The notes under the pieces: model-generated | Told to the model about the DNA's origin: nothing | The model's database searches: none | What the model saw: the letters and a program-made list of their open reading frames with translations, nothing else | DNA from: Streptosporangium album | Lineage (GTDB): Bacteria; Actinomycetota; Actinomycetes; Streptosporangiales; Streptosporangiaceae | Length of the DNA stretch: 64,000 bases | Direction: 5' to 3' | Assembly (NCBI RefSeq): GCF_014203795.1 | Contig: NZ_JACHJU010000001.1 | Span: forward strand, 4,216,001 to 4,280,000 | Shown: piece after piece, positions 1 through 64,000 of the stretch | Position numbering within the stretch: position 1 is the first letter of the stretch | Layout: every line of letters starts with the position of its first letter | Program-made: the position numbers and the translations under genes

Positions 1-2403
1 CACCAGCAGCGGCGGCGTGTCGCCGTGCGTGGCGAACAGCCCGGCGACGCAGGCGCCGAATCTGACCGGCTGCCGCAGGTGGCCCGCCCAGTAGGCCGGG
101 TCCGTCGCCTGCTCGGCGGTGATGGGCTCACCGGTGACGTTGGACCAGAACGGCAGGCTCGGCGCCTGCCGGGGCACCGAGGCGACCAGCGCGGTGAACT
201 CCGCGAGGATCGGCTCCATCATCGGCGAGTGGAACGCGTGCGAGGTGCGCAGGGCCTTGCAGCCCACCTCCTCGGCCTTCAGCGTCTCGGCGAACGCCTC
301 GACCGCGTCCGCGGGGCCGGCCACCACGCAGGTGCCGGGACCGTTGACGGTCGCCACCGACACCCCGTCCGGCAGCCGGCCGGCCAGCGCCGACTCGTCC
401 CGCTGGACGGCGAGCATCGCGCCCGGCGGCATCGACTGCATCAACGCGCCCCGGGCGGCGACCAGCCGCACCGCGTCGGCCAGGGTGAAGACCCCGGCGA
501 CGGTCGCGGCGACGTACTCGCCGATGGAGTGGCCGATCATCGCGGCCGGCCGTACCCCCCAGCTCTGCCAGAGCCGGGCCAGCGCGTACTCCACGGTGAA
601 CAGCGCCGGCTGGGTGTAGCGCGTCTGCCGGAGCGTCTCGTCGGCGTCGGGCGCGGCGCCGAACACCAGGTCGCGCAGGTCGAGGCCGAGGTGCTCGGTG
701 AGCAGGCCCGCGCACTCGTCGACGGCGGCGGCGAACACCGGCTCCGTCCGGTACAGCTCCGCGCCCATGCCGGCGTGCTGCGCGCCCTGCCCGGAGAACA
801 GGAAGGCCACCGCCGGCGGGGTGGTGCCGGCCTCCCCCTTGCGGCGGCGCTTGCGGTCCCGCAGCGCGGTGACCGCGTCGGCGCGGTCGGTGGCCGTCAC
901 CGTGGCCCGGTGCGGGTACTCCATCCGGCCCACCCGCAGCGTGTGGGCCACGTCGGCGAGGTCGAGGTCCTCGTTGGCCGTCAGGTGCCCGGCCAGCCGC
1001 TCCACCGCCGTGTCCAGCGCGGTGGCGGTCTTGGCGGAGACCTGCAGCAGGTGCGCGGGCCGCGGGGGGATCGGGTCCGCCTCGACGCGCGGCGCCTCCT
1101 CCAGGATCATGTGCGCGTTGGTGCCGCCGATGCCGAAGGAGCTGACTCCGGCGCGCCGGGGACCGCCGTCCGTCTCCCACTTGCTGAGCGTGGACGCCAC
1201 GTAGAACGGGGTGTCGGCGAAGTCGATGGCCGGGTTGGGGCGCTCGTAGTTGATCGTCGGCGGGATCAGCCCGTGCTCCAGCGCCAGCACCGCCTTGATC
1301 ACGCTGATGATGCCCGCGGCCTGGCTGAGGTGGCCGATGTTGGACTTCACCGAGCCGATGCCGCACCAGCCGCGGTCCCGCGTGGACTGCGTGTACACCG
1401 CGGACAGGGCGGCGACCTCGATCGGGTCGCCCATCGCGGTGCCGGTGCCGTGCGCCTCGACGTAGCCGATGCTGCGCGGGTCGATCCCGGCGGCCCCGAC
1501 CGCCTGCGCCACCGCGGCGGCCTGCCCGTCGACGCTGGGCGCGGAGAATCCGACCTTGCCGGCGCCGTCGTTGTTGATCGCGTTGCCCCGCACCACCGCG
1601 TGGATGTGGTCGCCGTCGGCGATGGCGTCCTCAAGCCGCTTGAGCACGGCGACGCCGACGCCGCTGCCCCAGACGGTGCCGTTCGCGTCGGCGTCGAACG
1701 GACGGCAGTGACCCTCGGGGGAGGTGAACCCCTCCACCCCGATGTATCCGGTCGCCGGCGGGTGTTCGAGGTTCACGCCGCCTGCCAGGGCCATGTCGCA
1801 CTCGCCGCCGCGCAGCGCCTCGCACGCCAGGTGGAGCGCGACCAGCGACGTGGAGCAGGCGGTGTGGACGGTCAGGCTGGGCCCGCGCAGGTTCAGCCGG
1901 TACGACACGGTGGTGGCCACGTAGTTCGGCGAGTTGGCGGTGGCCAGGCCGATGCCGTGGCGGGTCTCCCAGACCCGCTTGTTGCGGGCCAGGTTCTCCC
2001 ACAGGTACTGGTTGCCTCCGGTGCCGGCGTACACGCCGATGGCGCCGTCGTAGCGTCCCGGGTCGGTCCCGGCGTCGTTCAGCGCGGTGTAGCACGTCTC
2101 CAGGAACAGCCGGTGCTGCGGGTTGAGGATCTCCGCCTCGCGCGCGGTCAGGCCGAACAGCCCGGCGTCGAACTGGTCGTACCCCTCCACGTACGGTGCC
2201 TTCGACACCCAGCTCGGGTCGTCGACGTCCTCCTCGGACGCGCCCCTGGCCAGCTGTTCCTCGCGGGTGAAGGTGGTGATCGACTCCACACCGTCGACCA
2301 GGTTGCGCCAGAACCCGTCGATGTCGGCCGCGCCCGGCACCCGGGCGGCCATCCCCACGATGGCGATCGGTTCGACGCCCTCGTCGGCGACGTCACTGGT
2401 CAT
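1..2403 (-). CDS. Type I polyketide synthase, KS-AT (3' end beyond window)
   Basis: This is the start of a modular PKS; 801 codons are in the window and it continues past the left edge. Residues about 10-430 are a ketosynthase with the catalytic cysteine in TACSTSL (Cys183) and the two histidines in EAHGTGT and KSNIGH. After a linker comes an acyltransferase with the nucleophile in GHSIGEY (Ser626) and a downstream HAFH motif. In the family GHSIG plus HAFH points to malonyl-CoA rather than methylmalonyl-CoA, so it probably adds an unbranched C2 unit. The ATG lies inside the 3' end of the upstream NRPS gene (11-base overlap), so translation is coupled. It should accept the chain from the last carrier domain of that NRPS. 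Any reductive, carrier or release domains lie outside the window. Confidence 0.93.
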   Translation of the reverse strand, partial: MTSDVADEGVEPIAIVGMAARVPGAADIDGFWRNLVDGVESITTFTREEQLARGASEEDVDDPSWVSKAPYVEGYDQFDAGLFGLTAREAEILNPQHRLFLETCYTALNDAGTDPGRYDGAIGVYAGTGGNQYLWENLARNKRVWETRHGIGLATANSPNYVATTVSYRLNLRGPSLTVHTACSTSLVALHLACEALRGGECDMALAGGVNLEHPPATGYIGVEGFTSPEGHCRPFDADANGTVWGSGVGVAVLKRLEDAIADGDHIHAVVRGNAINNDGAGKVGFSAPSVDGQAAAVAQAVGAAGIDPRSIGYVEAHGTGTAMGDPIEVAALSAVYTQSTRDRGWCGIGSVKSNIGHLSQAAGIISVIKAVLALEHGLIPPTINYERPNPAIDFADTPFYVASTLSKWETDGGPRRAGVSSFGIGGTNAHMILEEAPRVEADPIPPRPAHLLQVSAKTATALDTAVERLAGHLTANEDLDLADVAHTLRVGRMEYPHRATVTATDRADAVTALRDRKRRRKGEAGTTPPAVAFLFSGQGAQHAGMGAELYRTEPVFAAAVDECAGLLTEHLGLDLRDLVFGAAPDADETLRQTRYTQPALFTVEYALARLWQSWGVRPAAMIGHSIGEYVAATVAGVFTLADAVRLVAARGALMQSMPPGAMLAVQRDESALAGRLPDGVSVATVNGPGTCVVAGPADAVEAFAETLKAEEVGCKALRTSHAFHSPMMEPILAEFTALVASVPRQAPSLPFWSNVTGEPITAEQATDPAYWAGHLRQPVRFGACVAGLFATHGDTPPLLV

Positions 2404-5400
2404 GGTCGTTCTCCTGTCCGGTGGTGCTGTTGACGCGTCGTGGGCGTCGGGTACGGTTGCGCCGCGCCTCGCCTCGTGAGACGGCGCGGGCGAGTTCTGA
2501 GTCGCCGCTCTGGGGGTCGTCGGAAGGGCCGCCCGCCTGGGTGTCCAGGTGGACGGCGAGGGCACGGATGTTCGGGTAGCGGAACAGGTCCACCATCCGC
2601 AGCTCACGGTCGAGCCGGACGCACAGGCGGGCGTGCACGGCGGCGAGCGCCAGTGAGTGACCGCCGATGTCGAAGAAGTTGTCGTCGGGGCCGACGGTGT
2701 CCCGTTCCAGAACCTCACGCCAGATCGCGGCGATCAGCTGCTCGGTGGCGCTCGACCCGCTCCCGGGGTTCGGGGGCGGCGCATGCGGCTCGGCGACCCG
2801 CATGGCGCCGGGCGCGGCGTCCGGCGTGACCTGTCCGGGCAGGGCGACCTCGCCCATCGGGGCGGCCGGATCGGCGGCCAGCGCGCCGACCACGTTCACG
2901 TAGTCGGCGAGCATCGCCTCGACCCTGGCCGCGTCGAACAGGTCGGGGTTGTAGACGACCTCGACACAGAACCGGCCGGCCCGCTCCGTCACGTACACGG
3001 TCATGTCGAACGGCGATCCCGGCTTGTCGACCTCGATCGTCTCGCTGCTCAACCCGGGCAGCTCCAGCCGGGGCTGCGTGAGGTTCAGCACGTTGAACAT
3101 GATCTGCACCAGCGGGGCACGGGACGGGTCCCTGCGGATGCCCAGCTTCTCGACCACGCGCTCCAGCGGCGCGGCCGGGTGCGCGGCGACGTCCAGCAGC
3201 TCGCGGGTGCACCGCCGTACGTGGGCGGCGAAGTCGGCGCCGTCGTCCGACCGCAGCCGCAGCGGGACCATGTCGATGAAGAACCCGACCAGGTCGTCGA
3301 AGGCGGCCACCCGCCGGTCGGCGACGACCGCGCCGATGACGTGGTCGGCGGTGCCGGTGAGCCGGTGGAGCAGCCGTCCGAGCCCGGCGAGCAGCACCCC
3401 CGCCGGGGTCGCCCCGAGGTCGGCGGCGAGCGCGCGGACCGCGGCGTCGGCGCCGGGCGGCAGGGCCACGCGCGCCTCGGCTCCCCGGTAGGTCTGCACG
3501 GCCGGGCGGGGCCGGTCGCGGGGCAGGTCCAGCGCGGTGGGCGCTCCGTGCAGGTGCTCGGCCCACCAGGCCAGGTCCGCGTCTCCGTCGCGCTCGTCCC
3601 GCCCGGCCCGCCAGACCGCGTAGTCGGCGTACGAGGCGCGCAGCGGCACCAGGTCCGGCGCTCGGCCGGCGGCGGCGGCCGCGTAGCAGGCGGAGAGATC
3701 GGTGTAGAGCGCGTCCTGGGACCAGCCGTCGAACACCGCGTGGTGCAGGGTCAGCGCCAGCACGTGCTCGTCGGGGCCCAGCACGTACAGCCAGGCCCGC
3801 CAGGGGGGACCGCCCGCCAGGTCGAACGGCGCGGACGCGCCGGCCGCCAGCCGGGTGCGCAGCTGAGCGTCCCGCTGTGCCCGGCCGTACCCGCGCAGGT
3901 CGACCACCGTCAGCTCCACCTCGCCCGGCGGCTCGCAGACGGCGTACGGCACGCCGGCCGTCTGCCGGATCCGCCAGCGCAGCACGGCGTGCCGCTCGGC
4001 GACGGCCCGCAGCGCCGCCCGCAGCGCCGGCACCTCCAGGGGACCGCGCAACGTCTCGGCCAGGGCGATGTTGTACGGCGCGGCCTCGGGTGCCAGCTGG
4101 TCCAGGAACCACAGGCGGCGCTGCGGCGGCGCCAGGGTCGGCGGGTGGCCGAGGGTGAGCTCCGGACCAAGCAGCCGGGCGGCCTTGTCGAACCGCCCGG
4201 CGATCTCCGGCAGGGTACGGCCGGCGAACACGTCGTCCACCGTCACGTCCAGGCCCAGCTCGTCGCGGACGGCGGCGACCAGCCGCATCGCGGTGATCGA
4301 GTCACCGCCGCCGGAGAAGAAGTCGGCGCCGACGCCCAGGCGCCGCCACACCGCCGCGAGCGCGCGTTCGGTGGCGGTCTCCCCCTCGGGTGAGCCGCCG
4401 GCCGGGCGGTCCTCGGCGGCCAGCTCCCGCAGCCTGGCCCTGTCCACCTTGCCGGAGACGTTGAGCGGCAGTCGGGGCAGGCGCAGCACCCGCCCGGGCA
4501 GCATCGCGGCGGTCAGCCGCGAGGCGGCGTAGCCGGTGTCGGCCGGGGCGTCCTCCGGTGTGAGGAACGCGACCAGCTCCAGGCCGCCGCCGGGCCCCGG
4601 CACCGCCTCCACGGCCGCCTGCGCGACCGCCGGGTGCTCCTGCAGCACGGCCGCGACCTCGCCGAGCTCGATCCGCTGGCCGCGGATCTTGACCTGTCCG
4701 TCGCGGCGGCCCAGGTAGACGAGCTGCCCGTCGTCGGCGTGGCGCACCATGTCCCCGGTCCGGTAGAGCCGCGCGCCCGCCTCGCCGGAGAACGGGTCGG
4801 GCACGAACGCCTCGGCCGTCAGCGCGGGCCTGCCCAGGTAGCCCCGGGTGACGCCGGGGCCACCGATCAGCAGCTCGCCCTCGGCCCCGCGCTCGACCAG
4901 GCGGAGCCGGTCGTCGACGACGTAGCAGCGGTGGCCGCGCGTCGGGAGGCCGATCGTGACCGGCGTGGTCTGCGGCGCGGTCAGCTCGCCGGCGACGGGC
5001 GACACCGTGGTCTCGGTGGGTCCGTAGGTGTTGACGAACCGGCGGCCCGCCGTCGCCCACCGGTTGACCAGCTCGGCCGGCACCGCGTCGCCGCCGCACA
5101 TCACCGTCCGCCAGCCGGGCAGCGCGGCCGGGTCGAGCAGGGACAGCACGGCCGGGGTGATCACCCCCCAGTCGACCCGGTGCCCGGCGATGAACCGCTC
5201 CAGCCGCGCGGGATCGGTGCGGTCGTCCTCACCGGCCAGCTGCACCGACCCGCCCACGGACAGCGGCACGAACAGGTCGAGGACGGAGGCGTCGAATCCG
5301 AGGGAGGCGAACGACAGCGCGCGGGTGCTCTGCCCGGCCTCGGTGTACGCGGCCCAGGTGACGACGTAGTCGATCAGGTTGCGGTGGGTGACGAGCACGC

Positions 5401-5914
5401 CCTTGGGACGGCCGGTGGAACCGGAGGTGTAGATCGCGTAGGCGACGTTGTCCGGCGCGGCGGGGCAGGCGGGCACGGCGGCCAGGTCGACCGGTCCGGC
5501 CGGCCCGGGTACGGCGACGCGCCGCGGGCCCGTCTCACCGACGGCCTCCGCTCCCGCCCGGTCGCACACCACGACGTCCAGACCGGCGTCGGCGGCTATG
5601 TCCCGCAGCCGCAGCCGCGGGCCGGCCGGATCCAGCGGCACGTAGCCGCCGCCGGCCAGCAGGACGCCGAGGAGCGCGACCACCATCGCGGGCCGCCGCT
5701 CCAGGCAGATCCCGACCCGGCTCTCCGGGCCGACGCCGAGCGCGCCGAGCTGGGCGGAGAGCGCCGTGGCGCGGGCGACCAGCTCGCGATAGGTGATCTC
5801 CTCGTCCCACTGCGCGACCGCGACGGCGTCCGGCACGGCCCGGGCCCGCGCCACGATGAGGTCGGCGACGCTTTCCACGGGGGAGGGCGCCGGGTGGGGC
5901 AGGCGGGCGTTCAC
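2393..5914 (-). CDS. NRPS, domain order A-T-C-T
   Basis: A 1,173-residue nonribosomal peptide synthetase. Residues about 10-505 are an adenylation domain (YTSGSTGRPKG, FDASV, NTYGPTE, YRTGD, SGKVDR). The first carrier has FFSGGGDSI (Ser539). A condensation domain (about 590-1010) has an intact HHAVFDG motif and C4-C5-like YADYAVW and IGAVVADRR. The second carrier has FFDIGGHSL (Ser1087). My hand-read specificity positions are roughly D-A-L-V-M-G-T-V-S-K; I do not assign a substrate. It starts with GTG overlapping the stop of the preceding LanB-like gene and ends inside the PKS start. The second carrier has no adenylation domain of its own, so it must be loaded in trans or receive the condensed chain and pass it to the KS-AT protein. 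Low-complexity Arg-rich C-terminus. Confidence 0.93.
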   Translation of the reverse strand: MNARLPHPAPSPVESVADLIVARARAVPDAVAVAQWDEEITYRELVARATALSAQLGALGVGPESRVGICLERRPAMVVALLGVLLAGGGYVPLDPAGPRLRLRDIAADAGLDVVVCDRAGAEAVGETGPRRVAVPGPAGPVDLAAVPACPAAPDNVAYAIYTSGSTGRPKGVLVTHRNLIDYVVTWAAYTEAGQSTRALSFASLGFDASVLDLFVPLSVGGSVQLAGEDDRTDPARLERFIAGHRVDWGVITPAVLSLLDPAALPGWRTVMCGGDAVPAELVNRWATAGRRFVNTYGPTETTVSPVAGELTAPQTTPVTIGLPTRGHRCYVVDDRLRLVERGAEGELLIGGPGVTRGYLGRPALTAEAFVPDPFSGEAGARLYRTGDMVRHADDGQLVYLGRRDGQVKIRGQRIELGEVAAVLQEHPAVAQAAVEAVPGPGGGLELVAFLTPEDAPADTGYAASRLTAAMLPGRVLRLPRLPLNVSGKVDRARLRELAAEDRPAGGSPEGETATERALAAVWRRLGVGADFFSGGGDSITAMRLVAAVRDELGLDVTVDDVFAGRTLPEIAGRFDKAARLLGPELTLGHPPTLAPPQRRLWFLDQLAPEAAPYNIALAETLRGPLEVPALRAALRAVAERHAVLRWRIRQTAGVPYAVCEPPGEVELTVVDLRGYGRAQRDAQLRTRLAAGASAPFDLAGGPPWRAWLYVLGPDEHVLALTLHHAVFDGWSQDALYTDLSACYAAAAAGRAPDLVPLRASYADYAVWRAGRDERDGDADLAWWAEHLHGAPTALDLPRDRPRPAVQTYRGAEARVALPPGADAAVRALAADLGATPAGVLLAGLGRLLHRLTGTADHVIGAVVADRRVAAFDDLVGFFIDMVPLRLRSDDGADFAAHVRRCTRELLDVAAHPAAPLERVVEKLGIRRDPSRAPLVQIMFNVLNLTQPRLELPGLSSETIEVDKPGSPFDMTVYVTERAGRFCVEVVYNPDLFDAARVEAMLADYVNVVGALAADPAAPMGEVALPGQVTPDAAPGAMRVAEPHAPPPNPGSGSSATEQLIAAIWREVLERDTVGPDDNFFDIGGHSLALAAVHARLCVRLDRELRMVDLFRYPNIRALAVHLDTQAGGPSDDPQSGDSELARAVSRGEARRNRTRRPRRVNSTTGQENDHDQ

Positions 5915-8187
5915 CGCTCACCGCCTGCGGGGGTGGGGTCGGTGATCTGCAGGCGGAGTTCGCTGAAGTAGCGGTTGCCGTGCTGGTCGGGGACCCAGGC
6001 CTGGTCGGGGGTGGGGAGGGCTTCGCTGATGGTGACGGATGCGTCGGGTCCGGCGGTGCGGAGCATGGTGCATAGGACGCCGACGTGGTGGGGGCTGGTG
6101 AGGTCGGAGTAGCAGGGTTTCACTTCGGTGCCGATCTTGACGAAGATCTGGTCGGGCAGGTTGAGACGGTGCCGCCAGGCGCGGGTGGCGAGGTAGCGTT
6201 CGCGTTCGTTGGTGATGTCGGCCAGTCCGGTCTCGGCGACGGTGGTGCGCCAGGTTTCGCGGGTGATGATCAGCCGGTCGATGGTGACGCGGGGGATGTG
6301 GGGGGCGGGCGTGGTGAGCTTGAACGCGTCCACGGCGAGTCCGTTGAGCATTCCGGCGAACATCTCGATCAGTGGCCACCGGTGTCCGTCGGGTGCGGTG
6401 GCGGTCAGGGTGCCGTTCTCGTCGGAGACGGTGACCGCGGTGGCGGGCAGCAGCCGGTCGGGCTCGGCGCCCGGTGCCGCGGCGAACCCCAGCAACCGGT
6501 CGGTGGTGCCGGTCAGCGACGGGGCGACCCGCCCGGTGTGCCGGGGCCAGGTGTCGGGATGGAGCAGCCGGACCCGGTGCTCTCCGAGGTCGGCGGTCAG
6601 CTCGTCGCGGAGCCGGTCGGCTTCGGGGTGCCAGGCGGTGAAGAGATCGCAGTCGAACGTCGGCCACGCCGCGTGCAGTTCGCCGAGGACGACCTGGTAG
6701 TCGCCGCGGTTGACGGCGTCGATGTCGGGGGCGCAGATCTGCAGGTCGGGGCTGTGTATCCGGGCGCTGGACCAACCGGGCTTCTCTGCGGGGAAGAGCC
6801 GGGCCACGGACTCGGCCAGGTCGGCGGCGGACAGCTGGACGCGGGTGCCGTCCTCCGCCAGGCCGAACAGGCTCCCCCAGCGCCGGGTGAACTCCTCGGC
6901 CACGGCGTCCGCGGGGCGCCGCCCGGTGCCCCACAACAGGCCCTGGGCCAGGGACATCAGGTCGGCCAGGCGCACCGGGGCGTCGGTGTCCTCCCGCAGA
7001 TCGTCGTACAGCTCCCGCAACGCCGCTCCGTAGGCGTCGGCCAGCGTCGCCGTCAGCCAGCGGGCGGTGGTGAGGATGATGGCCAGGGGTGGGGCGAGGT
7101 CGTCGAGGAGGGTGGCGCCGACGGTGACGTCGAGGTCGCGGGTGGTGTCTTCGTAGCAGAGGGTGCGGCCGGCGTACATCTGGCCGTCGCGGCGGCGGGG
7201 TGGGGCGCCGGTGATCGCGGTGAACTCCGCGTCGAGGGCGGCGAGGGCGTCTTTGAGTGCGGTGGGGTCGCCGGCGGTGGCGGTGATGGTGTCGCGGGCG
7301 GTGCACAGCCGGTTCAGTCCGGTCAGGGCGTGCTGCTGGAGGTCGGTTTCGCCGATGGTTTCGATGCGGGCGCGTAGGGCTTGTTCGGCGTCGCGGCCGA
7401 TGGGCAGTGCGGCGTCCCAGGTGATGAGGTCACGTTCGACGAGTCGTTCCAGGAGGAGGTAGCCGTCTTCGGGGCGGGGCAGGTGGGCGACCGCTTGGAT
7501 GGCGGGGGTGCGTCCGTCGCAGTGGGCCAGCAGGGCGGCTTCGGGTGGGGACAGGGGCAGGGGTGGTTGCATGGGGCGCAGGATCTGCCGGTCGTCCAGG
7601 GTGAGGTGGGGCAGTAGTGCGGGTGGCCACCAGCGGCGGATCTGCGGGTCTTCGGCGAGGTGGTCGGCGTAGGCGCTCATGGCCCAGCCTTCGAAGAAGA
7701 CCCGCCGCTCGCGTAGCAGGCCGGGCCCGGTGTGGACGTCCAGTGCCCGCTCGGTGCCCGAGCGGATGTCGATCCAGCAGATGGGGCCGAAGAAGCCGAT
7801 GGTCTCGTTCTTGGCGCAGTAGCGCTGCCAGTAGCGGACGACGGCGCGTTCGCGGTCGCGGCGGCGTACGTTGCGGGGGGCGTCGGGTCCTCCGGCGAGC
7901 AGGCCGTCCAGGGCGATGAGGACGCCGGGGTTCTGCCAGGTGACGGCCTCGCGGAAGAGGGGGTCGGCGGCGATCTGGCAGATTTTGCGGGCGCCGGTGG
8001 TGATGGCGTCGGCCAGTGCTTTGTCGAACGCGTCGGCGTTGCCGTGGCCGGTCAGCAGGTCGTCGGCCGCGGCCGCGGTGGCGGGGGCGGTGAAGGCGTC
8101 CAGGCCGTCGGCGGGGAATCCGGTGGTGCGCAGGAGCGCGTCCGGCCACACCGACCAGCCGGTGTTGCCCAGGTTCACCTTCGTCAC
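5911..8187 (-). CDS. LanB-like protein, copy A (lantibiotic dehydratase N-terminal family)
   Basis: A 758-residue protein that I place in the lantibiotic dehydratase N-terminal family. That family includes the tRNA-Glu-dependent glutamylation part of LanB and of split thiopeptide dehydratases. Visible family-like features are an Arg-rich helix followed by KNETIGFFGP (about 126-135), where classical LanB proteins have a TPFG-type motif, and a C-terminal stretch around VKIGTEVKPCYSDL. The length suits a glutamylation-type module without the roughly 300-residue elimination domain. GTG start, overlapping the stop of copy B; its own stop overlaps the NRPS start. Residues 1-379, 447-498, 575-611 and 627-758 match copy B almost completely; the rest diverges. 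Function is inferred: tRNA-dependent acylation or dehydration of a Ser/Thr-containing, possibly carrier-bound, intermediate. No precursor peptide is visible. Confidence 0.8.
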   Translation of the reverse strand: MTKVNLGNTGWSVWPDALLRTTGFPADGLDAFTAPATAAAADDLLTGHGNADAFDKALADAITTGARKICQIAADPLFREAVTWQNPGVLIALDGLLAGGPDAPRNVRRRDRERAVVRYWQRYCAKNETIGFFGPICWIDIRSGTERALDVHTGPGLLRERRVFFEGWAMSAYADHLAEDPQIRRWWPPALLPHLTLDDRQILRPMQPPLPLSPPEAALLAHCDGRTPAIQAVAHLPRPEDGYLLLERLVERDLITWDAALPIGRDAEQALRARIETIGETDLQQHALTGLNRLCTARDTITATAGDPTALKDALAALDAEFTAITGAPPRRRDGQMYAGRTLCYEDTTRDLDVTVGATLLDDLAPPLAIILTTARWLTATLADAYGAALRELYDDLREDTDAPVRLADLMSLAQGLLWGTGRRPADAVAEEFTRRWGSLFGLAEDGTRVQLSAADLAESVARLFPAEKPGWSSARIHSPDLQICAPDIDAVNRGDYQVVLGELHAAWPTFDCDLFTAWHPEADRLRDELTADLGEHRVRLLHPDTWPRHTGRVAPSLTGTTDRLLGFAAAPGAEPDRLLPATAVTVSDENGTLTATAPDGHRWPLIEMFAGMLNGLAVDAFKLTTPAPHIPRVTIDRLIITRETWRTTVAETGLADITNERERYLATRAWRHRLNLPDQIFVKIGTEVKPCYSDLTSPHHVGVLCTMLRTAGPDASVTISEALPTPDQAWVPDQHGNRYFSELRLQITDPTPAGGER

Positions 8188-10469
8188 CGCTCACCGCCTG
8201 CGGGGGTGGGGTCGGTGATCTGCAGGCGGAGTTCGCTGAAGTAGCGGTTGCCGTGCTGGTCGGGGACCCAGGCCTGGTCGGGGGTGGGGAGGGCTTCGCT
8301 GATGGTGACGGATGCGTCGGGTCCGGCGGTGCGGAGCATGGTGCATAGGACGCCGACGTGGTGGGGGCTGGTGAGGTCGGAGTAGCAGGGTTTCACTTCG
8401 GTGCCGATCTTGACGAAGATCTGGTCGGGCAGGTTGAGACGGTGCCGCCAGGCGCGGGTGGCGAGGTAGCGTTCGCGTTCGTTGGTGATGTCGGCCAGTC
8501 CGGTCTCGGCGACGGTGGTGCGCCAGGTTTCGCGGGTGATGATCAGCCGGTCGATGGTGACGCGGGGGATGTGGGGGGCGGGCATGGTGAGCTTGAACGC
8601 GTCCAGCAGTTGCGTGCTGAGCATCTCGGCGAACATCTCGATCAGTGGCCACCGGTGTCCGTCGGGTGCGGTGGCGGTCAGGGTGCCGTTCTCGTCGGAG
8701 ACGGTGACCGCGGTGGCGGGCAGCAGCCGGTCGGGATCGGCGCCCCGTGCTCTGTCGATGCCCAGTTGCCGGTCGCGGGGCCGGACGAGCCCGTGGCCGG
8801 TGCGGGTGGTGGTGCGCGGATAGTCCTCCGGGTAGAGGATCCGGAGCCGGCTCGGTCCCAGGTCGAGATCGAGGTCGGCACGGAGTCTGTCGGGGTCGGG
8901 ATGGAACGGGCTGAACAGCGCGCTGTCGAACGACGGCCACGCCGGGTGCAGTTCGCCGAGGACCGCCTGGTAGTCGCCGCGGTTGACGGCGTCGATGTCG
9001 GGGGCGCAGATCTGCAGGTCGGGGCTGTGTATCCGGGCGCTGGACCAGCCGGGCTTCTCTGCGGGGAAGAGCCGGGCCACGGACTCGGCCAGGTCGGCGG
9101 CGGACAGCTGGACGCGGGTGCCGCTCTCGGAGCCGGACGGCACGTCGGTCAGCTCGGCCCACCGCCGGGCGAAGTCGTCCGCCACCGTGCGGAACGGGTT
9201 GTCGCTGCCGGTGAACAGCAATCCCTGGGCGAGATACCACAGGTCCGCCAGGCGCACCGGTGTTCCGGCGTCCTCCCGGAGTTCGGTGTAGAGGTCCCGC
9301 AGGACGTCCCGGCACGCCGAGCTGATCGCGTGGGTGAGCCAGCGGGCGGTGGTGAGGATGATGGCCAGGGGCGGGGCGAGGTCGTCGAGGAGGGTGGCGC
9401 CGACGGTGACGTCGAGGTCGCGGGTGGTGTCTTCGTAGCAGAGGGTGCGGCCGGCGTACATCTGGCCGTCGCGGCGGCGGGGTGGGGCGCCGGTGATCGC
9501 GGTGAACTCCGCGTCGAGGGCGGCGAGGGCGTCTTTGAGTGCGGTGGGGTCGCCGGCGGTGGCGGTGATGGTGTCGCGGGCGGTGCACAGCCGGTTCAGT
9601 CCGGTCAGGGCGTGCTGCTGGAGGTCGGTTTCGCCGATGGTTTCGATGCGGGCGCGTAGGGCTTGTTCGGCGTCGCGGCCGATGGGCAGTGCGGCGTCCC
9701 AGGTGATGAGGTCACGTTCGACGAGTCGTTCCAGGAGGAGGTAGCCGTCTTCGGGGCGGGGCAGGTGGGCGACCGCTTGGATGGCGGGGGTGCGTCCGTC
9801 GCAGTGGGCCAGCAGGGCGGCTTCGGGTGGGGACAGGGGCAGGGGTGGTTGCATGGGGCGCAGGATCTGCCGGTCGTCCAGGGTGAGGTGGGGCAGTAGT
9901 GCGGGTGGCCACCAGCGGCGGATCTGCGGGTCTTCGGCGAGGTGGTCGGCGTAGGCGCTCATGGCCCAGCCTTCGAAGAAGACCCGCCGCTCGCGTAGCA
10001 GGCCGGGCCCGGTGTGGACGTCCAGTGCCCGCTCGGTGCCCGAGCGGATGTCGATCCAGCAGATGGGGCCGAAGAAGCCGATGGTCTCGTTCTTGGCGCA
10101 GTAGCGCTGCCAGTAGCGGACGACGGCGCGTTCGCGGTCGCGGCGGCGTACGTTGCGGGGGGCGTCGGGTCCTCCGGCGAGCAGGCCGTCCAGGGCGATG
10201 AGGACGCCGGGGTTCTGCCAGGTGACGGCCTCGCGGAAGAGGGGGTCGGCGGCGATCTGGCAGATTTTGCGGGCGCCGGTGGTGATGGCGTCGGCCAGTG
10301 CTTTGTCGAACGCGTCGGCGTTGCCGTGGCCGGTCAGCAGGTCGTCGGCCGCGGCCGCGGTGGCGGGGGCGGTGAAGGCGTCCAGGCCGTCGGCGGGGAA
10401 TCCGGTGGTGCGCAGGAGCGCGTCCGGCCACACCGACCAGCCGGTGTTGCCCAGGTTCACCTTCGTCAC
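8184..10469 (-). CDS. LanB-like protein, copy B (tandem paralogue of copy A)
   Basis: A 761-residue LanB N-terminal family protein, transcribed just before copy A. Its N-terminal 379 residues and C-terminal 132 residues are the same as copy A by eye, including KNETIGFFGP. Three blocks differ: about residues 380-449 (three residues longer than in A), 502-577 and 615-629. Inside these blocks the two proteins are clearly homologous but strongly diverged, so this is not a simple recent duplicate. GTG start overlapping the stop of the thioesterase gene, with GGTGAG as a likely ribosome binding site; the stop overlaps the GTG of copy A. If the family rule holds, each copy may recognise a different tRNA or substrate through the divergent blocks; that is inference. 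Confidence 0.8.
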   Translation of the reverse strand: MTKVNLGNTGWSVWPDALLRTTGFPADGLDAFTAPATAAAADDLLTGHGNADAFDKALADAITTGARKICQIAADPLFREAVTWQNPGVLIALDGLLAGGPDAPRNVRRRDRERAVVRYWQRYCAKNETIGFFGPICWIDIRSGTERALDVHTGPGLLRERRVFFEGWAMSAYADHLAEDPQIRRWWPPALLPHLTLDDRQILRPMQPPLPLSPPEAALLAHCDGRTPAIQAVAHLPRPEDGYLLLERLVERDLITWDAALPIGRDAEQALRARIETIGETDLQQHALTGLNRLCTARDTITATAGDPTALKDALAALDAEFTAITGAPPRRRDGQMYAGRTLCYEDTTRDLDVTVGATLLDDLAPPLAIILTTARWLTHAISSACRDVLRDLYTELREDAGTPVRLADLWYLAQGLLFTGSDNPFRTVADDFARRWAELTDVPSGSESGTRVQLSAADLAESVARLFPAEKPGWSSARIHSPDLQICAPDIDAVNRGDYQAVLGELHPAWPSFDSALFSPFHPDPDRLRADLDLDLGPSRLRILYPEDYPRTTTRTGHGLVRPRDRQLGIDRARGADPDRLLPATAVTVSDENGTLTATAPDGHRWPLIEMFAEMLSTQLLDAFKLTMPAPHIPRVTIDRLIITRETWRTTVAETGLADITNERERYLATRAWRHRLNLPDQIFVKIGTEVKPCYSDLTSPHHVGVLCTMLRTAGPDASVTISEALPTPDQAWVPDQHGNRYFSELRLQITDPTPAGGER

Positions 10470-11220
10470 CGCTCACCGCCCGTGAGGTCCGTCGACAGGA
10501 AAGTGGTCAGATCCGCCAGATTGTCCTGTAGGAAGAAGTGGCCGCCGTCAACGTGGTGCAGGACGAAACCGGCGGTGGTGTGCTGCTCCCACGGAGTCAT
10601 CTGCTCCATCGAGACGGCCCGGTCGAGCGTGCCGGTGAAGGCCGTGATCGGCACCGGCAGCGGCGGTTCCGGCTGGTACACGTAGTCGTCCAGCCAGGTG
10701 AAGTCCGCCCGCAGCGTCGGCAGCAGCAGCTCCAGCAGCTCCGGTTCGTCGGCGACCGCCTCGGGCACGCCGCCCCCGGCCACGACCCGGGCCACCAGCT
10801 CGTCGTCGGAGAGGCGGGAGAGCCCGTCGAACATGGCCGACCCACGCAGGTGCGGCGCGCGGGCGGCGCCCACGTACAGCCGGACCGGCAGGGGCGCATC
10901 GGTACGGCGCAGCCGCCGTATCACCTCGAACGCGAGCCGTCCGCCCAGCGAGTGCCCGTACAGCGCGTAGGGACGGCTGTCGGCGGTCACGGCGTCGGCC
11001 ACCGCGGTGGCCAGCTCGTCCAGGTCGATCTCGGCCGGCTCGACGATCCGGTTCTCCCTGCCCGGCAGCTGGACGCCCACGACCTCCACACCGGGAGCGA
11101 GGGCGGCCGGCCACGGATGGAACACACCCGCGCCCGCGCCGGCGTAGGGCAGGCAGAACAGCCGGAGCGCCGCCTGCGGCAGGGGCCGCGCGCACCGGAA
11201 CCAACGGGCCGTCAAGGTGG

Positions 11221-11224
<4 letters not shown>
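10466..11224 (-). CDS. Type II thioesterase (alpha/beta hydrolase)
   Basis: A 252-residue stand-alone thioesterase of the GrsT/TEII family. In modular clusters these hydrolyse mis-primed or stalled acyl groups from carrier domains. It shows the family start (FCLPYAGAGAGVF), the nucleophile motif GHSLGG, an Asp in GTLDRAV and the catalytic His in DGGHFFL, giving a complete triad. The ATG overlaps the stop of the A-T-KS gene and its own stop overlaps the LanB-like copy B start, so all are probably on one transcript. The C-terminus ends in the same Gly-Gly-Glu-Arg as both LanB-like proteins because of the shared 15-bp junction sequence. No integrated thioesterase is visible in the window, so chain release may occur elsewhere. 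Confidence 0.93.
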
Positions 11225-14658
<3,434 letters not shown>

Positions 14659-14872
14659 TATCCGAAATCCTGCACGTTTCTCACTATCCGGATCCGCCGT
14701 TACCGCGTGTTGTGCCTTTCCACATGATTTGTGGCTCGCTGACATGTGGAACGTTAAAGGGCGGACATTTCCGATCATTAGCCATACGATTGCTATGTCC
14801 GCAAACGTGGCTAATACGGCTTGGGCGTGTTTCCTCGGGGCGGATCAGTGAGGCCCAAGGCGGAGGACAGGC
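14659..14872. promoter_or_regulatory. Divergent control region with three 8-bp inverted repeats
   Basis: A 214-bp AT-richer segment between the biosynthetic operon and the SARP gene. It holds three perfect inverted repeats: TTCCACAT/ATGTGGAA (14718-14725 and 14744-14751), GCGGACAT/ATGTCCGC (14761-14768 and 14795-14802) and ATTAGCCA/TGGCTAAT (14777-14784 and 14808-14815). The second and third interleave. They are candidate operators for the SARP or for another regulator, and both promoters must lie here. I could not place -10/-35 boxes with confidence. Confidence 0.6.
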
Positions 14873-16711
14873 ATGACCGTCGACAAGGCTGTTCCCGCAT
14901 ACGACTTTCAGATCCTCGGGCCGCTCCGGCTCTGTCGGGACGGAATCACCGTGGCGCTGCCGGCACGCCACCCCCGCATGCTCCTGGCGGTGCTGCTGCT
15001 GCACAACGGCGAGATCGTCGCCGAGGGGCGGCTGCTGGAGCAGGTGTGGGGCCAGAGCGCCGGCAGCATGATCGCTCTGCGCACCGCCGTCTCGCGGTTG
15101 CGCTCCTGGATGCGTGAGGCGGCCGGCGCCGTCGCCTCCATCGAGCACGTCGACAGTGGATACCGGCTGCGGCTACCGGGCCGGTCCATCGACGCGGCCC
15201 GGTTCCGCGCCGTCCTGGCCGCCGATTCCGACACCGCCGGCATGGACCCCCACCAGCGGCTGGCCGACCTGATGAACGCGCTCGAACTGTGGCGTGGTCC
15301 CGTGCTGGACGGCGCCCCCGACGGCGTGCGAGAGGACTCCGCGGCCCAGGGGCTGGACGATGATCACGCCATGTGCCTGCAGCGGCTGGCCGTGCTCTCC
15401 ATCGCGGTCCAGGCCCCCGAACTGCTGTTGCCGAGGACCCGAGCCCTGGCCCGGGCACGGCCGTTCGACGAGCCGCTGCACACGCGCCTGATCGAGCTGT
15501 ACGCCGCCTGCGGCCGGCCCGCGGAGGCGCTCATGGAGTACGAGCGGCTGCGATCCCGGCTCGCCGACGAGCTGGGCGTCGCGCCCAGCGCGGACGCGCA
15601 ACGCGCCTACCTCACCCTGCTCGACCAGGACCCTCCGCCGCTCGGCGGGTTCGAGCGGACCTACGGCATGGGATGGGGGCGCCAGGTCGTGCCCCACCAG
15701 GTCCCCGCCGACATCGCCGACTTCACCGGGCGGGACAAGGCGACCGCCGTACTCCTCGACCACCTGGGCGGGGTGCTGAACGATCCGACCCGGCCGGCCG
15801 CGCTGGTCGCGGGTGTCACCGGTCCGGCCGGAGCCGGCAAGTCCACCCTGGCGGTGCACGTCGCACACCGGCTGATGGCGACGTGCACCGACGGCCAGCT
15901 CTACGCCGATCTGGGCGGCACCGGAGCCGCTCCCGAACCCCCGGCCTCCGTGCTCGGACGGTTCCTGCGGGCGCTCGGAGTCGGACAGACCGCGGTCCCG
16001 GAGGACCTGGCCGAGCGCACGGCCCTGTACCGCAGCCTCATGAACAGCCGCCGGATCCTGGTCGTGCTGGACGACGCCGCGGGGGAGGCTCAGGTGCGGC
16101 CGTTGCTCCCCGGCTCGCCGACATGCTCGGTCCTCATCACCAGCCGGTCCCGGCTGGTGGGTTTCAGCGGTGCGAGAATCGTGGATCTCGACCGGTTCGA
16201 CGTCGATCACGCCATCCATCTGCTGGCGGCCGTCATCGGGCACGAACGGGTGGTCGAAGAGCCCGAGGCCGCGGCCGAACTGGTCCGGCTGTGCGGCAGG
16301 CTGCCCCTGGCGGTGCGCATCTGCGGCGCCCGGCTCGCCGCCCGCCCGCACTGGCCGCTCTCCGGCCTGGTCGCCGTGTTACGCGACGAACGCCGCCGTC
16401 TGGACGAGTTGAGCATCGCGGACCTGACCGTGCGGGACGGTCTGCGGCAGAGCTACGCCCGGATGAGGGAGGATGCCCGGCAGACACTGATCCGGCTGGC
16501 CAGGCTGGGAGCGGTCGAGTTCACGGTCGGCACCGTCGCCGCCGTCTGCGGCTTGGACCACATGGCCGCCGAGGACTGTCTGGACGCCCTGATCGAGGCC
16601 CGCTCCGTCTCGGTGGTCGGCACCGGGCAGGCCGGGATGGTCCGCTACCGCCTCGACGACCTGGTCCGGCTGTTCGTCCTCTACCCGGGCACGGCCCGGC
16701 CGCCGGTCTGA
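14873..16711 (+). CDS. SARP-family transcriptional activator with NB-ARC domain
   Basis: A 612-residue AfsR/SARP-type regulator and the likely pathway-specific activator of the divergent operon. Order: OmpR-like winged-helix DNA-binding domain (about 10-105), bacterial transcriptional activator domain (about 110-255), then an NB-ARC-type ATPase with P-loop GPAGAGKST (about 318-326), a Walker B-like ILVVLDD and LITSR. It stops soon after the ATPase winged-helix part; the TPR domain of full-length AfsR is absent. ATG with GGAGG five bases upstream. Codon 503 (16379-16381) is TTA, rare in this GC range; in Streptomyces and relatives TTA in a regulator makes expression depend on the bldA leucyl-tRNA. 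Confidence 0.92.
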   Translation: MTVDKAVPAYDFQILGPLRLCRDGITVALPARHPRMLLAVLLLHNGEIVAEGRLLEQVWGQSAGSMIALRTAVSRLRSWMREAAGAVASIEHVDSGYRLRLPGRSIDAARFRAVLAADSDTAGMDPHQRLADLMNALELWRGPVLDGAPDGVREDSAAQGLDDDHAMCLQRLAVLSIAVQAPELLLPRTRALARARPFDEPLHTRLIELYAACGRPAEALMEYERLRSRLADELGVAPSADAQRAYLTLLDQDPPPLGGFERTYGMGWGRQVVPHQVPADIADFTGRDKATAVLLDHLGGVLNDPTRPAALVAGVTGPAGAGKSTLAVHVAHRLMATCTDGQLYADLGGTGAAPEPPASVLGRFLRALGVGQTAVPEDLAERTALYRSLMNSRRILVVLDDAAGEAQVRPLLPGSPTCSVLITSRSRLVGFSGARIVDLDRFDVDHAIHLLAAVIGHERVVEEPEAAAELVRLCGRLPLAVRICGARLAARPHWPLSGLVAVLRDERRRLDELSIADLTVRDGLRQSYARMREDARQTLIRLARLGAVEFTVGTVAAVCGLDHMAAEDCLDALIEARSVSVVGTGQAGMVRYRLDDLVRLFVLYPGTARPPV

Positions 16712-16718
16712 CAGCGGA

Positions 16719-16733
16719 GCCCGGCCTCCGGGC
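16719..16733. terminator. Short stem-loop between convergent genes
   Basis: GCCCGG-CCT-CCGGGC forms a 6-bp stem between the stops of the SARP and STAS genes. There is no T-tract. It could act in both directions, but the stem is short. Confidence 0.4.
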
Positions 16734-16742
16734 GCGGAGTGT

Positions 16743-17099
16743 TCAGGCGGCGGCGTCGAGGGCCTCGCGCAGAGTGCCGCACGTCTCGAAGTGCCGGTTG
16801 AGGTTGGTGACGGTCAGCAGGTGGGTGATCATGCCGGGGTTCAGCACCAGGATGAGGCGGCCCCGGGTGTCCCTGACCCGCGTGAGCGCCCCCACCAGGA
16901 TTCCCAGGCCCACCGAGTCGCAGAACGGCACCTCGGTCAGGTCCAGCACCAGGCACGGATGGCCGGGGGTCTCCAGAGCGTGCTCCACCTCCGCGCGGAG
17001 CCGGGGGGCGACGGCCATGTCCAGCTCGCCCGACGCCTGCACCACCACGCAAGGACCGTTGCTCCACCTCTGAACATCGAAAGCCGTAACCACGATCAT
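16743..17099 (-). CDS. STAS-domain anti-sigma factor antagonist
   Basis: A 118-residue single STAS domain of the SpoIIAA/RsbV/BldG type. These proteins bind anti-sigma kinases and release sigma factors when unphosphorylated. The phosphorylation-site motif is present as FCDSVGLG, preceded by a hydrophobic strand (CLVLDLTEV). Cytosolic, no membrane segment. GGAGG lies only two bases before the ATG at 17099; a GTG two codons further in (17093) has better spacing and may be the true start. No partner kinase is visible nearby. It stands alone between the biosynthetic cluster and the envelope genes. Confidence 0.9.
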   Translation of the reverse strand: MIVVTAFDVQRWSNGPCVVVQASGELDMAVAPRLRAEVEHALETPGHPCLVLDLTEVPFCDSVGLGILVGALTRVRDTRGRLILVLNPGMITHLLTVTNLNRHFETCGTLREALDAAA

Positions 17100-17149
17100 C
17101 ACCTCCGTGCGTTCTACCTGCCCTGAAGAGTGGTTTCTATGCGTTTGCC

Positions 17150-18646
17150 TTACTTTTTGCAGATGTTCTGAGTCGCGGTCCTGGCAGCGGGGGGCGTGGT
17201 CGCGGCGGGAGACGCGGTGGGAGTGGCGGCCTCCGCGACGGTGACCTTCTTGGCGCCCGAGTACTTCTGGCCGACGATCACCTCGATCCGGTCGCCGATG
17301 CCCTCCACCGGGCGGACGTCCGCTCCGGGCAGCGCGGCGGCCAGGGTCCGCGCCGAGTCCTCGCGGCCCGTGCCGTACCGGATGACCGTCTTGTCGTGAT
17401 CTCTCTTCTGGGTGTCGCCGGCGGCCTCGGGGACCAGGAATCCGGCCTTCAGCAGGTCGGTCCGCGCCCGCGCGCCGAGACCGGTGATCAAGGTGCCGTT
17501 GAGCACCTTGACCGAGATCCGGGCGGGCGGCACGGTGAGCGCGGCGGCCGAGGGGGTCGGCGTCGCGGCCGCGGTCGCGGTGGGGGTGGGCGTGGCGGGC
17601 CCGGTGAGCGGTTCGTCGGCGGCGATCCGGCGGAACAGCTCGGCGGCCGCGTCCTTGTCCCAGAGCACGGCGGACTCGTTGGTCGGCGTCGTGTAGTCGA
17701 CGTCGGCGAGCGGGACCGTGGCGAAGGCCACGTCGTCGGTGGAGACGTCTCTGAGCTGGTTGGCCAGGCCGAGCAGGTCCTTGCGGAGCGGCTCGTCCAC
17801 CCGGAGCGTGCCGAGGGCGGTGTTGACGAACGAGGTGAGCCTGACCGGGTTGGTCAGCGTGCCGCCGCTCAGGGCCTGGTGCAGCAGGGCCGAGATGACC
17901 TGCTGCTGGCGGTCGATGCGGTCGAGGTCGGAGCGGGCGGTGGCCCGGGTGCGGGCGTAGGCGAGGGCCTTGACGCCGTCGAGGGAGTAGGTGCCGGGCT
18001 GGAGGGCCAGTGAGGTCTTCGAGTCGTTGATCGCGACCGGGGTGCACACCGAGACGCCGCCCAGGGCGTCGACCACCTCGATGAAGCCGAGCACGTTCAC
18101 CTCGACGTAGTGGTGGATGTGGAGCCCGGTGGCGTTCTGCACGGTCCGTACGGCGAGTTTCGGGCCGCCGAACTGGTAGGCGGCGTTGATCTTGTGCAGG
18201 CCCTTGCCCGGGATCGTCGTCCAGGTGTCGCGGGGGAGGCTGACCACGGTGACCCTGGTGTGGTCCTCCGACAGATGGAGAACCATCATGGTGTCGGTCC
18301 GCTCACCGGCCTCGCGGCCCAGGTTGAGCCGGTTCTGCTGCTGGCGGGTGAGGTTGTCGCGCCTGTCCACGCCGACGACCAGGATGTTCATCGCACCCGT
18401 GGACGGCGCCCCCGTCACGCCCGCGTCGACTGACTCGATCTTGCTGGCCGCGTAGTTCGGCAGCGCCCACGTCACGCCGGAGGCGCCCAGCACCACGGTG
18501 GAGAGCGCGCCGGCGATCAGCAGCCCCCGGCGCCGGGAACGAGCACCCCTGGCGGACCTGCGGTCACGCCTGGGGTTCACCCGGACCTTGCCGTAGGCGT
18601 CACCGCCCACCTGCACCCCCGAGTCGTCCTCTTCCGGGTCGCGCAT
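17150..18646 (-). CDS. LytR-CpsA-Psr (LCP) family glycopolymer ligase
   Basis: About 498 residues. LCP enzymes transfer undecaprenyl-linked wall polymers (teichoic acid, arabinogalactan and similar) to peptidoglycan outside the membrane. A basic cytosolic N-terminus is followed by one transmembrane segment (about 38-60), the LCP catalytic domain (NILVVGVDRRDN, GERTDTMMV, VSLPRDTW) with its conserved Asp and Arg residues, a Thr/Pro/Ala-rich linker and a LytR_C domain (about 380-460), ending in a disordered tail. I choose ATG 18646, which has a GGGGG site seven bases upstream; an upstream in-frame start would run into the divergent glycosyltransferase promoter. It heads a block of teichoic-acid-type genes and probably attaches their product. 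Confidence 0.92.
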   Translation of the reverse strand: MRDPEEDDSGVQVGGDAYGKVRVNPRRDRRSARGARSRRRGLLIAGALSTVVLGASGVTWALPNYAASKIESVDAGVTGAPSTGAMNILVVGVDRRDNLTRQQQNRLNLGREAGERTDTMMVLHLSEDHTRVTVVSLPRDTWTTIPGKGLHKINAAYQFGGPKLAVRTVQNATGLHIHHYVEVNVLGFIEVVDALGGVSVCTPVAINDSKTSLALQPGTYSLDGVKALAYARTRATARSDLDRIDRQQQVISALLHQALSGGTLTNPVRLTSFVNTALGTLRVDEPLRKDLLGLANQLRDVSTDDVAFATVPLADVDYTTPTNESAVLWDKDAAAELFRRIAADEPLTGPATPTPTATAAATPTPSAAALTVPPARISVKVLNGTLITGLGARARTDLLKAGFLVPEAAGDTQKRDHDKTVIRYGTGREDSARTLAAALPGADVRPVEGIGDRIEVIVGQKYSGAKKVTVAEAATPTASPAATTPPAARTATQNICKK

Positions 18647-18699
18647 GCGTGGCCCCCTAGGCTCTGCTGGGTCGATGAGGTACCCGTTCGTACAGTAGC

Positions 18700-19743
18700 G
18701 TGAGCGACGCCATGAAGCAGTTCCCCGACTCGCCCGCGCCGGCGTCGTCTCACGAGACACGTGTCTGGCCCCCCATCTCCATCGTCATCCCGGTGCTGAA
18801 CGAGGAGCGCCATCTGAGGGAGGCGGTGCGTCAGGTCCTGTCGCAGCGGTACGCGGGACCGATCGAGGTCGTGCTCGCCATCGGCCCCTCCCAGGACCGC
18901 ACCCAGGAGGTCGCGGACGCGATCGCGTCCGAGGATCCACGGGTGATCGTGGTCCCGAACCCGACCGGCCGCACTCCCAACGCCCTCAACGCCGCCATCG
19001 GCGCGTCCCGCAGCGGGATCATCGCCCGGGTGGACGGCCACGCCATGCTCCCGGAGGACTACCTCCGGGTGGCGGTGGAGACGCTTGAGGAGACCGGCGC
19101 CGACAACGTCGGCGGCGTCATGGCCGCCGAGGGCGTCACGCCGTTCGAGCAGGCCGTGGCCCGCGCCATGACCTCCAAGATCGGTGTCGGCGGCGCCCGC
19201 TTCCACACCGGCGGCACCGCGGGCCCGGCCGACACGGTCTACCTGGGCGTGTTCCGCCGTGAGGCGCTGGAGCGGGTCGGCGGCTACGACGAGCACTTCC
19301 AGCGGGCGCAGGACTGGGAGATGAACCACCGCATCCGCGAGACGGGCGGCCTGGTCTGGTTCCAGCCCCGGATGCGGGTCTCCTACCGGCCCAGGCCCAC
19401 CGTCAAGGCCCTCGCCAAGCAGTATTTCCACTACGGCCGCTGGCGCAGGGTCGTCGCCCGCACCCACGAGGGCACGATCAACCTGCGCTACCTGGCGCCC
19501 CCGGCCGCGGTGCTGGCCATCATCCTCGGCCTGGTCGTCTCCCCGTTCTTCTGGCCGGGTCTGCTGATCCCCGGCGGCTACCTGGCGGCGATCCTGGCCG
19601 GCTCGGCGGTGACCGGCAGCGGCCTGCCCGCGGCCTCGCTCGCCCGGCTGCCCCTGGTCTACGTCACCATGCACATGTCCTGGGGCTGGGGCTTCCTCAC
19701 CAGCCCGAGGCGGCTCGGCAAGCCACCCGCGACACGGGGCTGA
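18700..19743 (+). CDS. GT2 glycosyltransferase, ExoA-like
   Basis: A 347-residue family 2 glycosyltransferase. The GT-A domain begins at about residue 28 (ISIVIPVLNEERHL) and has the donor-binding region IIARVDGHAML and the acceptor-side QDWEMNHR, as in succinoglycan ExoA-type enzymes. Two or three hydrophobic segments near the C-terminus (about 265-330) anchor it to the inner membrane. The start is GTG, or ATG four codons later. Divergent from the LCP gene with a 53-bp gap, convergent with the TagF-like gene. Sugar and acceptor cannot be told from sequence. A role in wall polymer synthesis is inferred from the neighbours. Confidence 0.88.
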   Translation: MSDAMKQFPDSPAPASSHETRVWPPISIVIPVLNEERHLREAVRQVLSQRYAGPIEVVLAIGPSQDRTQEVADAIASEDPRVIVVPNPTGRTPNALNAAIGASRSGIIARVDGHAMLPEDYLRVAVETLEETGADNVGGVMAAEGVTPFEQAVARAMTSKIGVGGARFHTGGTAGPADTVYLGVFRREALERVGGYDEHFQRAQDWEMNHRIRETGGLVWFQPRMRVSYRPRPTVKALAKQYFHYGRWRRVVARTHEGTINLRYLAPPAAVLAIILGLVVSPFFWPGLLIPGGYLAAILAGSAVTGSGLPAASLARLPLVYVTMHMSWGWGFLTSPRRLGKPPATRG

Positions 19744-19788
19744 CCGCGCGCGGGGAGGGGCCTCAGCCGTCCGCTTCCCCGCGCGCGG
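19744..19788. terminator. Strong bidirectional terminator overlapping a coding end
   Basis: A perfect 13-bp inverted repeat, CCGCGCGCGGGGA (19744-19756) and TCCCCGCGCGCGG (19776-19788), with a 19-base loop. It begins directly after the glycosyltransferase stop, and its right arm encodes part of the C-terminus of the convergent TagF-like protein. No T-tract, as is usual for actinomycete hairpin terminators. Confidence 0.7.
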
Positions 19789-21556
19789 CGCGCTCGTAGG
19801 CGCCGTCCACCGCCTCGTTCAGGCGGGTCATGGCGTCCGGATGGTCGGGGCCGAGCAGGTAGGTCCTGAGCTTGCGCCTGGTGGCCGCCAGCACGTCCTC
19901 CCCGCCGCGCTCCACGGCCGAAAGGACGGCGGGCAGCCCGTCCAGGTCCTCGGTGAGCAGGTAACCGGCCTCCGTGCTGGGGTACCGCTCACGGAAGGTC
20001 CGTTCCGGGAGCCCCGCCACGTTGGTCACCGCGTACGGCTTGCCGCTGGCGATGAAGTCCGCCACCAGGCTGGAGATGTCGGTGATCAGCAGGTCGGCCT
20101 GGTTGAAGCAGTCGTAGAGGGACGGTTCGGGCCCGGCGACGACCTGGTGCCTGACCGGCTCGGCGTGGGCCGTACCGGCGGGGTGGCGGGCGATGGACCG
20201 CGACAGCTCCGCCCTCTCCAGCATCGCGAGGATCCCCCGGTGGGCGTCACGCGCGGCCGGGTTGCGGTAACCGGTCAGCGGGTGCGGCTTGTAGATCACC
20301 CGGAGTGCGGGGGAGCGGGCGAGCAGGGCGCGGACGATCGCCTGCCCCATCGTGATGATCGAGGTGTGGAACAGGTCGTCGGTCCATCCCTCCCAGGTGG
20401 GGGCGTAGAGCACGGTGCGGTACGGCAGGCCGGGCCCGGTGCTGTGAACCCCGGTGAGCTGCGGCCGGCCCACCTCGTAGATGTCCTCGTCGCACACGCC
20501 CACCCGGGCGCGGCGGTAGCGGTCGCGGCCGGCCTGCCCGGCCACCCAGACCTCGTCGTAGACCTTGGTGAACGGGTTGAACGACGCCTCCTTGTCGCTG
20601 TCCCCGTGACCCACGAAGACGCTGCGCAGTCCCCGGATGCGCAGCATGTGGATGTTCTTCCCGACGTTGGACGGATACAGGCAGACCCGGGCGGAGTCCA
20701 GCGCCCCGAAGCTCATCAGGTCGGCCGCCGACGGGATGCAGACCACCGGCAGCGAGGTCTCTCCCAGCAGCCGGAGCATGCTCGTCTCCCGCAGGACCAC
20801 CACGGCCCGCCGGTCGATCCGCTCCAGCGGGCGCAGCCACATGGTGGCCTGATAGGCCGAGTCGTTCGGCCCGGAGAAATAGAGGATCACCTCCGGCCGG
20901 TAGGTGGTGAGGTGCTTGCCGACCGTCCTCAGCACGACGCGCCGGTTCCTGAGCGGCCTGACCCGGCGCAGGTGGGGCAGGAGGCCGGCCACGCCCGCGG
21001 CCCCGAGGCCGAGCGCGATCACCACCCCGGCCACGCCCTGGTAGCCGGTGCCGAGCACCGCGTCCAGCGTCGCGCCGCCGACCGGCAGCATGTCGAGGTA
21101 CAGCGTCCGCATGGCGCCGTAGCCGACCAGGACGTTCGGGGGCGGCGGGGGGATCTCCACCGCGCCGTCGATGTTGCGGGTCAGCACCGGAAGCCTGGTG
21201 AGGACCCGGGCGTGGGCGATGGCCAGCCCGGTCTGCAGGGCCCGTACGCCGTGAAGGACGAACAGTCCCAGGACCAGGGCCGAAAACCAGGGCGAGTCGG
21301 TGCCGGCCGTACGCGCGACCAGGAGGACCGCGGCCATCTCGCGGATCATGAACCGTAGCGTGACGCCCAGGTGCACACTGCTCAGCAGGTCGACCAGTTT
21401 CCGGGCCCGCCGCCTGGCGACGATCTCCGCCGCGTAGGACAGCGCGCAGAACGCCAGGAAGACCCATGGCCAGGGCCACAGAGCGGCGACGACGAGCGGC
21501 GGGTAGGAGCCCAGCACAGCCGCGCACGCCAGCAGGGCACGAGGGTCACGCTTCAT
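19763..21556 (-). CDS. CDP-glycerol/ribitol glycerophosphotransferase family protein (TagF/TagB-like)
   Basis: 597 residues. The N-terminal 230 residues hold several membrane segments. The C-terminal half (about 235-590) is a TagB/TagF-type polyol-phosphate transferase with FVGHGDSDK, a NPFTKVYDEVWV stretch, TVLYAPTWEGW, VIYKPHP and LLITDISSLVADF, all family signatures. In teichoic acid synthesis these enzymes transfer glycerol- or ribitol-phosphate from the CDP form to a lipid-linked acceptor at the cytoplasmic membrane face. Next to it is a gene expected to make CDP-ribitol, so poly(ribitol phosphate) or a related polymer is a reasonable inference. The membrane-spanning N-terminus is unlike Bacillus TagF, which associates peripherally. 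Confidence 0.85.
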   Translation of the reverse strand: MKRDPRALLACAAVLGSYPPLVVAALWPWPWVFLAFCALSYAAEIVARRRARKLVDLLSSVHLGVTLRFMIREMAAVLLVARTAGTDSPWFSALVLGLFVLHGVRALQTGLAIAHARVLTRLPVLTRNIDGAVEIPPPPPNVLVGYGAMRTLYLDMLPVGGATLDAVLGTGYQGVAGVVIALGLGAAGVAGLLPHLRRVRPLRNRRVVLRTVGKHLTTYRPEVILYFSGPNDSAYQATMWLRPLERIDRRAVVVLRETSMLRLLGETSLPVVCIPSAADLMSFGALDSARVCLYPSNVGKNIHMLRIRGLRSVFVGHGDSDKEASFNPFTKVYDEVWVAGQAGRDRYRRARVGVCDEDIYEVGRPQLTGVHSTGPGLPYRTVLYAPTWEGWTDDLFHTSIITMGQAIVRALLARSPALRVIYKPHPLTGYRNPAARDAHRGILAMLERAELSRSIARHPAGTAHAEPVRHQVVAGPEPSLYDCFNQADLLITDISSLVADFIASGKPYAVTNVAGLPERTFRERYPSTEAGYLLTEDLDGLPAVLSAVERGGEDVLAATRRKLRTYLLGPDHPDAMTRLNEAVDGAYERAARGEADG

Positions 21557-21605
21557 CTTCCGACGCTAACCGCGCGCCGATGTCCGCCCTGGTAGGCGCG
21601 CTGCG

Positions 21606-23018
21606 TCAGGTTCCGTCGAGGCGGACGTCGATCACGTGCCCGGTGAGGTCGGAGATGAGCACGTCCATGGATGTCTGGGCGACGGCGCGCGGTGAGAGCA
21701 GGGTATGGACGGGTTCCTCGCCGAAAGCGCGGGCCCGCATCGGAGTGCTGGTCCGCTCCGGGTTGACGCAGTTGACCCGGACGCCGTACTCGGCCCACTC
21801 GTCGGCGAGCGCCTGCGTCAGGTTCACCACGGCGGCCTTCGTCGAGGAGTAGAGGCTGTAGTCGGCCCGGCCCCGGGTGTAGGAGGAGGAGGTGTAGAGC
21901 AGCAGGTGGCCGCGGGTCTCGCGGAGGTGGCCGATGGCGGCCCTCGCGATGTTGACGGGGCCGAGGTAGTTCACGCCCACGGTCTCGGCGATCGTGGCGT
22001 CGCTCACCTCGCCCAGCTTGCCCATGTGCAGCACGCCCGCGGTGTTGACCACGTAGTCGACCCTGCCGGTCTCCTTGGCCGCGTGGGCGAGCGCGTCGTT
22101 CACCGCTCCGGCGTCCTCGACGCGCACCCCGTTCAGCGACCGGGAGAAGGAGAACACCTCGGCGCCGTGGCGCTTGGCCAGGTCGACCACGTCGGCGCCG
22201 ATGCCGTAGCTGCCGCCGAAGACCACCATGGTCCTGCCCTCCATCGCCTCCCGGTAGGCGAAGGGGGAGTGCCGCGGGGCGCTGCCCGCGGCGAGCTGGA
22301 AGAGCTTGTCGGCGATGAACACGTCCACCGGATGGGTGATCTTCATGTTGTGCTCGCTGCCCGGCACGATGTAGATCGGCACGTCGGGCAGGTAGCGCAG
22401 CACCACGCCGCAGTCGTCGGTGGGCGGCTGCCTGCCGAAGTCGGGGTCGGCGAAGGCCCGCTCGTAGGCCTCGCGGATCACCGAGAGCCGGAAACACTGC
22501 GGCGTCTGGCCGCGGCGCAGCCGGGAGCGGTCGGGGATGTCACGGACGATCTCTCCGCGCGGCCCGGGGGCGGCCACCACGATCGTGTCGGAGCTCGGGA
22601 TCGCCACGTCGACGGCCGAGTAGACCTTCAGGGCCTCCACGCACTCGGTGATGATCCGAGGCTCCAGCAGCGGTCTGACGGCGTCGTGCAGGAGCACGTC
22701 GCACTCCTGCGTCCCCAGGGCCTTCAGCGCCCGCCAGGTGGTGTCGGTACGGTTCTCACCGCCCTCCAGGACCTTGCTGACCTTCCGGAAACCGTTGCGG
22801 GCGACGATCCGCTCCACCTCGTCGGTGAAGCCCGGGGTCATCAGCACGATGATCTCGTCGACCTCGGGCGCGCCGTCGAACAGCGCGAGGGTGTGCTCCA
22901 GGATCGTCCTACCGGCGATCTTCACGAGCTGTTTGGGGGTGTTCAGGCCGACACGCTGGCCGACTCCACCGGCGAGGACGACGCCGACGGTACGGAGACG
23001 TGGTTCATGAGCGGCCAA
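21606..23018 (-). CDS. Bifunctional CDP-ribitol synthesis protein (IspD-like + SDR)
   Basis: 470 residues. Residues 1-235 are an IspD-like cytidylyltransferase (VVLAGGVGQRVG, TPKQLVKI, HDAVRPL). Residues about 240-470 are a short-chain dehydrogenase with a GGSYGIG nucleotide-binding loop and the YSLYSSTKAAV Tyr-x3-Lys catalytic pair. The same fusion is known in Haemophilus Bcs1, which reduces ribulose-5-phosphate and makes CDP-ribitol. The start is TTG at 23018 with AGGAAG six bases upstream. It lies beside the TagF-like gene, supporting a ribitol-phosphate wall polymer. It is not a likely MEP-pathway ispD because of the fused dehydrogenase and this context. Confidence 0.88.
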   Translation of the reverse strand: MAAHEPRLRTVGVVLAGGVGQRVGLNTPKQLVKIAGRTILEHTLALFDGAPEVDEIIVLMTPGFTDEVERIVARNGFRKVSKVLEGGENRTDTTWRALKALGTQECDVLLHDAVRPLLEPRIITECVEALKVYSAVDVAIPSSDTIVVAAPGPRGEIVRDIPDRSRLRRGQTPQCFRLSVIREAYERAFADPDFGRQPPTDDCGVVLRYLPDVPIYIVPGSEHNMKITHPVDVFIADKLFQLAAGSAPRHSPFAYREAMEGRTMVVFGGSYGIGADVVDLAKRHGAEVFSFSRSLNGVRVEDAGAVNDALAHAAKETGRVDYVVNTAGVLHMGKLGEVSDATIAETVGVNYLGPVNIARAAIGHLRETRGHLLLYTSSSYTRGRADYSLYSSTKAAVVNLTQALADEWAEYGVRVNCVNPERTSTPMRARAFGEEPVHTLLSPRAVAQTSMDVLISDLTGHVIDVRLDGT

Positions 23019-23173
23019 GATCTGCTTCCTTCGACGGTGCGGATACGGCGAGCGTAATGGGTGCTTACCCGAACGCAGGTCGCGCTCCCGTGCTATCCAG
23101 TCAAGATCTCGCTACGCTAAGTGCGCACTCCCCGGTTCGCACGGTGATCCCGTCGGATACGAAGGAGCCCGGT

Positions 23174-24793
23174 TTGCCTGATTCCCACGTCCCCGCGCCG
23201 TCTGGAGACACCCGGACGGCCGCCGTCGTGCTCGCCACCACGGACGCGGCGAGTTCGCACTGCGCCGACGGCACGCTGCTCGACCGGCTGACCGGCCAGC
23301 TCGCCCGGCTCCCCGTCGGGGACGTGCACGTGGTCGGCCGCTCCAGCGACATCATCCGCGCCCCCGGCGGCACCTACCTGATCGGCGCCGAGGGCTCCCG
23401 GGGGCTCACCGACGACCTGCGCAGGATCGCCGAGGTGGCCCGTACGGCCACCGGCCCGGTGGCCGTGGTCGCAGGAGATCTGGTGGCCCACACCGAGGCG
23501 CTGGCCATGCTCCTGGCGCATCCCGCGCACGACACGAGCGCGATGGTGACCACGGACGGTGAGGGCCCCGGGCCGCTGCGCCCGCCGGTCCGGATCGAGG
23601 GCGGCCGGGTGGCCGCGGCGGGCAGCACCTTCCACGGGATCGCCGACGCCAACGGCACCTTCAGGGGGGTGCTCCAGGTGGGGGTGGCCGACCTCCCCCT
23701 CCTCGCCGAGACCGCGGACACGCTGGCCGAGCCGGCCGGGACCGGCAGGTTCGGTCTCCTGGGCGGTGCCGAGGTCGGCGAGCTGCTCCTGGTCGGCCTG
23801 GTCCGCTCCGGCATCCCCGTGCGCGCCTGCGCGATCGGGAGGCTGTGCTGCGACCGGGTGGCCGGGCAGGCGGACGCCGACTCGGCCATGTCGCGCCTCG
23901 TGGCGGTGGACGAGGAGCGCGCCCGGCTGGACGCCACGGTCAAGCCGAACGACGGCTTCTTCACCACCTACTTCGTGAGCTCCTGGTCCACCCACCTGGT
24001 CAAACTGGCGGCCGATCTGCATCTGACGCCGAACGCGGTCACCGGGATCTCCGTCGGCCTGGCCGCGCTCGCCGCGGTCTCGTTCACGACGGGCACCCGC
24101 GAGGCGCAGGTCGCCGGCGCCGTCCTGCTCTACCTGTCGTTCGTGCTCGACTGCGTGGACGGCCAGCTCGCCCGCTACACCCGCGCGTTCTCCCCGTCCG
24201 GCGCCTGGCTGGACGCCACCTTCGACAGGGTCAAGGAGTACGCCGTCTACGTGGGCCTCGCGCTGGGCTACACGGCGGGGCTGGACGACTCCCACGGCGG
24301 ACCGCACGGCATCTGGGTGCTGGCGGTCGCGGCGATGATCCTGCAGATGCTCCGCCACACGATCGACTTCTCCTACGCGGGGTCCCGCGCCGACGCCGCC
24401 CAGAAGGCGGTCCGGGCCGGCACGGCGGCCTCGCTGACCGTCCCGGCGGAGGCGTCCACCTGGCCGGAGCCGCTCCAGCCGCCGCCGGACCGGCAGGTCG
24501 AGGTCACCGACGGCATCGCCGCAGCGGAACGCTACCTGGGCAAGGAGCGGGAGGCCGGTGCGGGCAGCGTGGGCAACACGGTCGTACGGCTGTCGCGGCG
24601 GTTGGAACGGGTCTCCCTCACCCGCTGGCTGAAGAAGATCATCGTGCTCCCCATCGGGGAGCGGATGGCGCTCATCGCGGTCACCGCCGCGTTGTTCAAC
24701 GCGCGGGTGACCTTCGTCGCCCTGCTGACCTGGGGCGGCGTCGCCGCCCTCTACACGGTCGCGGGCAGGATCGGCAGGTCCTTCAGCCGATGA
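23174..24793 (+). CDS. CDP-alcohol phosphotransferase with N-terminal nucleotidyltransferase-like domain
   Basis: 539 residues from a TTG start at 23174, chosen because AAGGAG sits six bases upstream; an earlier in-frame start would overlap the divergent gene. Residues about 1-260 look like a GT-A/nucleotidyltransferase fold but lack the LAAGxGxR signature (VVLATTDAAS instead). Residues about 280-510 are a membrane CDP-alcohol phosphatidyltransferase with the full motif: DCVDGQLAR, then Gly and Asp-x3-Asp in GAWLDATFD. The layout resembles the inositol-phosphate cytidylyltransferase/DIPPS fusion. It would join an alcohol to a CDP-activated alcohol with loss of CMP; the substrates are unknown. 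Overlaps the next gene by ATGA. Confidence 0.85.
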   Translation: MPDSHVPAPSGDTRTAAVVLATTDAASSHCADGTLLDRLTGQLARLPVGDVHVVGRSSDIIRAPGGTYLIGAEGSRGLTDDLRRIAEVARTATGPVAVVAGDLVAHTEALAMLLAHPAHDTSAMVTTDGEGPGPLRPPVRIEGGRVAAAGSTFHGIADANGTFRGVLQVGVADLPLLAETADTLAEPAGTGRFGLLGGAEVGELLLVGLVRSGIPVRACAIGRLCCDRVAGQADADSAMSRLVAVDEERARLDATVKPNDGFFTTYFVSSWSTHLVKLAADLHLTPNAVTGISVGLAALAAVSFTTGTREAQVAGAVLLYLSFVLDCVDGQLARYTRAFSPSGAWLDATFDRVKEYAVYVGLALGYTAGLDDSHGGPHGIWVLAVAAMILQMLRHTIDFSYAGSRADAAQKAVRAGTAASLTVPAEASTWPEPLQPPPDRQVEVTDGIAAAERYLGKEREAGAGSVGNTVVRLSRRLERVSLTRWLKKIIVLPIGERMALIAVTAALFNARVTFVALLTWGGVAALYTVAGRIGRSFSR

Positions 24794-25503
24794 CGCCACG
24801 TGTGGGTTCCAGGGGCGGCGGCGCGGCGGGAACGGCCCGGCGGGTGTTCCGCGGAACGAGTGAGGAGACGAATGCGATCATGGTTTCCGTGCGCATGACG
24901 CCGGTGCCGCGCAGCACCGTTACGGCCTACAGGGACGACGGGACGCTCTCGCGGGCGATGGGCGCGCTGGTGGCCGGGCAGCTCCCGCCGTTGCCGCCCG
25001 CGATCGTCGGGATGTTCGTGACCGGGGTGCTGCTGATGGTGGGCGTGGCCGGCGCCGACAACCTGGCGGTGTTCGCCCCTGCGGTGGCGCTGCTGCTGGC
25101 CGGTCCCGGCAGCTCTCATCCGCATGACGGCAGGATCGACTGGCTGGTCCCGCCGATCCTGCGCCTGACCGAGTACGGATTCGTGGCCGCGGTCGGGTTC
25201 GCGCACGACGTGCCGCCGTGGTTGATCTTCCTGCTGCTCGGCGCGATGGCCTTCCACCACTATGACGTCGTCTACCGCGTACGGCAGCGCGTCTACCCGC
25301 CGGCCTGGCTGGCCACGGCCGGCCTGGGCTGGGACGGCCGCATGCTGCTGATCGCGCTGGGTGCTCTGGCCGGGCAGATGACGCTGGTCTTCTGCCTCCT
25401 CGCCCTCTATCTCTGGGGCCTTTTCGGGTGGGAGAGCATCACCTGCTGGCTGGCCGTACCGCGCTCGGGGGTGGACGCGGCCGATCTGGGCGCCCACGAT
25501 TGA
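24790..25503 (+). CDS. DUF5941-type integral membrane protein
   Basis: 237 residues from the ATG that overlaps the stop of the CDP-alcohol phosphotransferase; an ATG at 24880 is a possible alternative. After a basic N-terminal region there are about five hydrophobic segments (for example PAIVGMFVTGVLLMVGVAG and LIALGALAGQMTLVFCLLAL), with a conserved-looking AFHHYDVVYRVRQ loop. I believe this is the DUF5941 family, which has no known function. Translational coupling to the phosphotransferase suggests it works with that enzyme, perhaps as a membrane subunit; this is inference. Confidence 0.7.
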   Translation: MTPRVGSRGGGAAGTARRVFRGTSEETNAIMVSVRMTPVPRSTVTAYRDDGTLSRAMGALVAGQLPPLPPAIVGMFVTGVLLMVGVAGADNLAVFAPAVALLLAGPGSSHPHDGRIDWLVPPILRLTEYGFVAAVGFAHDVPPWLIFLLLGAMAFHHYDVVYRVRQRVYPPAWLATAGLGWDGRMLLIALGALAGQMTLVFCLLALYLWGLFGWESITCWLAVPRSGVDAADLGAHD

Positions 25504-25618
25504 GCCACGGCGGAGAAACGGCCGGCAAACCTTCGATTACACGTTCCGGGCCCAAAGGCAACTAATCTTTGGGGCCAGGAGTGCCCGCCGAGGGGCTCAT
25601 TTGGGTGAGGAGCGCACG

Positions 25619-26353
25619 TTGCTGGGAATGGTGCTGGCCGCCGGGGCCGGACGACGCCTGCGGCCGTACACGGACACACTGCCCAAGGCGTTGGTGCCGG
25701 TCGACGGTGAGACCACGATCATGGACATCTCGCTGCGTAATCTCGCGGCGGCGGACCTTCGTGACGTCGTGGTCATCGTCGGCTACCAGGCGCAGGCCGT
25801 ACACGAGCGCAAGGCCGAGCTGGAGCGGCGCCACGGCGTGAAGCTCACCCTCGTGCACAACGACAAGGCCGAGGAGTGGAACAACGCATACTCCCTGTGG
25901 TGCGCGCGTGACTACTTCGAGCAGGGCGTGCTGCTGGTCAACGGCGACACCGTGCACCCCGTCTCCGTCGAGCACACGCTGCTGTCCGCCCCCGTGACCG
26001 GCGACATCCTGCTCGCGGTGGACGACGTGAAGAAGCTCGCCGACGAGGAGATGAAGGTCACCCTCGACGACGCCGGCCACCTGGCGCGGATCACCAAGCT
26101 GATGGACCCCGCCGACGCGGCGGGTGAGTACATCGGCGCGACGCTGATCCGCCCCGGCATCGGCGGACGTCTCGCCGACGCCCTCCAGGCCACCTTCGAG
26201 CGCGACCCGCAGCTCTACTACGAAGACGGCTACCAGGAGCTCGTCGCCCGCGGCGAGAAGATCGCGGTCGCCCCGATCGGCGAGGTCTCCTGGGTAGAGG
26301 TCGACAACCACGACGACCTGGCCAAGGCGCGGGAGATCGCGTGCCGATACTAG
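25619..26353 (+). CDS. Sugar/alcohol-phosphate nucleotidyltransferase
   Basis: 244 residues with a clear NTP-transferase domain: [13 protein letters not shown] followed by LPKALVPV at the N-terminus, LVNGDTV for metal and substrate binding, and WVEVDNHDDL near the end. Similar stand-alone enzymes act on phosphocholine, inositol-1-phosphate or sugar-1-phosphates. The start is TTG 25619 with GAGGAG six bases upstream. It overlaps the following dehydrogenase gene by 13 bases, and a CDP-alcohol phosphotransferase follows that, so the likely product is a CDP-activated alcohol used by that enzyme. Cytosolic. Confidence 0.88.
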   Translation: MLGMVLAAGAGRRLRPYTDTLPKALVPVDGETTIMDISLRNLAAADLRDVVVIVGYQAQAVHERKAELERRHGVKLTLVHNDKAEEWNNAYSLWCARDYFEQGVLLVNGDTVHPVSVEHTLLSAPVTGDILLAVDDVKKLADEEMKVTLDDAGHLARITKLMDPADAAGEYIGATLIRPGIGGRLADALQATFERDPQLYYEDGYQELVARGEKIAVAPIGEVSWVEVDNHDDLAKAREIACRY

Positions 26354-27399
26354 CCAGAATGCTCCCCGCCCCACTGACCGTGGAAGTACGGCGGGGCGCC
26401 ATCGCCCAGCTCGGCTCGCTGCTGGCCGACAGCCGGGTCGCGACCTCCGGGCGGGTGGCGGTGGCGGTGGGCGCCGGACAGGGCGACAGGATCGCCTCGG
26501 TGATCGCCCCCACGCTCGGCGAGGCCCAGATCTTCCGGGTGCCCGACGGCTCCGTGGACGCGGCGGTCTCGCTCGGTGCCGACCTCCGCAAGGGCGCCTA
26601 CGAGGCGCTCGTCGGGATCGGCGGCGGCAAGACCATCGACGTGACCAAATACGCAGCGTCGCTCGCCGGCATCCCGATGGTGGCGGTGGCCACCAACCTG
26701 TCGCACGACGGGATCTGCTCGCCGGTGGCGTCACTGACGCACGACGGCGGCAAGGGCACCTTCGGCGTGCCCATGCCGCTGGCCATCATGGTCGACCTCG
26801 ATTTCGTCCATGACGCGCCGCCCTCCCTGGTCCGTTCCGGGGTCGGCGACGTGGTCAGCAATCTGTCGGCGATCGAGGACTGGCAGCTCGGCAACACCGA
26901 GCGGGGCGAGCCGATCGACGGCCTGGCCTGCGCGATGGCCCGCACCGCGGCGGAGGCCCTGATCGGCAGGTCCGACTCGATCGAGTCCGACTCCTTCCTC
27001 ACCGTGCTGGCCGAGGCGCTCATCCTCTCGGGGATGTCGATGGTGATCGCCGGGTCTTCCCGTCCCTCCAGTGGCGGAGACCATGAGATCCTTCATGCCG
27101 TGGATCAGCTTTTTCCCGGCACCTCCAACCACGGCGAGCTCGCCGGGATAGGTGCCGCATTCTGCTTCTTCCTCCGGGAGGACTCTCGCAGGCTCGACCA
27201 GGTGGTCGGCTGCCTGCGCGGGCACGAGCTACCGGTCACCCCCGGCGACGTGGGCATGACCGCCGGACAGTTCACCGAGGCGGTCATGCTGGCGCCGTCG
27301 ACCCGCCCCGGGCGTTACACCGTCCTGGAGCACCTGCGCCTGTCGGAGCCGGAGATCAGAGATCGGGTGGAGGACTATGTCCGGGCCGTCGGTCGCTGA
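26341..27399 (+). CDS. sn-glycerol-1-phosphate dehydrogenase family protein (AraM/EgsA-like)
   Basis: 352 residues of the metal-dependent alcohol dehydrogenase superfamily closest to glycerol-1-phosphate dehydrogenases. Visible are the nucleotide-binding GIGGGKTIDVTKY, the NLSHDG segment, and metal-site candidates in GGDHEILHAVD and NHGELAGIG. Family members reduce dihydroxyacetone phosphate to sn-glycerol-1-phosphate; some make other alcohol phosphates, so substrate is inferred. GTG start with GGGAG five bases upstream, overlapping the nucleotidyltransferase. Its own end overlaps the next phosphotransferase by 23 bases. The three genes together look like make-activate-transfer steps for one alcohol phosphate. 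Confidence 0.85.
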   Translation: MPILARMLPAPLTVEVRRGAIAQLGSLLADSRVATSGRVAVAVGAGQGDRIASVIAPTLGEAQIFRVPDGSVDAAVSLGADLRKGAYEALVGIGGGKTIDVTKYAASLAGIPMVAVATNLSHDGICSPVASLTHDGGKGTFGVPMPLAIMVDLDFVHDAPPSLVRSGVGDVVSNLSAIEDWQLGNTERGEPIDGLACAMARTAAEALIGRSDSIESDSFLTVLAEALILSGMSMVIAGSSRPSSGGDHEILHAVDQLFPGTSNHGELAGIGAAFCFFLREDSRRLDQVVGCLRGHELPVTPGDVGMTAGQFTEAVMLAPSTRPGRYTVLEHLRLSEPEIRDRVEDYVRAVGR

Positions 27400-28144
27400 G
27401 CTCCGTGCGGTGGCCCAGCCGCACTCGACCATGGAGCGCAACAGCGGGGAGCACTGGGCCGGTGCTCTCTACATGCGCAAGCTGTCGATCTACGTCACCT
27501 GGTTCCTCGCCAAGACGCCGATCACCCCCAACCAGACCACCTGGCTGATGATCCTGTCCGGGCTGCTGGCGGGGGTGGTCCTCGCGCTCCCCGGCCTCTG
27601 GGCCGCCGTCGGCGCCGCCCTGCTGATCCAGCTCTACCTGCTGCTCGACTGCTCCGACGGCGAGCTGGCGCGGTGGACCGGGCGGACCTCCATCACGGGC
27701 GTCTACCTGGACCGGGTCGGTCACTACTTCGCCGAGGCCGCCCTGCTCATCGGGCTGGGCTTCCGGGCCTCTGCGATCCTCCCGGACTGGTACACCGTGC
27801 TGGGTTTCGCCGCCGCGCTCGGCGCGATCCTGATCAAGGCGGAGACCGACCTGGTCGACGTGGCCCGCGCCCGGTCCGGCCTGGTCGCGGCCACCGAGAG
27901 CTCAGCCGAGCACTTCCAGTCGCGTGGCCTGGGCCTGGCCCGCAAGGCCGCGGCCGCCCTGAAGTTCCACCGGGTCGTCCAGGCCGTCGAGCTGTCCCTC
28001 CTCGTGGTGATCGCCGCGGTGTGGGACCTGCTCAGCGGTGGTCTGGCCGCGACAAGGGTGCTCATGGTCGCCTGCGTCGTGGTCGCCGTGCTGCAGATGG
28101 CGCTGCATCTGATCAGTATCCTGGCCTCCAGGCGGCTTTCATGA
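27377..28144 (+). CDS. CDP-alcohol phosphotransferase, variant active site
   Basis: 255 residues with about six transmembrane segments. The CDP-alcohol phosphatidyltransferase motif is present as DCSDGELAR, followed by Gly and GVYLDRVGHY. The first three Asp are there, but the fourth, usually the catalytic base, is His in DRVGH. The ATG lies inside the dehydrogenase gene with GGAGG just upstream. It should transfer an alcohol-phosphate from the nucleotide made by the two preceding gene products to a lipid or sugar acceptor at the membrane. Whether the His is normal for this subfamily or weakens activity cannot be told here. Confidence 0.85.
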   Translation: MSGPSVAELRAVAQPHSTMERNSGEHWAGALYMRKLSIYVTWFLAKTPITPNQTTWLMILSGLLAGVVLALPGLWAAVGAALLIQLYLLLDCSDGELARWTGRTSITGVYLDRVGHYFAEAALLIGLGFRASAILPDWYTVLGFAAALGAILIKAETDLVDVARARSGLVAATESSAEHFQSRGLGLARKAAAALKFHRVVQAVELSLLVVIAAVWDLLSGGLAATRVLMVACVVVAVLQMALHLISILASRRLS

Positions 28145-28310
28145 GGAACCGGACAGCGTCGCGGTGCGTCGTAGGTGCGAGTACCTCACTGTTTGGTGGG
28201 TGTTCGCCGATGGTTCCGATACGCTTGGTTTCCGGTAAATCAGTAATGCTTGGCCATGTCAAAGTTGCCCGACACAGCAGACTCGGTGATCATGAAAGTA
28301 TGCTCCGCAC

Positions 28311-29222
28311 GTGCTCTCGACGCGTCAGGGCGATGACCCGTTGAAGATCTCGTGTGTCATCCTCACCATGGGTAACCGGATCCCCGAGCTGGACCGGGCC
28401 GTGGAGTCCGCGCTGAACCAGGTCGACGGCGACGTCGAGGTGGTCGTCGTCGGCAACGGCGCGGACGTCCCCGAGCTGTCGGTCGGCGTGCCCTCCGGAT
28501 CGTCCGCCTCGATCAAGACCGTGCGGCTCAGCCACAACACGGGCATCCCGGCGGGCCGCAACCGCGGCGTCGAGGAGTGCTCGGGTGACGTGGTGCTCTT
28601 CCTGGACGACGACGGCTGGTACGGCGCGACGGACGTCGTCTCCCACCTGCGTGAGCGGTTCTCCACCGAGCACGATCTCGCCGTCGTCTCCTTCCGGGTG
28701 ATGGACCCCGAAGGCGGCACCGGCCAGCGCCGTCACGTCCCCCGCCTGCGGGCGGGCGACCCCGAGCGGTCCTCTCCGGTCACCACCTTCCTGGGCGGGG
28801 CCTGCGCCATCCGGCGCTCCGCCTTCCTCCAGGTCGGTGGCCTCCCCGAGCGGTTCTTCTACGCTCATGAGGAGACCGACCTGGCCTGGCGGCTGCTCGG
28901 TGAGGGATACCGCATCGAGTACGACGCCCAGACGGTCATGTACCACCCGCAGGTCCCGCCGACCCGCCACGCCGACTTCTACCGGCTCAACGCCCGCAAC
29001 CGCGTCTGGCTGGCCCGCCGTAACCTCCCCTGGCCCCTGGCCGCCTTCTACCTCCTCAACTGGGTCGGCCTCACCCTGATCCGTGAACGCTCCGGCTCCG
29101 CCCTGCGTGCCTGGTTCACCGGTTTCACCGAGGGGCTGCGCGAGCCCGCGGGCGAACGCCGCCCCATGGGCTGGAAGACCGCCTGGCGCATGCTCCGCCT
29201 GGGCCGCCCGCCGATCGTCTGA
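28311..29222 (+). CDS. GT2 glycosyltransferase
   Basis: 303 residues. GT-A fold from about residue 12 (ISCVILTMGN), DxD-type metal site in FLDDDGW, a GGACAIRR stretch and the acceptor-side HEETDLAWR. These are typical of rhamnosyl- or galactosyl-type family 2 enzymes that add to wall polymers. A single hydrophobic stretch near 245-262 may contact the membrane. The start is GTG 28311, or TTG 28341 just before the conserved fold; neither has a strong binding site. A 166-bp gap of lower GC separates it from the phosphotransferase operon, so it may have its own promoter. Confidence 0.88.
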   Translation: MLSTRQGDDPLKISCVILTMGNRIPELDRAVESALNQVDGDVEVVVVGNGADVPELSVGVPSGSSASIKTVRLSHNTGIPAGRNRGVEECSGDVVLFLDDDGWYGATDVVSHLRERFSTEHDLAVVSFRVMDPEGGTGQRRHVPRLRAGDPERSSPVTTFLGGACAIRRSAFLQVGGLPERFFYAHEETDLAWRLLGEGYRIEYDAQTVMYHPQVPPTRHADFYRLNARNRVWLARRNLPWPLAAFYLLNWVGLTLIRERSGSALRAWFTGFTEGLREPAGERRPMGWKTAWRMLRLGRPPIV

Positions 29223-29230
29223 TCCCTCAC

Positions 29231-29764
29231 GTGGACGGCTTCGAGGTGGCCTCGGGCGGTGAGCTGGCGCACGTGCGGGGCCCGGGGCTGTCCGAGGTCA
29301 ACCTGGGTGGCGGCATGGCCGTCTCCTACGCCGAGCCGGACTCCCTGTTCGACTGGACGGCCTACGGCGAGGGGCTGGCGGAGCTGCGCCGGGAGGGCGA
29401 GGCGCTGCGGATCGAGCCGGGCCGTTCCCTGACCGTCTACTGCGGGCGCCACGCCACCCGTGTGATCGACGTCAAGCGCGTCCACGGCCGGCTGTTCGCG
29501 ATCGTCGCCGGGGGCACCCACCACATCCGCACCCCGGCGACGAAAGGCCACGACCAGCCGGTCGTCCCCGGTGAGGCCGGAGAGCCGATCACCATCGTCG
29601 GCCGGCTCTGCACCCCGAAGGACCAGCTGTCCGCCGATGTGCCGATCACCCTGAAGCCCGGTGACGTCGTGGAGCCGGCGATGGCCGGGGCGTACGCCTG
29701 GAACATCTCGCATCACGACTTCCTGATGCACCGGCACCCGGTGTTCTCCTACGTGGGGAAGTGA
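29231..29764 (+). pseudogene. Remnant of a fold-III PLP-dependent decarboxylase
   Basis: 177 codons. The C-terminal part (from NLGGGMAVSYAEPD through IEPGRSLT to DFLMHRHPVF) matches the C-terminal half of diaminopimelate/ornithine-type decarboxylases. The first residues, DGFEVASGGEL, match a segment normally found just after the PLP-binding lysine. About 130 residues of the barrel that should lie between them, and the N-terminus with the lysine, are missing. Normal family length is about 400 residues. It looks like a gene with an internal in-frame deletion and a lost 5' end. The reading frame is still open and overlaps the next kinase by GTGA, so a short protein might still be made, but not an active decarboxylase. 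Confidence 0.75.
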
Positions 29765-29769
29765 TCCAT

Positions 29770-30645
29770 ATGGACGTCTACACCCTCGGCGAGGCCTTCG
29801 CCGTCGTCACCAGTGGGCGGATCCGTCACGAGCACGAGGCCAGGCTGGACGTGACCGGCGCCGAGTTCACCGTGGCGGTCGGGCTGGCCAGGCTCGGTCA
29901 TGAGGTCGCCTGGCTGGGCAAGGTGGGCGGCGACGAGCTCGGCGTGCGGGTCCTGGCGGCGCTGCGCGGTGAGGGGGTGGACGTCTCGGACGCGCGGGTG
30001 GACGAGGCGTCCCCGACCGGACTGCTGCTCAAGGAGTCCAGACCGGGGCAGGCGGCCAGGGTCACCTACTACCGCACCGGGACCCGGCTCACGCAGGGGA
30101 ACGTTCCCATGGACCGGATCGCGGCCTCTGCGGTCCTGCACGTCAGCGGGATCTCCGCGGCGCTGAACGCCCGCGACGCCATGCGCGCCGCGGTACGGGC
30201 CGCGCGGGCCTCGGGGGTCACCATCTCGGTCGCGGTCAACTACCGCGACCAGCTCTGGCCGGACCTGCGGGAGGCCGAGGAGGTTCTCAGCGAGCTGGCC
30301 TGCTCGGCCGACGTGCTGTTCGTCCGGCAGAGCGAGCTGGATCTGGTCAAGCCCGCGCTCACCGGAGGTCGCGAGGTCATCGTGATCCGAGGCCCCCGGG
30401 GGGCGAGCGTCCGGGTGGACGGCGTCCGCCACGACGCCCCGGGGCTGTCCGGCCCCGTGGTCGACCCCACCGGCTCGGGAGACGCCTTCGTCGCCGGATA
30501 TCTCAGTGCGCTGCTGGAGCGGCTGCACCCGGCCGACCGGTTGCGCAGGGGTGCCCTGGTGGCGGCTTTCGCGGTGTCCAGCACCAGCGAATGGCAGGGA
30601 CTTCCCACCAGGGCCGAGCTGCCGTTGATGGAGTCCGAGGGCTGA
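29770..30645 (+). CDS. PfkB-family carbohydrate kinase
   Basis: 291 residues from ATG 29770, which has GGGGAAG eight bases upstream; GTG 29761 overlapping the preceding stop is the alternative. PfkB fold with an N-terminal LGEAF and GLARLGHEVAWLGKVGGDELG, and the C-terminal anion hole and catalytic Asp in DPTGSGDAFVAGY. The closest types by eye are 2-keto-3-deoxygluconate or ribokinase-like sugar kinases; the substrate is not determined. It follows the decarboxylase remnant on the same strand and may once have shared an operon and pathway with it. Confidence 0.88.
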   Translation: MDVYTLGEAFAVVTSGRIRHEHEARLDVTGAEFTVAVGLARLGHEVAWLGKVGGDELGVRVLAALRGEGVDVSDARVDEASPTGLLLKESRPGQAARVTYYRTGTRLTQGNVPMDRIAASAVLHVSGISAALNARDAMRAAVRAARASGVTISVAVNYRDQLWPDLREAEEVLSELACSADVLFVRQSELDLVKPALTGGREVIVIRGPRGASVRVDGVRHDAPGLSGPVVDPTGSGDAFVAGYLSALLERLHPADRLRRGALVAAFAVSSTSEWQGLPTRAELPLMESEG

Positions 30646-30673
30646 GAATCCCGTGGCCCCGCGCCGGAGGCCG

Positions 30674-30690
30674 GCCGGGCGATTCCCGGC
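30674..30690. terminator. Stem-loop between convergent genes
   Basis: GCCGGG (30674-30679), loop CGATT, CCCGGC (30685-30690). It lies in the 76-bp gap between the convergent kinase and decarboxylase-family genes. No T-tract. Confidence 0.45.
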
Positions 30691-30721
30691 GGGGAGCGGA
30701 GGCAACGGTCCGGAGATCCCG

Positions 30722-31453
30722 CTAGATGTCTTTCGCCTCGTCGAAGGTCATGGCGAGGTGGGAGGCCGTGGTGGTCATCAGGGCGCGTCTGGGCAGGCCG
30801 AGCTCGCTCAGCTCCTTGGCGACGGGGTGGTTGCCCAGCCGGATCAACGCACCGCCGGGGCGGGCCCGGACTCCGCGGGGAGACACCGACCAGGGGATGC
30901 GGCGGGTGACGCCGTCCCGGTGGCTGTAGGCGTCGGGGGCCCTCACCGTGCCGCCCGAGAGCACGGGGACACCGGGTCTGACCAGCAGGTCCAGCACCAG
31001 GCGGCCGTCCTTGCGCAGGATGCACCGCTTGTAGGGGGAGGCCAGGCGCAGGTCGATGTCGGCCAGCTCCTTGGGGAAACCCCAGATCGCCCTGCCCGCC
31101 TCCAGGGTGAAGCCCTGGTCCACGGGCAGCCAGTGCACGAACGCCCCGGCCCCGCGCAGCCCGGGCAGACCCCCGCGCAGGCCCCGGCGGAGCGGCGGCT
31201 CCCCATCGGGGTGCCGGACCAGGAAGGCCATGCCGAACTCCCGGTAGGCGCCCAGGTCGCCGTCGGCGTAGGAGACGAACACCAGTGTGCAGAGCGCCTT
31301 GCCGGGCAGCACCTCGGCGACGTCCATCCCCGAGTAGGCGATCACCGCCCGGGCCGCGTCGGCCCGGACCAGGTAGGAGGCTCCGCAGGCGGTGGCGTCC
31401 CGGATCCGCACCGGCATGGCGACCTCGCGTCCCTGGATCAGATGGCGTGCCAT
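30722..31453 (-). CDS. Acetoacetate decarboxylase family protein
   Basis: 243 residues. The fold is recognised by WGFPKELADI, where the Lys corresponds to the Schiff-base lysine of acetoacetate decarboxylase, together with YREFGMAFLVRH and GAFVHWLPVDQ. Classical enzymes split acetoacetate to acetone and CO2; many actinobacterial members act as aldolases, dehydratases or have unknown roles, so the reaction is not claimed. ATG start. Convergent with the kinase and divergent from the ECF sigma gene, so it appears to be a single transcription unit. Confidence 0.8.
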   Translation of the reverse strand: MARHLIQGREVAMPVRIRDATACGASYLVRADAARAVIAYSGMDVAEVLPGKALCTLVFVSYADGDLGAYREFGMAFLVRHPDGEPPLRRGLRGGLPGLRGAGAFVHWLPVDQGFTLEAGRAIWGFPKELADIDLRLASPYKRCILRKDGRLVLDLLVRPGVPVLSGGTVRAPDAYSHRDGVTRRIPWSVSPRGVRARPGGALIRLGNHPVAKELSELGLPRRALMTTTASHLAMTFDEAKDI

Positions 31454-31532
31454 GTCTCCAGTACACCAACCTCCCGTCCCGACGTCACTGGTGTGTGACC
31501 AATCCCCTGAAAACTCCGTCTTTCAGACTGTG

Positions 31533-32026
31533 ATGAATCAACCCCCGACGCGGAGGCGGCCATCGGCACCCGCATTGAGCAGCTCTACCGGGAGCACTGG
31601 CCGCTGGTCTGCGGTTACCTCCTGCGCCGCACGCGTGACCCCCATCTCGCCGAGGACCTGGCCCAGGAGACCTTCGTCAAGGCGACCAGGGCGCTGCTCG
31701 GCTGGCGCGGGGAGTCCCCTGTCGCGTGGCTGCTCAGCATCGCCCGCAACGTGCTCGTCGACCACCTGCGGCGCAGCCGTACCGAACTGCCTCTGCCCAG
31801 CGCGGACGACCTCGGTGCGCGTGCACCGGCCATCGACGCCGTCGCGGTCCGCGACGTGCTGGACCGGCTGCCTGAGCAGCAGCGCCGGCTGCTCACCCTC
31901 GTCTACTTCGACGGGTTCTCCCTGGTGGAGGTGGCCGCGATGACCGGCCGATCCGTCACGTCGATCAAGACAGCCGTGTGGCGGGCCCGCGCCGCCTTCG
32001 CCGACATGTACGGAGCCGCCCGATGA
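31533..32026 (+). CDS. ECF sigma-70 factor, 5' frame interrupted at a C5 tract
   Basis: A SigE/RpoE-like ECF sigma factor with region 2 (IEQLYREHWPLV, LAEDLAQETFVKA) and region 4 (LDRLPEQQRRLLTLVYF, VEVAAMTGRS) intact. The open frame for region 2 runs back to a stop at 31508 without any ATG, GTG or TTG before the conserved sequence. An ATG at 31533 lies in another frame. One extra C in the CCCCC run at 31542-31546 would join it smoothly to the sigma frame. Either one base is missing in the read or the genome, or translation starts at a non-standard ATC at 31562, five bases after GGAGG. The stop overlaps the anti-sigma ATG. Confidence 0.75.
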
Positions 32027-32961
32027 CCGAGCCCGAGTCCGAGTTCCAGATCCCCGACTTCGACCCGCGCAGGACACGGAGGGCCGTGCGCAGGGGTGTC
32101 GTCCGTACGGCCCTGGTATCGCTGAGCGCGCTGCTCGCGCTGGTGCTGGTGGCCACCCTCGGTTCGGCGTGGGTCCAGAAGCGCGGCGACCGCGAGCGGC
32201 GGATGCTCGACGTGCTGGGTACGGCCATGCAGGTCGCCAATCCCGGCTACCGGGTCAGCGTCGGCGAGTGCTGCGAGGTCTCGCCGCTCTCGCTCTCCTT
32301 CGAGGTGGGCATCAGCCCGATCCGCGTGGTCGGCGGCTTCTCCGCCGGACCTGCCTTCGCCGACCGGCGTGAACGGGTGACGCAGGACTTCTTCGGGCGG
32401 GTGCACACGCCGCCGCTCGGTTACGGGACCGAGACCCCGCTGACCTACGCGCTCTACAACGTCCGGACCGGCAACCAGCCCAAGGCCGGCATGCGCCAGG
32501 TCCTGAAACGCCTGCCCGAGGATATGAACGCCCTGGCCGTCGTCGAGTTCACCGAGCCGATGACCAGCGCCCAGCTCGTCGCCTTCGCCCGGCAGTACGG
32601 GGGATGCCCCGAGAACGTGGTCTACGAGGATCGGCCGCGGTCCACTCCGATCACCTGGGAGCAGACGATGCGACCCAGGTCCATGGATCTTCCCAAGGGC
32701 GGGATGTGCAGCGACTCGCCGCCGGAGACGCTGGAGGGGTTCCGGGGCTGGGTGGGCATGCTGCGCGAGCATGACGAGCCCAACCTCAGGCGGTTCGGGC
32801 TCGACCTGGCCCGCCTGCGGAAGTCGGCGGCCGAGGGCCGGGCTTACGCCTACGTGGATCCGGTGTCCAGGGTCTCGGAGCTCCGCAAGCTGATCGAGGA
32901 TCCCCGGGTCGCGACGGTGCGGGTGGCTGACATCACCTTCGACCTGGAGCGGCCCCGGTAG
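32023..32961 (+). CDS. Membrane-anchored anti-sigma factor
   Basis: 312 residues from ATG 32023, which overlaps the sigma factor stop. A short acidic then basic cytosolic N-terminus (about 1-28) is followed by one transmembrane segment (ALVSLSALLALVLVATLGSA) and a large extracytoplasmic domain. It resembles Bacillus anti-sigma proteins with Sigma_reg N and C domains. There is no zinc-binding HxxxCxxC motif. By position and architecture it should hold the ECF sigma at the membrane until a surface signal arrives. The extracytoplasmic part has four Cys, including an adjacent pair (GECCEV), perhaps disulfide-bonded. Convergent with the GT4 gene, 13 bp apart. Confidence 0.8.
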   Translation: MTEPESEFQIPDFDPRRTRRAVRRGVVRTALVSLSALLALVLVATLGSAWVQKRGDRERRMLDVLGTAMQVANPGYRVSVGECCEVSPLSLSFEVGISPIRVVGGFSAGPAFADRRERVTQDFFGRVHTPPLGYGTETPLTYALYNVRTGNQPKAGMRQVLKRLPEDMNALAVVEFTEPMTSAQLVAFARQYGGCPENVVYEDRPRSTPITWEQTMRPRSMDLPKGGMCSDSPPETLEGFRGWVGMLREHDEPNLRRFGLDLARLRKSAAEGRAYAYVDPVSRVSELRKLIEDPRVATVRVADITFDLERPR

Positions 32962-32974
32962 TCGCGTAGGAATT

Positions 32975-34084
32975 TCAGATCGTCAGGGCTTGGCGGTGGG
33001 CGCTTGCAGGGGTGGCGCTCACCGTCGCCCATTCCTCTAGCAATCTCACGAAATCGCCCGCGTGATCGGGCCAGTTGTGGTGGCGCAGTGCCTCCTGGTG
33101 CCCACGCGCGCCCATCGCCGCGGCCCCTTCCGGATCCTCCCGCAGCGCAAGTACAGCGTGCAGCACCGCGTCCACGTCCCCGAAGGGGGTGACGACGCCG
33201 CAGCCGGTCCGGTCGACCAGCGAGGCGGCGGCCGGGAGCGGGGTGGTGACCACCGGGATCCCCCGGGACATGTAGTCGACGACCTTGGCCGGCGTCGACC
33301 GCCGGTGGGCGGGCACGTCGTGCGGGAGCGACAGCCCGGCGACCGCCCCCTCGGCCATCCGCAGCGCGTGCTGGTTGGGCACGTAGCCGTACCAGTCGAG
33401 CAGGCCCTCCCGCTGCGCGTCCCGCAGCAGCGGCCTGATCTCGGCGTCGGCGGCGCCCACCAGGTCCAGCCTGACGCCGTGGGGGAGCAGCCGCCGGGCC
33501 AGCTCGACCAGGTGCGTCGCGCCCCCGGACCGGGAGAGGTGGCCGACGTGGACCACCCGGTCGCGGCCCGGGGTCGTGGGCGGGCGCGGGGGCACGTAGG
33601 CGGCGTTGGGCACCACCGGGTGGGGCCGGGAGAACCGCTCCTGGTAAGACTTCTCCGCCAGGATGAGGTGCGCGCGGGCCTCGACCCGGCGTATCAGCGA
33701 TGACGAGGTCCGGCGCAGCTGCTCCGGAAGGTACGATCTCGCCTCCAGCGTGGCGACCGGATCCTCGCGGACGTCCCAGACGGTGACGGGACGGTGCCGG
33801 GGCAGCCGGAACAGCAGCTCGACGTCGTGGACGACCAGCAGATCGGCGTCCGCGGCTCCGCGCCGCAGGGCTCCGCGGGCGGCCTTCAGGGAACGCCTGC
33901 GGTGCCCGCCCAGCGCGCGCGGGATGTCGATCGCCCGGATCCGCGGATCGGGCGTGACGTTGCAGTCGGTGAAGGGCGCGACATAGGTGATCTCGTGCCC
34001 GGCGTCGAGGAGCGCCCGGATCTGCCGATGCATGATCCGGGCGTCCTCGGGGTGGTGGACGATCGTACCGACACATACCCGCAT
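32975..34084 (-). CDS. GT4-family glycosyltransferase
   Basis: 369 residues with a GT-B fold. The N-terminal domain starts MRVCVGTIVHHPEDARI; the C-terminal nucleotide-binding domain begins around VVHVGHLSRSGG and ends in the STPAKVVDYMSRGIPVVTTPLPA donor-site region. It has no membrane segment and should act on the cytosolic membrane face. Donor and acceptor are unknown. Transcribed from 34084 towards the convergent anti-sigma gene. The upstream acyltransferase gene is on the same strand with a 49-bp gap, so they may be co-transcribed. Confidence 0.85.
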   Translation of the reverse strand: MRVCVGTIVHHPEDARIMHRQIRALLDAGHEITYVAPFTDCNVTPDPRIRAIDIPRALGGHRRRSLKAARGALRRGAADADLLVVHDVELLFRLPRHRPVTVWDVREDPVATLEARSYLPEQLRRTSSSLIRRVEARAHLILAEKSYQERFSRPHPVVPNAAYVPPRPPTTPGRDRVVHVGHLSRSGGATHLVELARRLLPHGVRLDLVGAADAEIRPLLRDAQREGLLDWYGYVPNQHALRMAEGAVAGLSLPHDVPAHRRSTPAKVVDYMSRGIPVVTTPLPAAASLVDRTGCGVVTPFGDVDAVLHAVLALREDPEGAAAMGARGHQEALRHHNWPDHAGDFVRLLEEWATVSATPASAHRQALTI

Positions 34085-34133
34085 ATGCCGATGCTGAGCG
34101 CCGGTTCCGTCATCACCGGATGTGTTGAGTTAA

Positions 34134-36107
34134 CTACCGCGGAACGGCCGCTGAACTCTCCTTGCTCGGGGAGGCCGCCGCCCCGGAGGGCGTACTCGCC
34201 GCACTCCCGGGGGAGGCCGCCGACGGGCGGCGGTAGAGCCAGACCAGGCGGGGTTCGAGTAGCCACTTGAAGAGTGTGCGGGTCTGCGGCAGGCACAGGA
34301 CGATGGCCAGCACCAGCGCGCTCGACGTGATCGCCAGGACGCCCAGCGGGCCGTGCAGCCAGGAGAAGCTCAGCCACTTCTGGTCCTTGGCGATGAGCAC
34401 CACGACGCCGTGGAGCAGGTAGGCGTAGAGGGTGCGGGTGCCGAGGTCGGAGAACCAGGTCTCGCGCCTGGGCACCAGCGCCAGGAGCGCGACCGTCAGG
34501 GCCAGCCCCGCGATCAGCATGGCGCCGCGTATCCCGAGCCCCGTCCACCAGGTGACGTCCATGGACTTGAAGCTGTAGCGGAAGTAGACCGGCTTGAGGC
34601 TGACGTGCGGGGCGATGAAGATCGCCGCCCCGATGGCGCCGGCGACCGTGATCCCGGCCAGGATCTTGACCCAGAGCGGTTTGAGCAGGTCGAAGTGCTC
34701 CGGCTTGAGCACCAGGCCGAGCACGTAGAAGGGGAGCAGGCCGAAGAATCGGTCGATGCTGAAGTCGCCGGAGATCTCCGAGAATCCCGCGACCATGTAG
34801 ATGACCACGGCGACCAGCAGCGGCTGCCGCATCCGCGTCCAGATGGGTGTGGAGATCCGCCAGAGCACCAGGGCGAGCAGGTACCAGTTCAGCCAGGCCG
34901 GGTCGATGATCGTCAGGGACCATTTCTGGCCCAGCGCGTAGCGGAGCAGCGCGTAGCCGATCTCCACGACCGCGTAGGGGACCAGCATGGTGTCGACCAG
35001 CTTGTTGATCTTGGCGTTGGAGTGCCAGAAGTTGCGGCCGAGATAGCCGCTGATCAGTACGAACGCCGGCATGTGGAACGTGTAGATGAACAGGTAGGCG
35101 GCCTTGGCCGAGTGCGCGGACAGGGTGGGCACCAGCGAGTGCCCGGTCGCGACGAGGACGATCAGGATGAACTTGACGTTGTCGAGGTAGGGGTCGCGCT
35201 TCTTCTTGCCGGGGGGAGGAGCGGGTTCCTCCCGCGAGCGCGGCTCCTGCTCATCCGCGGCCGGGCTCCACGGGGCCGGATCGGGGTCTCGGTGGGAGTT
35301 CTCCCAGTAGGAGAACGGCCGCTCGGCAGGGGCCGGAGCCTTCTGCGGCTCGGCCCGACGGTGGGAAGGCGCGGCCGGAGCCGCAGGAGCCTGGGCGCCG
35401 GCCTGGCCCGATGACCAGGCGGGGTCCAGCGGGTCCAGAAGGTTCCCCGCGGGCGCGATGGCGCGCGGCGTCATGTCCAGGGGGTCTCTGCGCGTGTCCG
35501 GATACGGCGCCCGTGCTTCCCGCGCGGAGGGATAGGAGGTCTCCCGCTGGGAACCCCATGTCTGCGGGGCGGCCGGCGGTGGGACGCCCAGGTGCGACGA
35601 GCCCCACGCCTCCGGTGGGGAGGCGTCCCGGTGCGATCCCCATGTCTCCGCCGGGGAGGGCGGGCCACCGAGGCGAGGGGCCTGCGTGCCCGGTGCCTCC
35701 GGGGGCGGGGTGCGGTGCCGCGTCCGCCCCTGCGGCTCGGAGGGGGACCGGGTGCCCCGGCGCGGCTCCTGCTGCCCGGGAGCCGCCTGGGTGTCCCAGT
35801 TGGCCCACGCGTCGTGCTCGGTGGAGGACGACGGCTCCTGGTAGGCGGGGTAACCCCAGGCGGTGACCTCACCGGGATCCTCGTCCGGGCCGTGCCCGTC
35901 CGGGCGGCCACCCCGCCTTGCGGAGGGAACGCGGTCCGGCGGCTCCGGCCAGGGGGCCGAGGAGGTGGGAGACGGCTGTGCGCGCTCGGGCATCGGCCAC
36001 GGGGCGGGTGTCCGGCCCTGTCCGTCGGTGGACCTGCCGGTGTCGGCGTCGGGGACGCCGTCGTCCCCTGGGGTCGGTACCTGGAAGGGGAATCGGGTGT
36101 CGCTCAC
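34134..36107 (-). CDS. Acyltransferase-3-like membrane protein with long disordered N-terminus
   Basis: 657 residues. The first 330 or so are low-complexity Pro/Ser/Arg/Gly/Glu-rich sequence with many WGS/WG repeats, predicted disordered. From KKRDPYLDNVKFILIVLVATGHSL on it is a ten-helix acyltransferase-3 type domain: the family N-terminal Asp and His are visible, then TFHMPAFVLISGYL. Such proteins O-acetylate sugars of exported polysaccharides using cytosolic acetyl-CoA. GTG start. It lies between an LCP protein and a GT4 enzyme and probably decorates the same polymer; this is inference. Confidence 0.82.
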   Translation of the reverse strand: MSDTRFPFQVPTPGDDGVPDADTGRSTDGQGRTPAPWPMPERAQPSPTSSAPWPEPPDRVPSARRGGRPDGHGPDEDPGEVTAWGYPAYQEPSSSTEHDAWANWDTQAAPGQQEPRRGTRSPSEPQGRTRHRTPPPEAPGTQAPRLGGPPSPAETWGSHRDASPPEAWGSSHLGVPPPAAPQTWGSQRETSYPSAREARAPYPDTRRDPLDMTPRAIAPAGNLLDPLDPAWSSGQAGAQAPAAPAAPSHRRAEPQKAPAPAERPFSYWENSHRDPDPAPWSPAADEQEPRSREEPAPPPGKKKRDPYLDNVKFILIVLVATGHSLVPTLSAHSAKAAYLFIYTFHMPAFVLISGYLGRNFWHSNAKINKLVDTMLVPYAVVEIGYALLRYALGQKWSLTIIDPAWLNWYLLALVLWRISTPIWTRMRQPLLVAVVIYMVAGFSEISGDFSIDRFFGLLPFYVLGLVLKPEHFDLLKPLWVKILAGITVAGAIGAAIFIAPHVSLKPVYFRYSFKSMDVTWWTGLGIRGAMLIAGLALTVALLALVPRRETWFSDLGTRTLYAYLLHGVVVLIAKDQKWLSFSWLHGPLGVLAITSSALVLAIVLCLPQTRTLFKWLLEPRLVWLYRRPSAASPGSAASTPSGAAASPSKESSAAVPR

Positions 36108-36380
36108 GGGGAAAACGCTCAGCTATCTGTCGGAGACTGGGGAGTAGTCGGACACGCTAGTGGAGACGTCCAGGGACCGCCGGAGGAGTGCGGCCAAGTG
36201 GGGGGTTCGCCTCGCCGACCCGACCACCCTAGACCGATGACGCGCCCTCTGTCGCACGCGCACTGGGGGTTTGCGAGGGTTCGCGGCGAATCGTGATCAT
36301 CGGAAACCTGTGGCCCCAGCGGGGCCGTCGCGCTCCTGGACGGAGCACGCGGCGTTCCCGGGACCGCGGCGCTCACCGAC

Positions 36381-36414
36381 GGGGGAGGCGGCGGCTCCGG
36401 CCGTCGCCTCCCCC
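36381..36414 (-). terminator. Hairpin downstream of the second LCP gene
   Basis: GGGGGAGGCG and CGCCTCCCCC pair perfectly around a 14-base interior that can extend the stem. It lies just after the LCP stop (minus strand) and ends its transcript. The rest of the 317-bp gap (36108-36424) shows no gene I can support; it must hold the promoter of the acyltransferase gene. Confidence 0.65.
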
Positions 36415-36424
36415 CTGCCGGGTC

Positions 36425-38002
36425 CTACTGACAGGGGTCGGTCTTGCTGTCGACGACGTCGCCCTTGAAGGAGTCGGGGCTGGGGGCCCGGACCCCCTTC
36501 CAGTCGGCACCGACGACCAGCTGGACGACCGGTCCATCCAGAGGCGCGGTGGCCGGGATGGTCGGTGCGTAGTTCTCCACCGTGGCGGGCTTCACCTTGC
36601 CCGCGACGGGGACGAGTTTGTCGCCGGAGAGCCGGGCGGCCACCGCGTCGGCGTAGGCGGCCCCCTCGGCGTCCTTCTTGCCGTAGCGCAGCGCCGTGGT
36701 CGGCACGTTGCCGGTGGTGTTGCCCACCTGGGTCACCTTGAAGCCCTGTTCGGCCAGTTTCGCGGCCACCTCCTTGGCCCGGCCGAACGTGCCGGTGCCG
36801 TTGAAGACCTGGACCTGGACCTGCTCGTTCTTGACGGTCGGCTTGGCGGGGGCGTTGGGGGCCGGGCTGGCGGTCGGCTCGGTGTCGCTGCGGATCGACT
36901 CGAACAGGTTCTGGGCTTCGGGCTTCCAGACGACCCGGTTCTTGTCCTCGGGGTCCGGCATCCACGGGATGGTGACGGCCTTCAGGCCCTTGGCGGTGAG
37001 GGATTTCGCACTCTGGGCGATCTCCACCATGCGATCGACGCTGAGCTTGCTGTCGACCGTCATCGAGGAGGTGACGGCGTTCAGGAAACCGGTCAGCTTG
37101 CCGACGTCGGTCAGCAGGTCGGAGCTGGTGGCCTTCTTCATCACCTGCTGGAGGAAGACCTGCTGGCGCTTGATCCGGCTGATGTCGCTCCCGTCGCCGA
37201 GCGAGTAGCGGGCGCGGACGTAGGCGAGGGCAGTTTCACCTTTCACGACGTGTTTGCCCTTGGTCAGCTCCAGCTTGGCCTTCTTGTCCGACACGTCCTG
37301 GGGCAGGCAGATCTCGATGCCGTCCAGCGCGTCGACGATCCCCTTGAATCCGGAGAAGTCGACCTTGACGAAGTGGTTGAGGCGGATCTGGGTCAGCGCC
37401 TCGATCGTGTTCCAGGTGCAGGCGATGCCGCCGTCGTTGAAGGTCGCGTTGATCATCTTGGGGCCGGCGGGGACGATCGCCTTCGTCTTGGGGTTCTGAC
37501 AGGAGGGTGTCTGGACCACGGAGTCACGGGGGAAGCTCAGCAGCGTCGCCTTGTCGCGGTTCGGGGAGATGTGGAGCAGCATGATGGTGTCGGTCCGCTC
37601 GCCCGTGCCCTGCATGTGCTGGCCGTACTTCTTGTTCGCGTCGCCCTCGCGGCTGTCGGAGCCCACGACGAGCACGTTGAGCGCTCCGGTGTCCGGGGGG
37701 CGGTTGGCGCTGAGCTGTTTCGTGATGTCGTCACGTTTGATGTTGTCGTCGAGGCTGCGGTAGAGCTTGTAGGCCCCGAGGGTGCCGGCCACCAGGACGC
37801 AGGTCATCCCGACGCTGATCCAGCCGCCCACGCTCAGCCGTCCGGTCTTGCGGGCCGGCTCGCGGGGCGGCCTGTCGTACTCGACCGGATTCTCGGGGGG
37901 CTGCTGCCCCCCGTTCCCGCCCGCGCGCCGGGAGCCCCGGCGGCCGTGGCCGCCCGGCTCGGTCCGGCGGTCCCTCACGGCGACGTGCCGATGGTCGCTC
38001 AT
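36425..38002 (-). CDS. LytR-CpsA-Psr (LCP) family protein
   Basis: 525 residues: an Arg/Gly/Pro-rich cytosolic N-terminus, one transmembrane segment (about 58-78), the LCP domain (VLVVGSDSREG, GERTDTIMLL, LSFPRDSV, AYVRARYSLGDGSD) with conserved Asp/Arg residues, and a C-terminal LytR_C domain (QVQVQVFNGTGTFGRA, RYGKKD). It should ligate a lipid-linked polymer to peptidoglycan outside the cell. Paired Cys residues in the LCP domain (PSCQN and GIACTW) may form a disulfide. It is the second LCP protein in the window. This one sits with the GT-C, GT4 and flippase genes and probably serves their polysaccharide. Confidence 0.92.
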   Translation of the reverse strand: MSDHRHVAVRDRRTEPGGHGRRGSRRAGGNGGQQPPENPVEYDRPPREPARKTGRLSVGGWISVGMTCVLVAGTLGAYKLYRSLDDNIKRDDITKQLSANRPPDTGALNVLVVGSDSREGDANKKYGQHMQGTGERTDTIMLLHISPNRDKATLLSFPRDSVVQTPSCQNPKTKAIVPAGPKMINATFNDGGIACTWNTIEALTQIRLNHFVKVDFSGFKGIVDALDGIEICLPQDVSDKKAKLELTKGKHVVKGETALAYVRARYSLGDGSDISRIKRQQVFLQQVMKKATSSDLLTDVGKLTGFLNAVTSSMTVDSKLSVDRMVEIAQSAKSLTAKGLKAVTIPWMPDPEDKNRVVWKPEAQNLFESIRSDTEPTASPAPNAPAKPTVKNEQVQVQVFNGTGTFGRAKEVAAKLAEQGFKVTQVGNTTGNVPTTALRYGKKDAEGAAYADAVAARLSGDKLVPVAGKVKPATVENYAPTIPATAPLDGPVVQLVVGADWKGVRAPSPDSFKGDVVDSKTDPCQ

Positions 38003-38160
38003 GCGATCTCCTCGCCCGGCGGCAACATCAGGTGCTGTCTCAGCTCGCTCATTGCGCCCAAAGAGTAGGTCACGAGGTGAGCAGGGGACGCGATGATGAC
38101 GTGAACTTGGTCATGACTGCCCCTTTACAGGTCCCGTGATGATCCGAGCGCTCAGCATAC

Positions 38161-39579
38161 TCAAATACGGACATTTCTTGGAATGTTATGGAAAGAAGGT
38201 TTACCTGCCATAAACGCGGCGGCCAGACACGCGGCCGGTACGGCGGGCAGGACGTAGCGGTAGTCGAACTCCGCGACCGCCGGAGGCATGACGAGCAGCA
38301 CCACCGCGGTCGTCCACGGCAGCACCCACGCCGTGGAGTCCGGGCGCACCCGCCCGGCCCGGGCCGCCACCGGGCGGAACCGCCGGATGCCCGCCGCCGC
38401 CGGGGGGATGAGCAGGATCACCAGCACCGCCGCGCCGGGCAGCCACACGATGTCCTGGTAGGCCCGTATCCAGCCCGCGTACGGCTCGACGATCCGGGTG
38501 GCGATCGGTCCTCGCTGGTAGTGGCGCTCGGCCCACTCCGCGCCCACCGTGGCCGGGTAGCGGCCCGGAGGCGCCGGCGGCGTCGCGGGGAACTCGTAGT
38601 AGTCGTAGACCTCCTGGTCCGGATAGACCGGGCGGTTCAGCGGGAACGAGCGCGCCAGCTCGGAGAGCACCGAGCTCAGGTAGGCGAGCGGCTGGCGCTG
38701 GATGGCCAGCGACGCGAACCGCCCGGCCAGCGCGTCGTTCGCCTCGCTGAAGGTGATGCCGGGCAGCCTGACGAGCGGGGAATCGGGACTCCAGACATAC
38801 TCCTGGGCGGGGGGCCGTCGCTCGGGCGGGCGGGGGTCGCAGAGCACCGCCAGATCCGCGGGAGGCCGCATCACCGCGCAGTCGGCGAACGTCATCGTCT
38901 TGGCGTAGAGGAAGACGCCGTTGGCTCCCACGATGCCGACCCGGCCGGTGGTCGCGTAGAACCAGGCTCCGTAACCCAGGATCGGCAGCGCCGCCGCGGC
39001 CAGCATCACCCCGGCCATGAGCACCCGGCCCCGCATCCGGTAGATCAGCCAGCACGCGAAGATCGCGACCAGCGGCAGCCCCACGGTCCTCGTCAGTGTC
39101 GCGGCCGCGACCAGCAGCCCGATCCCGCATGCCGTACGCCACCCGGTGGCCCGGGAGAGGGCGAGGCAGACCGCCGACATCACCAGCGCGGCGAACAGGG
39201 TGTCGGAGACCAGCAGGTGCTCCAGCTCGATCTGGTAGGCGTCCAGAAGGGAGGGGACGGAGGCGAGCACCGCGGCCCAGCCGGGGACGCCCAGCCGCCG
39301 GGCGGTGAAGTAGACGAGCACGCCGATCAGGAGTCCCAGCAGATGCTGGACCAGCGCGACGAGGGCGAAGCTGTGAAACGGTTCGAGCAGTCGCAGGAAC
39401 ATCGAGTAGCCGGCCGGCCGGACCAGGTCGGGCCGGGGCCTCAGCGCGGTGACGACGTAGGTGTAGGAGTCGGGGAACCAGAGCGCGGGGCGGTAGCCGA
39501 GCATGGTGACCGCCCGCAGGACGACCCCGAGACTCAGAACCCCCAGGAACCATCGGTGCTCCCGAGCCCAGCCGACCAC
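38161..39579 (-). CDS. Integral membrane GT-C-type glycosyltransferase (GT39-like)
   Basis: 472 residues, about ten transmembrane helices. The first periplasmic loop has the acidic pair expected for GT-C enzymes (LWFPDSYTYV), then RPAGYSMFLRLLEPF, typical of GT39/ArnT-like proteins that use polyprenyl-phosphate sugars as donors. A large extracytoplasmic loop lies about 225-345. GTG start. Divergent from the next membrane protein with a 105-bp shared promoter region. A role in adding a sugar to an exported polymer is inferred. Confidence 0.8.
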   Translation of the reverse strand: MVGWAREHRWFLGVLSLGVVLRAVTMLGYRPALWFPDSYTYVVTALRPRPDLVRPAGYSMFLRLLEPFHSFALVALVQHLLGLLIGVLVYFTARRLGVPGWAAVLASVPSLLDAYQIELEHLLVSDTLFAALVMSAVCLALSRATGWRTACGIGLLVAAATLTRTVGLPLVAIFACWLIYRMRGRVLMAGVMLAAAALPILGYGAWFYATTGRVGIVGANGVFLYAKTMTFADCAVMRPPADLAVLCDPRPPERRPPAQEYVWSPDSPLVRLPGITFSEANDALAGRFASLAIQRQPLAYLSSVLSELARSFPLNRPVYPDQEVYDYYEFPATPPAPPGRYPATVGAEWAERHYQRGPIATRIVEPYAGWIRAYQDIVWLPGAAVLVILLIPPAAAGIRRFRPVAARAGRVRPDSTAWVLPWTTAVVLLVMPPAVAEFDYRYVLPAVPAACLAAAFMAGKPSFHNIPRNVRI

Positions 39580-39684
39580 GTGCCGCCCCCTTCGCGCGCT
39601 GCGCGTACGCTACCGGCTTTCCCGCAGCCGGTGCGCGCGTGCCCGTCGCCCTCGCCGGAGGCTGCCACTACGCTCGGGTCAGCT

Positions 39685-41841
39685 ATGTGGACCATCTGGA
39701 TGGATCACGCGCGGAGGCCCACGGCGGGCAGGGTGCTCGCCGTGCTGTCGGTCGTGCCCGCGCTCGTGCTGGCGGGCTGGCTGCTGGCGGGGCTGTCGCT
39801 GCTGCTGTTCGGCTGGTTCCGGCCGCTCGCCGCCCTGCCGCTGGGCCTGGTGATCGCGGCCGTCCTGTGCCGGTACGGCCTGCGCCGCCTGCCCGAGACC
39901 GTCGAGGCCACCGCCTGGCAGACGTCCGGGGTCGTGGCCGTGGCCCTGGCCTCAGGGATCTTCAACGGTCTGCTCCACAGCGAGCAGCTCATCGTCCGCC
40001 GAGACCCCGCCACCTACGCGCAGTACGCCCTCTGGCTGGCCGGGCACGGCTCGTTGCCGATCCCGTACCAGCAGGCGGCCTTCGGCGGGCCGGATTCCGC
40101 GCTGCGCTTCGACAGCGCGGGCTTCTACAACTCCGGCGGCGCGATCGTGCCCCAGTTCATGCCGGGCGCGCCGCTCATCGACGCGCTGGGCCACTGGGTG
40201 GGCGGTCTGTCCGGGCTTCTGCTGGTGCCGCCGGTGCTGGGGGCTCTGGCGGTGCTCGTCCTGGCGGGGGTCGTGGCCCGGATGGTCGGCGCCCGGTGGG
40301 CCCCGCTCGCCGCGCTCGTGTTCGCGGTCAGCCTCCCGATCCTCTACACCTCGCGCACCACCTTCAGCGAGATCCCCTCCATGATCCTGCTCTTCGGCGG
40401 TCTGGCCCTGCTCCACGATGCCCAGGTCAGGCTCCGCTCCGGCACCACGGGTCTCGGCTACCTGCCGTCCGCGCCCTCCGCCGAGCAGCCGGGACGGATC
40501 CGCCGGGCCCAGTCGGACGGCGCGGTGATCGGGGCGGAGCTGGCCGGCCTGGTGTTCGGGCTGGCCGTCCTGGTCAGGATCGACGGCCTGCGCGACGTGC
40601 TGCCCGTGCTCGTCTACGCCGGGCTGCTGATCGCCATGCGCCAGGTCGGCACCCGTGACGAGGGGCGGCTCGGCGTCCCGCTGCTGTTCGGGCTGGCGGC
40701 GGGGGTGGGGACGGGGGTCGCGGCCGGATACATCCTGTCCCGGCCCTACCTGAACTACCTCTCCGGATCGTTTGTGCCACTGCTGGCCATCTGTGGCGTG
40801 GTGCTGGTCCTCACCCTGGTCGTCGCGCTCCTGGCCCCGAGGCTCGTGGTGCTCTTCCGGCGGGTCAGGAGGATCCGGCGGCTGCCCGAGATCGCCGGCG
40901 GCCTGGTGGCGCTGGCCGTGGTGTCCTTCGCGGCCCGGCCGCTGCTGCAGGTGGTCACCCGGCTGCCGACGACGCGGGACGACCGGCTGAACTTCGAGTT
41001 CATCGAGAGGACCCAGCAGGCCAACGGGCTGCCGATCGACGGCTCCCGGCTCTACTACGAGGACTCGCTGTACTGGGTGATCTGGTACGTCGGCGTCCCC
41101 GTGGTGGTGCTGGCCACGCTGGCCGCGGCGCTGCTCACCCGCAGGATGGTCCGGGGCAGGGGCTTCGGCTGGCTGCTGCCGCTGGCCGTCATCGGCTGGA
41201 CCACGGTCACCACGCTCTACCGGCCGGGCATCACCCCCGACCACCCGTGGGCCGACAGGCGGCTGGTCCCCGTCGTCATCCCCGGCCTCATCCTGCTCGC
41301 CTTCTGGGGGCTGCGCTGGGTGCGGGAGAAGGCCCGCCGGATGGGATACGGCCGGGCCGTCCAGAACGGCCTCGCCGCCTCCGGCGCGGTGCTCCTGCTC
41401 GTCCCCGCGGTGATCACCTCCGTCGGGACGGCCCTCACCCCCATCGAGCCCGGCGAACGCGCGGCGGTCGAGGCGATGTGCGCGGCCCTGCCGGAGCGGG
41501 CCTCGGTGCTGATCGTGGAGCGGGTCACCGGCGAGCGGTTCACCCAGGTCGTCCGGGGCACCTGCGGCGTCCCCACCGCCCGCGTCGTCTTCGGCCCGGG
41601 CGCGGACGTCCCCGCCTCGTCCGACGTCACCCGCCTGATCGACCGGACCCGGGCGGGAGGCCGCGTCCCGGTCCTGCTCGCAGCCAAGGCCGGCCAGCTC
41701 TCCCGGTACGGCCCGGCGGTCCAGGTGATGAAGCTCCGCACCCGCCAGGACGAGAGGTCGCTCACCGGCCCCCCCGACGGCACCTGGTCCCTGTCCATGG
41801 ACGTCTGGATGGCCGTCCCACCCGCGGACGCGGGTCCCTGA
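39685..41841 (+). CDS. Large polytopic membrane protein, GT-C-like
   Basis: 718 residues starting at ATG 39685 (a second ATG follows five codons later). About 12-13 hydrophobic helices, with an early extracytoplasmic loop containing VRRDPATYAQYALWLAGHG and a FDSAGFY/FMPGAPL segment, which fits the GT-C layout with an acidic residue after the first helices. The C-terminal 150 residues form a soluble domain (AVEAMCAALPERASVLIVERV). Function is not recognised beyond the family-level guess that it transfers a polyprenyl-phosphate-linked sugar. A 243-bp gap to the next gene shows no coding sequence I can support. Confidence 0.72.
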   Translation: MWTIWMDHARRPTAGRVLAVLSVVPALVLAGWLLAGLSLLLFGWFRPLAALPLGLVIAAVLCRYGLRRLPETVEATAWQTSGVVAVALASGIFNGLLHSEQLIVRRDPATYAQYALWLAGHGSLPIPYQQAAFGGPDSALRFDSAGFYNSGGAIVPQFMPGAPLIDALGHWVGGLSGLLLVPPVLGALAVLVLAGVVARMVGARWAPLAALVFAVSLPILYTSRTTFSEIPSMILLFGGLALLHDAQVRLRSGTTGLGYLPSAPSAEQPGRIRRAQSDGAVIGAELAGLVFGLAVLVRIDGLRDVLPVLVYAGLLIAMRQVGTRDEGRLGVPLLFGLAAGVGTGVAAGYILSRPYLNYLSGSFVPLLAICGVVLVLTLVVALLAPRLVVLFRRVRRIRRLPEIAGGLVALAVVSFAARPLLQVVTRLPTTRDDRLNFEFIERTQQANGLPIDGSRLYYEDSLYWVIWYVGVPVVVLATLAAALLTRRMVRGRGFGWLLPLAVIGWTTVTTLYRPGITPDHPWADRRLVPVVIPGLILLAFWGLRWVREKARRMGYGRAVQNGLAASGAVLLLVPAVITSVGTALTPIEPGERAAVEAMCAALPERASVLIVERVTGERFTQVVRGTCGVPTARVVFGPGADVPASSDVTRLIDRTRAGGRVPVLLAAKAGQLSRYGPAVQVMKLRTRQDERSLTGPPDGTWSLSMDVWMAVPPADAGP

Positions 41842-42084
41842 GAGCCACGGGGATCGTCATGTCACCGAGCCGTTGCCGCCTGGGCGTCCTCAATCCGGCC
41901 GGAGGAGTGATCTCCCCGGTTCCGCGTCGGGGCCGCCGGGGACCCGGCGCTCCGCACGGCCTGCGGGCCGTTTCCGGCGGCCTGGGAATCTCGCCTGTTC
42001 AGGGGCGGCACATCGGGCCGCGTGACCGTCTGGAGGGGGTGATGTGCGTCCGGGTCTTGACTGGGCAGAGTATCCTCGCCGGAC

Positions 42085-43014
42085 GTGAGCACGCCCGAGA
42101 TATCCGAGAGTGGACCAGCTGTGGACGCAACGCCGTACGTCACGATCGTTCTGCCCTGTTACAACGAGCAGGACCACGTCATCGACGAGGTCGAGCGCAT
42201 CTCCGAGGCCATGGACCGCAGCGGCTACACCTACGAGCTCGTGGCCGTCGACGACTGTTCCACCGATCAGACGCTGGCCAGGCTGCAGGAGGCCGCCCCG
42301 CGCTTCCCGCACATGCGGATCAGGGCCTTCCACCGCAACGGCGGGTCGGGCACGGTGCGCAGGATCGGCACGCAGGAGGCGCGCGGCGAGATCGTCGTGT
42401 GGACCGACGCGGACATGACGTATCCCAACGAGCGCATCCCCGAGCTGATCGAGATCCTGGAGAAGGACCCCACGGTCGACCAGGTCGTGGGCGCGCGGAC
42501 CACCGAGGAGGGCTCGCACAAGTTTCTGCGGGTGCCGGCCAAGTGGTTCATCCGCAAGGTGGCCGAGCGGCTGGCCGGGCAGAAGATCCCCGACCTCAAC
42601 AGCGGGCTGCGGGCGTTCCGCAAGTCGGTGGCCAGGCCCTACCTGCGGCTGCTGCCCCCTGGGTTCTCCTGCGTCACCACGATCACCCTGTCGTTCCTGT
42701 CCAACCAGCACGACGTCTACTACCTGCCGATCGGATACAGCAAGCGGGCCGGTAAGTCCAAGTTCAGCTTCGTCTCCGACGCCTACCGCTACATCCTGCA
42801 GGTGCTGCGGATGGTCATGTACTTCAACCCGCTCAAGGTCCTCATGCCGCCGGCCATCTGGCTGATCTGCATCGGTATGGCCAAGGGGGTCTACGACAAC
42901 GTCAAGTCGCCCTTCTACCTGGCCAGCAACACCGTCGTGATCTTCATCTCCGGCCTGCTCATCGGGTCGCTGGCGCTGCTCGCCGACCTCATCGTGCGTT
43001 CCCGGAGCGAGTAG
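42085..43014 (+). CDS. GT2 polyprenyl-phosphate glycosyltransferase (DPM1/GtrB-like)
   Basis: 309 residues. GT-A domain with VTIVLPCYNEQDHV, VAVDDCSTDQT and WTDADMTYPNERI, as in dolichol-phosphate mannose synthase relatives, followed by two C-terminal transmembrane helices (about 245-265 and 280-302). Such enzymes load a hexose from a nucleotide sugar onto undecaprenyl phosphate, giving the donor that GT-C enzymes use outside. That fits the GT-C-like genes next door and the mannose-1-phosphate-type nucleotidyltransferase downstream. GTG start. Three bases separate it from the following GT4 gene. Confidence 0.87.
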   Translation: MSTPEISESGPAVDATPYVTIVLPCYNEQDHVIDEVERISEAMDRSGYTYELVAVDDCSTDQTLARLQEAAPRFPHMRIRAFHRNGGSGTVRRIGTQEARGEIVVWTDADMTYPNERIPELIEILEKDPTVDQVVGARTTEEGSHKFLRVPAKWFIRKVAERLAGQKIPDLNSGLRAFRKSVARPYLRLLPPGFSCVTTITLSFLSNQHDVYYLPIGYSKRAGKSKFSFVSDAYRYILQVLRMVMYFNPLKVLMPPAIWLICIGMAKGVYDNVKSPFYLASNTVVIFISGLLIGSLALLADLIVRSRSE

Positions 43015-43017
43015 GCG

Positions 43018-44085
43018 ATGCGGATCGCGATCGTCGGGCCGACCCATCCCTACAAGGGCGGCGGGGCCGCGCACACCACCGAGCTGGCCCACCGGCTGCG
43101 CGCCGCCGGGCACGACGTGGTGATCGAGTCGTGGAAGGCGCAGTACCCCTCCTTCCTCTATCCCGGTCAGCAGACCGTCGACACCCCCGACGGCGCCCCG
43201 TTCCCGAACGTCCGCCGCGTCCTCGACTGGCGTCGCCCGGACGGCTGGATCCGCTGCGGGCGGCGGCTCGCGAGCGCCGACCTGGTGATCCTCACGGTGC
43301 TGAGCCCGGTGCAGGTCCCTCCCTACCTGGGCATCCTTTACGGCCTGCGCCGCCGGACCCGGGTCGTCGCGCTCTGCCACAACGTGCTGCCCCACGAGCG
43401 CAAGCCCTACGACGCCCCGCTGATGAAGGCGCTGCTGCGCCGGGTGGACGGGGTACTGGTCCACTCCGAGCCGCAGGCCGCACTGGCCCGCGGGCTCGGG
43501 CCCGCCCCGGTGACGACGGCCGAGATGGCGCCGCACCTGCCGGTCAAGGCCATCCGGCGGGGCGAGGTGGCGGAGGTGGCGGACCGGCTGCTGTTCTTCG
43601 GCCTGGTCCGGCCGTACAAGGGACTCGACCTGCTGATCCGCGCGCTGCCCGAGGGCGTCTCCCTGCGGGTCGCGGGGGAGTTCTGGGGCGGACTGGAGGA
43701 GACCAGGGCGCTGGTCGCCGGGCTCGGCCTGACCGACCGGGTGGAGCTGCGGCCGGGTTACGTGGCCGACGTCGACGTGCCGGGGCTGTTCGCCGACGTG
43801 GACGCCCTGGTCCTGCCCTATCGGAGCGGGACGGCCAGCCAGCAGGTGTGGTTCGGTCACGAGCACGGCGTGCCGGTGATCGCCAGCCGGGTGGGGACGC
43901 TCGGCGACCACGTCACCGACGGGGTGGACGGCCTGCTCGTCGAGCCCGGCTCGGTGGAGAGCCTGCGCGCCGCGCTGACCGCGTTCTACCGGCCGGGCGA
44001 GCCCGAACGGCTCCGCGCGGGGGTCAAGGCCGTCGACCCCGACCCCTACTGGGCCACCTACCTCAAGGCCCTGGTCGCGGACTGA
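43018..44085 (+). CDS. GT4-family glycosyltransferase
   Basis: 355 residues with a GT-B fold: N-terminal MRIAIVGPTHPYKGGGAAHT with a Gly-rich loop, LCHNVLPHE in the first domain, LLFFGLVRPYKGLDLLI at the start of the second, and GTASQQVWFGHEHGVPVIAS as the donor-binding end. Cytosolic and membrane-associated by analogy to PimA-type enzymes. Only three bases from the GtrB-like gene, so co-transcribed. The flippase gene downstream is convergent. Confidence 0.88.
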   Translation: MRIAIVGPTHPYKGGGAAHTTELAHRLRAAGHDVVIESWKAQYPSFLYPGQQTVDTPDGAPFPNVRRVLDWRRPDGWIRCGRRLASADLVILTVLSPVQVPPYLGILYGLRRRTRVVALCHNVLPHERKPYDAPLMKALLRRVDGVLVHSEPQAALARGLGPAPVTTAEMAPHLPVKAIRRGEVAEVADRLLFFGLVRPYKGLDLLIRALPEGVSLRVAGEFWGGLEETRALVAGLGLTDRVELRPGYVADVDVPGLFADVDALVLPYRSGTASQQVWFGHEHGVPVIASRVGTLGDHVTDGVDGLLVEPGSVESLRAALTAFYRPGEPERLRAGVKAVDPDPYWATYLKALVAD

Positions 44086-44161
44086 AACCCCGTCCGGGGC
44101 CGGCGCGGGGGAAGGCCCACATGGCTCCTTCCGGCGGTGCGGGCCAGGCCGGAGGAGGACG

Positions 44162-45154
44162 TCAAACCGAAGGGCTCTGATCGGCGGGGGCCGGGACGGG
44201 CACGTCCGCGGCGGGCCGCCGCTTCCGGCCCCAGAGGTAGCCGATCCCGGCCCAGGCCAGGTCGGTGAGGGTGAAGGCCAGCCGGGAGACCAGGGCGACG
44301 ACGACGACGGCGGCGGACGCGGCGCTCGGGACCCCGAGCCCGTGTGTCCCCTCGCCCAGCCCCGACATGAGGGCTCCGGCCATCGCGGCCTCGCGCACGC
44401 CCACCCCCGCCGGGACGACCGCGATCAGCAGGCCGGTGGCCCAGGCGACGGCGTAGGCTCCGGCGCCGAGCAGGTAGAGCGAGAAGTCGCCGGTCATGTC
44501 GCCCAGGACGAGCCAGGCGTGCAGGCCGTAGACCAGCCAGCCCAGGAGCGTCCAGGCGACGGCGGCGAGCAGCGCGCGGCCGGGCAGCACCCGCTCGACG
44601 GGCTCCTTGCGGGCGATCCGCAGCGCCAGGTTCAGTCCCCACGTCAGGACCTTCGGGTGCAGGCACACGATGATCACCGGGATGACCAGGGCGAAGTACC
44701 ACATCCGCTCGGCCATCGACCGGGCGGTGAACGGTAGCGTGGCGGCGGCGAGGCCGACCGCGCAGCCAAGCGAGATCAGCAGGGCCAGGGAGGTGGCGCT
44801 GAAGGTGCGCCGGGGCGGGCAGCCGTGGTCGCGGCCCAGCTCCATCATCGCGGCGTAGGCCCAGACCGATCCCGGGACGTACTTGCCGAGCTGTCCGACG
44901 AACAGCACGCGCGCGGCCACCCGCAGCGGCAGCGGCGATCCGAGGCCGGCGACCACCCGCTGCCAGGCGACGAGCATGCATCCCGCCCCGGCCATCACCG
45001 CCGCCCAGGCCCCGGCGACCGACCACCACGACAGCTCGGAGAGCGCGGAGCGGGTCGCGTCCCAGTTCCTCGCCAGGCCGTAGGCCAGAAAACCGACGGC
45101 GAGGAGGGCGAGGAGCACCCGGAGCAGGCGGCTTGCCCGCAGGCGGCTCAGCAT
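44162..45154 (-). CDS. Flippase-like membrane protein (LPG synthase TM region family), copy 1
   Basis: 330 residues, about eight transmembrane helices, of the lysylphosphatidylglycerol synthase transmembrane/UPF0104 family. Motifs: FVGQLGKYVPGSVW (about 88-101) and VVPAGVGVREAAMAG. There is no aminoacyl-transfer domain, so it is not an MprF enzyme; members are often suggested to translocate lipids or lipid-linked sugars. ATG 45154 is used. A paralogue with the same motifs lies at 46180-47106. Both sit among glycosyltransferases, so movement of a lipid-linked intermediate is plausible but unproven. Confidence 0.82.
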   Translation of the reverse strand: MLSRLRASRLLRVLLALLAVGFLAYGLARNWDATRSALSELSWWSVAGAWAAVMAGAGCMLVAWQRVVAGLGSPLPLRVAARVLFVGQLGKYVPGSVWAYAAMMELGRDHGCPPRRTFSATSLALLISLGCAVGLAAATLPFTARSMAERMWYFALVIPVIIVCLHPKVLTWGLNLALRIARKEPVERVLPGRALLAAVAWTLLGWLVYGLHAWLVLGDMTGDFSLYLLGAGAYAVAWATGLLIAVVPAGVGVREAAMAGALMSGLGEGTHGLGVPSAASAAVVVVALVSRLAFTLTDLAWAGIGYLWGRKRRPAADVPVPAPADQSPSV

Positions 45155-45283
45155 CCGCCCAGGGTATGACGCGGGCCTTACTCGGCGGTAGGGTCCCGGC
45201 TCGCCGGTACGCTTGGGCGGCGTACCAGGCGTACCAGGCGGACCCGCCGCGGTGAGCGCGGGGCTCCCGCACACGTCTCCGGC

Positions 45284-46183
45284 ATGACGGACCGTGCGGG
45301 ACGGGCGGTCCGCGCGGCGAACGAGGGAGTGGCAGGCGAGGCTATGGGCACGAAACGGGTGGCGCAGCTGGCGTACTCCGAGTTCCAGGCGGCGATGCTC
45401 GACGAGGCGAAGCGCCGTCGCAAGGCCGCGAAGATCGTGGCGGTGCTCGGCCACTTCCTCGGCCGCGACAAGGACGTCCTCGACGGCCTGACGGTCGCCG
45501 ACATCGGCTGCTCGGCCGGGTTCATCGCCGACGAGCTCGCCGCCGCGGGCGCGAGGCGGACCTTCGGCGTGGACATCGACGTGCCCGGCCTGCGCAAGGC
45601 GGCCGAGCGGTTCGGCGAGCGGGTCGAGTTCCTGTGCGCCGACGGCACCGCGCTGCCCTTCCCCGACGGCTCCGTCGACGTTCTGGTCTTCAACCACATC
45701 TACGAGCACGTGGTGGACCCCGACGCGATCATGGCCGAGATGCGCCGGGTGCTCGCCGACGACGGCGTGCTCTACCTCGGGCTGGGCAACCGGCTCGGGG
45801 TGATGGAGCCGCACTACAAGCTGCCGTTCCTGTCCTACCTGCCGCCCGCGCTGGCCGACCGCTACGTCCGGCTGTCCGGCCGCGCCGACAGCTACTACGA
45901 GCGTTACCGGACCCGGCGGGGCCTGCGCAGGATGGTGCGGGGCCTGCGGGTGTGGGACTACACCTTCCCGGTGCTCGCCACCCCGGCGGCGTTCGCCGGC
46001 TCCGAGCTGTTCGGCGGCGTGGCCGGCCGCGTGGCCGGGGGCGTGCTGGCCCGGCTGCCCCGCGTCGTCCTGCGCGGACTGCTGCCGGTGGTGCCGACCT
46101 ACCTGTGGGTGGCCACCAAGAGCGCCCGCCGCCCGGCCGGGGCGTCCCTGCCCCAGCCGCCCGATCCGGTCCGCCCCCTGTGA
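45284..46183 (+). CDS. SAM-dependent methyltransferase, class I
   Basis: 299 residues from ATG 45284; ATG 45344 (MGTKRV), nearer the conserved part, is an alternative. Rossmann methyltransferase with motif I in VADIGCSAGFIADEL, an acidic VDIDVPGL, then FNHIYEHVVDPDAIMAEM, typical of Methyltransf_11. The C-terminal 100 residues are hydrophobic-basic and may bind membrane lipids. The substrate is unknown, but position between two flippase-like genes and its GTGA overlap with the second suggest it methylates a lipid-linked sugar. Confidence 0.85.
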   Translation: MTDRAGRAVRAANEGVAGEAMGTKRVAQLAYSEFQAAMLDEAKRRRKAAKIVAVLGHFLGRDKDVLDGLTVADIGCSAGFIADELAAAGARRTFGVDIDVPGLRKAAERFGERVEFLCADGTALPFPDGSVDVLVFNHIYEHVVDPDAIMAEMRRVLADDGVLYLGLGNRLGVMEPHYKLPFLSYLPPALADRYVRLSGRADSYYERYRTRRGLRRMVRGLRVWDYTFPVLATPAAFAGSELFGGVAGRVAGGVLARLPRVVLRGLLPVVPTYLWVATKSARRPAGASLPQPPDPVRPL

Positions 46184-47106
46184 AACGGCTGGTCCGCGTC
46201 GCCTTCCTGCTCGTGGCGCTGGGGTTCGGCGCGTGGGCGGTGGCGAGCCAGTGGGAGAAGGTCCTGGCCGGGTTCGCCCGGCTGTCGGCGCCGGCGCTCC
46301 TGCTCTCCCTCGTCGCCGTGGTCGTCGCGCTGTGCGGCGGGATGATGACGTGGCGGGCGCTGCTGGCCGATCTCGGCTCGCCGCTGCCGTTCCGCCCGGC
46401 GGCGAAGGTCTTCTTCGTCGGCCAGCTCGGAAAGTACATCCCCGGCTCGCTGTGGCCGGTGCTCGCCCAGATGGAGATGGGCCGTGAGCTGGGCGTGCCC
46501 CGGTCGCGGAGCGCGGCGGCCTTCTTCCTGACGCTGCCCGTGCAGCTCGGCAGCGGGCTGATGATCTCGGGGGTGACACTGCTGGCCGCCCTGCCCGGAT
46601 CCGCCGCGCCGTACGCCTGGGTGTTCCTGCTGATCCCGGTGCTCGTGGTGGTGTTCGAGCCGAAGGTGATCAACGCGGTCCTCGGGTTCGGACTGCGGAA
46701 GCTGAAGCGCGAGCCGCTGGAGCGCCCGCTCACCCGCCGGGGCATCCTCACCGCGCTGGGCTGGGCCCTGCTCGGCTGGACCGCGTACGGCCTGCACCTG
46801 GCGGCGATCATCCACGAGTTCGGGCTCTCGGGCGTCTCGATGGTCCTGTTCTCCATCGGGTCCTTCGCGCTGTCCTGGTGCCTGGGGATCATGACGTTCG
46901 TGGTCCCCGCGGGGGCCGGTGTGCGTGAGGCCGCCATGGTGGCCGTGCTGGCCCCGGTCCTGGACCGGGGCTCGGCGATCGCCGTGGCGCTCTGCTCCAG
47001 GATTGTGATCATCCTTGGCGATCTCGTCTGCGCCGGTGCCGCGGGCCTGTCCGCGCGCCGCGCCGTCGACGCCCGGCGCGACCCCGACCCGCGAAAAGCC
47101 GTGTGA
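46180..47106 (+). CDS. Flippase-like membrane protein (LPG synthase TM region family), copy 2
   Basis: 308 residues from a GTG that overlaps the methyltransferase stop. Eight or so helices and the same family motifs as copy 1: FVGQLGKYIPGSLW and VVPAGAGVREAAM. Similarity to copy 1 runs along the whole length, so the two are paralogues, but they are clearly diverged. Translational coupling with the methyltransferase suggests the pair acts on the same lipid. The next glycosyltransferase starts 88 bp downstream. Confidence 0.82.
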   Translation: MKRLVRVAFLLVALGFGAWAVASQWEKVLAGFARLSAPALLLSLVAVVVALCGGMMTWRALLADLGSPLPFRPAAKVFFVGQLGKYIPGSLWPVLAQMEMGRELGVPRSRSAAAFFLTLPVQLGSGLMISGVTLLAALPGSAAPYAWVFLLIPVLVVVFEPKVINAVLGFGLRKLKREPLERPLTRRGILTALGWALLGWTAYGLHLAAIIHEFGLSGVSMVLFSIGSFALSWCLGIMTFVVPAGAGVREAAMVAVLAPVLDRGSAIAVALCSRIVIILGDLVCAGAAGLSARRAVDARRDPDPRKAV

Positions 47107-47194
47107 TTCGCCCCACGTTTCCGGAGGCTCTGGCAATAGAGTGAACAGGAGAAGAGGGACAACCGTCCCGCGATCCTGAGGGGAGCGATCCTTC

Positions 47195-48316
47195 TTGACG
47201 CCCCGAGTGCTCATCGACGCGGCCGCGGTTCCAGCTGATCGCGGTGCTTTGATTAGATATGTCGACGGCCTCGTCGCCGCACTGGACAGGGCCGGCGCCG
47301 ATCTGGCCGTCGTCTGCCAGCGGGCCGACGCCCAGCGCTACGCCGCGCTCGCGCCCTCTGCCCGCATCCTGCCCGGGCCGGCGGGGATCACCAACCGGGC
47401 CGCTCGGCTCACCTGGGAGCAGACCGGTCTCCCGCTCCTCGCCCAGCAGACCGGCGCCCAGGTGATCCACGCTCCCTACTACTCCATGCCGCTCCGCTCC
47501 GGCCTGCCGACCGTGGTGACCGTGCACGACGTCACCTGGTTCACCGAGCCCTCACAGCACAGCGCGGTCATGGCCTCCTTCTTCCGCTCGGCGACCCGGA
47601 CGGCCGTCCGGCACGCGGCCCGGGTGATCGTGCCTTCCAAGGCGACCAGGGACGAGCTGATCCGGGTGCTCGCCGCCGATCCCACCCGGATCGACGTCGC
47701 CTACCACGGGGTGGACCCGGTGCTGTTCCACCGGCCCTCCGAGCGGGAGGCCAGGCACGCCGCCGACCGGCTCGGCCTGCACGGTGCCCCCTATGTCGCC
47801 TTCCTCGGTCCGCTGGAGCCGCGTAAGAACATCCCCAACCTGATCCGGGGCTTCGTACGGGCCGTCCAGGACCTTCCCGACCCGCCGGCCCTGGTGCTGG
47901 CCGGAGGCGTGCGTGACGCCGACGTGGACGCCACGGTCGAGGAGGTGCCCTCCACGGTGAAGGTGCTCCGCCCCGGCTACCTCTCGTTCGCCGATCTGTC
48001 CGGGTTCCTCGGTGGCGCGGTCGTGGCGGCCTTCCCCTCGCGGGGCGAGGGCTTCGGTCTCCCGGTGCTGGAGGCGATGGCCTGCGGCGCTCCGGTGCTC
48101 ACCACGCACAGCACCTCGCTGCCCGAGGTGGGAGGCGACGCCGTCGCCTACACCGAGCCCGACGACGCGGGCATCGCCGATGCGCTGCGGACACTGCTGA
48201 CCTCGCCGGAGCGCCGCGAGGCCCTGTCGGCGGCCGGACTGGCCCGATCCAAGGAGTTCACCTGGGAAGCCTCGGCCGAAGCTCATCTGCTCTCGTATCA
48301 ACGTGCTGTCGAATAG
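47195..48316 (+). CDS. GT4-family glycosyltransferase
   Basis: 373 residues with a GT-B fold. The acceptor-side domain has DVTWFTEPSQH and HAARVIVPSKATRDEL; the donor domain has YVAFLGPLEPRKNI and SRGEGFGLPVLEAMACGAPVL, the GT4 E-x7-E signature. By eye closest to mannosyltransferases such as MtfB/PimB types. TTG start with a GGGGAG site about ten bases upstream. It is followed closely by a sugar-1-phosphate guanylyl-type transferase, fitting a mannose-based polymer. Confidence 0.88.
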   Translation: MTPRVLIDAAAVPADRGALIRYVDGLVAALDRAGADLAVVCQRADAQRYAALAPSARILPGPAGITNRAARLTWEQTGLPLLAQQTGAQVIHAPYYSMPLRSGLPTVVTVHDVTWFTEPSQHSAVMASFFRSATRTAVRHAARVIVPSKATRDELIRVLAADPTRIDVAYHGVDPVLFHRPSEREARHAADRLGLHGAPYVAFLGPLEPRKNIPNLIRGFVRAVQDLPDPPALVLAGGVRDADVDATVEEVPSTVKVLRPGYLSFADLSGFLGGAVVAAFPSRGEGFGLPVLEAMACGAPVLTTHSTSLPEVGGDAVAYTEPDDAGIADALRTLLTSPERREALSAAGLARSKEFTWEASAEAHLLSYQRAVE

Positions 48317-48333
48317 TGAGCTAATCTCGCGGG

Positions 48334-49428
48334 ATGATGGAGACCCCTTTGCCGGAACTCGAGGCGATCCTCCTCGTCGGAGGACAGGGGACGCGTCTGC
48401 GTCCGCTGACGCTTGGCACGCCCAAGCCGCTGCTGCCCACAGCGGGGGTCCCCTTCCTTGCCCACCAGCTGGCACGGGCCCGCTCGTTCGGCGTCCGGCG
48501 CATCGTGTTCGCCACGTCCTACCGGGCGGAGATGTTCTCCGAGGCGTTCGGAGACGGCTCGGCGTTCGGGCTCTCCCTGGAATACATGACCGAGGAGACC
48601 CCGCTCGGCACCGGAGGCGCCATCCGCAACGCCGCCGAGGCGCTGACCTGCGGCCCCGACGCACCGGTGCTGGTGCTCAACGGTGACATCCTGTCCGGCC
48701 ACGACATCGGCGACCAGGTCGCCCGGCATGTCGCCCGGCGGGCCGCCGTCACCCTGCACCTGACCGAGGTGGAGGACCCCACACGCTTCGGCTGTGTGCC
48801 GACCGACGACGAGGGGCGGGTCACCGCCTTCCTGGAGAAGACCCCGAACCCGGTCACCAACCGGATCAACGCCGGCTGCTACGTCTTCACCCGCTCGGTG
48901 ATCGACTCGATCCCGGCCGGCGAGGTCGTCTCCGTCGAGCGCGAGACCTTCCCCGGCCTGATCGACTCCGGTGCCCTGGTGCTCGGTTACGCCGACGCCT
49001 CCTACTGGCTTGACGTCGGCACGCCCGCGGCCTTCATCAAGGGCTCCCACGACCTGGTCCTCGGCCGCCTGGCCTCGCCCGCCCTGCCCGGTCCTCCCGG
49101 TGAGTTCCTCGTGCTGCCCGGCGCCCAGGTCTCGGCCGAGGCCAAGATCGAGGGGGGTTCGGTGGTCGGTGCCCGCGCGGTCGTGGAGTCCGGAGCCCAG
49201 GTGTCCGGCAGCGTTCTGGGCGACGGCTGCGTGGTCCACGCGGGGGCCACCGTGGTCGACTCGGTGATCGGCATCGGTGCCCGCGTCGCCTCCGGAGCGA
49301 TCCTGCACGGCGCCGTCATCGGCGACGGCGCGATCGTGGGGCCCGGCAACGAGTTGGTGGCCGGCAGCCGCATCTGGCCCGGCGTCGTGCTCCCCGAGTG
49401 CTCCGTCCGCTTCTCCAGCGACGTCTGA
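48334..49428 (+). CDS. Mannose-1-phosphate guanylyltransferase-like NDP-sugar synthase
   Basis: 364 residues. Nucleotidyltransferase domain with ILLVGGQGTRLRPLT and TPKPLLPTAG, LVLNGDILSG and NAGCYVF, then a C-terminal left-handed beta-helix of hexapeptide repeats (about 255-355: VVGARAVVESGAQVSGSV and following). This matches actinobacterial GDP-mannose pyrophosphorylases, which sit near whiB, fbiA and fbiB in mycobacteria. It would make GDP-mannose or a related NDP-sugar for the adjacent glycosyltransferases. Two adjacent ATG codons; the first is used. Confidence 0.87.
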   Translation: MMETPLPELEAILLVGGQGTRLRPLTLGTPKPLLPTAGVPFLAHQLARARSFGVRRIVFATSYRAEMFSEAFGDGSAFGLSLEYMTEETPLGTGGAIRNAAEALTCGPDAPVLVLNGDILSGHDIGDQVARHVARRAAVTLHLTEVEDPTRFGCVPTDDEGRVTAFLEKTPNPVTNRINAGCYVFTRSVIDSIPAGEVVSVERETFPGLIDSGALVLGYADASYWLDVGTPAAFIKGSHDLVLGRLASPALPGPPGEFLVLPGAQVSAEAKIEGGSVVGARAVVESGAQVSGSVLGDGCVVHAGATVVDSVIGIGARVASGAILHGAVIGDGAIVGPGNELVAGSRIWPGVVLPECSVRFSSDV

Positions 49429-49461
49429 CCCTCGAGCGGCCTGCGCGGGTGCGGTGAGAGC

Positions 49462-50373
49462 GTGCGCGAGACCGTCGTGAGGGAGCGGCAGTGGCGCTGG
49501 GAGGGACCGCTCGACCTTGAGCTGACCCTCCACCCGCACCGTCGTGGGAGCGGGGATCCCGCCTGGCGCAGGACGCCCGACGGGGCGATCTGGCGGACCT
49601 CCCGCACACCCGACGGGCCCGCGACGTTGCGGGTGCTCTCCCGGCGTGGGCATGTCGCGGGCACCGCCTGGGGGCCGGGAGCCGGATGGCTGCTGGAGAC
49701 GCTTCCCGCGATGCTCGGCGTCGACGACGACGTCTCGGGGTTCGTTCCCGAGCACGCCGTGGTCCGCGACGCGGCCAGGCGCTATGAGGGGCTCCGGGTC
49801 GGGCGGACCTTCCGGGTTCTGGAGGCGCTGGTGCCCGCCGTGCTCGAACAGAAGGTCGTGACCGGAGAGGCGTGGCGGGCCTGGCGGTGGCTGCTCCTGC
49901 GGCACGGCGAGCCAGCTCCGGGGCCCGCGCCCGAGGGGATGAAGGTCTTCCCCGAGCCCGAGGCGTGGCGGTCGATCCCGTCGTGGGACTGGCATCGGGC
50001 GGGGGCGGAGGCCGTACGGGCACGGACCATCGTGAACGCCGCGTGGCATGCCGCGAAGCTGGAGGCGGCGGGGGACAGCGCCGAGGTGGACCGGTTGCTG
50101 CGGGCGCTGCCCGGGATCGGGGTGTGGACGTCGGCCGAGGTGCGGCAGCGGTCGCACGGCGACGCCGACGCGCTCTCGGTGGGGGACTGTCACCTGTCCT
50201 CGCTGGTCGGCTGGTCGCTGGCCGGTCAGAAGACCGACGACGCGGGGATGCTGCGGTTGCTCGCTCCCTACCGGGGACACCGGCACCGGGTCAGCAGGCT
50301 GCTGAAGCTGGGCGGTGAGCAGCCGCCCGCCCGGGGGCCACGGACGCCGGCACGCGACTATCGCTCGTTCTGA
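49462..50373 (+). CDS. AlkA-type DNA-3-methyladenine glycosylase
   Basis: 303 residues of the HhH-GPD base-excision superfamily. The helix-hairpin-helix is LPGIGVWTSAEV and the catalytic Asp follows in LSVGDCHLSSL; the first part has VLEALVPAVLEQKV, as in AlkA-like enzymes. There is no Fe-S cluster motif. It removes alkylated purines from DNA. GTG 49462, or GTG 49477. Its 3' end overlaps a convergent small membrane-protein gene by 83 bases. Confidence 0.85.
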   Translation: MRETVVRERQWRWEGPLDLELTLHPHRRGSGDPAWRRTPDGAIWRTSRTPDGPATLRVLSRRGHVAGTAWGPGAGWLLETLPAMLGVDDDVSGFVPEHAVVRDAARRYEGLRVGRTFRVLEALVPAVLEQKVVTGEAWRAWRWLLLRHGEPAPGPAPEGMKVFPEPEAWRSIPSWDWHRAGAEAVRARTIVNAAWHAAKLEAAGDSAEVDRLLRALPGIGVWTSAEVRQRSHGDADALSVGDCHLSSLVGWSLAGQKTDDAGMLRLLAPYRGHRHRVSRLLKLGGEQPPARGPRTPARDYRSF

Positions 50374-50491
50374 TCCGGCCGGGCTCGGTGAGGGACTCGA
50401 CGCTCCGCCAGTCACGGCTGTCGCGCGTGTCGGCTCCGACCAGCGGGGCGAGGACGGCGAGCGCGGTGAGGGCGAGAAGAAACCAGATCAT
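50291..50491 (-). CDS. Small single-span membrane protein
   Basis: 66 residues. ATG 50491 has AGGAG seven bases upstream. The N-terminus is one transmembrane helix (MIWFLLALTALAVLAPLVGA) followed by a charged DTRDSRDW segment and a disordered tail. Short actinobacterial proteins with a similar helix plus DxRDxRDW are, as far as I recall, common, but I know of no function. It is antisense to the last 83 bases of the AlkA-type gene and divergent from fbiC. Confidence 0.6.
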   Translation of the reverse strand: MIWFLLALTALAVLAPLVGADTRDSRDWRSVESLTEPGRIRTSDSRVPASVAPGRAAAHRPASAAC

Positions 50492-50668
50492 TTTCGACTC
50501 CTGGCAACACGGGGGATGTCCTGGTGGATGCCTCCAATGTATGCACTTGCAAGTATTTACGTCTATCGAGAGTTGCTTGATGTAACGCTTTAGCAATTCT
50601 GAAGTATTGACTCTCGTGAACGGGCACCCGCTGCCGGTTTCGCGGGCGCTGCACCGTAATGTGCCCTC

Positions 50669-53254
50669 ATGAGCGCTAACCCCACCGACACCGCGATGCG
50701 ACGGGCCCTGGCCCGCGCCCGTGATGGAAAAGCTCTCGACCTGACCGAGGCCGTGGTGTTGCTGCACGCCCGGGACGCCCACCTCGACACCCTCCTCCAG
50801 CACGCTGGACGGGTCAGGGACGCGGGCCTTTCGGCGGTCGGCCGGCAAGGGATCATCACCTACAGCCGTAAGGTCTTCATCCCGCTGACCCGGCTCTGTC
50901 GCGACCGCTGTGGCTACTGCACGTTCGCGACCGCCCCGCACAAGCTGGAGAGCATGTATCTCAGCCCCGACGAGGTGCTCCAGATCGCCAGGCAGGGCGC
51001 GGCGATGGGGTGCAAGGAGGCGCTGTTCACCTTGGGCGACCGGCCGGAGGACCGCTGGCCCCAGGCTCGCGAGTGGCTGCACGCGCACGGCTACGACGAC
51101 ACTCTCTCCTACGTCCGCGCCATGGCCGTCCGGGTGCTGGAGGAGACCGGGCTGCTGCCGCACCTCAACCCCGGCGTCATGACCTGGCAGGACCTGCAGC
51201 GTCTGAAGCCGGTCGCGCCGTCGATGGGCATGATGCTGGAGACGACCTCGCGCCGGCTGTTCGAGGAGAAGGGGCAGCCGCACTACGGCTCGCCGGACAA
51301 GGACCCCGCGGTACGGCTGCGCGTGCTGGAGGACGCGGGCCGGACGAACGTGCCGTTCACCAGCGGCATCCTCATCGGCATCGGTGAGACGGTCGAGGAG
51401 CGCGCGGAGTCGCTGTTCGCGCTGCGCAGGGTGGCGCGTGAGTACGGCGGGCTCCAGGAGATCATCGTCCAGAACTTCCGCGCCAAGCCCGACACCGCCA
51501 TGCGCGGCATGCCGGACGCCGATCTGCAGGAGCTGGCCGCCACGATCGCGGTGACCCGGCTGGTGCTCGGGCCCAAGGTGAGGGTGCAGGCGCCGCCGAA
51601 CCTGGTCGACTCCGCGTACGAGCTGATGATCAGGGCGGGCATCGACGACTGGGGCGGGGTCTCCCCGCTGACGCCCGACCACGTCAACCCCGAGCGCCCC
51701 TGGCCCCAGATCGACGACCTCGCCGAGCGTACGGCCGCGGCCGGGTTCGCCCTGCGGGAACGGCTGACCATCTATCCCGAGTACGTGCTGGCCGGGGAGC
51801 CCTGGCTCGACCCCCGGCTCAACGCGCATGTGGCCGCCCTGGCCGATCCGGAGACCGGGCTCGCCCGCGAGGACGCGATCCCGGCGGGCCGTCCCTGGCA
51901 GGAGCCGGACGGCGGCTTCGTCTCCCTCGGCCGCACCGACCTGCACACCGCCGTGGACACCGAGGGCCGCACCAGCGACCGCCGTGACGACTTCGATCAC
52001 GTCTACGGTGACTGGGACGCGCTCAGGGAGCGGCTCCCGGCGCCCGCCGTGCTGGTCGGGGAGGCGGGAGCGGCCCTGCGGCAGGCCGCCACCGACCCCA
52101 CCCGGTTGACCGACACGCAGGCGCTCGCCCTTCTCGACGTCGCCGGTGACCACGGCGGCGCGGGGGCGGACGACGCGGCGCTGGAGGAGCTGTGCCGGAT
52201 CGCCGACGACCTCCGCAGGGAGGCGGCCGGCGACGACGTGACCTACGTGGTCAACCGGAACATCAACTTCACCAACGTCTGCTACACCGGCTGCCGCTTC
52301 TGTGCCTTCGCGCAGCGCCGTACCGACGCCGACGCCTACACACTGAGCCTTGAGCAGGTCGCCGACCGGGCCTGGGAGGGATGGCAGGCAGGGGCCACCG
52401 AGGTGTGCATGCAGGGCGGCATCCATCCGGACATGCCGGGCAGCGCCTACTTCGACATCGCCCGCGCGGTCAAGGCGCGGGTGCCGGAGATGCACGTCCA
52501 CGCCTTCTCCCCGATGGAGGTCATCAACGGCGCCAGCCGTACGGCCCTGTCCATCGAGGACTGGCTGGTCGCGGCCAGGGAGGCGGGGGTCGACTCGCTG
52601 CCGGGCACCGCGGCCGAGATCCTGGACGACGACGTGCGCTGGGTGCTGACCAAGGGCAAGCTGCCCACCGCCGAGTGGGTCGAGGTCGTCACCACCGCGC
52701 ACCGGGCCGGCATCCCGACGACGTCCACGATGATGTACGGCCACGTGGACAACCACGCCCACTGGGTGCAGCACATCCGGCTGATCCGCCGCATCCAGGA
52801 GGAGACCGGCGGATTCTCCGAGTTCGTGCTGCTGCCGTTCGTCCACCACAGCGCGCCCATCTACCTGGCGGGGATCGCCAGGCCCGGGCCCACGGCGCGG
52901 GAGAACCGGGCCGTGCACGCGCTGGCCCGCATCCTTCTGCACGGCGCGATCGGCAACATCCAGTGCTCCTGGGTGAAGCTCCAGGACGATCTGTGCCGGC
53001 AGGTGCTCCAGGGCGGGGTCAACGACCTCGGCGGCACCCTGATGGAGGAGACGATCAGCCGGATGGCGGGGTCGGAGAACGGCTCCTTCAAGACGATCAG
53101 CGACATCGCGGCCATGGTCGCCCCCACCGGCCGGCCGCTCCGGCAGCGGACCACCTCCTACGGCGTGCCGGACGAGGGCCGGCTGGCCGCGGCGGCGGCG
53201 AGCGACGGAGTCTGCCAGAGCGTGCGGAACTTCGTCCCACTGGGGCGGTCGTAG
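50669..53254 (+). CDS. fbiC: FO synthase, FbiC (fused CofG-CofH)
   Basis: 861 residues. Two radical-SAM domains: the CofG half with CRDRCGYC (about 80) and the CofH half with CYTGCRFC (about 540), each binding a 4Fe-4S cluster. It makes FO (7,8-didemethyl-8-hydroxy-5-deazariboflavin) from tyrosine and the flavin precursor diaminouracil, the chromophore of coenzyme F420. The length is normal for the actinobacterial fusion. The 177-bp region upstream is AT-rich and contains the palindrome ACTTGCAAGT (50545-50554), a possible control site shared with the divergent small gene. fbiB and fbiA follow about 1-3 kb downstream on the other strand. Confidence 0.97.
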
Positions 53255-53471
53255 GGCGCGGAGGACGGCCCTGTGGTCCACAGGGGTGGAGAGCTTTTCG
53301 GTGGAACCCGGGCCGTTCGGCCATCCCCGCGGGGCGCCCGCCGTACCTCGCGGAAGGCACAGGTAGATCATCGGTGTCTTTCCCGTCCCTCGGCCGGTTC
53401 CTGGCGTTTACGTAGTCGATGAACTACTCTTAGTGACGAAATCCTGCTTCCCCTTAGGTAGGAGTGCGTCA

Positions 53472-53546
53472 ATGGACAGCCCGGACGGCCGAATCCTGAT
53501 GCTCATCGTGATCGCCGCGATCCTGTTCGCCATCAGTCGCTTATAG
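53472..53546 (+). CDS. 24-residue membrane micro-protein
   Basis: ATG with AGGAG seven bases upstream, a hydrophobic run (ILMLIVIAAILFAI) and stop TAG. The leader and first codons repeat those of the larger gene at 53605: both have ATCCTGCTTCCCC, GGTAGGAGTG and then Met-Asp-(Ser/Gly)-x-(Asp/Asn)-Gly-Arg. It looks like a shortened paralogue. It ends Arg-Leu with a TTA codon. Function unknown. Confidence 0.5.
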   Translation: MDSPDGRILMLIVIAAILFAISRL

Positions 53547-53604
53547 TAATCGTCCATGCGCGTTTAGTCGCTGAATCCTGCTTCCCCCTGGTAGGAGTGT
53601 GCCC

Positions 53605-53859
53605 ATGGACGGCTCGAACGGCCGGGTCCTGATCTTTGTCGTGCTCGCGACGGTCGTCTTCTTCGTCGGGCGGCGTTTCCAGCGCACGCTGGACGCCTGG
53701 GCGAACTGGGGCAAGGCCCTCCAGACGGTGGCCGAGGCGATGGCGAAGGTCCCGGACGCGAAGGCCGCGGCGTGGGCCGCGATCAGGAGGATGGTCGTGG
53801 TCGGCGCGGGGGCGCTGATCCTGGTCGCGGTGGTCCTGAACGCGATCCGGCGCGGTTGA
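53605..53859 (+). CDS. Small membrane protein with two hydrophobic segments
   Basis: 84 residues from ATG 53605, with AGGAG six bases upstream. Hydrophobic segments at about 8-22 and 63-79 flank an amphipathic stretch (WANWGKALQTVAEAMAKV). No family recognised. The leader and N-terminus are duplicated upstream at 53472. A clear hairpin terminator follows, so this tandem pair probably forms its own short transcript between fbiC and fbiB. Confidence 0.7.
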   Translation: MDGSNGRVLIFVVLATVVFFVGRRFQRTLDAWANWGKALQTVAEAMAKVPDAKAAAWAAIRRMVVVGAGALILVAVVLNAIRRG

Positions 53860-53868
53860 GCACGACGG

Positions 53869-53890
53869 CTCTCCCGCGAGAGCGGGAGAG
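53869..53890 (+). terminator. Hairpin terminator after the small membrane gene
   Basis: CTCTCCCGC, GAGA tetraloop, GCGGGAGAG: a perfect 9-bp stem ten bases after the stop. It could also end transcripts from fbiB on the opposite strand. Confidence 0.7.
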
Positions 53891-53976
53891 ATCGTCCTGT
53901 CCGCGCTGCGCCAGGGGCGGCCGGATGGCCGCTACTTGGCGGCGGGGCGGTCCTCACACGTGCCCCCGCCGTACGG

Positions 53977-55296
53977 CTAGCGGACGGCGATGAAGTCGGC
54001 CGCCTGCCTGGGGGCGCGGTCGCGGGGCGGGGCGGCCGGGTGGCCGATGGCCACGGCGCCCATGGGGTCCCAGTCCGGAGGCAGGTCGAGCACCTCGCGG
54101 ACCACGTCGCGGCAGAACATGGTGGAGGACACCCAGGCCGAGCCCAGGCCCTCCACCGCGAGCTGGACGAGGAAGTTCTGCACCCCGGCGCCCGTGGCGA
54201 CCACGAACATCTCCCGCTCGGCGGCGTTGCGCCGGCTGTCGCGGTAGGTGTGCGAGCCGTCCATGACCAGGCAGGGAACGGCGAGATACGGTGCTGCGCG
54301 CAGGACGTCTCCCCGCCGGACCCGCTTGGCGATCGACTCCTCGGAGAAGCCGTCGCCGCGCAGGTCGGCGATCCAGGCCTCACGCATGGCGTCGAGCAGC
54401 TTCTCCCGGATCCCGGCCGACTCCAGCAGGACGAACCGCCACGGTGTGGTGTGGTGCGGTGCGGGGGCGGCGATGGCCGCGTCCACCGCCCGGCGGACCT
54501 TGGCCCCGTCCACCGGCTCACCGGAGAACTCGCGGATGGTCCTGCGGGCGAAGACCACGTCGCGGGAGCCGTACCGGAACATGTCCTCCTCGGACGGGCG
54601 GACCAGCTCGCGGATTCCCGGACCGTCCTCCTCGGTGGTGTATTCGGAGATACCCCGGATCACCGCGACGGGAGTCTGCGCGAGCTTGCCCTTGACCAGG
54701 TCTCCGGCGGCGGCGAACTCGTCGGCGACGGCGGTCAGGGTGACCTCGAGCGCGTTGCCGTGGTCGTCGGACAGGCCCCGGTAGTCGAGCGCGGGGGTCA
54801 CCCCGGCCACGCCGACGGCGAGGTCGGTCTGGCCGTTGCGCCAGGGGCGGCCGAAGGTGTCGGAGACGACCACGCCGACCGACACGCCGAGCCGCTCCCG
54901 GATGCTCGCCCGGATGGCCGCGGCGGAGGCGTCGGGGTCGACGGGCAGCAGGACGACGGTGCCGGGTTCGGTGTTGGAGGCGTCCACCCCGGCGGCGGCC
55001 ATGACGAACCCGTGCGTGGTCTGTGCGATCACCGTTTCACCCCGGCGGGCGACGACCCGCGTGGTCTCGGCCGCGATGGCCTCGCCGCGGCTGACGCCCC
55101 GGAGGGTCCTGCCCTCGGCCTTACTGGAGATCTTGGAGGTGACCACGAGGATGTCCCCGTCGCGCAGGTCGGGCGAGGCCGCGGCGATCAGCTCGCCGAC
55201 GTCGTCGCCCTTCCGGACCTCGGGGATCCCCCAGACCGGGAAGATCACCAGCCTGCCGTCACCTCGGTCGTCCTGCCTGCGGTGGATCCTGCTCAC
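53977..55296 (-). CDS. fbiB: Coenzyme F420 gamma-glutamyl ligase/dehydro-F420 reductase FbiB
   Basis: 439 residues from the GTG at 55296, which overlaps the fbiA stop. Residues about 1-245 are CofE-like ([34 protein letters not shown]) and add glutamates to F420-0. Residues about 250-439 are a nitroreductase-fold FMN domain ([36 protein letters not shown]) that reduces dehydro-F420-0. This two-domain form is typical of actinobacteria. Operon with fbiA. Confidence 0.96.
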
Positions 55297-56288
55297 AGCC
55301 CGTCCTCGCCCTGCGTTCCGGCCGGCTCTCCCCGCGAGGCCGACAGTTCGGTGGCCAGGTCGAGAGCCGCCCGTGCGATGGCGGCGGCGGACTCGACATC
55401 GTGCATGATCAGGGGACGGGACCGGACCCGGACTCCGTCGAGGCCGACTCCGTCGAGGCCGACTCCGTCGTCCTCCTCGGCGACCAGCCAGCCGTTCACC
55501 AGGGGCGAGCCGTACAGCTCCAGGACCGCCTGGGCGGTCGTTTCCACGCCGATCGCGGTCAGGCAGGCGTCCGCCATGCCGCGGACCGGGGCGCCGCCGA
55601 CGATGGGGGAGACGCCGACGACCGTCTTGGACTCCAGGGCCTCGCGGATGCCCTTGATCTGCAGGATCGTGCCGATGCTGACCACCGGGTTGGACGGTGG
55701 CAGGATCACCGCGTCGGCGTCGGCGATGGCCTCCAGCACGCCGGGGGCGGGACGGGCCTGGTCCGCGCCGACCAGGATGATCTCTTCGGCGGGGACGGAG
55801 GCGCGCAGCCGTACCCACCACTCCTGGAAGTGGACGGCCCGGCGGCCCTGCTCGTCGGAGATGACCACGTGGGTCTCGGTCCGGTCGTCGCTCATCGGGA
55901 TCAGCCGCACGCCCGGCTCCCAGCGTGCGCACAGCGCCTCGGTGACCGCCGACAGCGGGTAACCGGCCCGGAGCATCTGGGTGCGCACGATGTGGGTGGC
56001 GAAGTCACGGTCACCCAGGCCGAACCACTGGGGTTCGACGCCGTAGGCGGCCAGCTCCTCCTTGACGACGTGTGTCTCCTTCTGCCGGCCCCAGCCCTGG
56101 TCCTCGTCGATGCCGCCGCCCAGGGTGTACATCACGGTGTCGAGGTCGGGGCAGACCTGCAGGCCGTAGAGGGTGATGTCGTCGCCGGTGTTGCCGATGA
56201 CGGTGATCTCTGATCCGGGGGCCGCGGCGAGCAGGCCACGCAGGAAGCGGGCGCCGCCGATTCCGCCGGCTAGGGACACGATGCGCAT
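55293..56288 (-). CDS. fbiA: (Dehydro)phospholactyl transferase FbiA (CofD family)
   Basis: 331 residues. The N-terminal [15 protein letters not shown] is the CofD nucleotide-binding start, with [19 protein letters not shown] and [12 protein letters not shown] further on. It transfers the phosphoenolpyruvate- or lactate-derived group to FO, giving dehydro-F420-0 or F420-0. It overlaps fbiB by four bases. Near the C-terminus is a 15-base tandem repeat (gactccgtcgaggcc, 55431-55460, with a partial third copy) that adds DGVGL units in frame, probably in a surface loop. Confidence 0.96.
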
Positions 56289-56393
56289 GCCGTCCAGTCT
56301 TCCACTGCCTCGGACGCGTCGGTTCGAAGGCCTCTGCCAGGGGCGGGGGCCACCTTGTCTTGATCGTTACGAGGGCTGTCTCCGCTGGCAGAG

Positions 56394-56450
56394 TTGCCTA
56401 TGGCGGTTCGATAAATATACGACAATAAGGTGCAATGAAGCCCATATGGG
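56394..56450 (+). promoter_or_regulatory. Putative promoter of the Gln/Pro-repeat protein gene
   Basis: In the 238-bp AT-rich gap divergent from fbiA: TTGCCT (56394-56399), 16-base spacer, TATACG (56416-56421), a reasonable vegetative -35/-10 pair. A 10-bp palindrome CCCATATGGG (56441-56450) lies just downstream and could be an operator. Confidence 0.4.
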
Positions 56451-56526
56451 ATTCGCGGGGGTCCTGGGTCTCCCGACACTGAAGTCAGCCATGTGCAAAA
56501 CTGAGCCGGGTTTACCTAAAGACCCG

Positions 56527-58671
56527 ATGGGGGTAGTTGTGATCAATGTTGAAGCCGGACGGCTCCGAGGGCCGGCCGCGTGGCTCATGATCGCCATCGC
56601 GTCCATGAGTGTTCTCATCGGCATCGAGCGGCTGCTGTTCGGGGGATCCACCTCCTCGGCGGGTTCGTCCTTCGGCCTTCGCGCGTTCGGATACGTGGAC
56701 GACCTCACCTCGCCGGTGACCGTGGTGCTGCTCGTGGGCGCGGTGTTGCTGGCCGGTCATCTCGGTCCGGTGATCAAGCGCATGAAGATGATGGTCTACG
56801 TCGCCGTGGGCATGCTCGGGCTCACCGCGCTGTTCGGCCTGGTCGGGCTGTTCGGGGGGCTCTTCAGCGGCGACGCGACCCTCGGACGGAAGGTGGAGTT
56901 CCTCCTTCTCAACGTTCCCGGCCTCGCGCTGGCCGTGATCGCGCTGCTCTACCTGCTGCCGAAGGCGGCCTCGGCCGCACCCCAGGTGGCCGGCCTCCGC
57001 GCCGAGGGCGGCTTCGGCCATCCCCAGGAGCAGCACGCGTATCCCCAGGGTGGCCACGCCCAGCCCGTCCCGCAGCAGGGCTTCCAGGCTCAGGGTTTCC
57101 CGTCCCAGGAGCAGGCCCCGCAGGGCGGCCAGGGATACCAGCAGGGCTACCAGTCCGTGGACCAGGCTTCCCAGCAGGGCTACCAGTCCCAGGACCAGGC
57201 TTCCCAGCAGGGCTACCAGTCCCAGGACCAGCACTTCCAGCAGCAGGGCTTCGCGTCGCAGGAGCAGGCTCCGCAGCAGGGCTACCAGCCTCAGGGGCAG
57301 GTCCCGCAGGGTGGTCACGCCCAGCAGGCCCAGTCCGCCCCGCAGCAGGGCTTTCCGCCCCAGGAGCAGGCCCCGCAGGGCGGCCAGGGATACCAGCAGG
57401 GCTACCAGTCCGTGGACCAGGCTTCCCAGCAGGGCTACCAGTCCCAGGACCAGCACTTCCAGCAGCAGGGCTTCGCGTCGCAGGAGCAGGCTCCGCAGCA
57501 GGGCTACCAGCCTCAGGGGCAGGTCCCGCAGGGTGGTCACGCCCAGCAGGCCCAGTCCGCCCCCGCCTCCGTTCCGCAGGTCCCCTACAGCCAGCCGGCG
57601 CTCCCGCCCGCCCGCAGCTCCGCCACGGCCTCCGACGGCTACGGCCAGCAGAGCCCGCACTCCTACGCCCCGCCGGCCGGTGACGGCTACTCCCCGGCCG
57701 CCTACGCGCCGCCGGTCGAGACCCATGCTCACGGCGGCCAGGCCGCCTCCTACGCTCCGGCGCAGCCGGCCTCGCAGGTTCCGCCCCCCGCCCCGGCCGA
57801 GACCTACACCCCGAGCCCGTACGTCGCCGCCGACGCCCAGCCCCCTGCACCGGTCGCACCGTATGACCCGCCGGTCACGGCGTACGACCCGCCGGTCTAC
57901 GCCGCGCCCGCAGAGCAGCCGCAGCAGCAGGCCCCCGGCTACCCGGACTCCCAGCTTCCGGGCTACCCGCCGCCCGCCGCCGCGCAGTTCCCCGGCTACC
58001 CCCCGCAGCCCGAGCAGCAGCAGGCATCCTTCTACCAGCCGCAGTCCGAGACCTACCAGCCGCAGTCCGAGGCGCCCGCGCCGTACACGCCGGCAGACAG
58101 CCCGCAGCGGGCGGCCTTCGACGGCCAGGAGCAGTCGTCCTTCCCGCAGCCGCCGGAGAACTACGGTCAGCCGTTCACCGGCTACTCCGGCGCGGAGTTC
58201 GCCCGGCCGACCGAGCCGAACCTGCACTACCCGGCGCCGGGCCCGGTCGACCCCCGTTCCCAGCAGATGGCCCAGGCCTACCAGCAGGCGGAGACCTACC
58301 AGCAGCAGGCCCAGGGGACCGAGCCGCAGCTCCAGGTGCCGGAGTACGGGGCCTCGCCGCAGGGCGGGTCCTACGACGGCCCGTTCGGCCACCCGCAGAC
58401 CTCGCCCGCCGCGCAGCCGTACCAGCAGCAGAGCGGTCACCAGTGGGACCCGCCGGCTGACGCGACGCTCCGGTTCGACCCCAGTTCCTACCAGGGCGAT
58501 CCGCTCGGTGGAAACTCCTGGGACTCGCAGCCGGCCATAGACCCCACCGCGATCTACCGGCCGGAGCGCTCTGCTCAGGTCATGGGGGAGGAAAGCTCCG
58601 ATAGAGAGAGGGTGGGCCCCGGTCAGGAGGAGAACATGTCCTGGTACGGTTCCGACCGCCGAGAGCACTGA
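56527..58671 (+). CDS. Membrane protein with long Gln/Pro/Tyr-rich repeat tail
   Basis: About 714 residues. Residues 1-150 hold four or so transmembrane helices (AWLMIAIASMSVLIGI, VVLLVGAVLLAGHL, MVYVAVGMLGLTALFGL, ALAVIALLYLL). The remaining 560 are low-complexity Gln/Pro/Tyr/Ser-rich, built from units such as QGYQSQDQ and QQGFASQEQ, with a 205-238-bp block duplicated. The end, MSWYGSDRREH, is charged. The tail should be intrinsically disordered. No function recognised. ATG 56527 is used, but GTG 56539, with GGGGGT before it, is also possible. Confidence 0.75.
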   Translation: MGVVVINVEAGRLRGPAAWLMIAIASMSVLIGIERLLFGGSTSSAGSSFGLRAFGYVDDLTSPVTVVLLVGAVLLAGHLGPVIKRMKMMVYVAVGMLGLTALFGLVGLFGGLFSGDATLGRKVEFLLLNVPGLALAVIALLYLLPKAASAAPQVAGLRAEGGFGHPQEQHAYPQGGHAQPVPQQGFQAQGFPSQEQAPQGGQGYQQGYQSVDQASQQGYQSQDQASQQGYQSQDQHFQQQGFASQEQAPQQGYQPQGQVPQGGHAQQAQSAPQQGFPPQEQAPQGGQGYQQGYQSVDQASQQGYQSQDQHFQQQGFASQEQAPQQGYQPQGQVPQGGHAQQAQSAPASVPQVPYSQPALPPARSSATASDGYGQQSPHSYAPPAGDGYSPAAYAPPVETHAHGGQAASYAPAQPASQVPPPAPAETYTPSPYVAADAQPPAPVAPYDPPVTAYDPPVYAAPAEQPQQQAPGYPDSQLPGYPPPAAAQFPGYPPQPEQQQASFYQPQSETYQPQSEAPAPYTPADSPQRAAFDGQEQSSFPQPPENYGQPFTGYSGAEFARPTEPNLHYPAPGPVDPRSQQMAQAYQQAETYQQQAQGTEPQLQVPEYGASPQGGSYDGPFGHPQTSPAAQPYQQQSGHQWDPPADATLRFDPSSYQGDPLGGNSWDSQPAIDPTAIYRPERSAQVMGEESSDRERVGPGQEENMSWYGSDRREH
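57104..57563 (+). repeat. Duplicated 205-238-bp coding block
   Basis: 57104-57341 and 57359-57563 are nearly identical. The first copy carries one extra 33-base unit (starting gcttcccagcagggctacca). Both are in frame and encode the Gln-rich tail. It is a recent expansion and a likely site of length variation between strains. Confidence 0.88.
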
Positions 58672-58798
58672 ACGGCCAGGCGGTCGTCATGATCGCTTGG
58701 CTCGTCTGCCGCCGTGGCAGGCACACGACACATCACCGGGGAGAGCAGGTCTTTCCCCGGATACCGGCATGCCGCTTGACGCCACACCGGGCACGCGC

Positions 58799-58810
58799 GT
58801 GTAATTACAC
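58799..58810. promoter_or_regulatory. 12-bp palindrome upstream of whiB
   Basis: GTGTAATTACAC, a perfect palindrome about 85 bases before the WhiB start in an otherwise GC-rich region, flanked by ACGCGC and ACGTGT. It is a candidate operator. The regulator is unknown. Confidence 0.45.
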
Positions 58811-58894
58811 ACGTGTTGTTACGCCTTCCTCTGGGTGGGTAAGAGGGAGGCGTTCATAGGGGGGCTCCATTTGCGGGCGGCAGGGAGGTGTGCA

Positions 58895-59155
58895 GTGGCC
58901 GACCTGGTCATCGCACAGGACAGCATCGCTGAAGAGCAGCTTGGCTGGCAGGAACGCGCCTTGTGTGCGCAGACCGACCCGGAGGCGTTCTTCCCGGAGA
59001 AGGGCGGATCCACACGGGAGGCCAAGAAGGTTTGCCGCTCCTGCGAGGTCCGCGCCGAATGCCTTGAGTACGCGCTTGAGCATGACGAGCGGTTTGGCAT
59101 CTGGGGTGGGCTTTCCGAGCGGGAACGTCGCCGGATCAAGCGTGAGGCAGTCTAA
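58895..59155 (+). CDS. whiB: WhiB-family Fe-S transcription factor
   Basis: 86 residues from GTG 58895 (GGGAGG six bases upstream). The four cluster cysteines are in LCAQTD and VCRSCEVRAEC, followed by the GIWGG turn and a basic SERERRRIKREAV DNA-binding tail. Length and position beside fbiA match the WhiB/WhiB2 (WhmD) group, which controls septation and sporulation with WhiA in Streptomyces and mycobacteria; orthology is inferred from context. It is followed by a strong terminator, so it is monocistronic. Confidence 0.9.
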   Translation: MADLVIAQDSIAEEQLGWQERALCAQTDPEAFFPEKGGSTREAKKVCRSCEVRAECLEYALEHDERFGIWGGLSERERRRIKREAV

Positions 59156-59198
59156 GAGGCGGTTGCGGCGCTCGCTGAGGGCGCTTGACGATATTCCG

Positions 59199-59234
59199 AC
59201 GGGTCACGTGGCCACAGGTCACGTGACCCGTTTT
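59199..59234 (+). terminator. Rho-independent terminator of whiB
   Basis: ACGGGTCACGTG (59199-59210), 9-base loop, CACGTGACCCGT (59220-59231), followed by TTTT. A perfect 12-bp stem and the only terminator noticed here with a T-tract. Confidence 0.85.
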
Positions 59235-59312
59235 CATGCATATGGCATAGCCGTACATAGTGTGTCGTATCGTTGTCGCGCCCACCGTCACCCCTCCTGA
59301 ACCACGGGACGT

Positions 59313-62177
59313 ATGTCCAGCACCGACTCTCCCCGTCTCCACCACAGCGTCACCGCGATCGTCGTCTCCCATGACGGTGCCCGCTGGCTGGGGGAGACCC
59401 TCGACGCGTTGCTCGCGCAGACCCGGCCGGTGGACCGTGCCGTCGGCGTCGACAACGGCAGCCGGGACGGCAGCGCCGCGCTGCTGACCGGCGTCCTCGG
59501 CCCGAAAGCCGTGCTCACCCTCCCGCGCTCGACGAGCTTCGGCCAGGCCGTGGCCAAGGTGCTCGACCGGCTGGGGCCCGCCGGCGGCCGGGAGTGGATC
59601 TGGCTGCTGCACGACGACTGCGCGCCGGACGCCAACGCGCTGCAGGCCCTGCTCCACGCCGCCGACGCCGATCCCAAGGCCGGAGTGCTCGGCCCCAAGC
59701 TCCGTGACTGGCTGGACCGGCGGATCCTGCTCGAGATCGGCGTCACCGTCGACCGGACGGGCCGCCGGGACACCGGGCTGGAGGCGCGCGAGTTCGACCA
59801 GGGACAGTACGACGGCGTCAGGGACGTGCTCTCGGTCTCCAGCGCCGGGATGCTGATCCGCCGGGACGTCTGGGACGAGGTGGGCGGGCTCGATCCCTTC
59901 CTGCCGCTGTTCCGGGACGACCTCGACCTGTGCTGGCGGGTCAGGGCCGCAGGGCACCGAGTGCAGAACGTCACCCAGGCGGTCGCCTGGCATGCCGAGG
60001 CCGCCACCCGGCGCCGTCGCCGCATCGTCGTCAGCGGCGACCATCCCCGTCGCCTGGACCGCCGCAACGCGATCTTCGTGGTGATGGCGAACCTGCCGTT
60101 CTGGCCGCTGATGTGGGCACTGGTCCGCAACCTCGCCGGCTCGACCTTCCGTACGCTGCTGTTCCTGATGGCCAAGCGGCCCGCCGACGCGCTGGACGAG
60201 ATCGTCGCGCTCGGCTCGGTGCTCGGCCATCCTCGGCGGATGACCAAGGCCCGCCGGGCACGCGCCAAGGGCCGTAAACAGAACCACGCGGCGGTCAGAC
60301 GGCTGCTCACCCCGCCGGGCGCGGGCTACCGGCGTCTCTCGGACCGGCTCCAGAGCTACCTGGCGGGGACCGGCTTCGTGGAGTCGGCGGGACGGCACCA
60401 CGCCGTGACCTCCTCCCAGGAGGACGGCGAGGAACTGCTCACCGACGCCGGGGGGATGCAGCGGGTCTTCGGCAATCCGGGCGTGCTGCTCTTCCTCGCA
60501 CTCGCCGTGGTCACGCTGATCGCCGAGCGCGGCCTGATCGGCGGCACCCGGCTGGGCGGCGGCGCGCTTGTCCCGGTGATCGGCGGATCCAGCGACCTGT
60601 GGGACCTCTACCTGGAGGGATACCACCAGGCGGGCCTGGGGAGTGACGCGTGGGCGCCGCCGTACGTCGCGGTGCTGGCCGCGCTGTCCACCGTGCTGCT
60701 CGGCAAGACCTGGCTCGCGGTCTCGGTGCTGCTGCTGGGCTCCGTACCGCTGGCCGGGTTCTCCGCCTACGTGGCGACCCGGTCGATGATCCCGGGCCGG
60801 TGGACCCGCATCTGGCTGGCCTCCTCCTACGCGCTTCTCCCGGTGGCCACCGGCGTGGTCGCCGCCGGGCGGCTCGGCACCGCCGTGGTCTTCGTGCTGC
60901 TGCCCCTCTACGCGGCGCTGGCCACCACCCTGCTCGCGGGCGACGGCCGCAGGGCCCGCCGCGCCGCGTGGGGGCTGGGACTCCTCCTCGCCGTCGGCAC
61001 GGCCTTCGCCCCGCTGGTCTACCCGCTCACACTGGTCCTCGGCGCGCTGGCCGCGCTGGCCTTCCCCCGCAGAGGCGTCGCGCTCTCGGTGGTCATCGCG
61101 TTCGGCGTCCCGGTGGCGCTGCTGTTCCCCTGGCTGGTCCAGGTGCTCGGCGACCCGGGACGGCTCCTGCTGGAGGCGGGGTTGCACCAGCTCGCCCTGG
61201 TGGACGCCGCCCTGCCCGCCCAGTCGTTGCTGACGCTCAGCCCCGGAGGCCCCGGCATGCCGCCGCTCTGGGTGACCGGCGGTCTCATCTCCGCCTGCCT
61301 GGCCGCGCTGCTGATGCGCCGCAACCGGATGGTCATCGCGATCGGCTGGGGCGTCGCGCTCTTCGGCGTGCTGGTGGCGGTCCTGGTCAGCCGGACCCCG
61401 GTCACCTCTCTGAACGGCGATGCCGTGGCCCCGGCCTGGCCGGGCGTGCCGCTGGCCTTCGCCGCCACCGGCATGCTCGTGGTGGCGGCCCTCACCGCCG
61501 ACCGGATCGTCGAGTTCCGGGCGGCCGGCGGGCTGCGCAGACTCACCGCGTTCGCCGTCGTGGCGATCGCCTTCTCCACGCCGCTGCTCGCGGCGGGCAT
61601 GTGGGTCGTCAAGGGGGTGCAGGGCCCGATCAGCGGGAACGTGCCCGACGTGCTGCCCGCCCTGGCCGCGGTCAACTCGCGCGGCGGTGAGCGGACCCTG
61701 CTCCTGCGCACCAGGCAGGACGGCCTGACCTTCACCGTGCTGCGCGGCCGTCTCCCACTGATCGGCGAGTCCGACATCCCCATGCGGCAGGCGGCACGTG
61801 AGCGCGTCGGCGTCGCCGCCGCCGGGCTGGTCTCCGGCCGGGGCGCGGACGACGCCGATGTGCTGGCCACCTACGGCGTGCAGTTCGTCGCGGTGGCCCC
61901 GCCGATCAGCCCGGAGATCAGCCACGCGCTGGACTCCCAGCCCGCCCTGGCCAGGATGAGCCTGTCCCGGACGCTCGGGGTGTGGCGGCTGACCCAGCCG
62001 ATCGCCACGCCCCCGGTCCCGGCAGGCGATCCCTGGCACGACCGCTGGCTCTGGGCCCAGGCCGCCATCCTGCTGGTCGTCTCGGTCCTGGCGGCACCCG
62101 GCTCGCGGTCGGGCTCCGCGGACGGCCACACCCTCCAGGATCCGTCCGAGCCCGTGAGAGAGCTGGCCCCCCGGTGA
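59313..62177 (+). CDS. Giant membrane-bound GT2 glycosyltransferase
   Basis: 954 residues. The N-terminal GT-A domain (about 12-260) has VTAIVVSHDGARWL, VDNGSRDGS, LLHDDCAPD and FRDDLDLCWRVRAAG. The remaining part (about 385-800) has a dozen or more transmembrane helices, and the last 130 residues form an extracytoplasmic domain ending in one more helix. Proteins of this layout occur beside whiB in actinobacteria and are linked to wall polysaccharide synthesis. The overlap with the next gene (GTGA) suggests a two-component surface system. Donor and acceptor unknown. Confidence 0.85.
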   Translation: MSSTDSPRLHHSVTAIVVSHDGARWLGETLDALLAQTRPVDRAVGVDNGSRDGSAALLTGVLGPKAVLTLPRSTSFGQAVAKVLDRLGPAGGREWIWLLHDDCAPDANALQALLHAADADPKAGVLGPKLRDWLDRRILLEIGVTVDRTGRRDTGLEAREFDQGQYDGVRDVLSVSSAGMLIRRDVWDEVGGLDPFLPLFRDDLDLCWRVRAAGHRVQNVTQAVAWHAEAATRRRRRIVVSGDHPRRLDRRNAIFVVMANLPFWPLMWALVRNLAGSTFRTLLFLMAKRPADALDEIVALGSVLGHPRRMTKARRARAKGRKQNHAAVRRLLTPPGAGYRRLSDRLQSYLAGTGFVESAGRHHAVTSSQEDGEELLTDAGGMQRVFGNPGVLLFLALAVVTLIAERGLIGGTRLGGGALVPVIGGSSDLWDLYLEGYHQAGLGSDAWAPPYVAVLAALSTVLLGKTWLAVSVLLLGSVPLAGFSAYVATRSMIPGRWTRIWLASSYALLPVATGVVAAGRLGTAVVFVLLPLYAALATTLLAGDGRRARRAAWGLGLLLAVGTAFAPLVYPLTLVLGALAALAFPRRGVALSVVIAFGVPVALLFPWLVQVLGDPGRLLLEAGLHQLALVDAALPAQSLLTLSPGGPGMPPLWVTGGLISACLAALLMRRNRMVIAIGWGVALFGVLVAVLVSRTPVTSLNGDAVAPAWPGVPLAFAATGMLVVAALTADRIVEFRAAGGLRRLTAFAVVAIAFSTPLLAAGMWVVKGVQGPISGNVPDVLPALAAVNSRGGERTLLLRTRQDGLTFTVLRGRLPLIGESDIPMRQAARERVGVAAAGLVSGRGADDADVLATYGVQFVAVAPPISPEISHALDSQPALARMSLSRTLGVWRLTQPIATPPVPAGDPWHDRWLWAQAAILLVVSVLAAPGSRSGSADGHTLQDPSEPVRELAPR

Positions 62178-63589
62178 AATCACTGATCGAGAACCGGTTC
62201 AGCCTGCTCGCCCTGGTCCTGGTGGCGCTGCTCGCCCTGTACGGCGTGGCCTCCGCGACCCAGCCCGGGGCCGTCGCCCGGCCCGCACCCGGCCCGCAGA
62301 AGGTGCCCGTCGCCTCCGTGACGGCCATCTGCCCCGACCCCACCCAGGCCACCGTGGGCGTCGTCACCCCGCCGGGCGGCCAGGGGCCGGGCACCACGAC
62401 GGTCGCCACCGGAGCCAAGTCCCTGGCGACCCTGGAGGTCCCCGGCAACCTCTGGCAGGAGAAGGCCCCCGAGAAATCGGGGCCGCTGACGGTGACGTCC
62501 ACCGGGAGCATGGCCGCCGGCCTGGAGTCGGAGCAGACCCGCCGGGAGACCTCGGGGAAGCACCGGGGACTGGCCGGAGTGCGGTGCGTGGAGCCCGTGG
62601 CGAGCACCTGGCTGGTCGGGCCGGGCCCGGCGTCGGCCGACGTCACGATCCACCTCACCAACGCCGACTCCGCCCAGGCCGTCGCGGAGATCCTGATCTA
62701 CTCGGGAGAGGGGCCGGTGACCGGCGGCTCCGGTGGCGTGCTCACCCTCAAGCCGGGCGAGAGCCGTACGGTCAAGGCCGGGGACCTGGCCCCCTCTCCG
62801 CTCGTCATGGCGGTCGAGGTGCGCACCAGCTCCGGCCGGGTGGCCGCCGCGGCTCGGGCGGTCATGAACGGCGGCCGGGGCGTCGACTGGCTGCCGGTCT
62901 CCGCCGCGCCGGCCACCCGCGTCGTGGTGCCGGGCATCCCCGGCGGCGGGGGCAGACGCGAGCTGCTCGTCGCCTCCGTCAGCGAGTCCGACACGCTGGT
63001 CGAGGTCAAGGCGCTCACCCCTGACGGGACCTACGCGCTCAAGGACCGCGAGCTGGTCGAGGTGCCCGCGGGGTCCGTCGCCACCCTCGACCTGTCGACC
63101 GGCATCAGCGGCCAGCCCTCCGCGCTCCTGCTCACCTCCGACACCCCGATCGTGGCCGGGCTGACCGTCACCGGGACCGGGAAGAAGGGGGACGTGGCCT
63201 TCACCGCCGGCGCCGCCCCGATCGACCTGGGCAGTGTGGTGGCCGACAACCGCACGGGCAAGAAGCAGAGCTCCCGGCTGCTGCTGACCGCGCCGGACAC
63301 GGCCGGGAAGGTGAGCGTCCAGGTGCTGCCGCGCAAGGGCGAGGCCCCGGAGCCCTTCGAGGTGACCGTCACCGCCTCGCGCACCAAGGAGGTCAAACTG
63401 CCCAAGGTGGACGGGGCCTTCGCGGTGGTCGTGCTGCCCCTGCCCGGCTCCGGCCCGGTGTACGGCGGGCGGGTGATGGAGGAGCACGTCAAGGACGGGC
63501 TGCTGATGACCGCCCAGCCGCTGGCGGCCGCGCGCCTGTGGGCGCTGGTACCGCCGATCACCGAGTCCGTCTCGGCCGTGCTGCCCTGA
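62174..63589 (+). CDS. DUF5719-type secreted/anchored protein
   Basis: 471 residues from a GTG overlapping the glycosyltransferase stop. An N-terminal helix (FSLLALVLVALLALYGVAS) serves as signal or anchor, and the rest is beta-rich extracytoplasmic sequence with repeated units (LTLKPGESRTVKAGDL, VEVPAGSVATLDL). I believe this is the DUF5719 family found next to this glycosyltransferase in many actinomycetes; function unknown. Co-translation with the membrane enzyme suggests it is its partner outside the cell. Confidence 0.75.
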   Translation: MKSLIENRFSLLALVLVALLALYGVASATQPGAVARPAPGPQKVPVASVTAICPDPTQATVGVVTPPGGQGPGTTTVATGAKSLATLEVPGNLWQEKAPEKSGPLTVTSTGSMAAGLESEQTRRETSGKHRGLAGVRCVEPVASTWLVGPGPASADVTIHLTNADSAQAVAEILIYSGEGPVTGGSGGVLTLKPGESRTVKAGDLAPSPLVMAVEVRTSSGRVAAAARAVMNGGRGVDWLPVSAAPATRVVVPGIPGGGGRRELLVASVSESDTLVEVKALTPDGTYALKDRELVEVPAGSVATLDLSTGISGQPSALLLTSDTPIVAGLTVTGTGKKGDVAFTAGAAPIDLGSVVADNRTGKKQSSRLLLTAPDTAGKVSVQVLPRKGEAPEPFEVTVTASRTKEVKLPKVDGAFAVVVLPLPGSGPVYGGRVMEEHVKDGLLMTAQPLAAARLWALVPPITESVSAVLP

Positions 63590-63594
63590 GGCCG

Positions 63595-63622
63595 GTCCCG
63601 GACCCCGCGAGGCGTCCGGGAC
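63595..63622. terminator. Bidirectional hairpin between convergent genes
   Basis: GTCCCGGA, 12-base loop, TCCGGGAC: a perfect 8-bp stem in the 53-bp gap between the DUF5719-type gene and the convergent metallopeptidase-family gene. Confidence 0.55.
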
Positions 63623-63642
63623 GGAGTCGCGCGGCGCCGGGG

Positions 63643-64000
63643 TCAGTCGCGGTCGTAGCCCGGGTCGACCGTCTCGGGTGCCAGCCCCAGAAGCTCGGCG
63701 ACCTGCTCCACCACGGCGTCGTGCACCATGGCGCCGAGCTGGTCGCGGTCGCGGGCACGGGCCTCCAGGGGGCGCCGGTAGATGATCACGACGGCCGGCC
63801 GCTTGCCCGCGGCGGGCTCGGACCGGCCGAAGGGGATCGGCTCCCCGGTCAGCAGTCCGGGACCGTCGCTCAGCTCGCCGAGCGGCGGCACCTCCTCGAC
63901 CGCGAACTCCACCGCTGCCAGCTGCTTGCTCCAGCGGGGCTTGAGCCGCTCCACGGCGTCCAGGACGAAGTCGTCGAAACGCTCGCTGCGGGACCTGGCG
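63643..64000 (-). CDS. Metallopeptidase-family (zincin-like) protein, 5' end beyond window
   Basis: The C-terminal 118 residues are visible, and the frame stays open to the right edge (RFDDFVLDAVERLKPRW precedes the internal GTG at 63954). It resembles the small actinobacterial metallopeptidase family encoded near whiB2 in mycobacteria (Rv3259-like). The zinc motif HExxH is not present: the matching helix reads VHDAVVEQVAELLGL, so protease activity is doubtful. This may be usual in the actinobacterial branch. Confidence 0.75.
   Translation of the reverse strand, partial: ARSRSERFDDFVLDAVERLKPRWSKQLAAVEFAVEEVPPLGELSDGPGLLTGEPIPFGRSEPAAGKRPAVVIIYRRPLEARARDRDQLGAMVHDAVVEQVAELLGLAPETVDPGYDRD

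Follow-up and report, generated by a model that had tools for sequence, protein, structure and literature searches.

Twin PEARL-like LanB genes in a Streptosporangium NRPS/PKS cluster, near-identical except in three conserved blocks

An NRPS/PKS cluster of Streptosporangium contains two LanB-like genes (copies A and B), flanked by a thioesterase and an A-T-C-T NRPS, that are homogenised to near identity except in three diverged blocks, whose two types, W and S, are kept across genera. On the basis of sequence comparison, this homogenised pair with its conserved blocks is new, as is the recurrence of the cluster family in many actinomycetes, frequently with the thioesterase fused to the PEARL and, where searched, with no ureido-forming C motif. 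From conserved residues and a structure model, the two proteins are best read as PEARLs, that is, ATP- and aminoacyl-tRNA-dependent ligases, and not as dehydratases.

The genes are listed in Table 1 by their positions in the window, the 64,000-nucleotide stretch of DNA that was analysed. An earlier note on this DNA had described two LanB-like proteins inside an NRPS/PKS operon, translationally coupled from thioesterase to NRPS, and this description stands: both copies match PF04738, the model of copy B has the LanB fold, and each copy overlaps the preceding gene by 4 nt. The second T domain of the A-T-C-T protein is without an A domain. Four intergenic gaps (94–204 nt) were translated and, as the note had stated for precursor peptides, no RiPP-like ORF or carrier peptide was seen in them; one contains an MbtH gene. 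The elimination domain, also reported as missing, was likewise not found: a search for PF14028 was negative for this genome, fused or in trans, and for the cluster proteins given to Pfam, and positive in 11 of 16 genomes of the genus, this one being among the 16. The note saw no transporter in view, yet there is one: an MFS domain is fused to the last NRPS of the cluster, beyond the left edge of the window.

Table 1. Features of the cluster in the window; the block coordinates were calculated by hand from residue numbers
Feature	Positions	Strand	Remarks
KS-AT part of PKS KS-AT-KR-DH-T (1790 aa)	1..2403	minus	runs past left edge
A-T-C-T NRPS	2393..5914	minus	C motif LHHAVFDG, not the ureido motif
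Copy B, type S, PEARL-like LanB_N protein, 758 aa	5911..8187	minus	PF04738 match and AlphaFold2 model
Copy B, diverged block 3 (aa 611-623)	6319..6357	minus	
Copy B, diverged block 2 (aa 499-580)	6448..6693	minus	
Copy B, diverged block 1 (aa 373-452)	6832..7071	minus	
Copy A, type W, PEARL-like LanB_N protein, 761 aa	8184..10469	minus	PF04738 match
Copy A, diverged block 3 (aa 614-626)	8592..8630	minus	
Copy A, diverged block 2 (aa 502-583)	8721..8966	minus	
Copy A, diverged block 1 (aa 373-455)	9105..9353	minus	
Stand-alone thioesterase	10466..11224	minus	motif GHSLG; fused to PEARL in many relatives
A-T-KS NRPS/PKS protein	11221..14778	minus	no AT found; exact start uncertain
SARP-type regulator (Trans_reg_C, BTAD, NB-ARC)	14873..16711	plus	divergent

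In the Pfam search (cut-off 28 bits), PF04738 was matched by copy A with an E-value of 1.2e-27 (96.8 bits) and by copy B with 4.7e-32 (111.4 bits); neither copy matched a second Pfam family at E ≤ 0.1, and no NCBIfam model matched. When the structure that AlphaFold2 predicts for copy B (pLDDT 91.7) was compared with the PDB, all 11 matches at E ≤ 0.001 were LanB-type enzymes; the HMM search, a check proposed in the note, and the predicted fold both agree with its assignment. The fold is common to the LanBB enzymes TbtB and GodF and to the full LanBs NisB, MibB and MadB (TMq 0.59–0.68). A PDB search with the sequence of one copy gave no match at E ≤ 1, and a profile search with the family recovered TbtB at 3e-10; two further chains in the profile search (Z4 c3i and Z4 c3ii, E 0.01–0.02) were taken as chance matches. 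The R-x-TPFG motif typical of class I lantibiotic dehydratases is missing from both copies, which have KNETIGFFGP instead, and the sole other PF04738 gene of the genome has the canonical RRPTPFG. The Lys at position 126, part of KNETIGFFGP, is present in 128/128 copies of the group, and the suggestion of a distinct clade holds to that extent.

As in PEARLs, a LanB glutamylation-domain fold is found here with no elimination domain. Residues were mapped from published BhaBCTrp and TglB numbers and spacing rather than by alignment to any characterised PEARL sequence (PMC11962472, PMC12945691). With matched spacing, R34, Y205, Y426, R429, E575/H577, R715, F755, K763 and E813/R815 of BhaBCTrp correspond to R20, Y123, Y338, R341, E503/H505, R643, F682, K690 and E743/R745; for D558 (TglB E542), D481 is invariant but fits only with a shift in spacing, and the better spaced D488 is present in 16/40. 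In the set of 40 sequences designated A1, ten mapped residues, counting D481, occur in all 40 or nearly so, with Y338 in 36 and F682 in 39. In a wider set of 128 (without G003, the partial G097_W and the third copy of G004, which is mostly N), R20, Y123, R341, D481, E503, H505, R643, K690, E743 and R745 are each present in 126–128 sequences, and position 682 is F in 90 and Y in 38. By this mapping the residues of the ATP-grasp-like site (BhaBCTrp E575, H577, R715, F755, K763, E813 and R815) are retained. Two of the three mutation-tested residues of the tRNA site are identical, the equivalents of Y205 and R429 occurring in 128/128 each. The third is R208, a residue that all characterised PEARLs share and that binds the CCA at the tRNA 3' end (PMC11962472, PMC12945691); here Lys takes its place in all 128 (37 K and 3 R in the A1 set). 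Two residues predicted to lie at the tRNA site differ from the PEARL pattern when related by simple offset: Q201 is Tyr119 in 128/128, and R197 falls at the variable position 115, which is small or aliphatic.

LanBs do not need the ATP-site residues (PMC11962472) and, since these are retained and the search of the genome for PF14028 was negative, the Ser/Thr dehydration entertained in the note is unlikely. A LanBB-type glutamylation of Ser/Thr, for example of a predicted Ser at the end of the line, with the glutamate eliminated by another protein to give a dehydroamino acid, appears distinctly unlikely for the same two reasons, the Pfam result for the cluster proteins included, and it leaves two to three copies unexplained, even though TbtB and MibB have the same fold, the CCA-site residue departs from the PEARL Arg, and a Ser-specific module is predicted for a Micromonospora okii cluster of like architecture (PMC8698034). 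Unlike LanBB enzymes and full LanBs, the present system combines a retained ATP site with the lack of a TPFG motif; no precursor was seen, and an elimination domain was sought in the genome and not found. The RiPP PEARLs TglB, BhaBCTrp and AmmB (3-thiaglutamate, bha and ammosamide) have in common with copies A and B the ATP-site residues and two of the three mutation-tested tRNA-site residues, and their clusters likewise contain several PEARLs that add different residues in turn (PMC11962472, PMC12945691). However, RiPP PEARLs work on a ribosomal carrier peptide, of which none was seen in the four translated gaps, and their Arg208 is Lys here; moreover, BhaBCAla and BhaBCTrp are 27% identical (PMC11962472), as against 89% overall for copies A and B.

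That the two genes are near-duplicates had been overlooked in the earlier note. Outside the blocks they differ at 3/1746 nt (99.8% identity), whereas inside the three blocks 170/525 nt differ (68% identity). Between species, nucleotide differences amount to 7–19% inside the blocks and 10–19% outside. The limits of the blocks were taken from this pair, with shifts of a few residues between the trees (378–452, 500–580, 612–622) and the counts (373–452, 499–580, 611–623). For 42 sequences chosen from the 128, trees of the blocks and of the remainder conflict, and block types cluster across genera, with support of 1.0 for W and 0.78 for S, so that the pattern is one of homogenisation within each genome outside the blocks. 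In two-copy Micromonospora loci, S-like blocks are followed by W-like blocks in 33/33 cases (35 of the 36 listed loci were used, L130 being left out). Redundancy, in which both copies would serve one reaction as a matter of gene dosage and the block differences would be neutral, is suggested by the identity outside the blocks and by a copy number that ranges from 1 to 3 across loci, but we consider it unlikely given that the blocks are retained while the remainder is converted, that conservation of their types between species is similar to that of the remainder, and that they group across genera. Long identical stretches are difficult for short reads, yet a collapsed repeat in the assembly is an extremely improbable source of the near-identity: the same block pattern is present in G011 (one 9.0-Mb contig) and G006 (a 10.3-Mb contig), where the copies differ outside the blocks by 2.7% and 5.2%. 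Acceptor-peptide contacts predicted from a PEARL model, singly non-essential (PMC11962472), fall in or beside the blocks when related by residue offset only, and the three blocks are candidate determinants of specificity. The tandem W/S pattern did not turn up in the open-licence literature, covered mostly as titles and abstract openings, on PEARLs with gene conversion or on the Micromonospora cluster with a lantibiotic dehydratase.

The gene order recurs among relatives, for which the note had proposed a survey. Among the best 75 of at least 424 relatives, the LanB gene lies beside an A-T-C-type NRPS in 64 loci and adjacent or fused to a thioesterase in 56, 43 of them fused, with both neighbours in 53. 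The fusions are not independent, because 36/43 come from Micromonospora, and labels of fused LanB-LanB genes (e.g. L072, L108, L132) may represent one gene's match that was split. Eleven of the 64 A-T-C-type loci have no thioesterase beside the LanB gene, and in at least two of these (L071, L081) the LanB gene is the first of the locus and sits at the edge of its contig. Of the 34 KS rows listed, 31 show the active-site Cys, and the pattern did not match the remaining three. Among plasmid records there were 16 matches, all at 60% identity or below, and no mention of DUF6002 was found in the open-licence literature.

A PEARL that acts on a nonribosomal product is already known. Work from 2024 on the NRPS/PKS cluster for threopeptin in Stackebrandtia nassauensis showed that its PEARL, SnaE, is required for adding one amino acid, Thr, to such a product, and some two thousand NRPS/PKS clusters with an enzyme so annotated have been counted (PMC11212132). 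Thus the hybrid logic that the note had regarded as a new kind is not new in kind, although tRNA-dependent aminoacyl transfer, the first of its two proposals, remains the best explanation. The SnaE cluster, compared by description, resembles the present one in its LanB-like enzyme, its stand-alone thioesterase and the lack of a precursor peptide; here, in contrast, there are 1–3 tandem copies of two types in a different NRPS/PKS architecture. SnaE comes into play once a ureido-forming C domain has reversed the chain, and the corresponding motif EHHXXHDG is absent from the three C motifs of this cluster (LHHAVFDG, VHHAVFDA, THHIVGDG) and from all 90 C motifs in the best 75 of at least 424 loci, as sought by regular expression in the gene calls of a simple script, which cut or miscalled genes escape; in one group of 20 loci, four are short contigs. 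A ureido-type motif does occur near 5/24 distant loci of about 37% identity (L065, L066, L148, L150, L151). It is nonetheless very unlikely that copies A and B are SnaE-like enzymes acting on an inert carboxylate made by chain reversal and, since the motif is lacking, the published explanation does not cover this cluster family.

The reading that we favour, with some confidence, is that copies A and B are PEARL ligases acting on an assembly-line product whose carboxylate is made by the thioesterase, W and S serving two steps. Each enzyme would use ATP to phosphorylate the free carboxylate of a small product and couple it to the amino group of an aminoacyl-tRNA, one residue being added outside the thioester line. 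Given that no ureido-forming C domain was found, the most likely source of the carboxylate would be the adjacent thioesterase, often fused in relatives, and hydrolysis would precede ligation. W and S may represent a common chassis for ATP and the tRNA CCA end, held alike by gene conversion, on which the three blocks set the acceptor, or the aminoacyl group; we infer two different, successive additions. The thioesterase might be an ordinary editing enzyme. GHSLG and GHSMG are typical of ordinary hydrolytic thioesterases. As the motifs here (GHSLG) and in relatives (GHSMG in 47, GHSLG in 10) are of this kind, transfer of the chain by the thioesterase, off the tRNA and onto a T domain, was not adopted. 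A bolder variant, rather doubtful at present, places a tRNA-fed stretch in mid-line: the thioesterase would free an early NRPS/PKS acid, S and W would add two residues in turn, and the product would re-enter at the A-T-C-T protein, the pair being a natural chimera whose specificity would reside entirely in about 175 residues.

How PEARLs recognise the acceptor and the aminoacyl-tRNA was stated in 2025 as not known (PMC11962472). The W/S pair is apparently a natural block-swap experiment on this question, with one chassis and two conserved sets of blocks that single out about 175 residues. A further indication from the cluster family is that PEARL-like enzymes linked to an NRPS are not bound to ureido chain reversal, and the free carboxylate in such clusters therefore needs another explanation.

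A cluster of matching module order is represented in the literature by the orphan pks/nrps-3 of Micromonospora okii TP-A0468 and strain TP-A0316 (A/T-KS, A/T-C/T, KS/AT/KR/DH/ACP, C/A-Asn/T, C/A-Ser/T-Te), with the predicted product x-pk-x-y-pk-Asn-Ser; the word "lantibiotic" does not occur in the text of that paper (PMC8698034). Judging from architecture, the two ORF numbers skipped there would fit the fused thioesterase-LanB gene and the LanB gene of locus L091.

The surprising feature of this operon is a conserved, ureido-free family of clusters that pairs a thioesterase (TE) with relatives of the peptide aminoacyl-tRNA ligases (PEARLs), together with gene conversion that preserves particular blocks, and not the link between LanB-like proteins and an NRPS. 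The operon lies in a genome of 9.02 Mb (the window is G000:C1:4216001-4280000), and its neighbouring genes mostly overlap by 4 nt. Left of the window, the C-A-T-TE and MFS domains form a single ORF of 1831 aa (L006:8206-13701; MFS_1, E 3.6e-27). Judged by eye, the final two modules carry A-domain signatures that are presumably Asn-like and Ser-like. The same two residues are predicted, on an antiSMASH basis, for a cluster with this architecture in Micromonospora okii (PMC8698034). GC skew is 0.23-0.24 across both LanB genes (window 6001-10000) versus -0.07 to 0.11 in the remaining 2-kb windows; their coding strand is unusually C-rich.

Members of the operon, in window coordinates
Feature	Position	Strand
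A-T-KS	11221-14778	minus
Thioesterase	10466-11224	minus
LanB-like copy A (type W)	8184-10469	minus
LanB-like copy B (type S)	5911-8187	minus
A-T-C-T NRPS	2393-5914	minus
KS-AT-KR-DH-T PKS	crosses the left edge	minus
MbtH gene	in the gap following the PKS	
C-A-T, then C-A-T-TE fused to MFS transporter, then TauD-type dioxygenase	beyond the left edge	

In a Pfam search both copies match the LanB N-terminal family PF04738 alone. The elimination domain PF14028 was not found in this genome, either in a first search, in which no control gave a match, or in a repeat over 16 genus genomes, which gave matches in 11 others of them. Modelled with AlphaFold2, copy B (pLDDT 91.7, pTM 0.90) has 11 PDB matches with E < 0.001, all chains of the LanB-type proteins MadB, MibB, TbtB, GodF and NisB (TMq 0.59-0.68), and no RiPP-like ORF was seen in four translated gaps. 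The earlier note's description of two LanB-like proteins in an NRPS/PKS operon, with no precursor in view, is borne out. The genome holds one further PF04738 gene, a canonical LanB with RRPTPFG (contig C8, L008:4477-8049), which adjoins a 63-aa Cys/Ser/Thr-rich peptide ORF and an ISL3-type transposase gene; it is short, stopping at 541 aa, and its match reaches position 492 of 649.

According to PMC11212132, the protein SnaE, which carries a lantibiotic dehydratase annotation, is required for Thr addition to an NRPS/PKS product (gene omission). A mechanism using ATP and Thr-tRNA is proposed for it there, and its action is connected with a C domain of the ureido-forming type (EHHXXHDG); about two thousand such clusters were counted, with fusions to TE and T domains mentioned. 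On the basis of functional residues of the PEARLs BhaBCTrp and TglB in PMC11962472 and PMC12945691, the published positions map to copy B R20, Y123, K126, Y338, R341, E503, H505, R643, F682, K690, E743 and R745, with the spacings Y-x2-R, E-x-H, F-x7-K and E-x-R kept, as are the 140 residues that separate E575 from R715 in BhaBCTrp. In alignment A1 of 40 sequences, R20, Y123, R341, D481, E503, H505, R643, K690, E743 and R745 are each conserved in all 40, Y338 in 36 and F682 in 39. In a wider set of 128 (114 sequences from named loci and 14 from handle loci, with overlapping species) the same ten are found in 126-128 and Y338 in 127, and F682 is F in 90 and Y in 38. Counting against a PEARL reading, the position of the CCA-binding Arg208 is Lys in 128/128, Q201 and R197 have no counterpart by offset, and D558 has no clean mapping onto copy B. 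The pair is PEARL-like, though some tested tRNA-site residues differ from those of characterised PEARLs.

Relatives (E <= 1e-10) are present in 8/16 genus and 71/341 family genomes. When genome contigs were scanned, 424 relatives were listed, and the best 75 loci among them were analyzed. The LanB-NRPS gene order is recurrent: the LanB gene adjoins an A-T-C-type NRPS in 64 of these 75, although 36 are from Micromonospora and the loci are thus not independent events. A TE is adjacent or fused in 56, both neighbours occur in 53, and TE-LanB fusions in 43 (36 of them Micromonospora). The C motifs of our own cluster (LHHAVFDG, VHHAVFDA, THHIVGDG) include no ureido motif, nor do any of 90 from 67 of the best 75 loci or any of 16 from L049-L060, 12 similar handle loci whose species are partly the same. 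Among 24 loci of more distant relatives, 18 with any C motif visible, the ureido motif is present in five (2/4 in L065-L068, 3/20 in L144-L163). As the ureido motif is not seen here, a free carboxylate would best be supplied by the TE that adjoins the PEARL-like protein or is fused to it. Most likely, each enzyme would activate such a carboxylate with ATP and couple it to aminoacyl-tRNA; if W and S act in turn, they would add two residues. This chemistry is carried over from the PEARL family, the observations here being of anatomy and conservation. Of the new kind of hybrid logic suggested in the earlier note, tRNA-dependent aminoacyl transfer stands as most likely, but the LanB/NRPS link was already known from SnaE (PMC11212132).

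The first 1,097 nt of copies A and B from the start codon are identical, and further long identical stretches surround three diverged blocks (copy B aa 373-452, 499-580 and 611-623), whose limits were defined on this pair and then applied to other genomes. The differences within genomes indicate nearly complete homogenisation in G000, our own genome; in G007, G004 and G095 it is either partial or of earlier date.

Nucleotide differences between LanB-like copies
Comparison	Outside blocks	Inside blocks
G000 W/S	3/1746	170/525
G011 W/S	47/1740	160/525
G006 W/S	90/1740	175/525
G007 W/S1	164/1740	166/525
G007 W/S2	168/1740	167/525
G007 S1/S2	184/1746	48/525
G004 copy pair	157/1563	162/525
G095 copy pair	197/1743	199/525
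G000-G011, same type	9.9-10.6%	7.2%
G000-G006, same type	13.0%	11.0-16.4%
G011-G006, same type	12.6-13.0%	11.0-16.4%
G000-G095, same type	17.6-18.7%	19.0%

Trees were built from 42 sequences picked out of the 128. In the flank tree, copies pair by genome in G000, G011, G006 and G095 (support 1.0, 1.0 and 0.97 for the last three) and by position across both species in G007 and G004, and the copies of all six, W included, cluster with the first copy of Micromonospora (0.93). The block tree instead places the W copies of Streptosporangiaceae with the second Micromonospora copy (support 1.0) and the S copies with the first (0.78). From these two groupings, W and S appear to have separated before these genera did, with the W gene apparently having acquired an S-type chassis while retaining its own blocks. 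The copies of two-copy Micromonospora loci are 55-63% identical outside the blocks, with S-like blocks in copy 1 and W-like in copy 2 in 33/33 (35 listed). W precedes S in G000, G011, G006, G095 and G097; the order is S,W,S in G007 and S,W in G004, where a third copy is mostly masked by N. G003 has a lone LanB-like gene in two pieces (L053:8899-11146), a mosaic in which block 1 is of type W and the other two blocks are of type S.

Such block-preserving conversion marks out a candidate specificity region. In the BhaBCTrp model (PMC11962472), predicted acceptor-peptide contacts S503, S619, K620 and T681 and the pocket helix 580-590 correspond by offset to about 415-431, 547, 548, 609 and 508-518 here; blocks 1 and 2 contain four of these five counterparts, and that of T681 lies two residues ahead of block 3. 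The homogenised part holds the CCA contacts Y123, K126 and R341 and the C-terminal ATP residues. On this model-based mapping as a whole, the blocks look like the acceptor side, though they may alternatively form an aminoacyl pocket or a tRNA-body contact. The BhaBCTrp peptide contacts were non-essential when tested, and recognition was left open by the authors (PMC11962472). E503 and H505 lie inside block 2, yet are identical in W and S types.

The best 75 loci also differ in their other genes: 41 have an A-T-KS starter, 19 a DUF6002 protein, five are of a LysW/sulfotransferase kind, and ten, some at contig edges, have none of these. In L056-L060, L100, L107-L110 and others, the DUF6002 protein and a GTGGLA-motif protein (no Pfam match in the one example scanned, L059) replace or join the A-T loading part. 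Distant PEARL relatives also occur as two-gene sets, convergent in L068:7881-12439 and tandem in L067:6470-11248, where no NRPS was seen. L062-L064, L131-L133, L136 and L142 (mostly Actinomadura) encode a PEARL relative of about 50%, mostly with a LysW amino-carrier protein, whose tail is EEDWGE in the three examples read; most also encode a LysX-like ligase, transketolase halves, a sulfotransferase, KAS III and a protein matching the phage capsid family PF05065 (Pfam run on L063).
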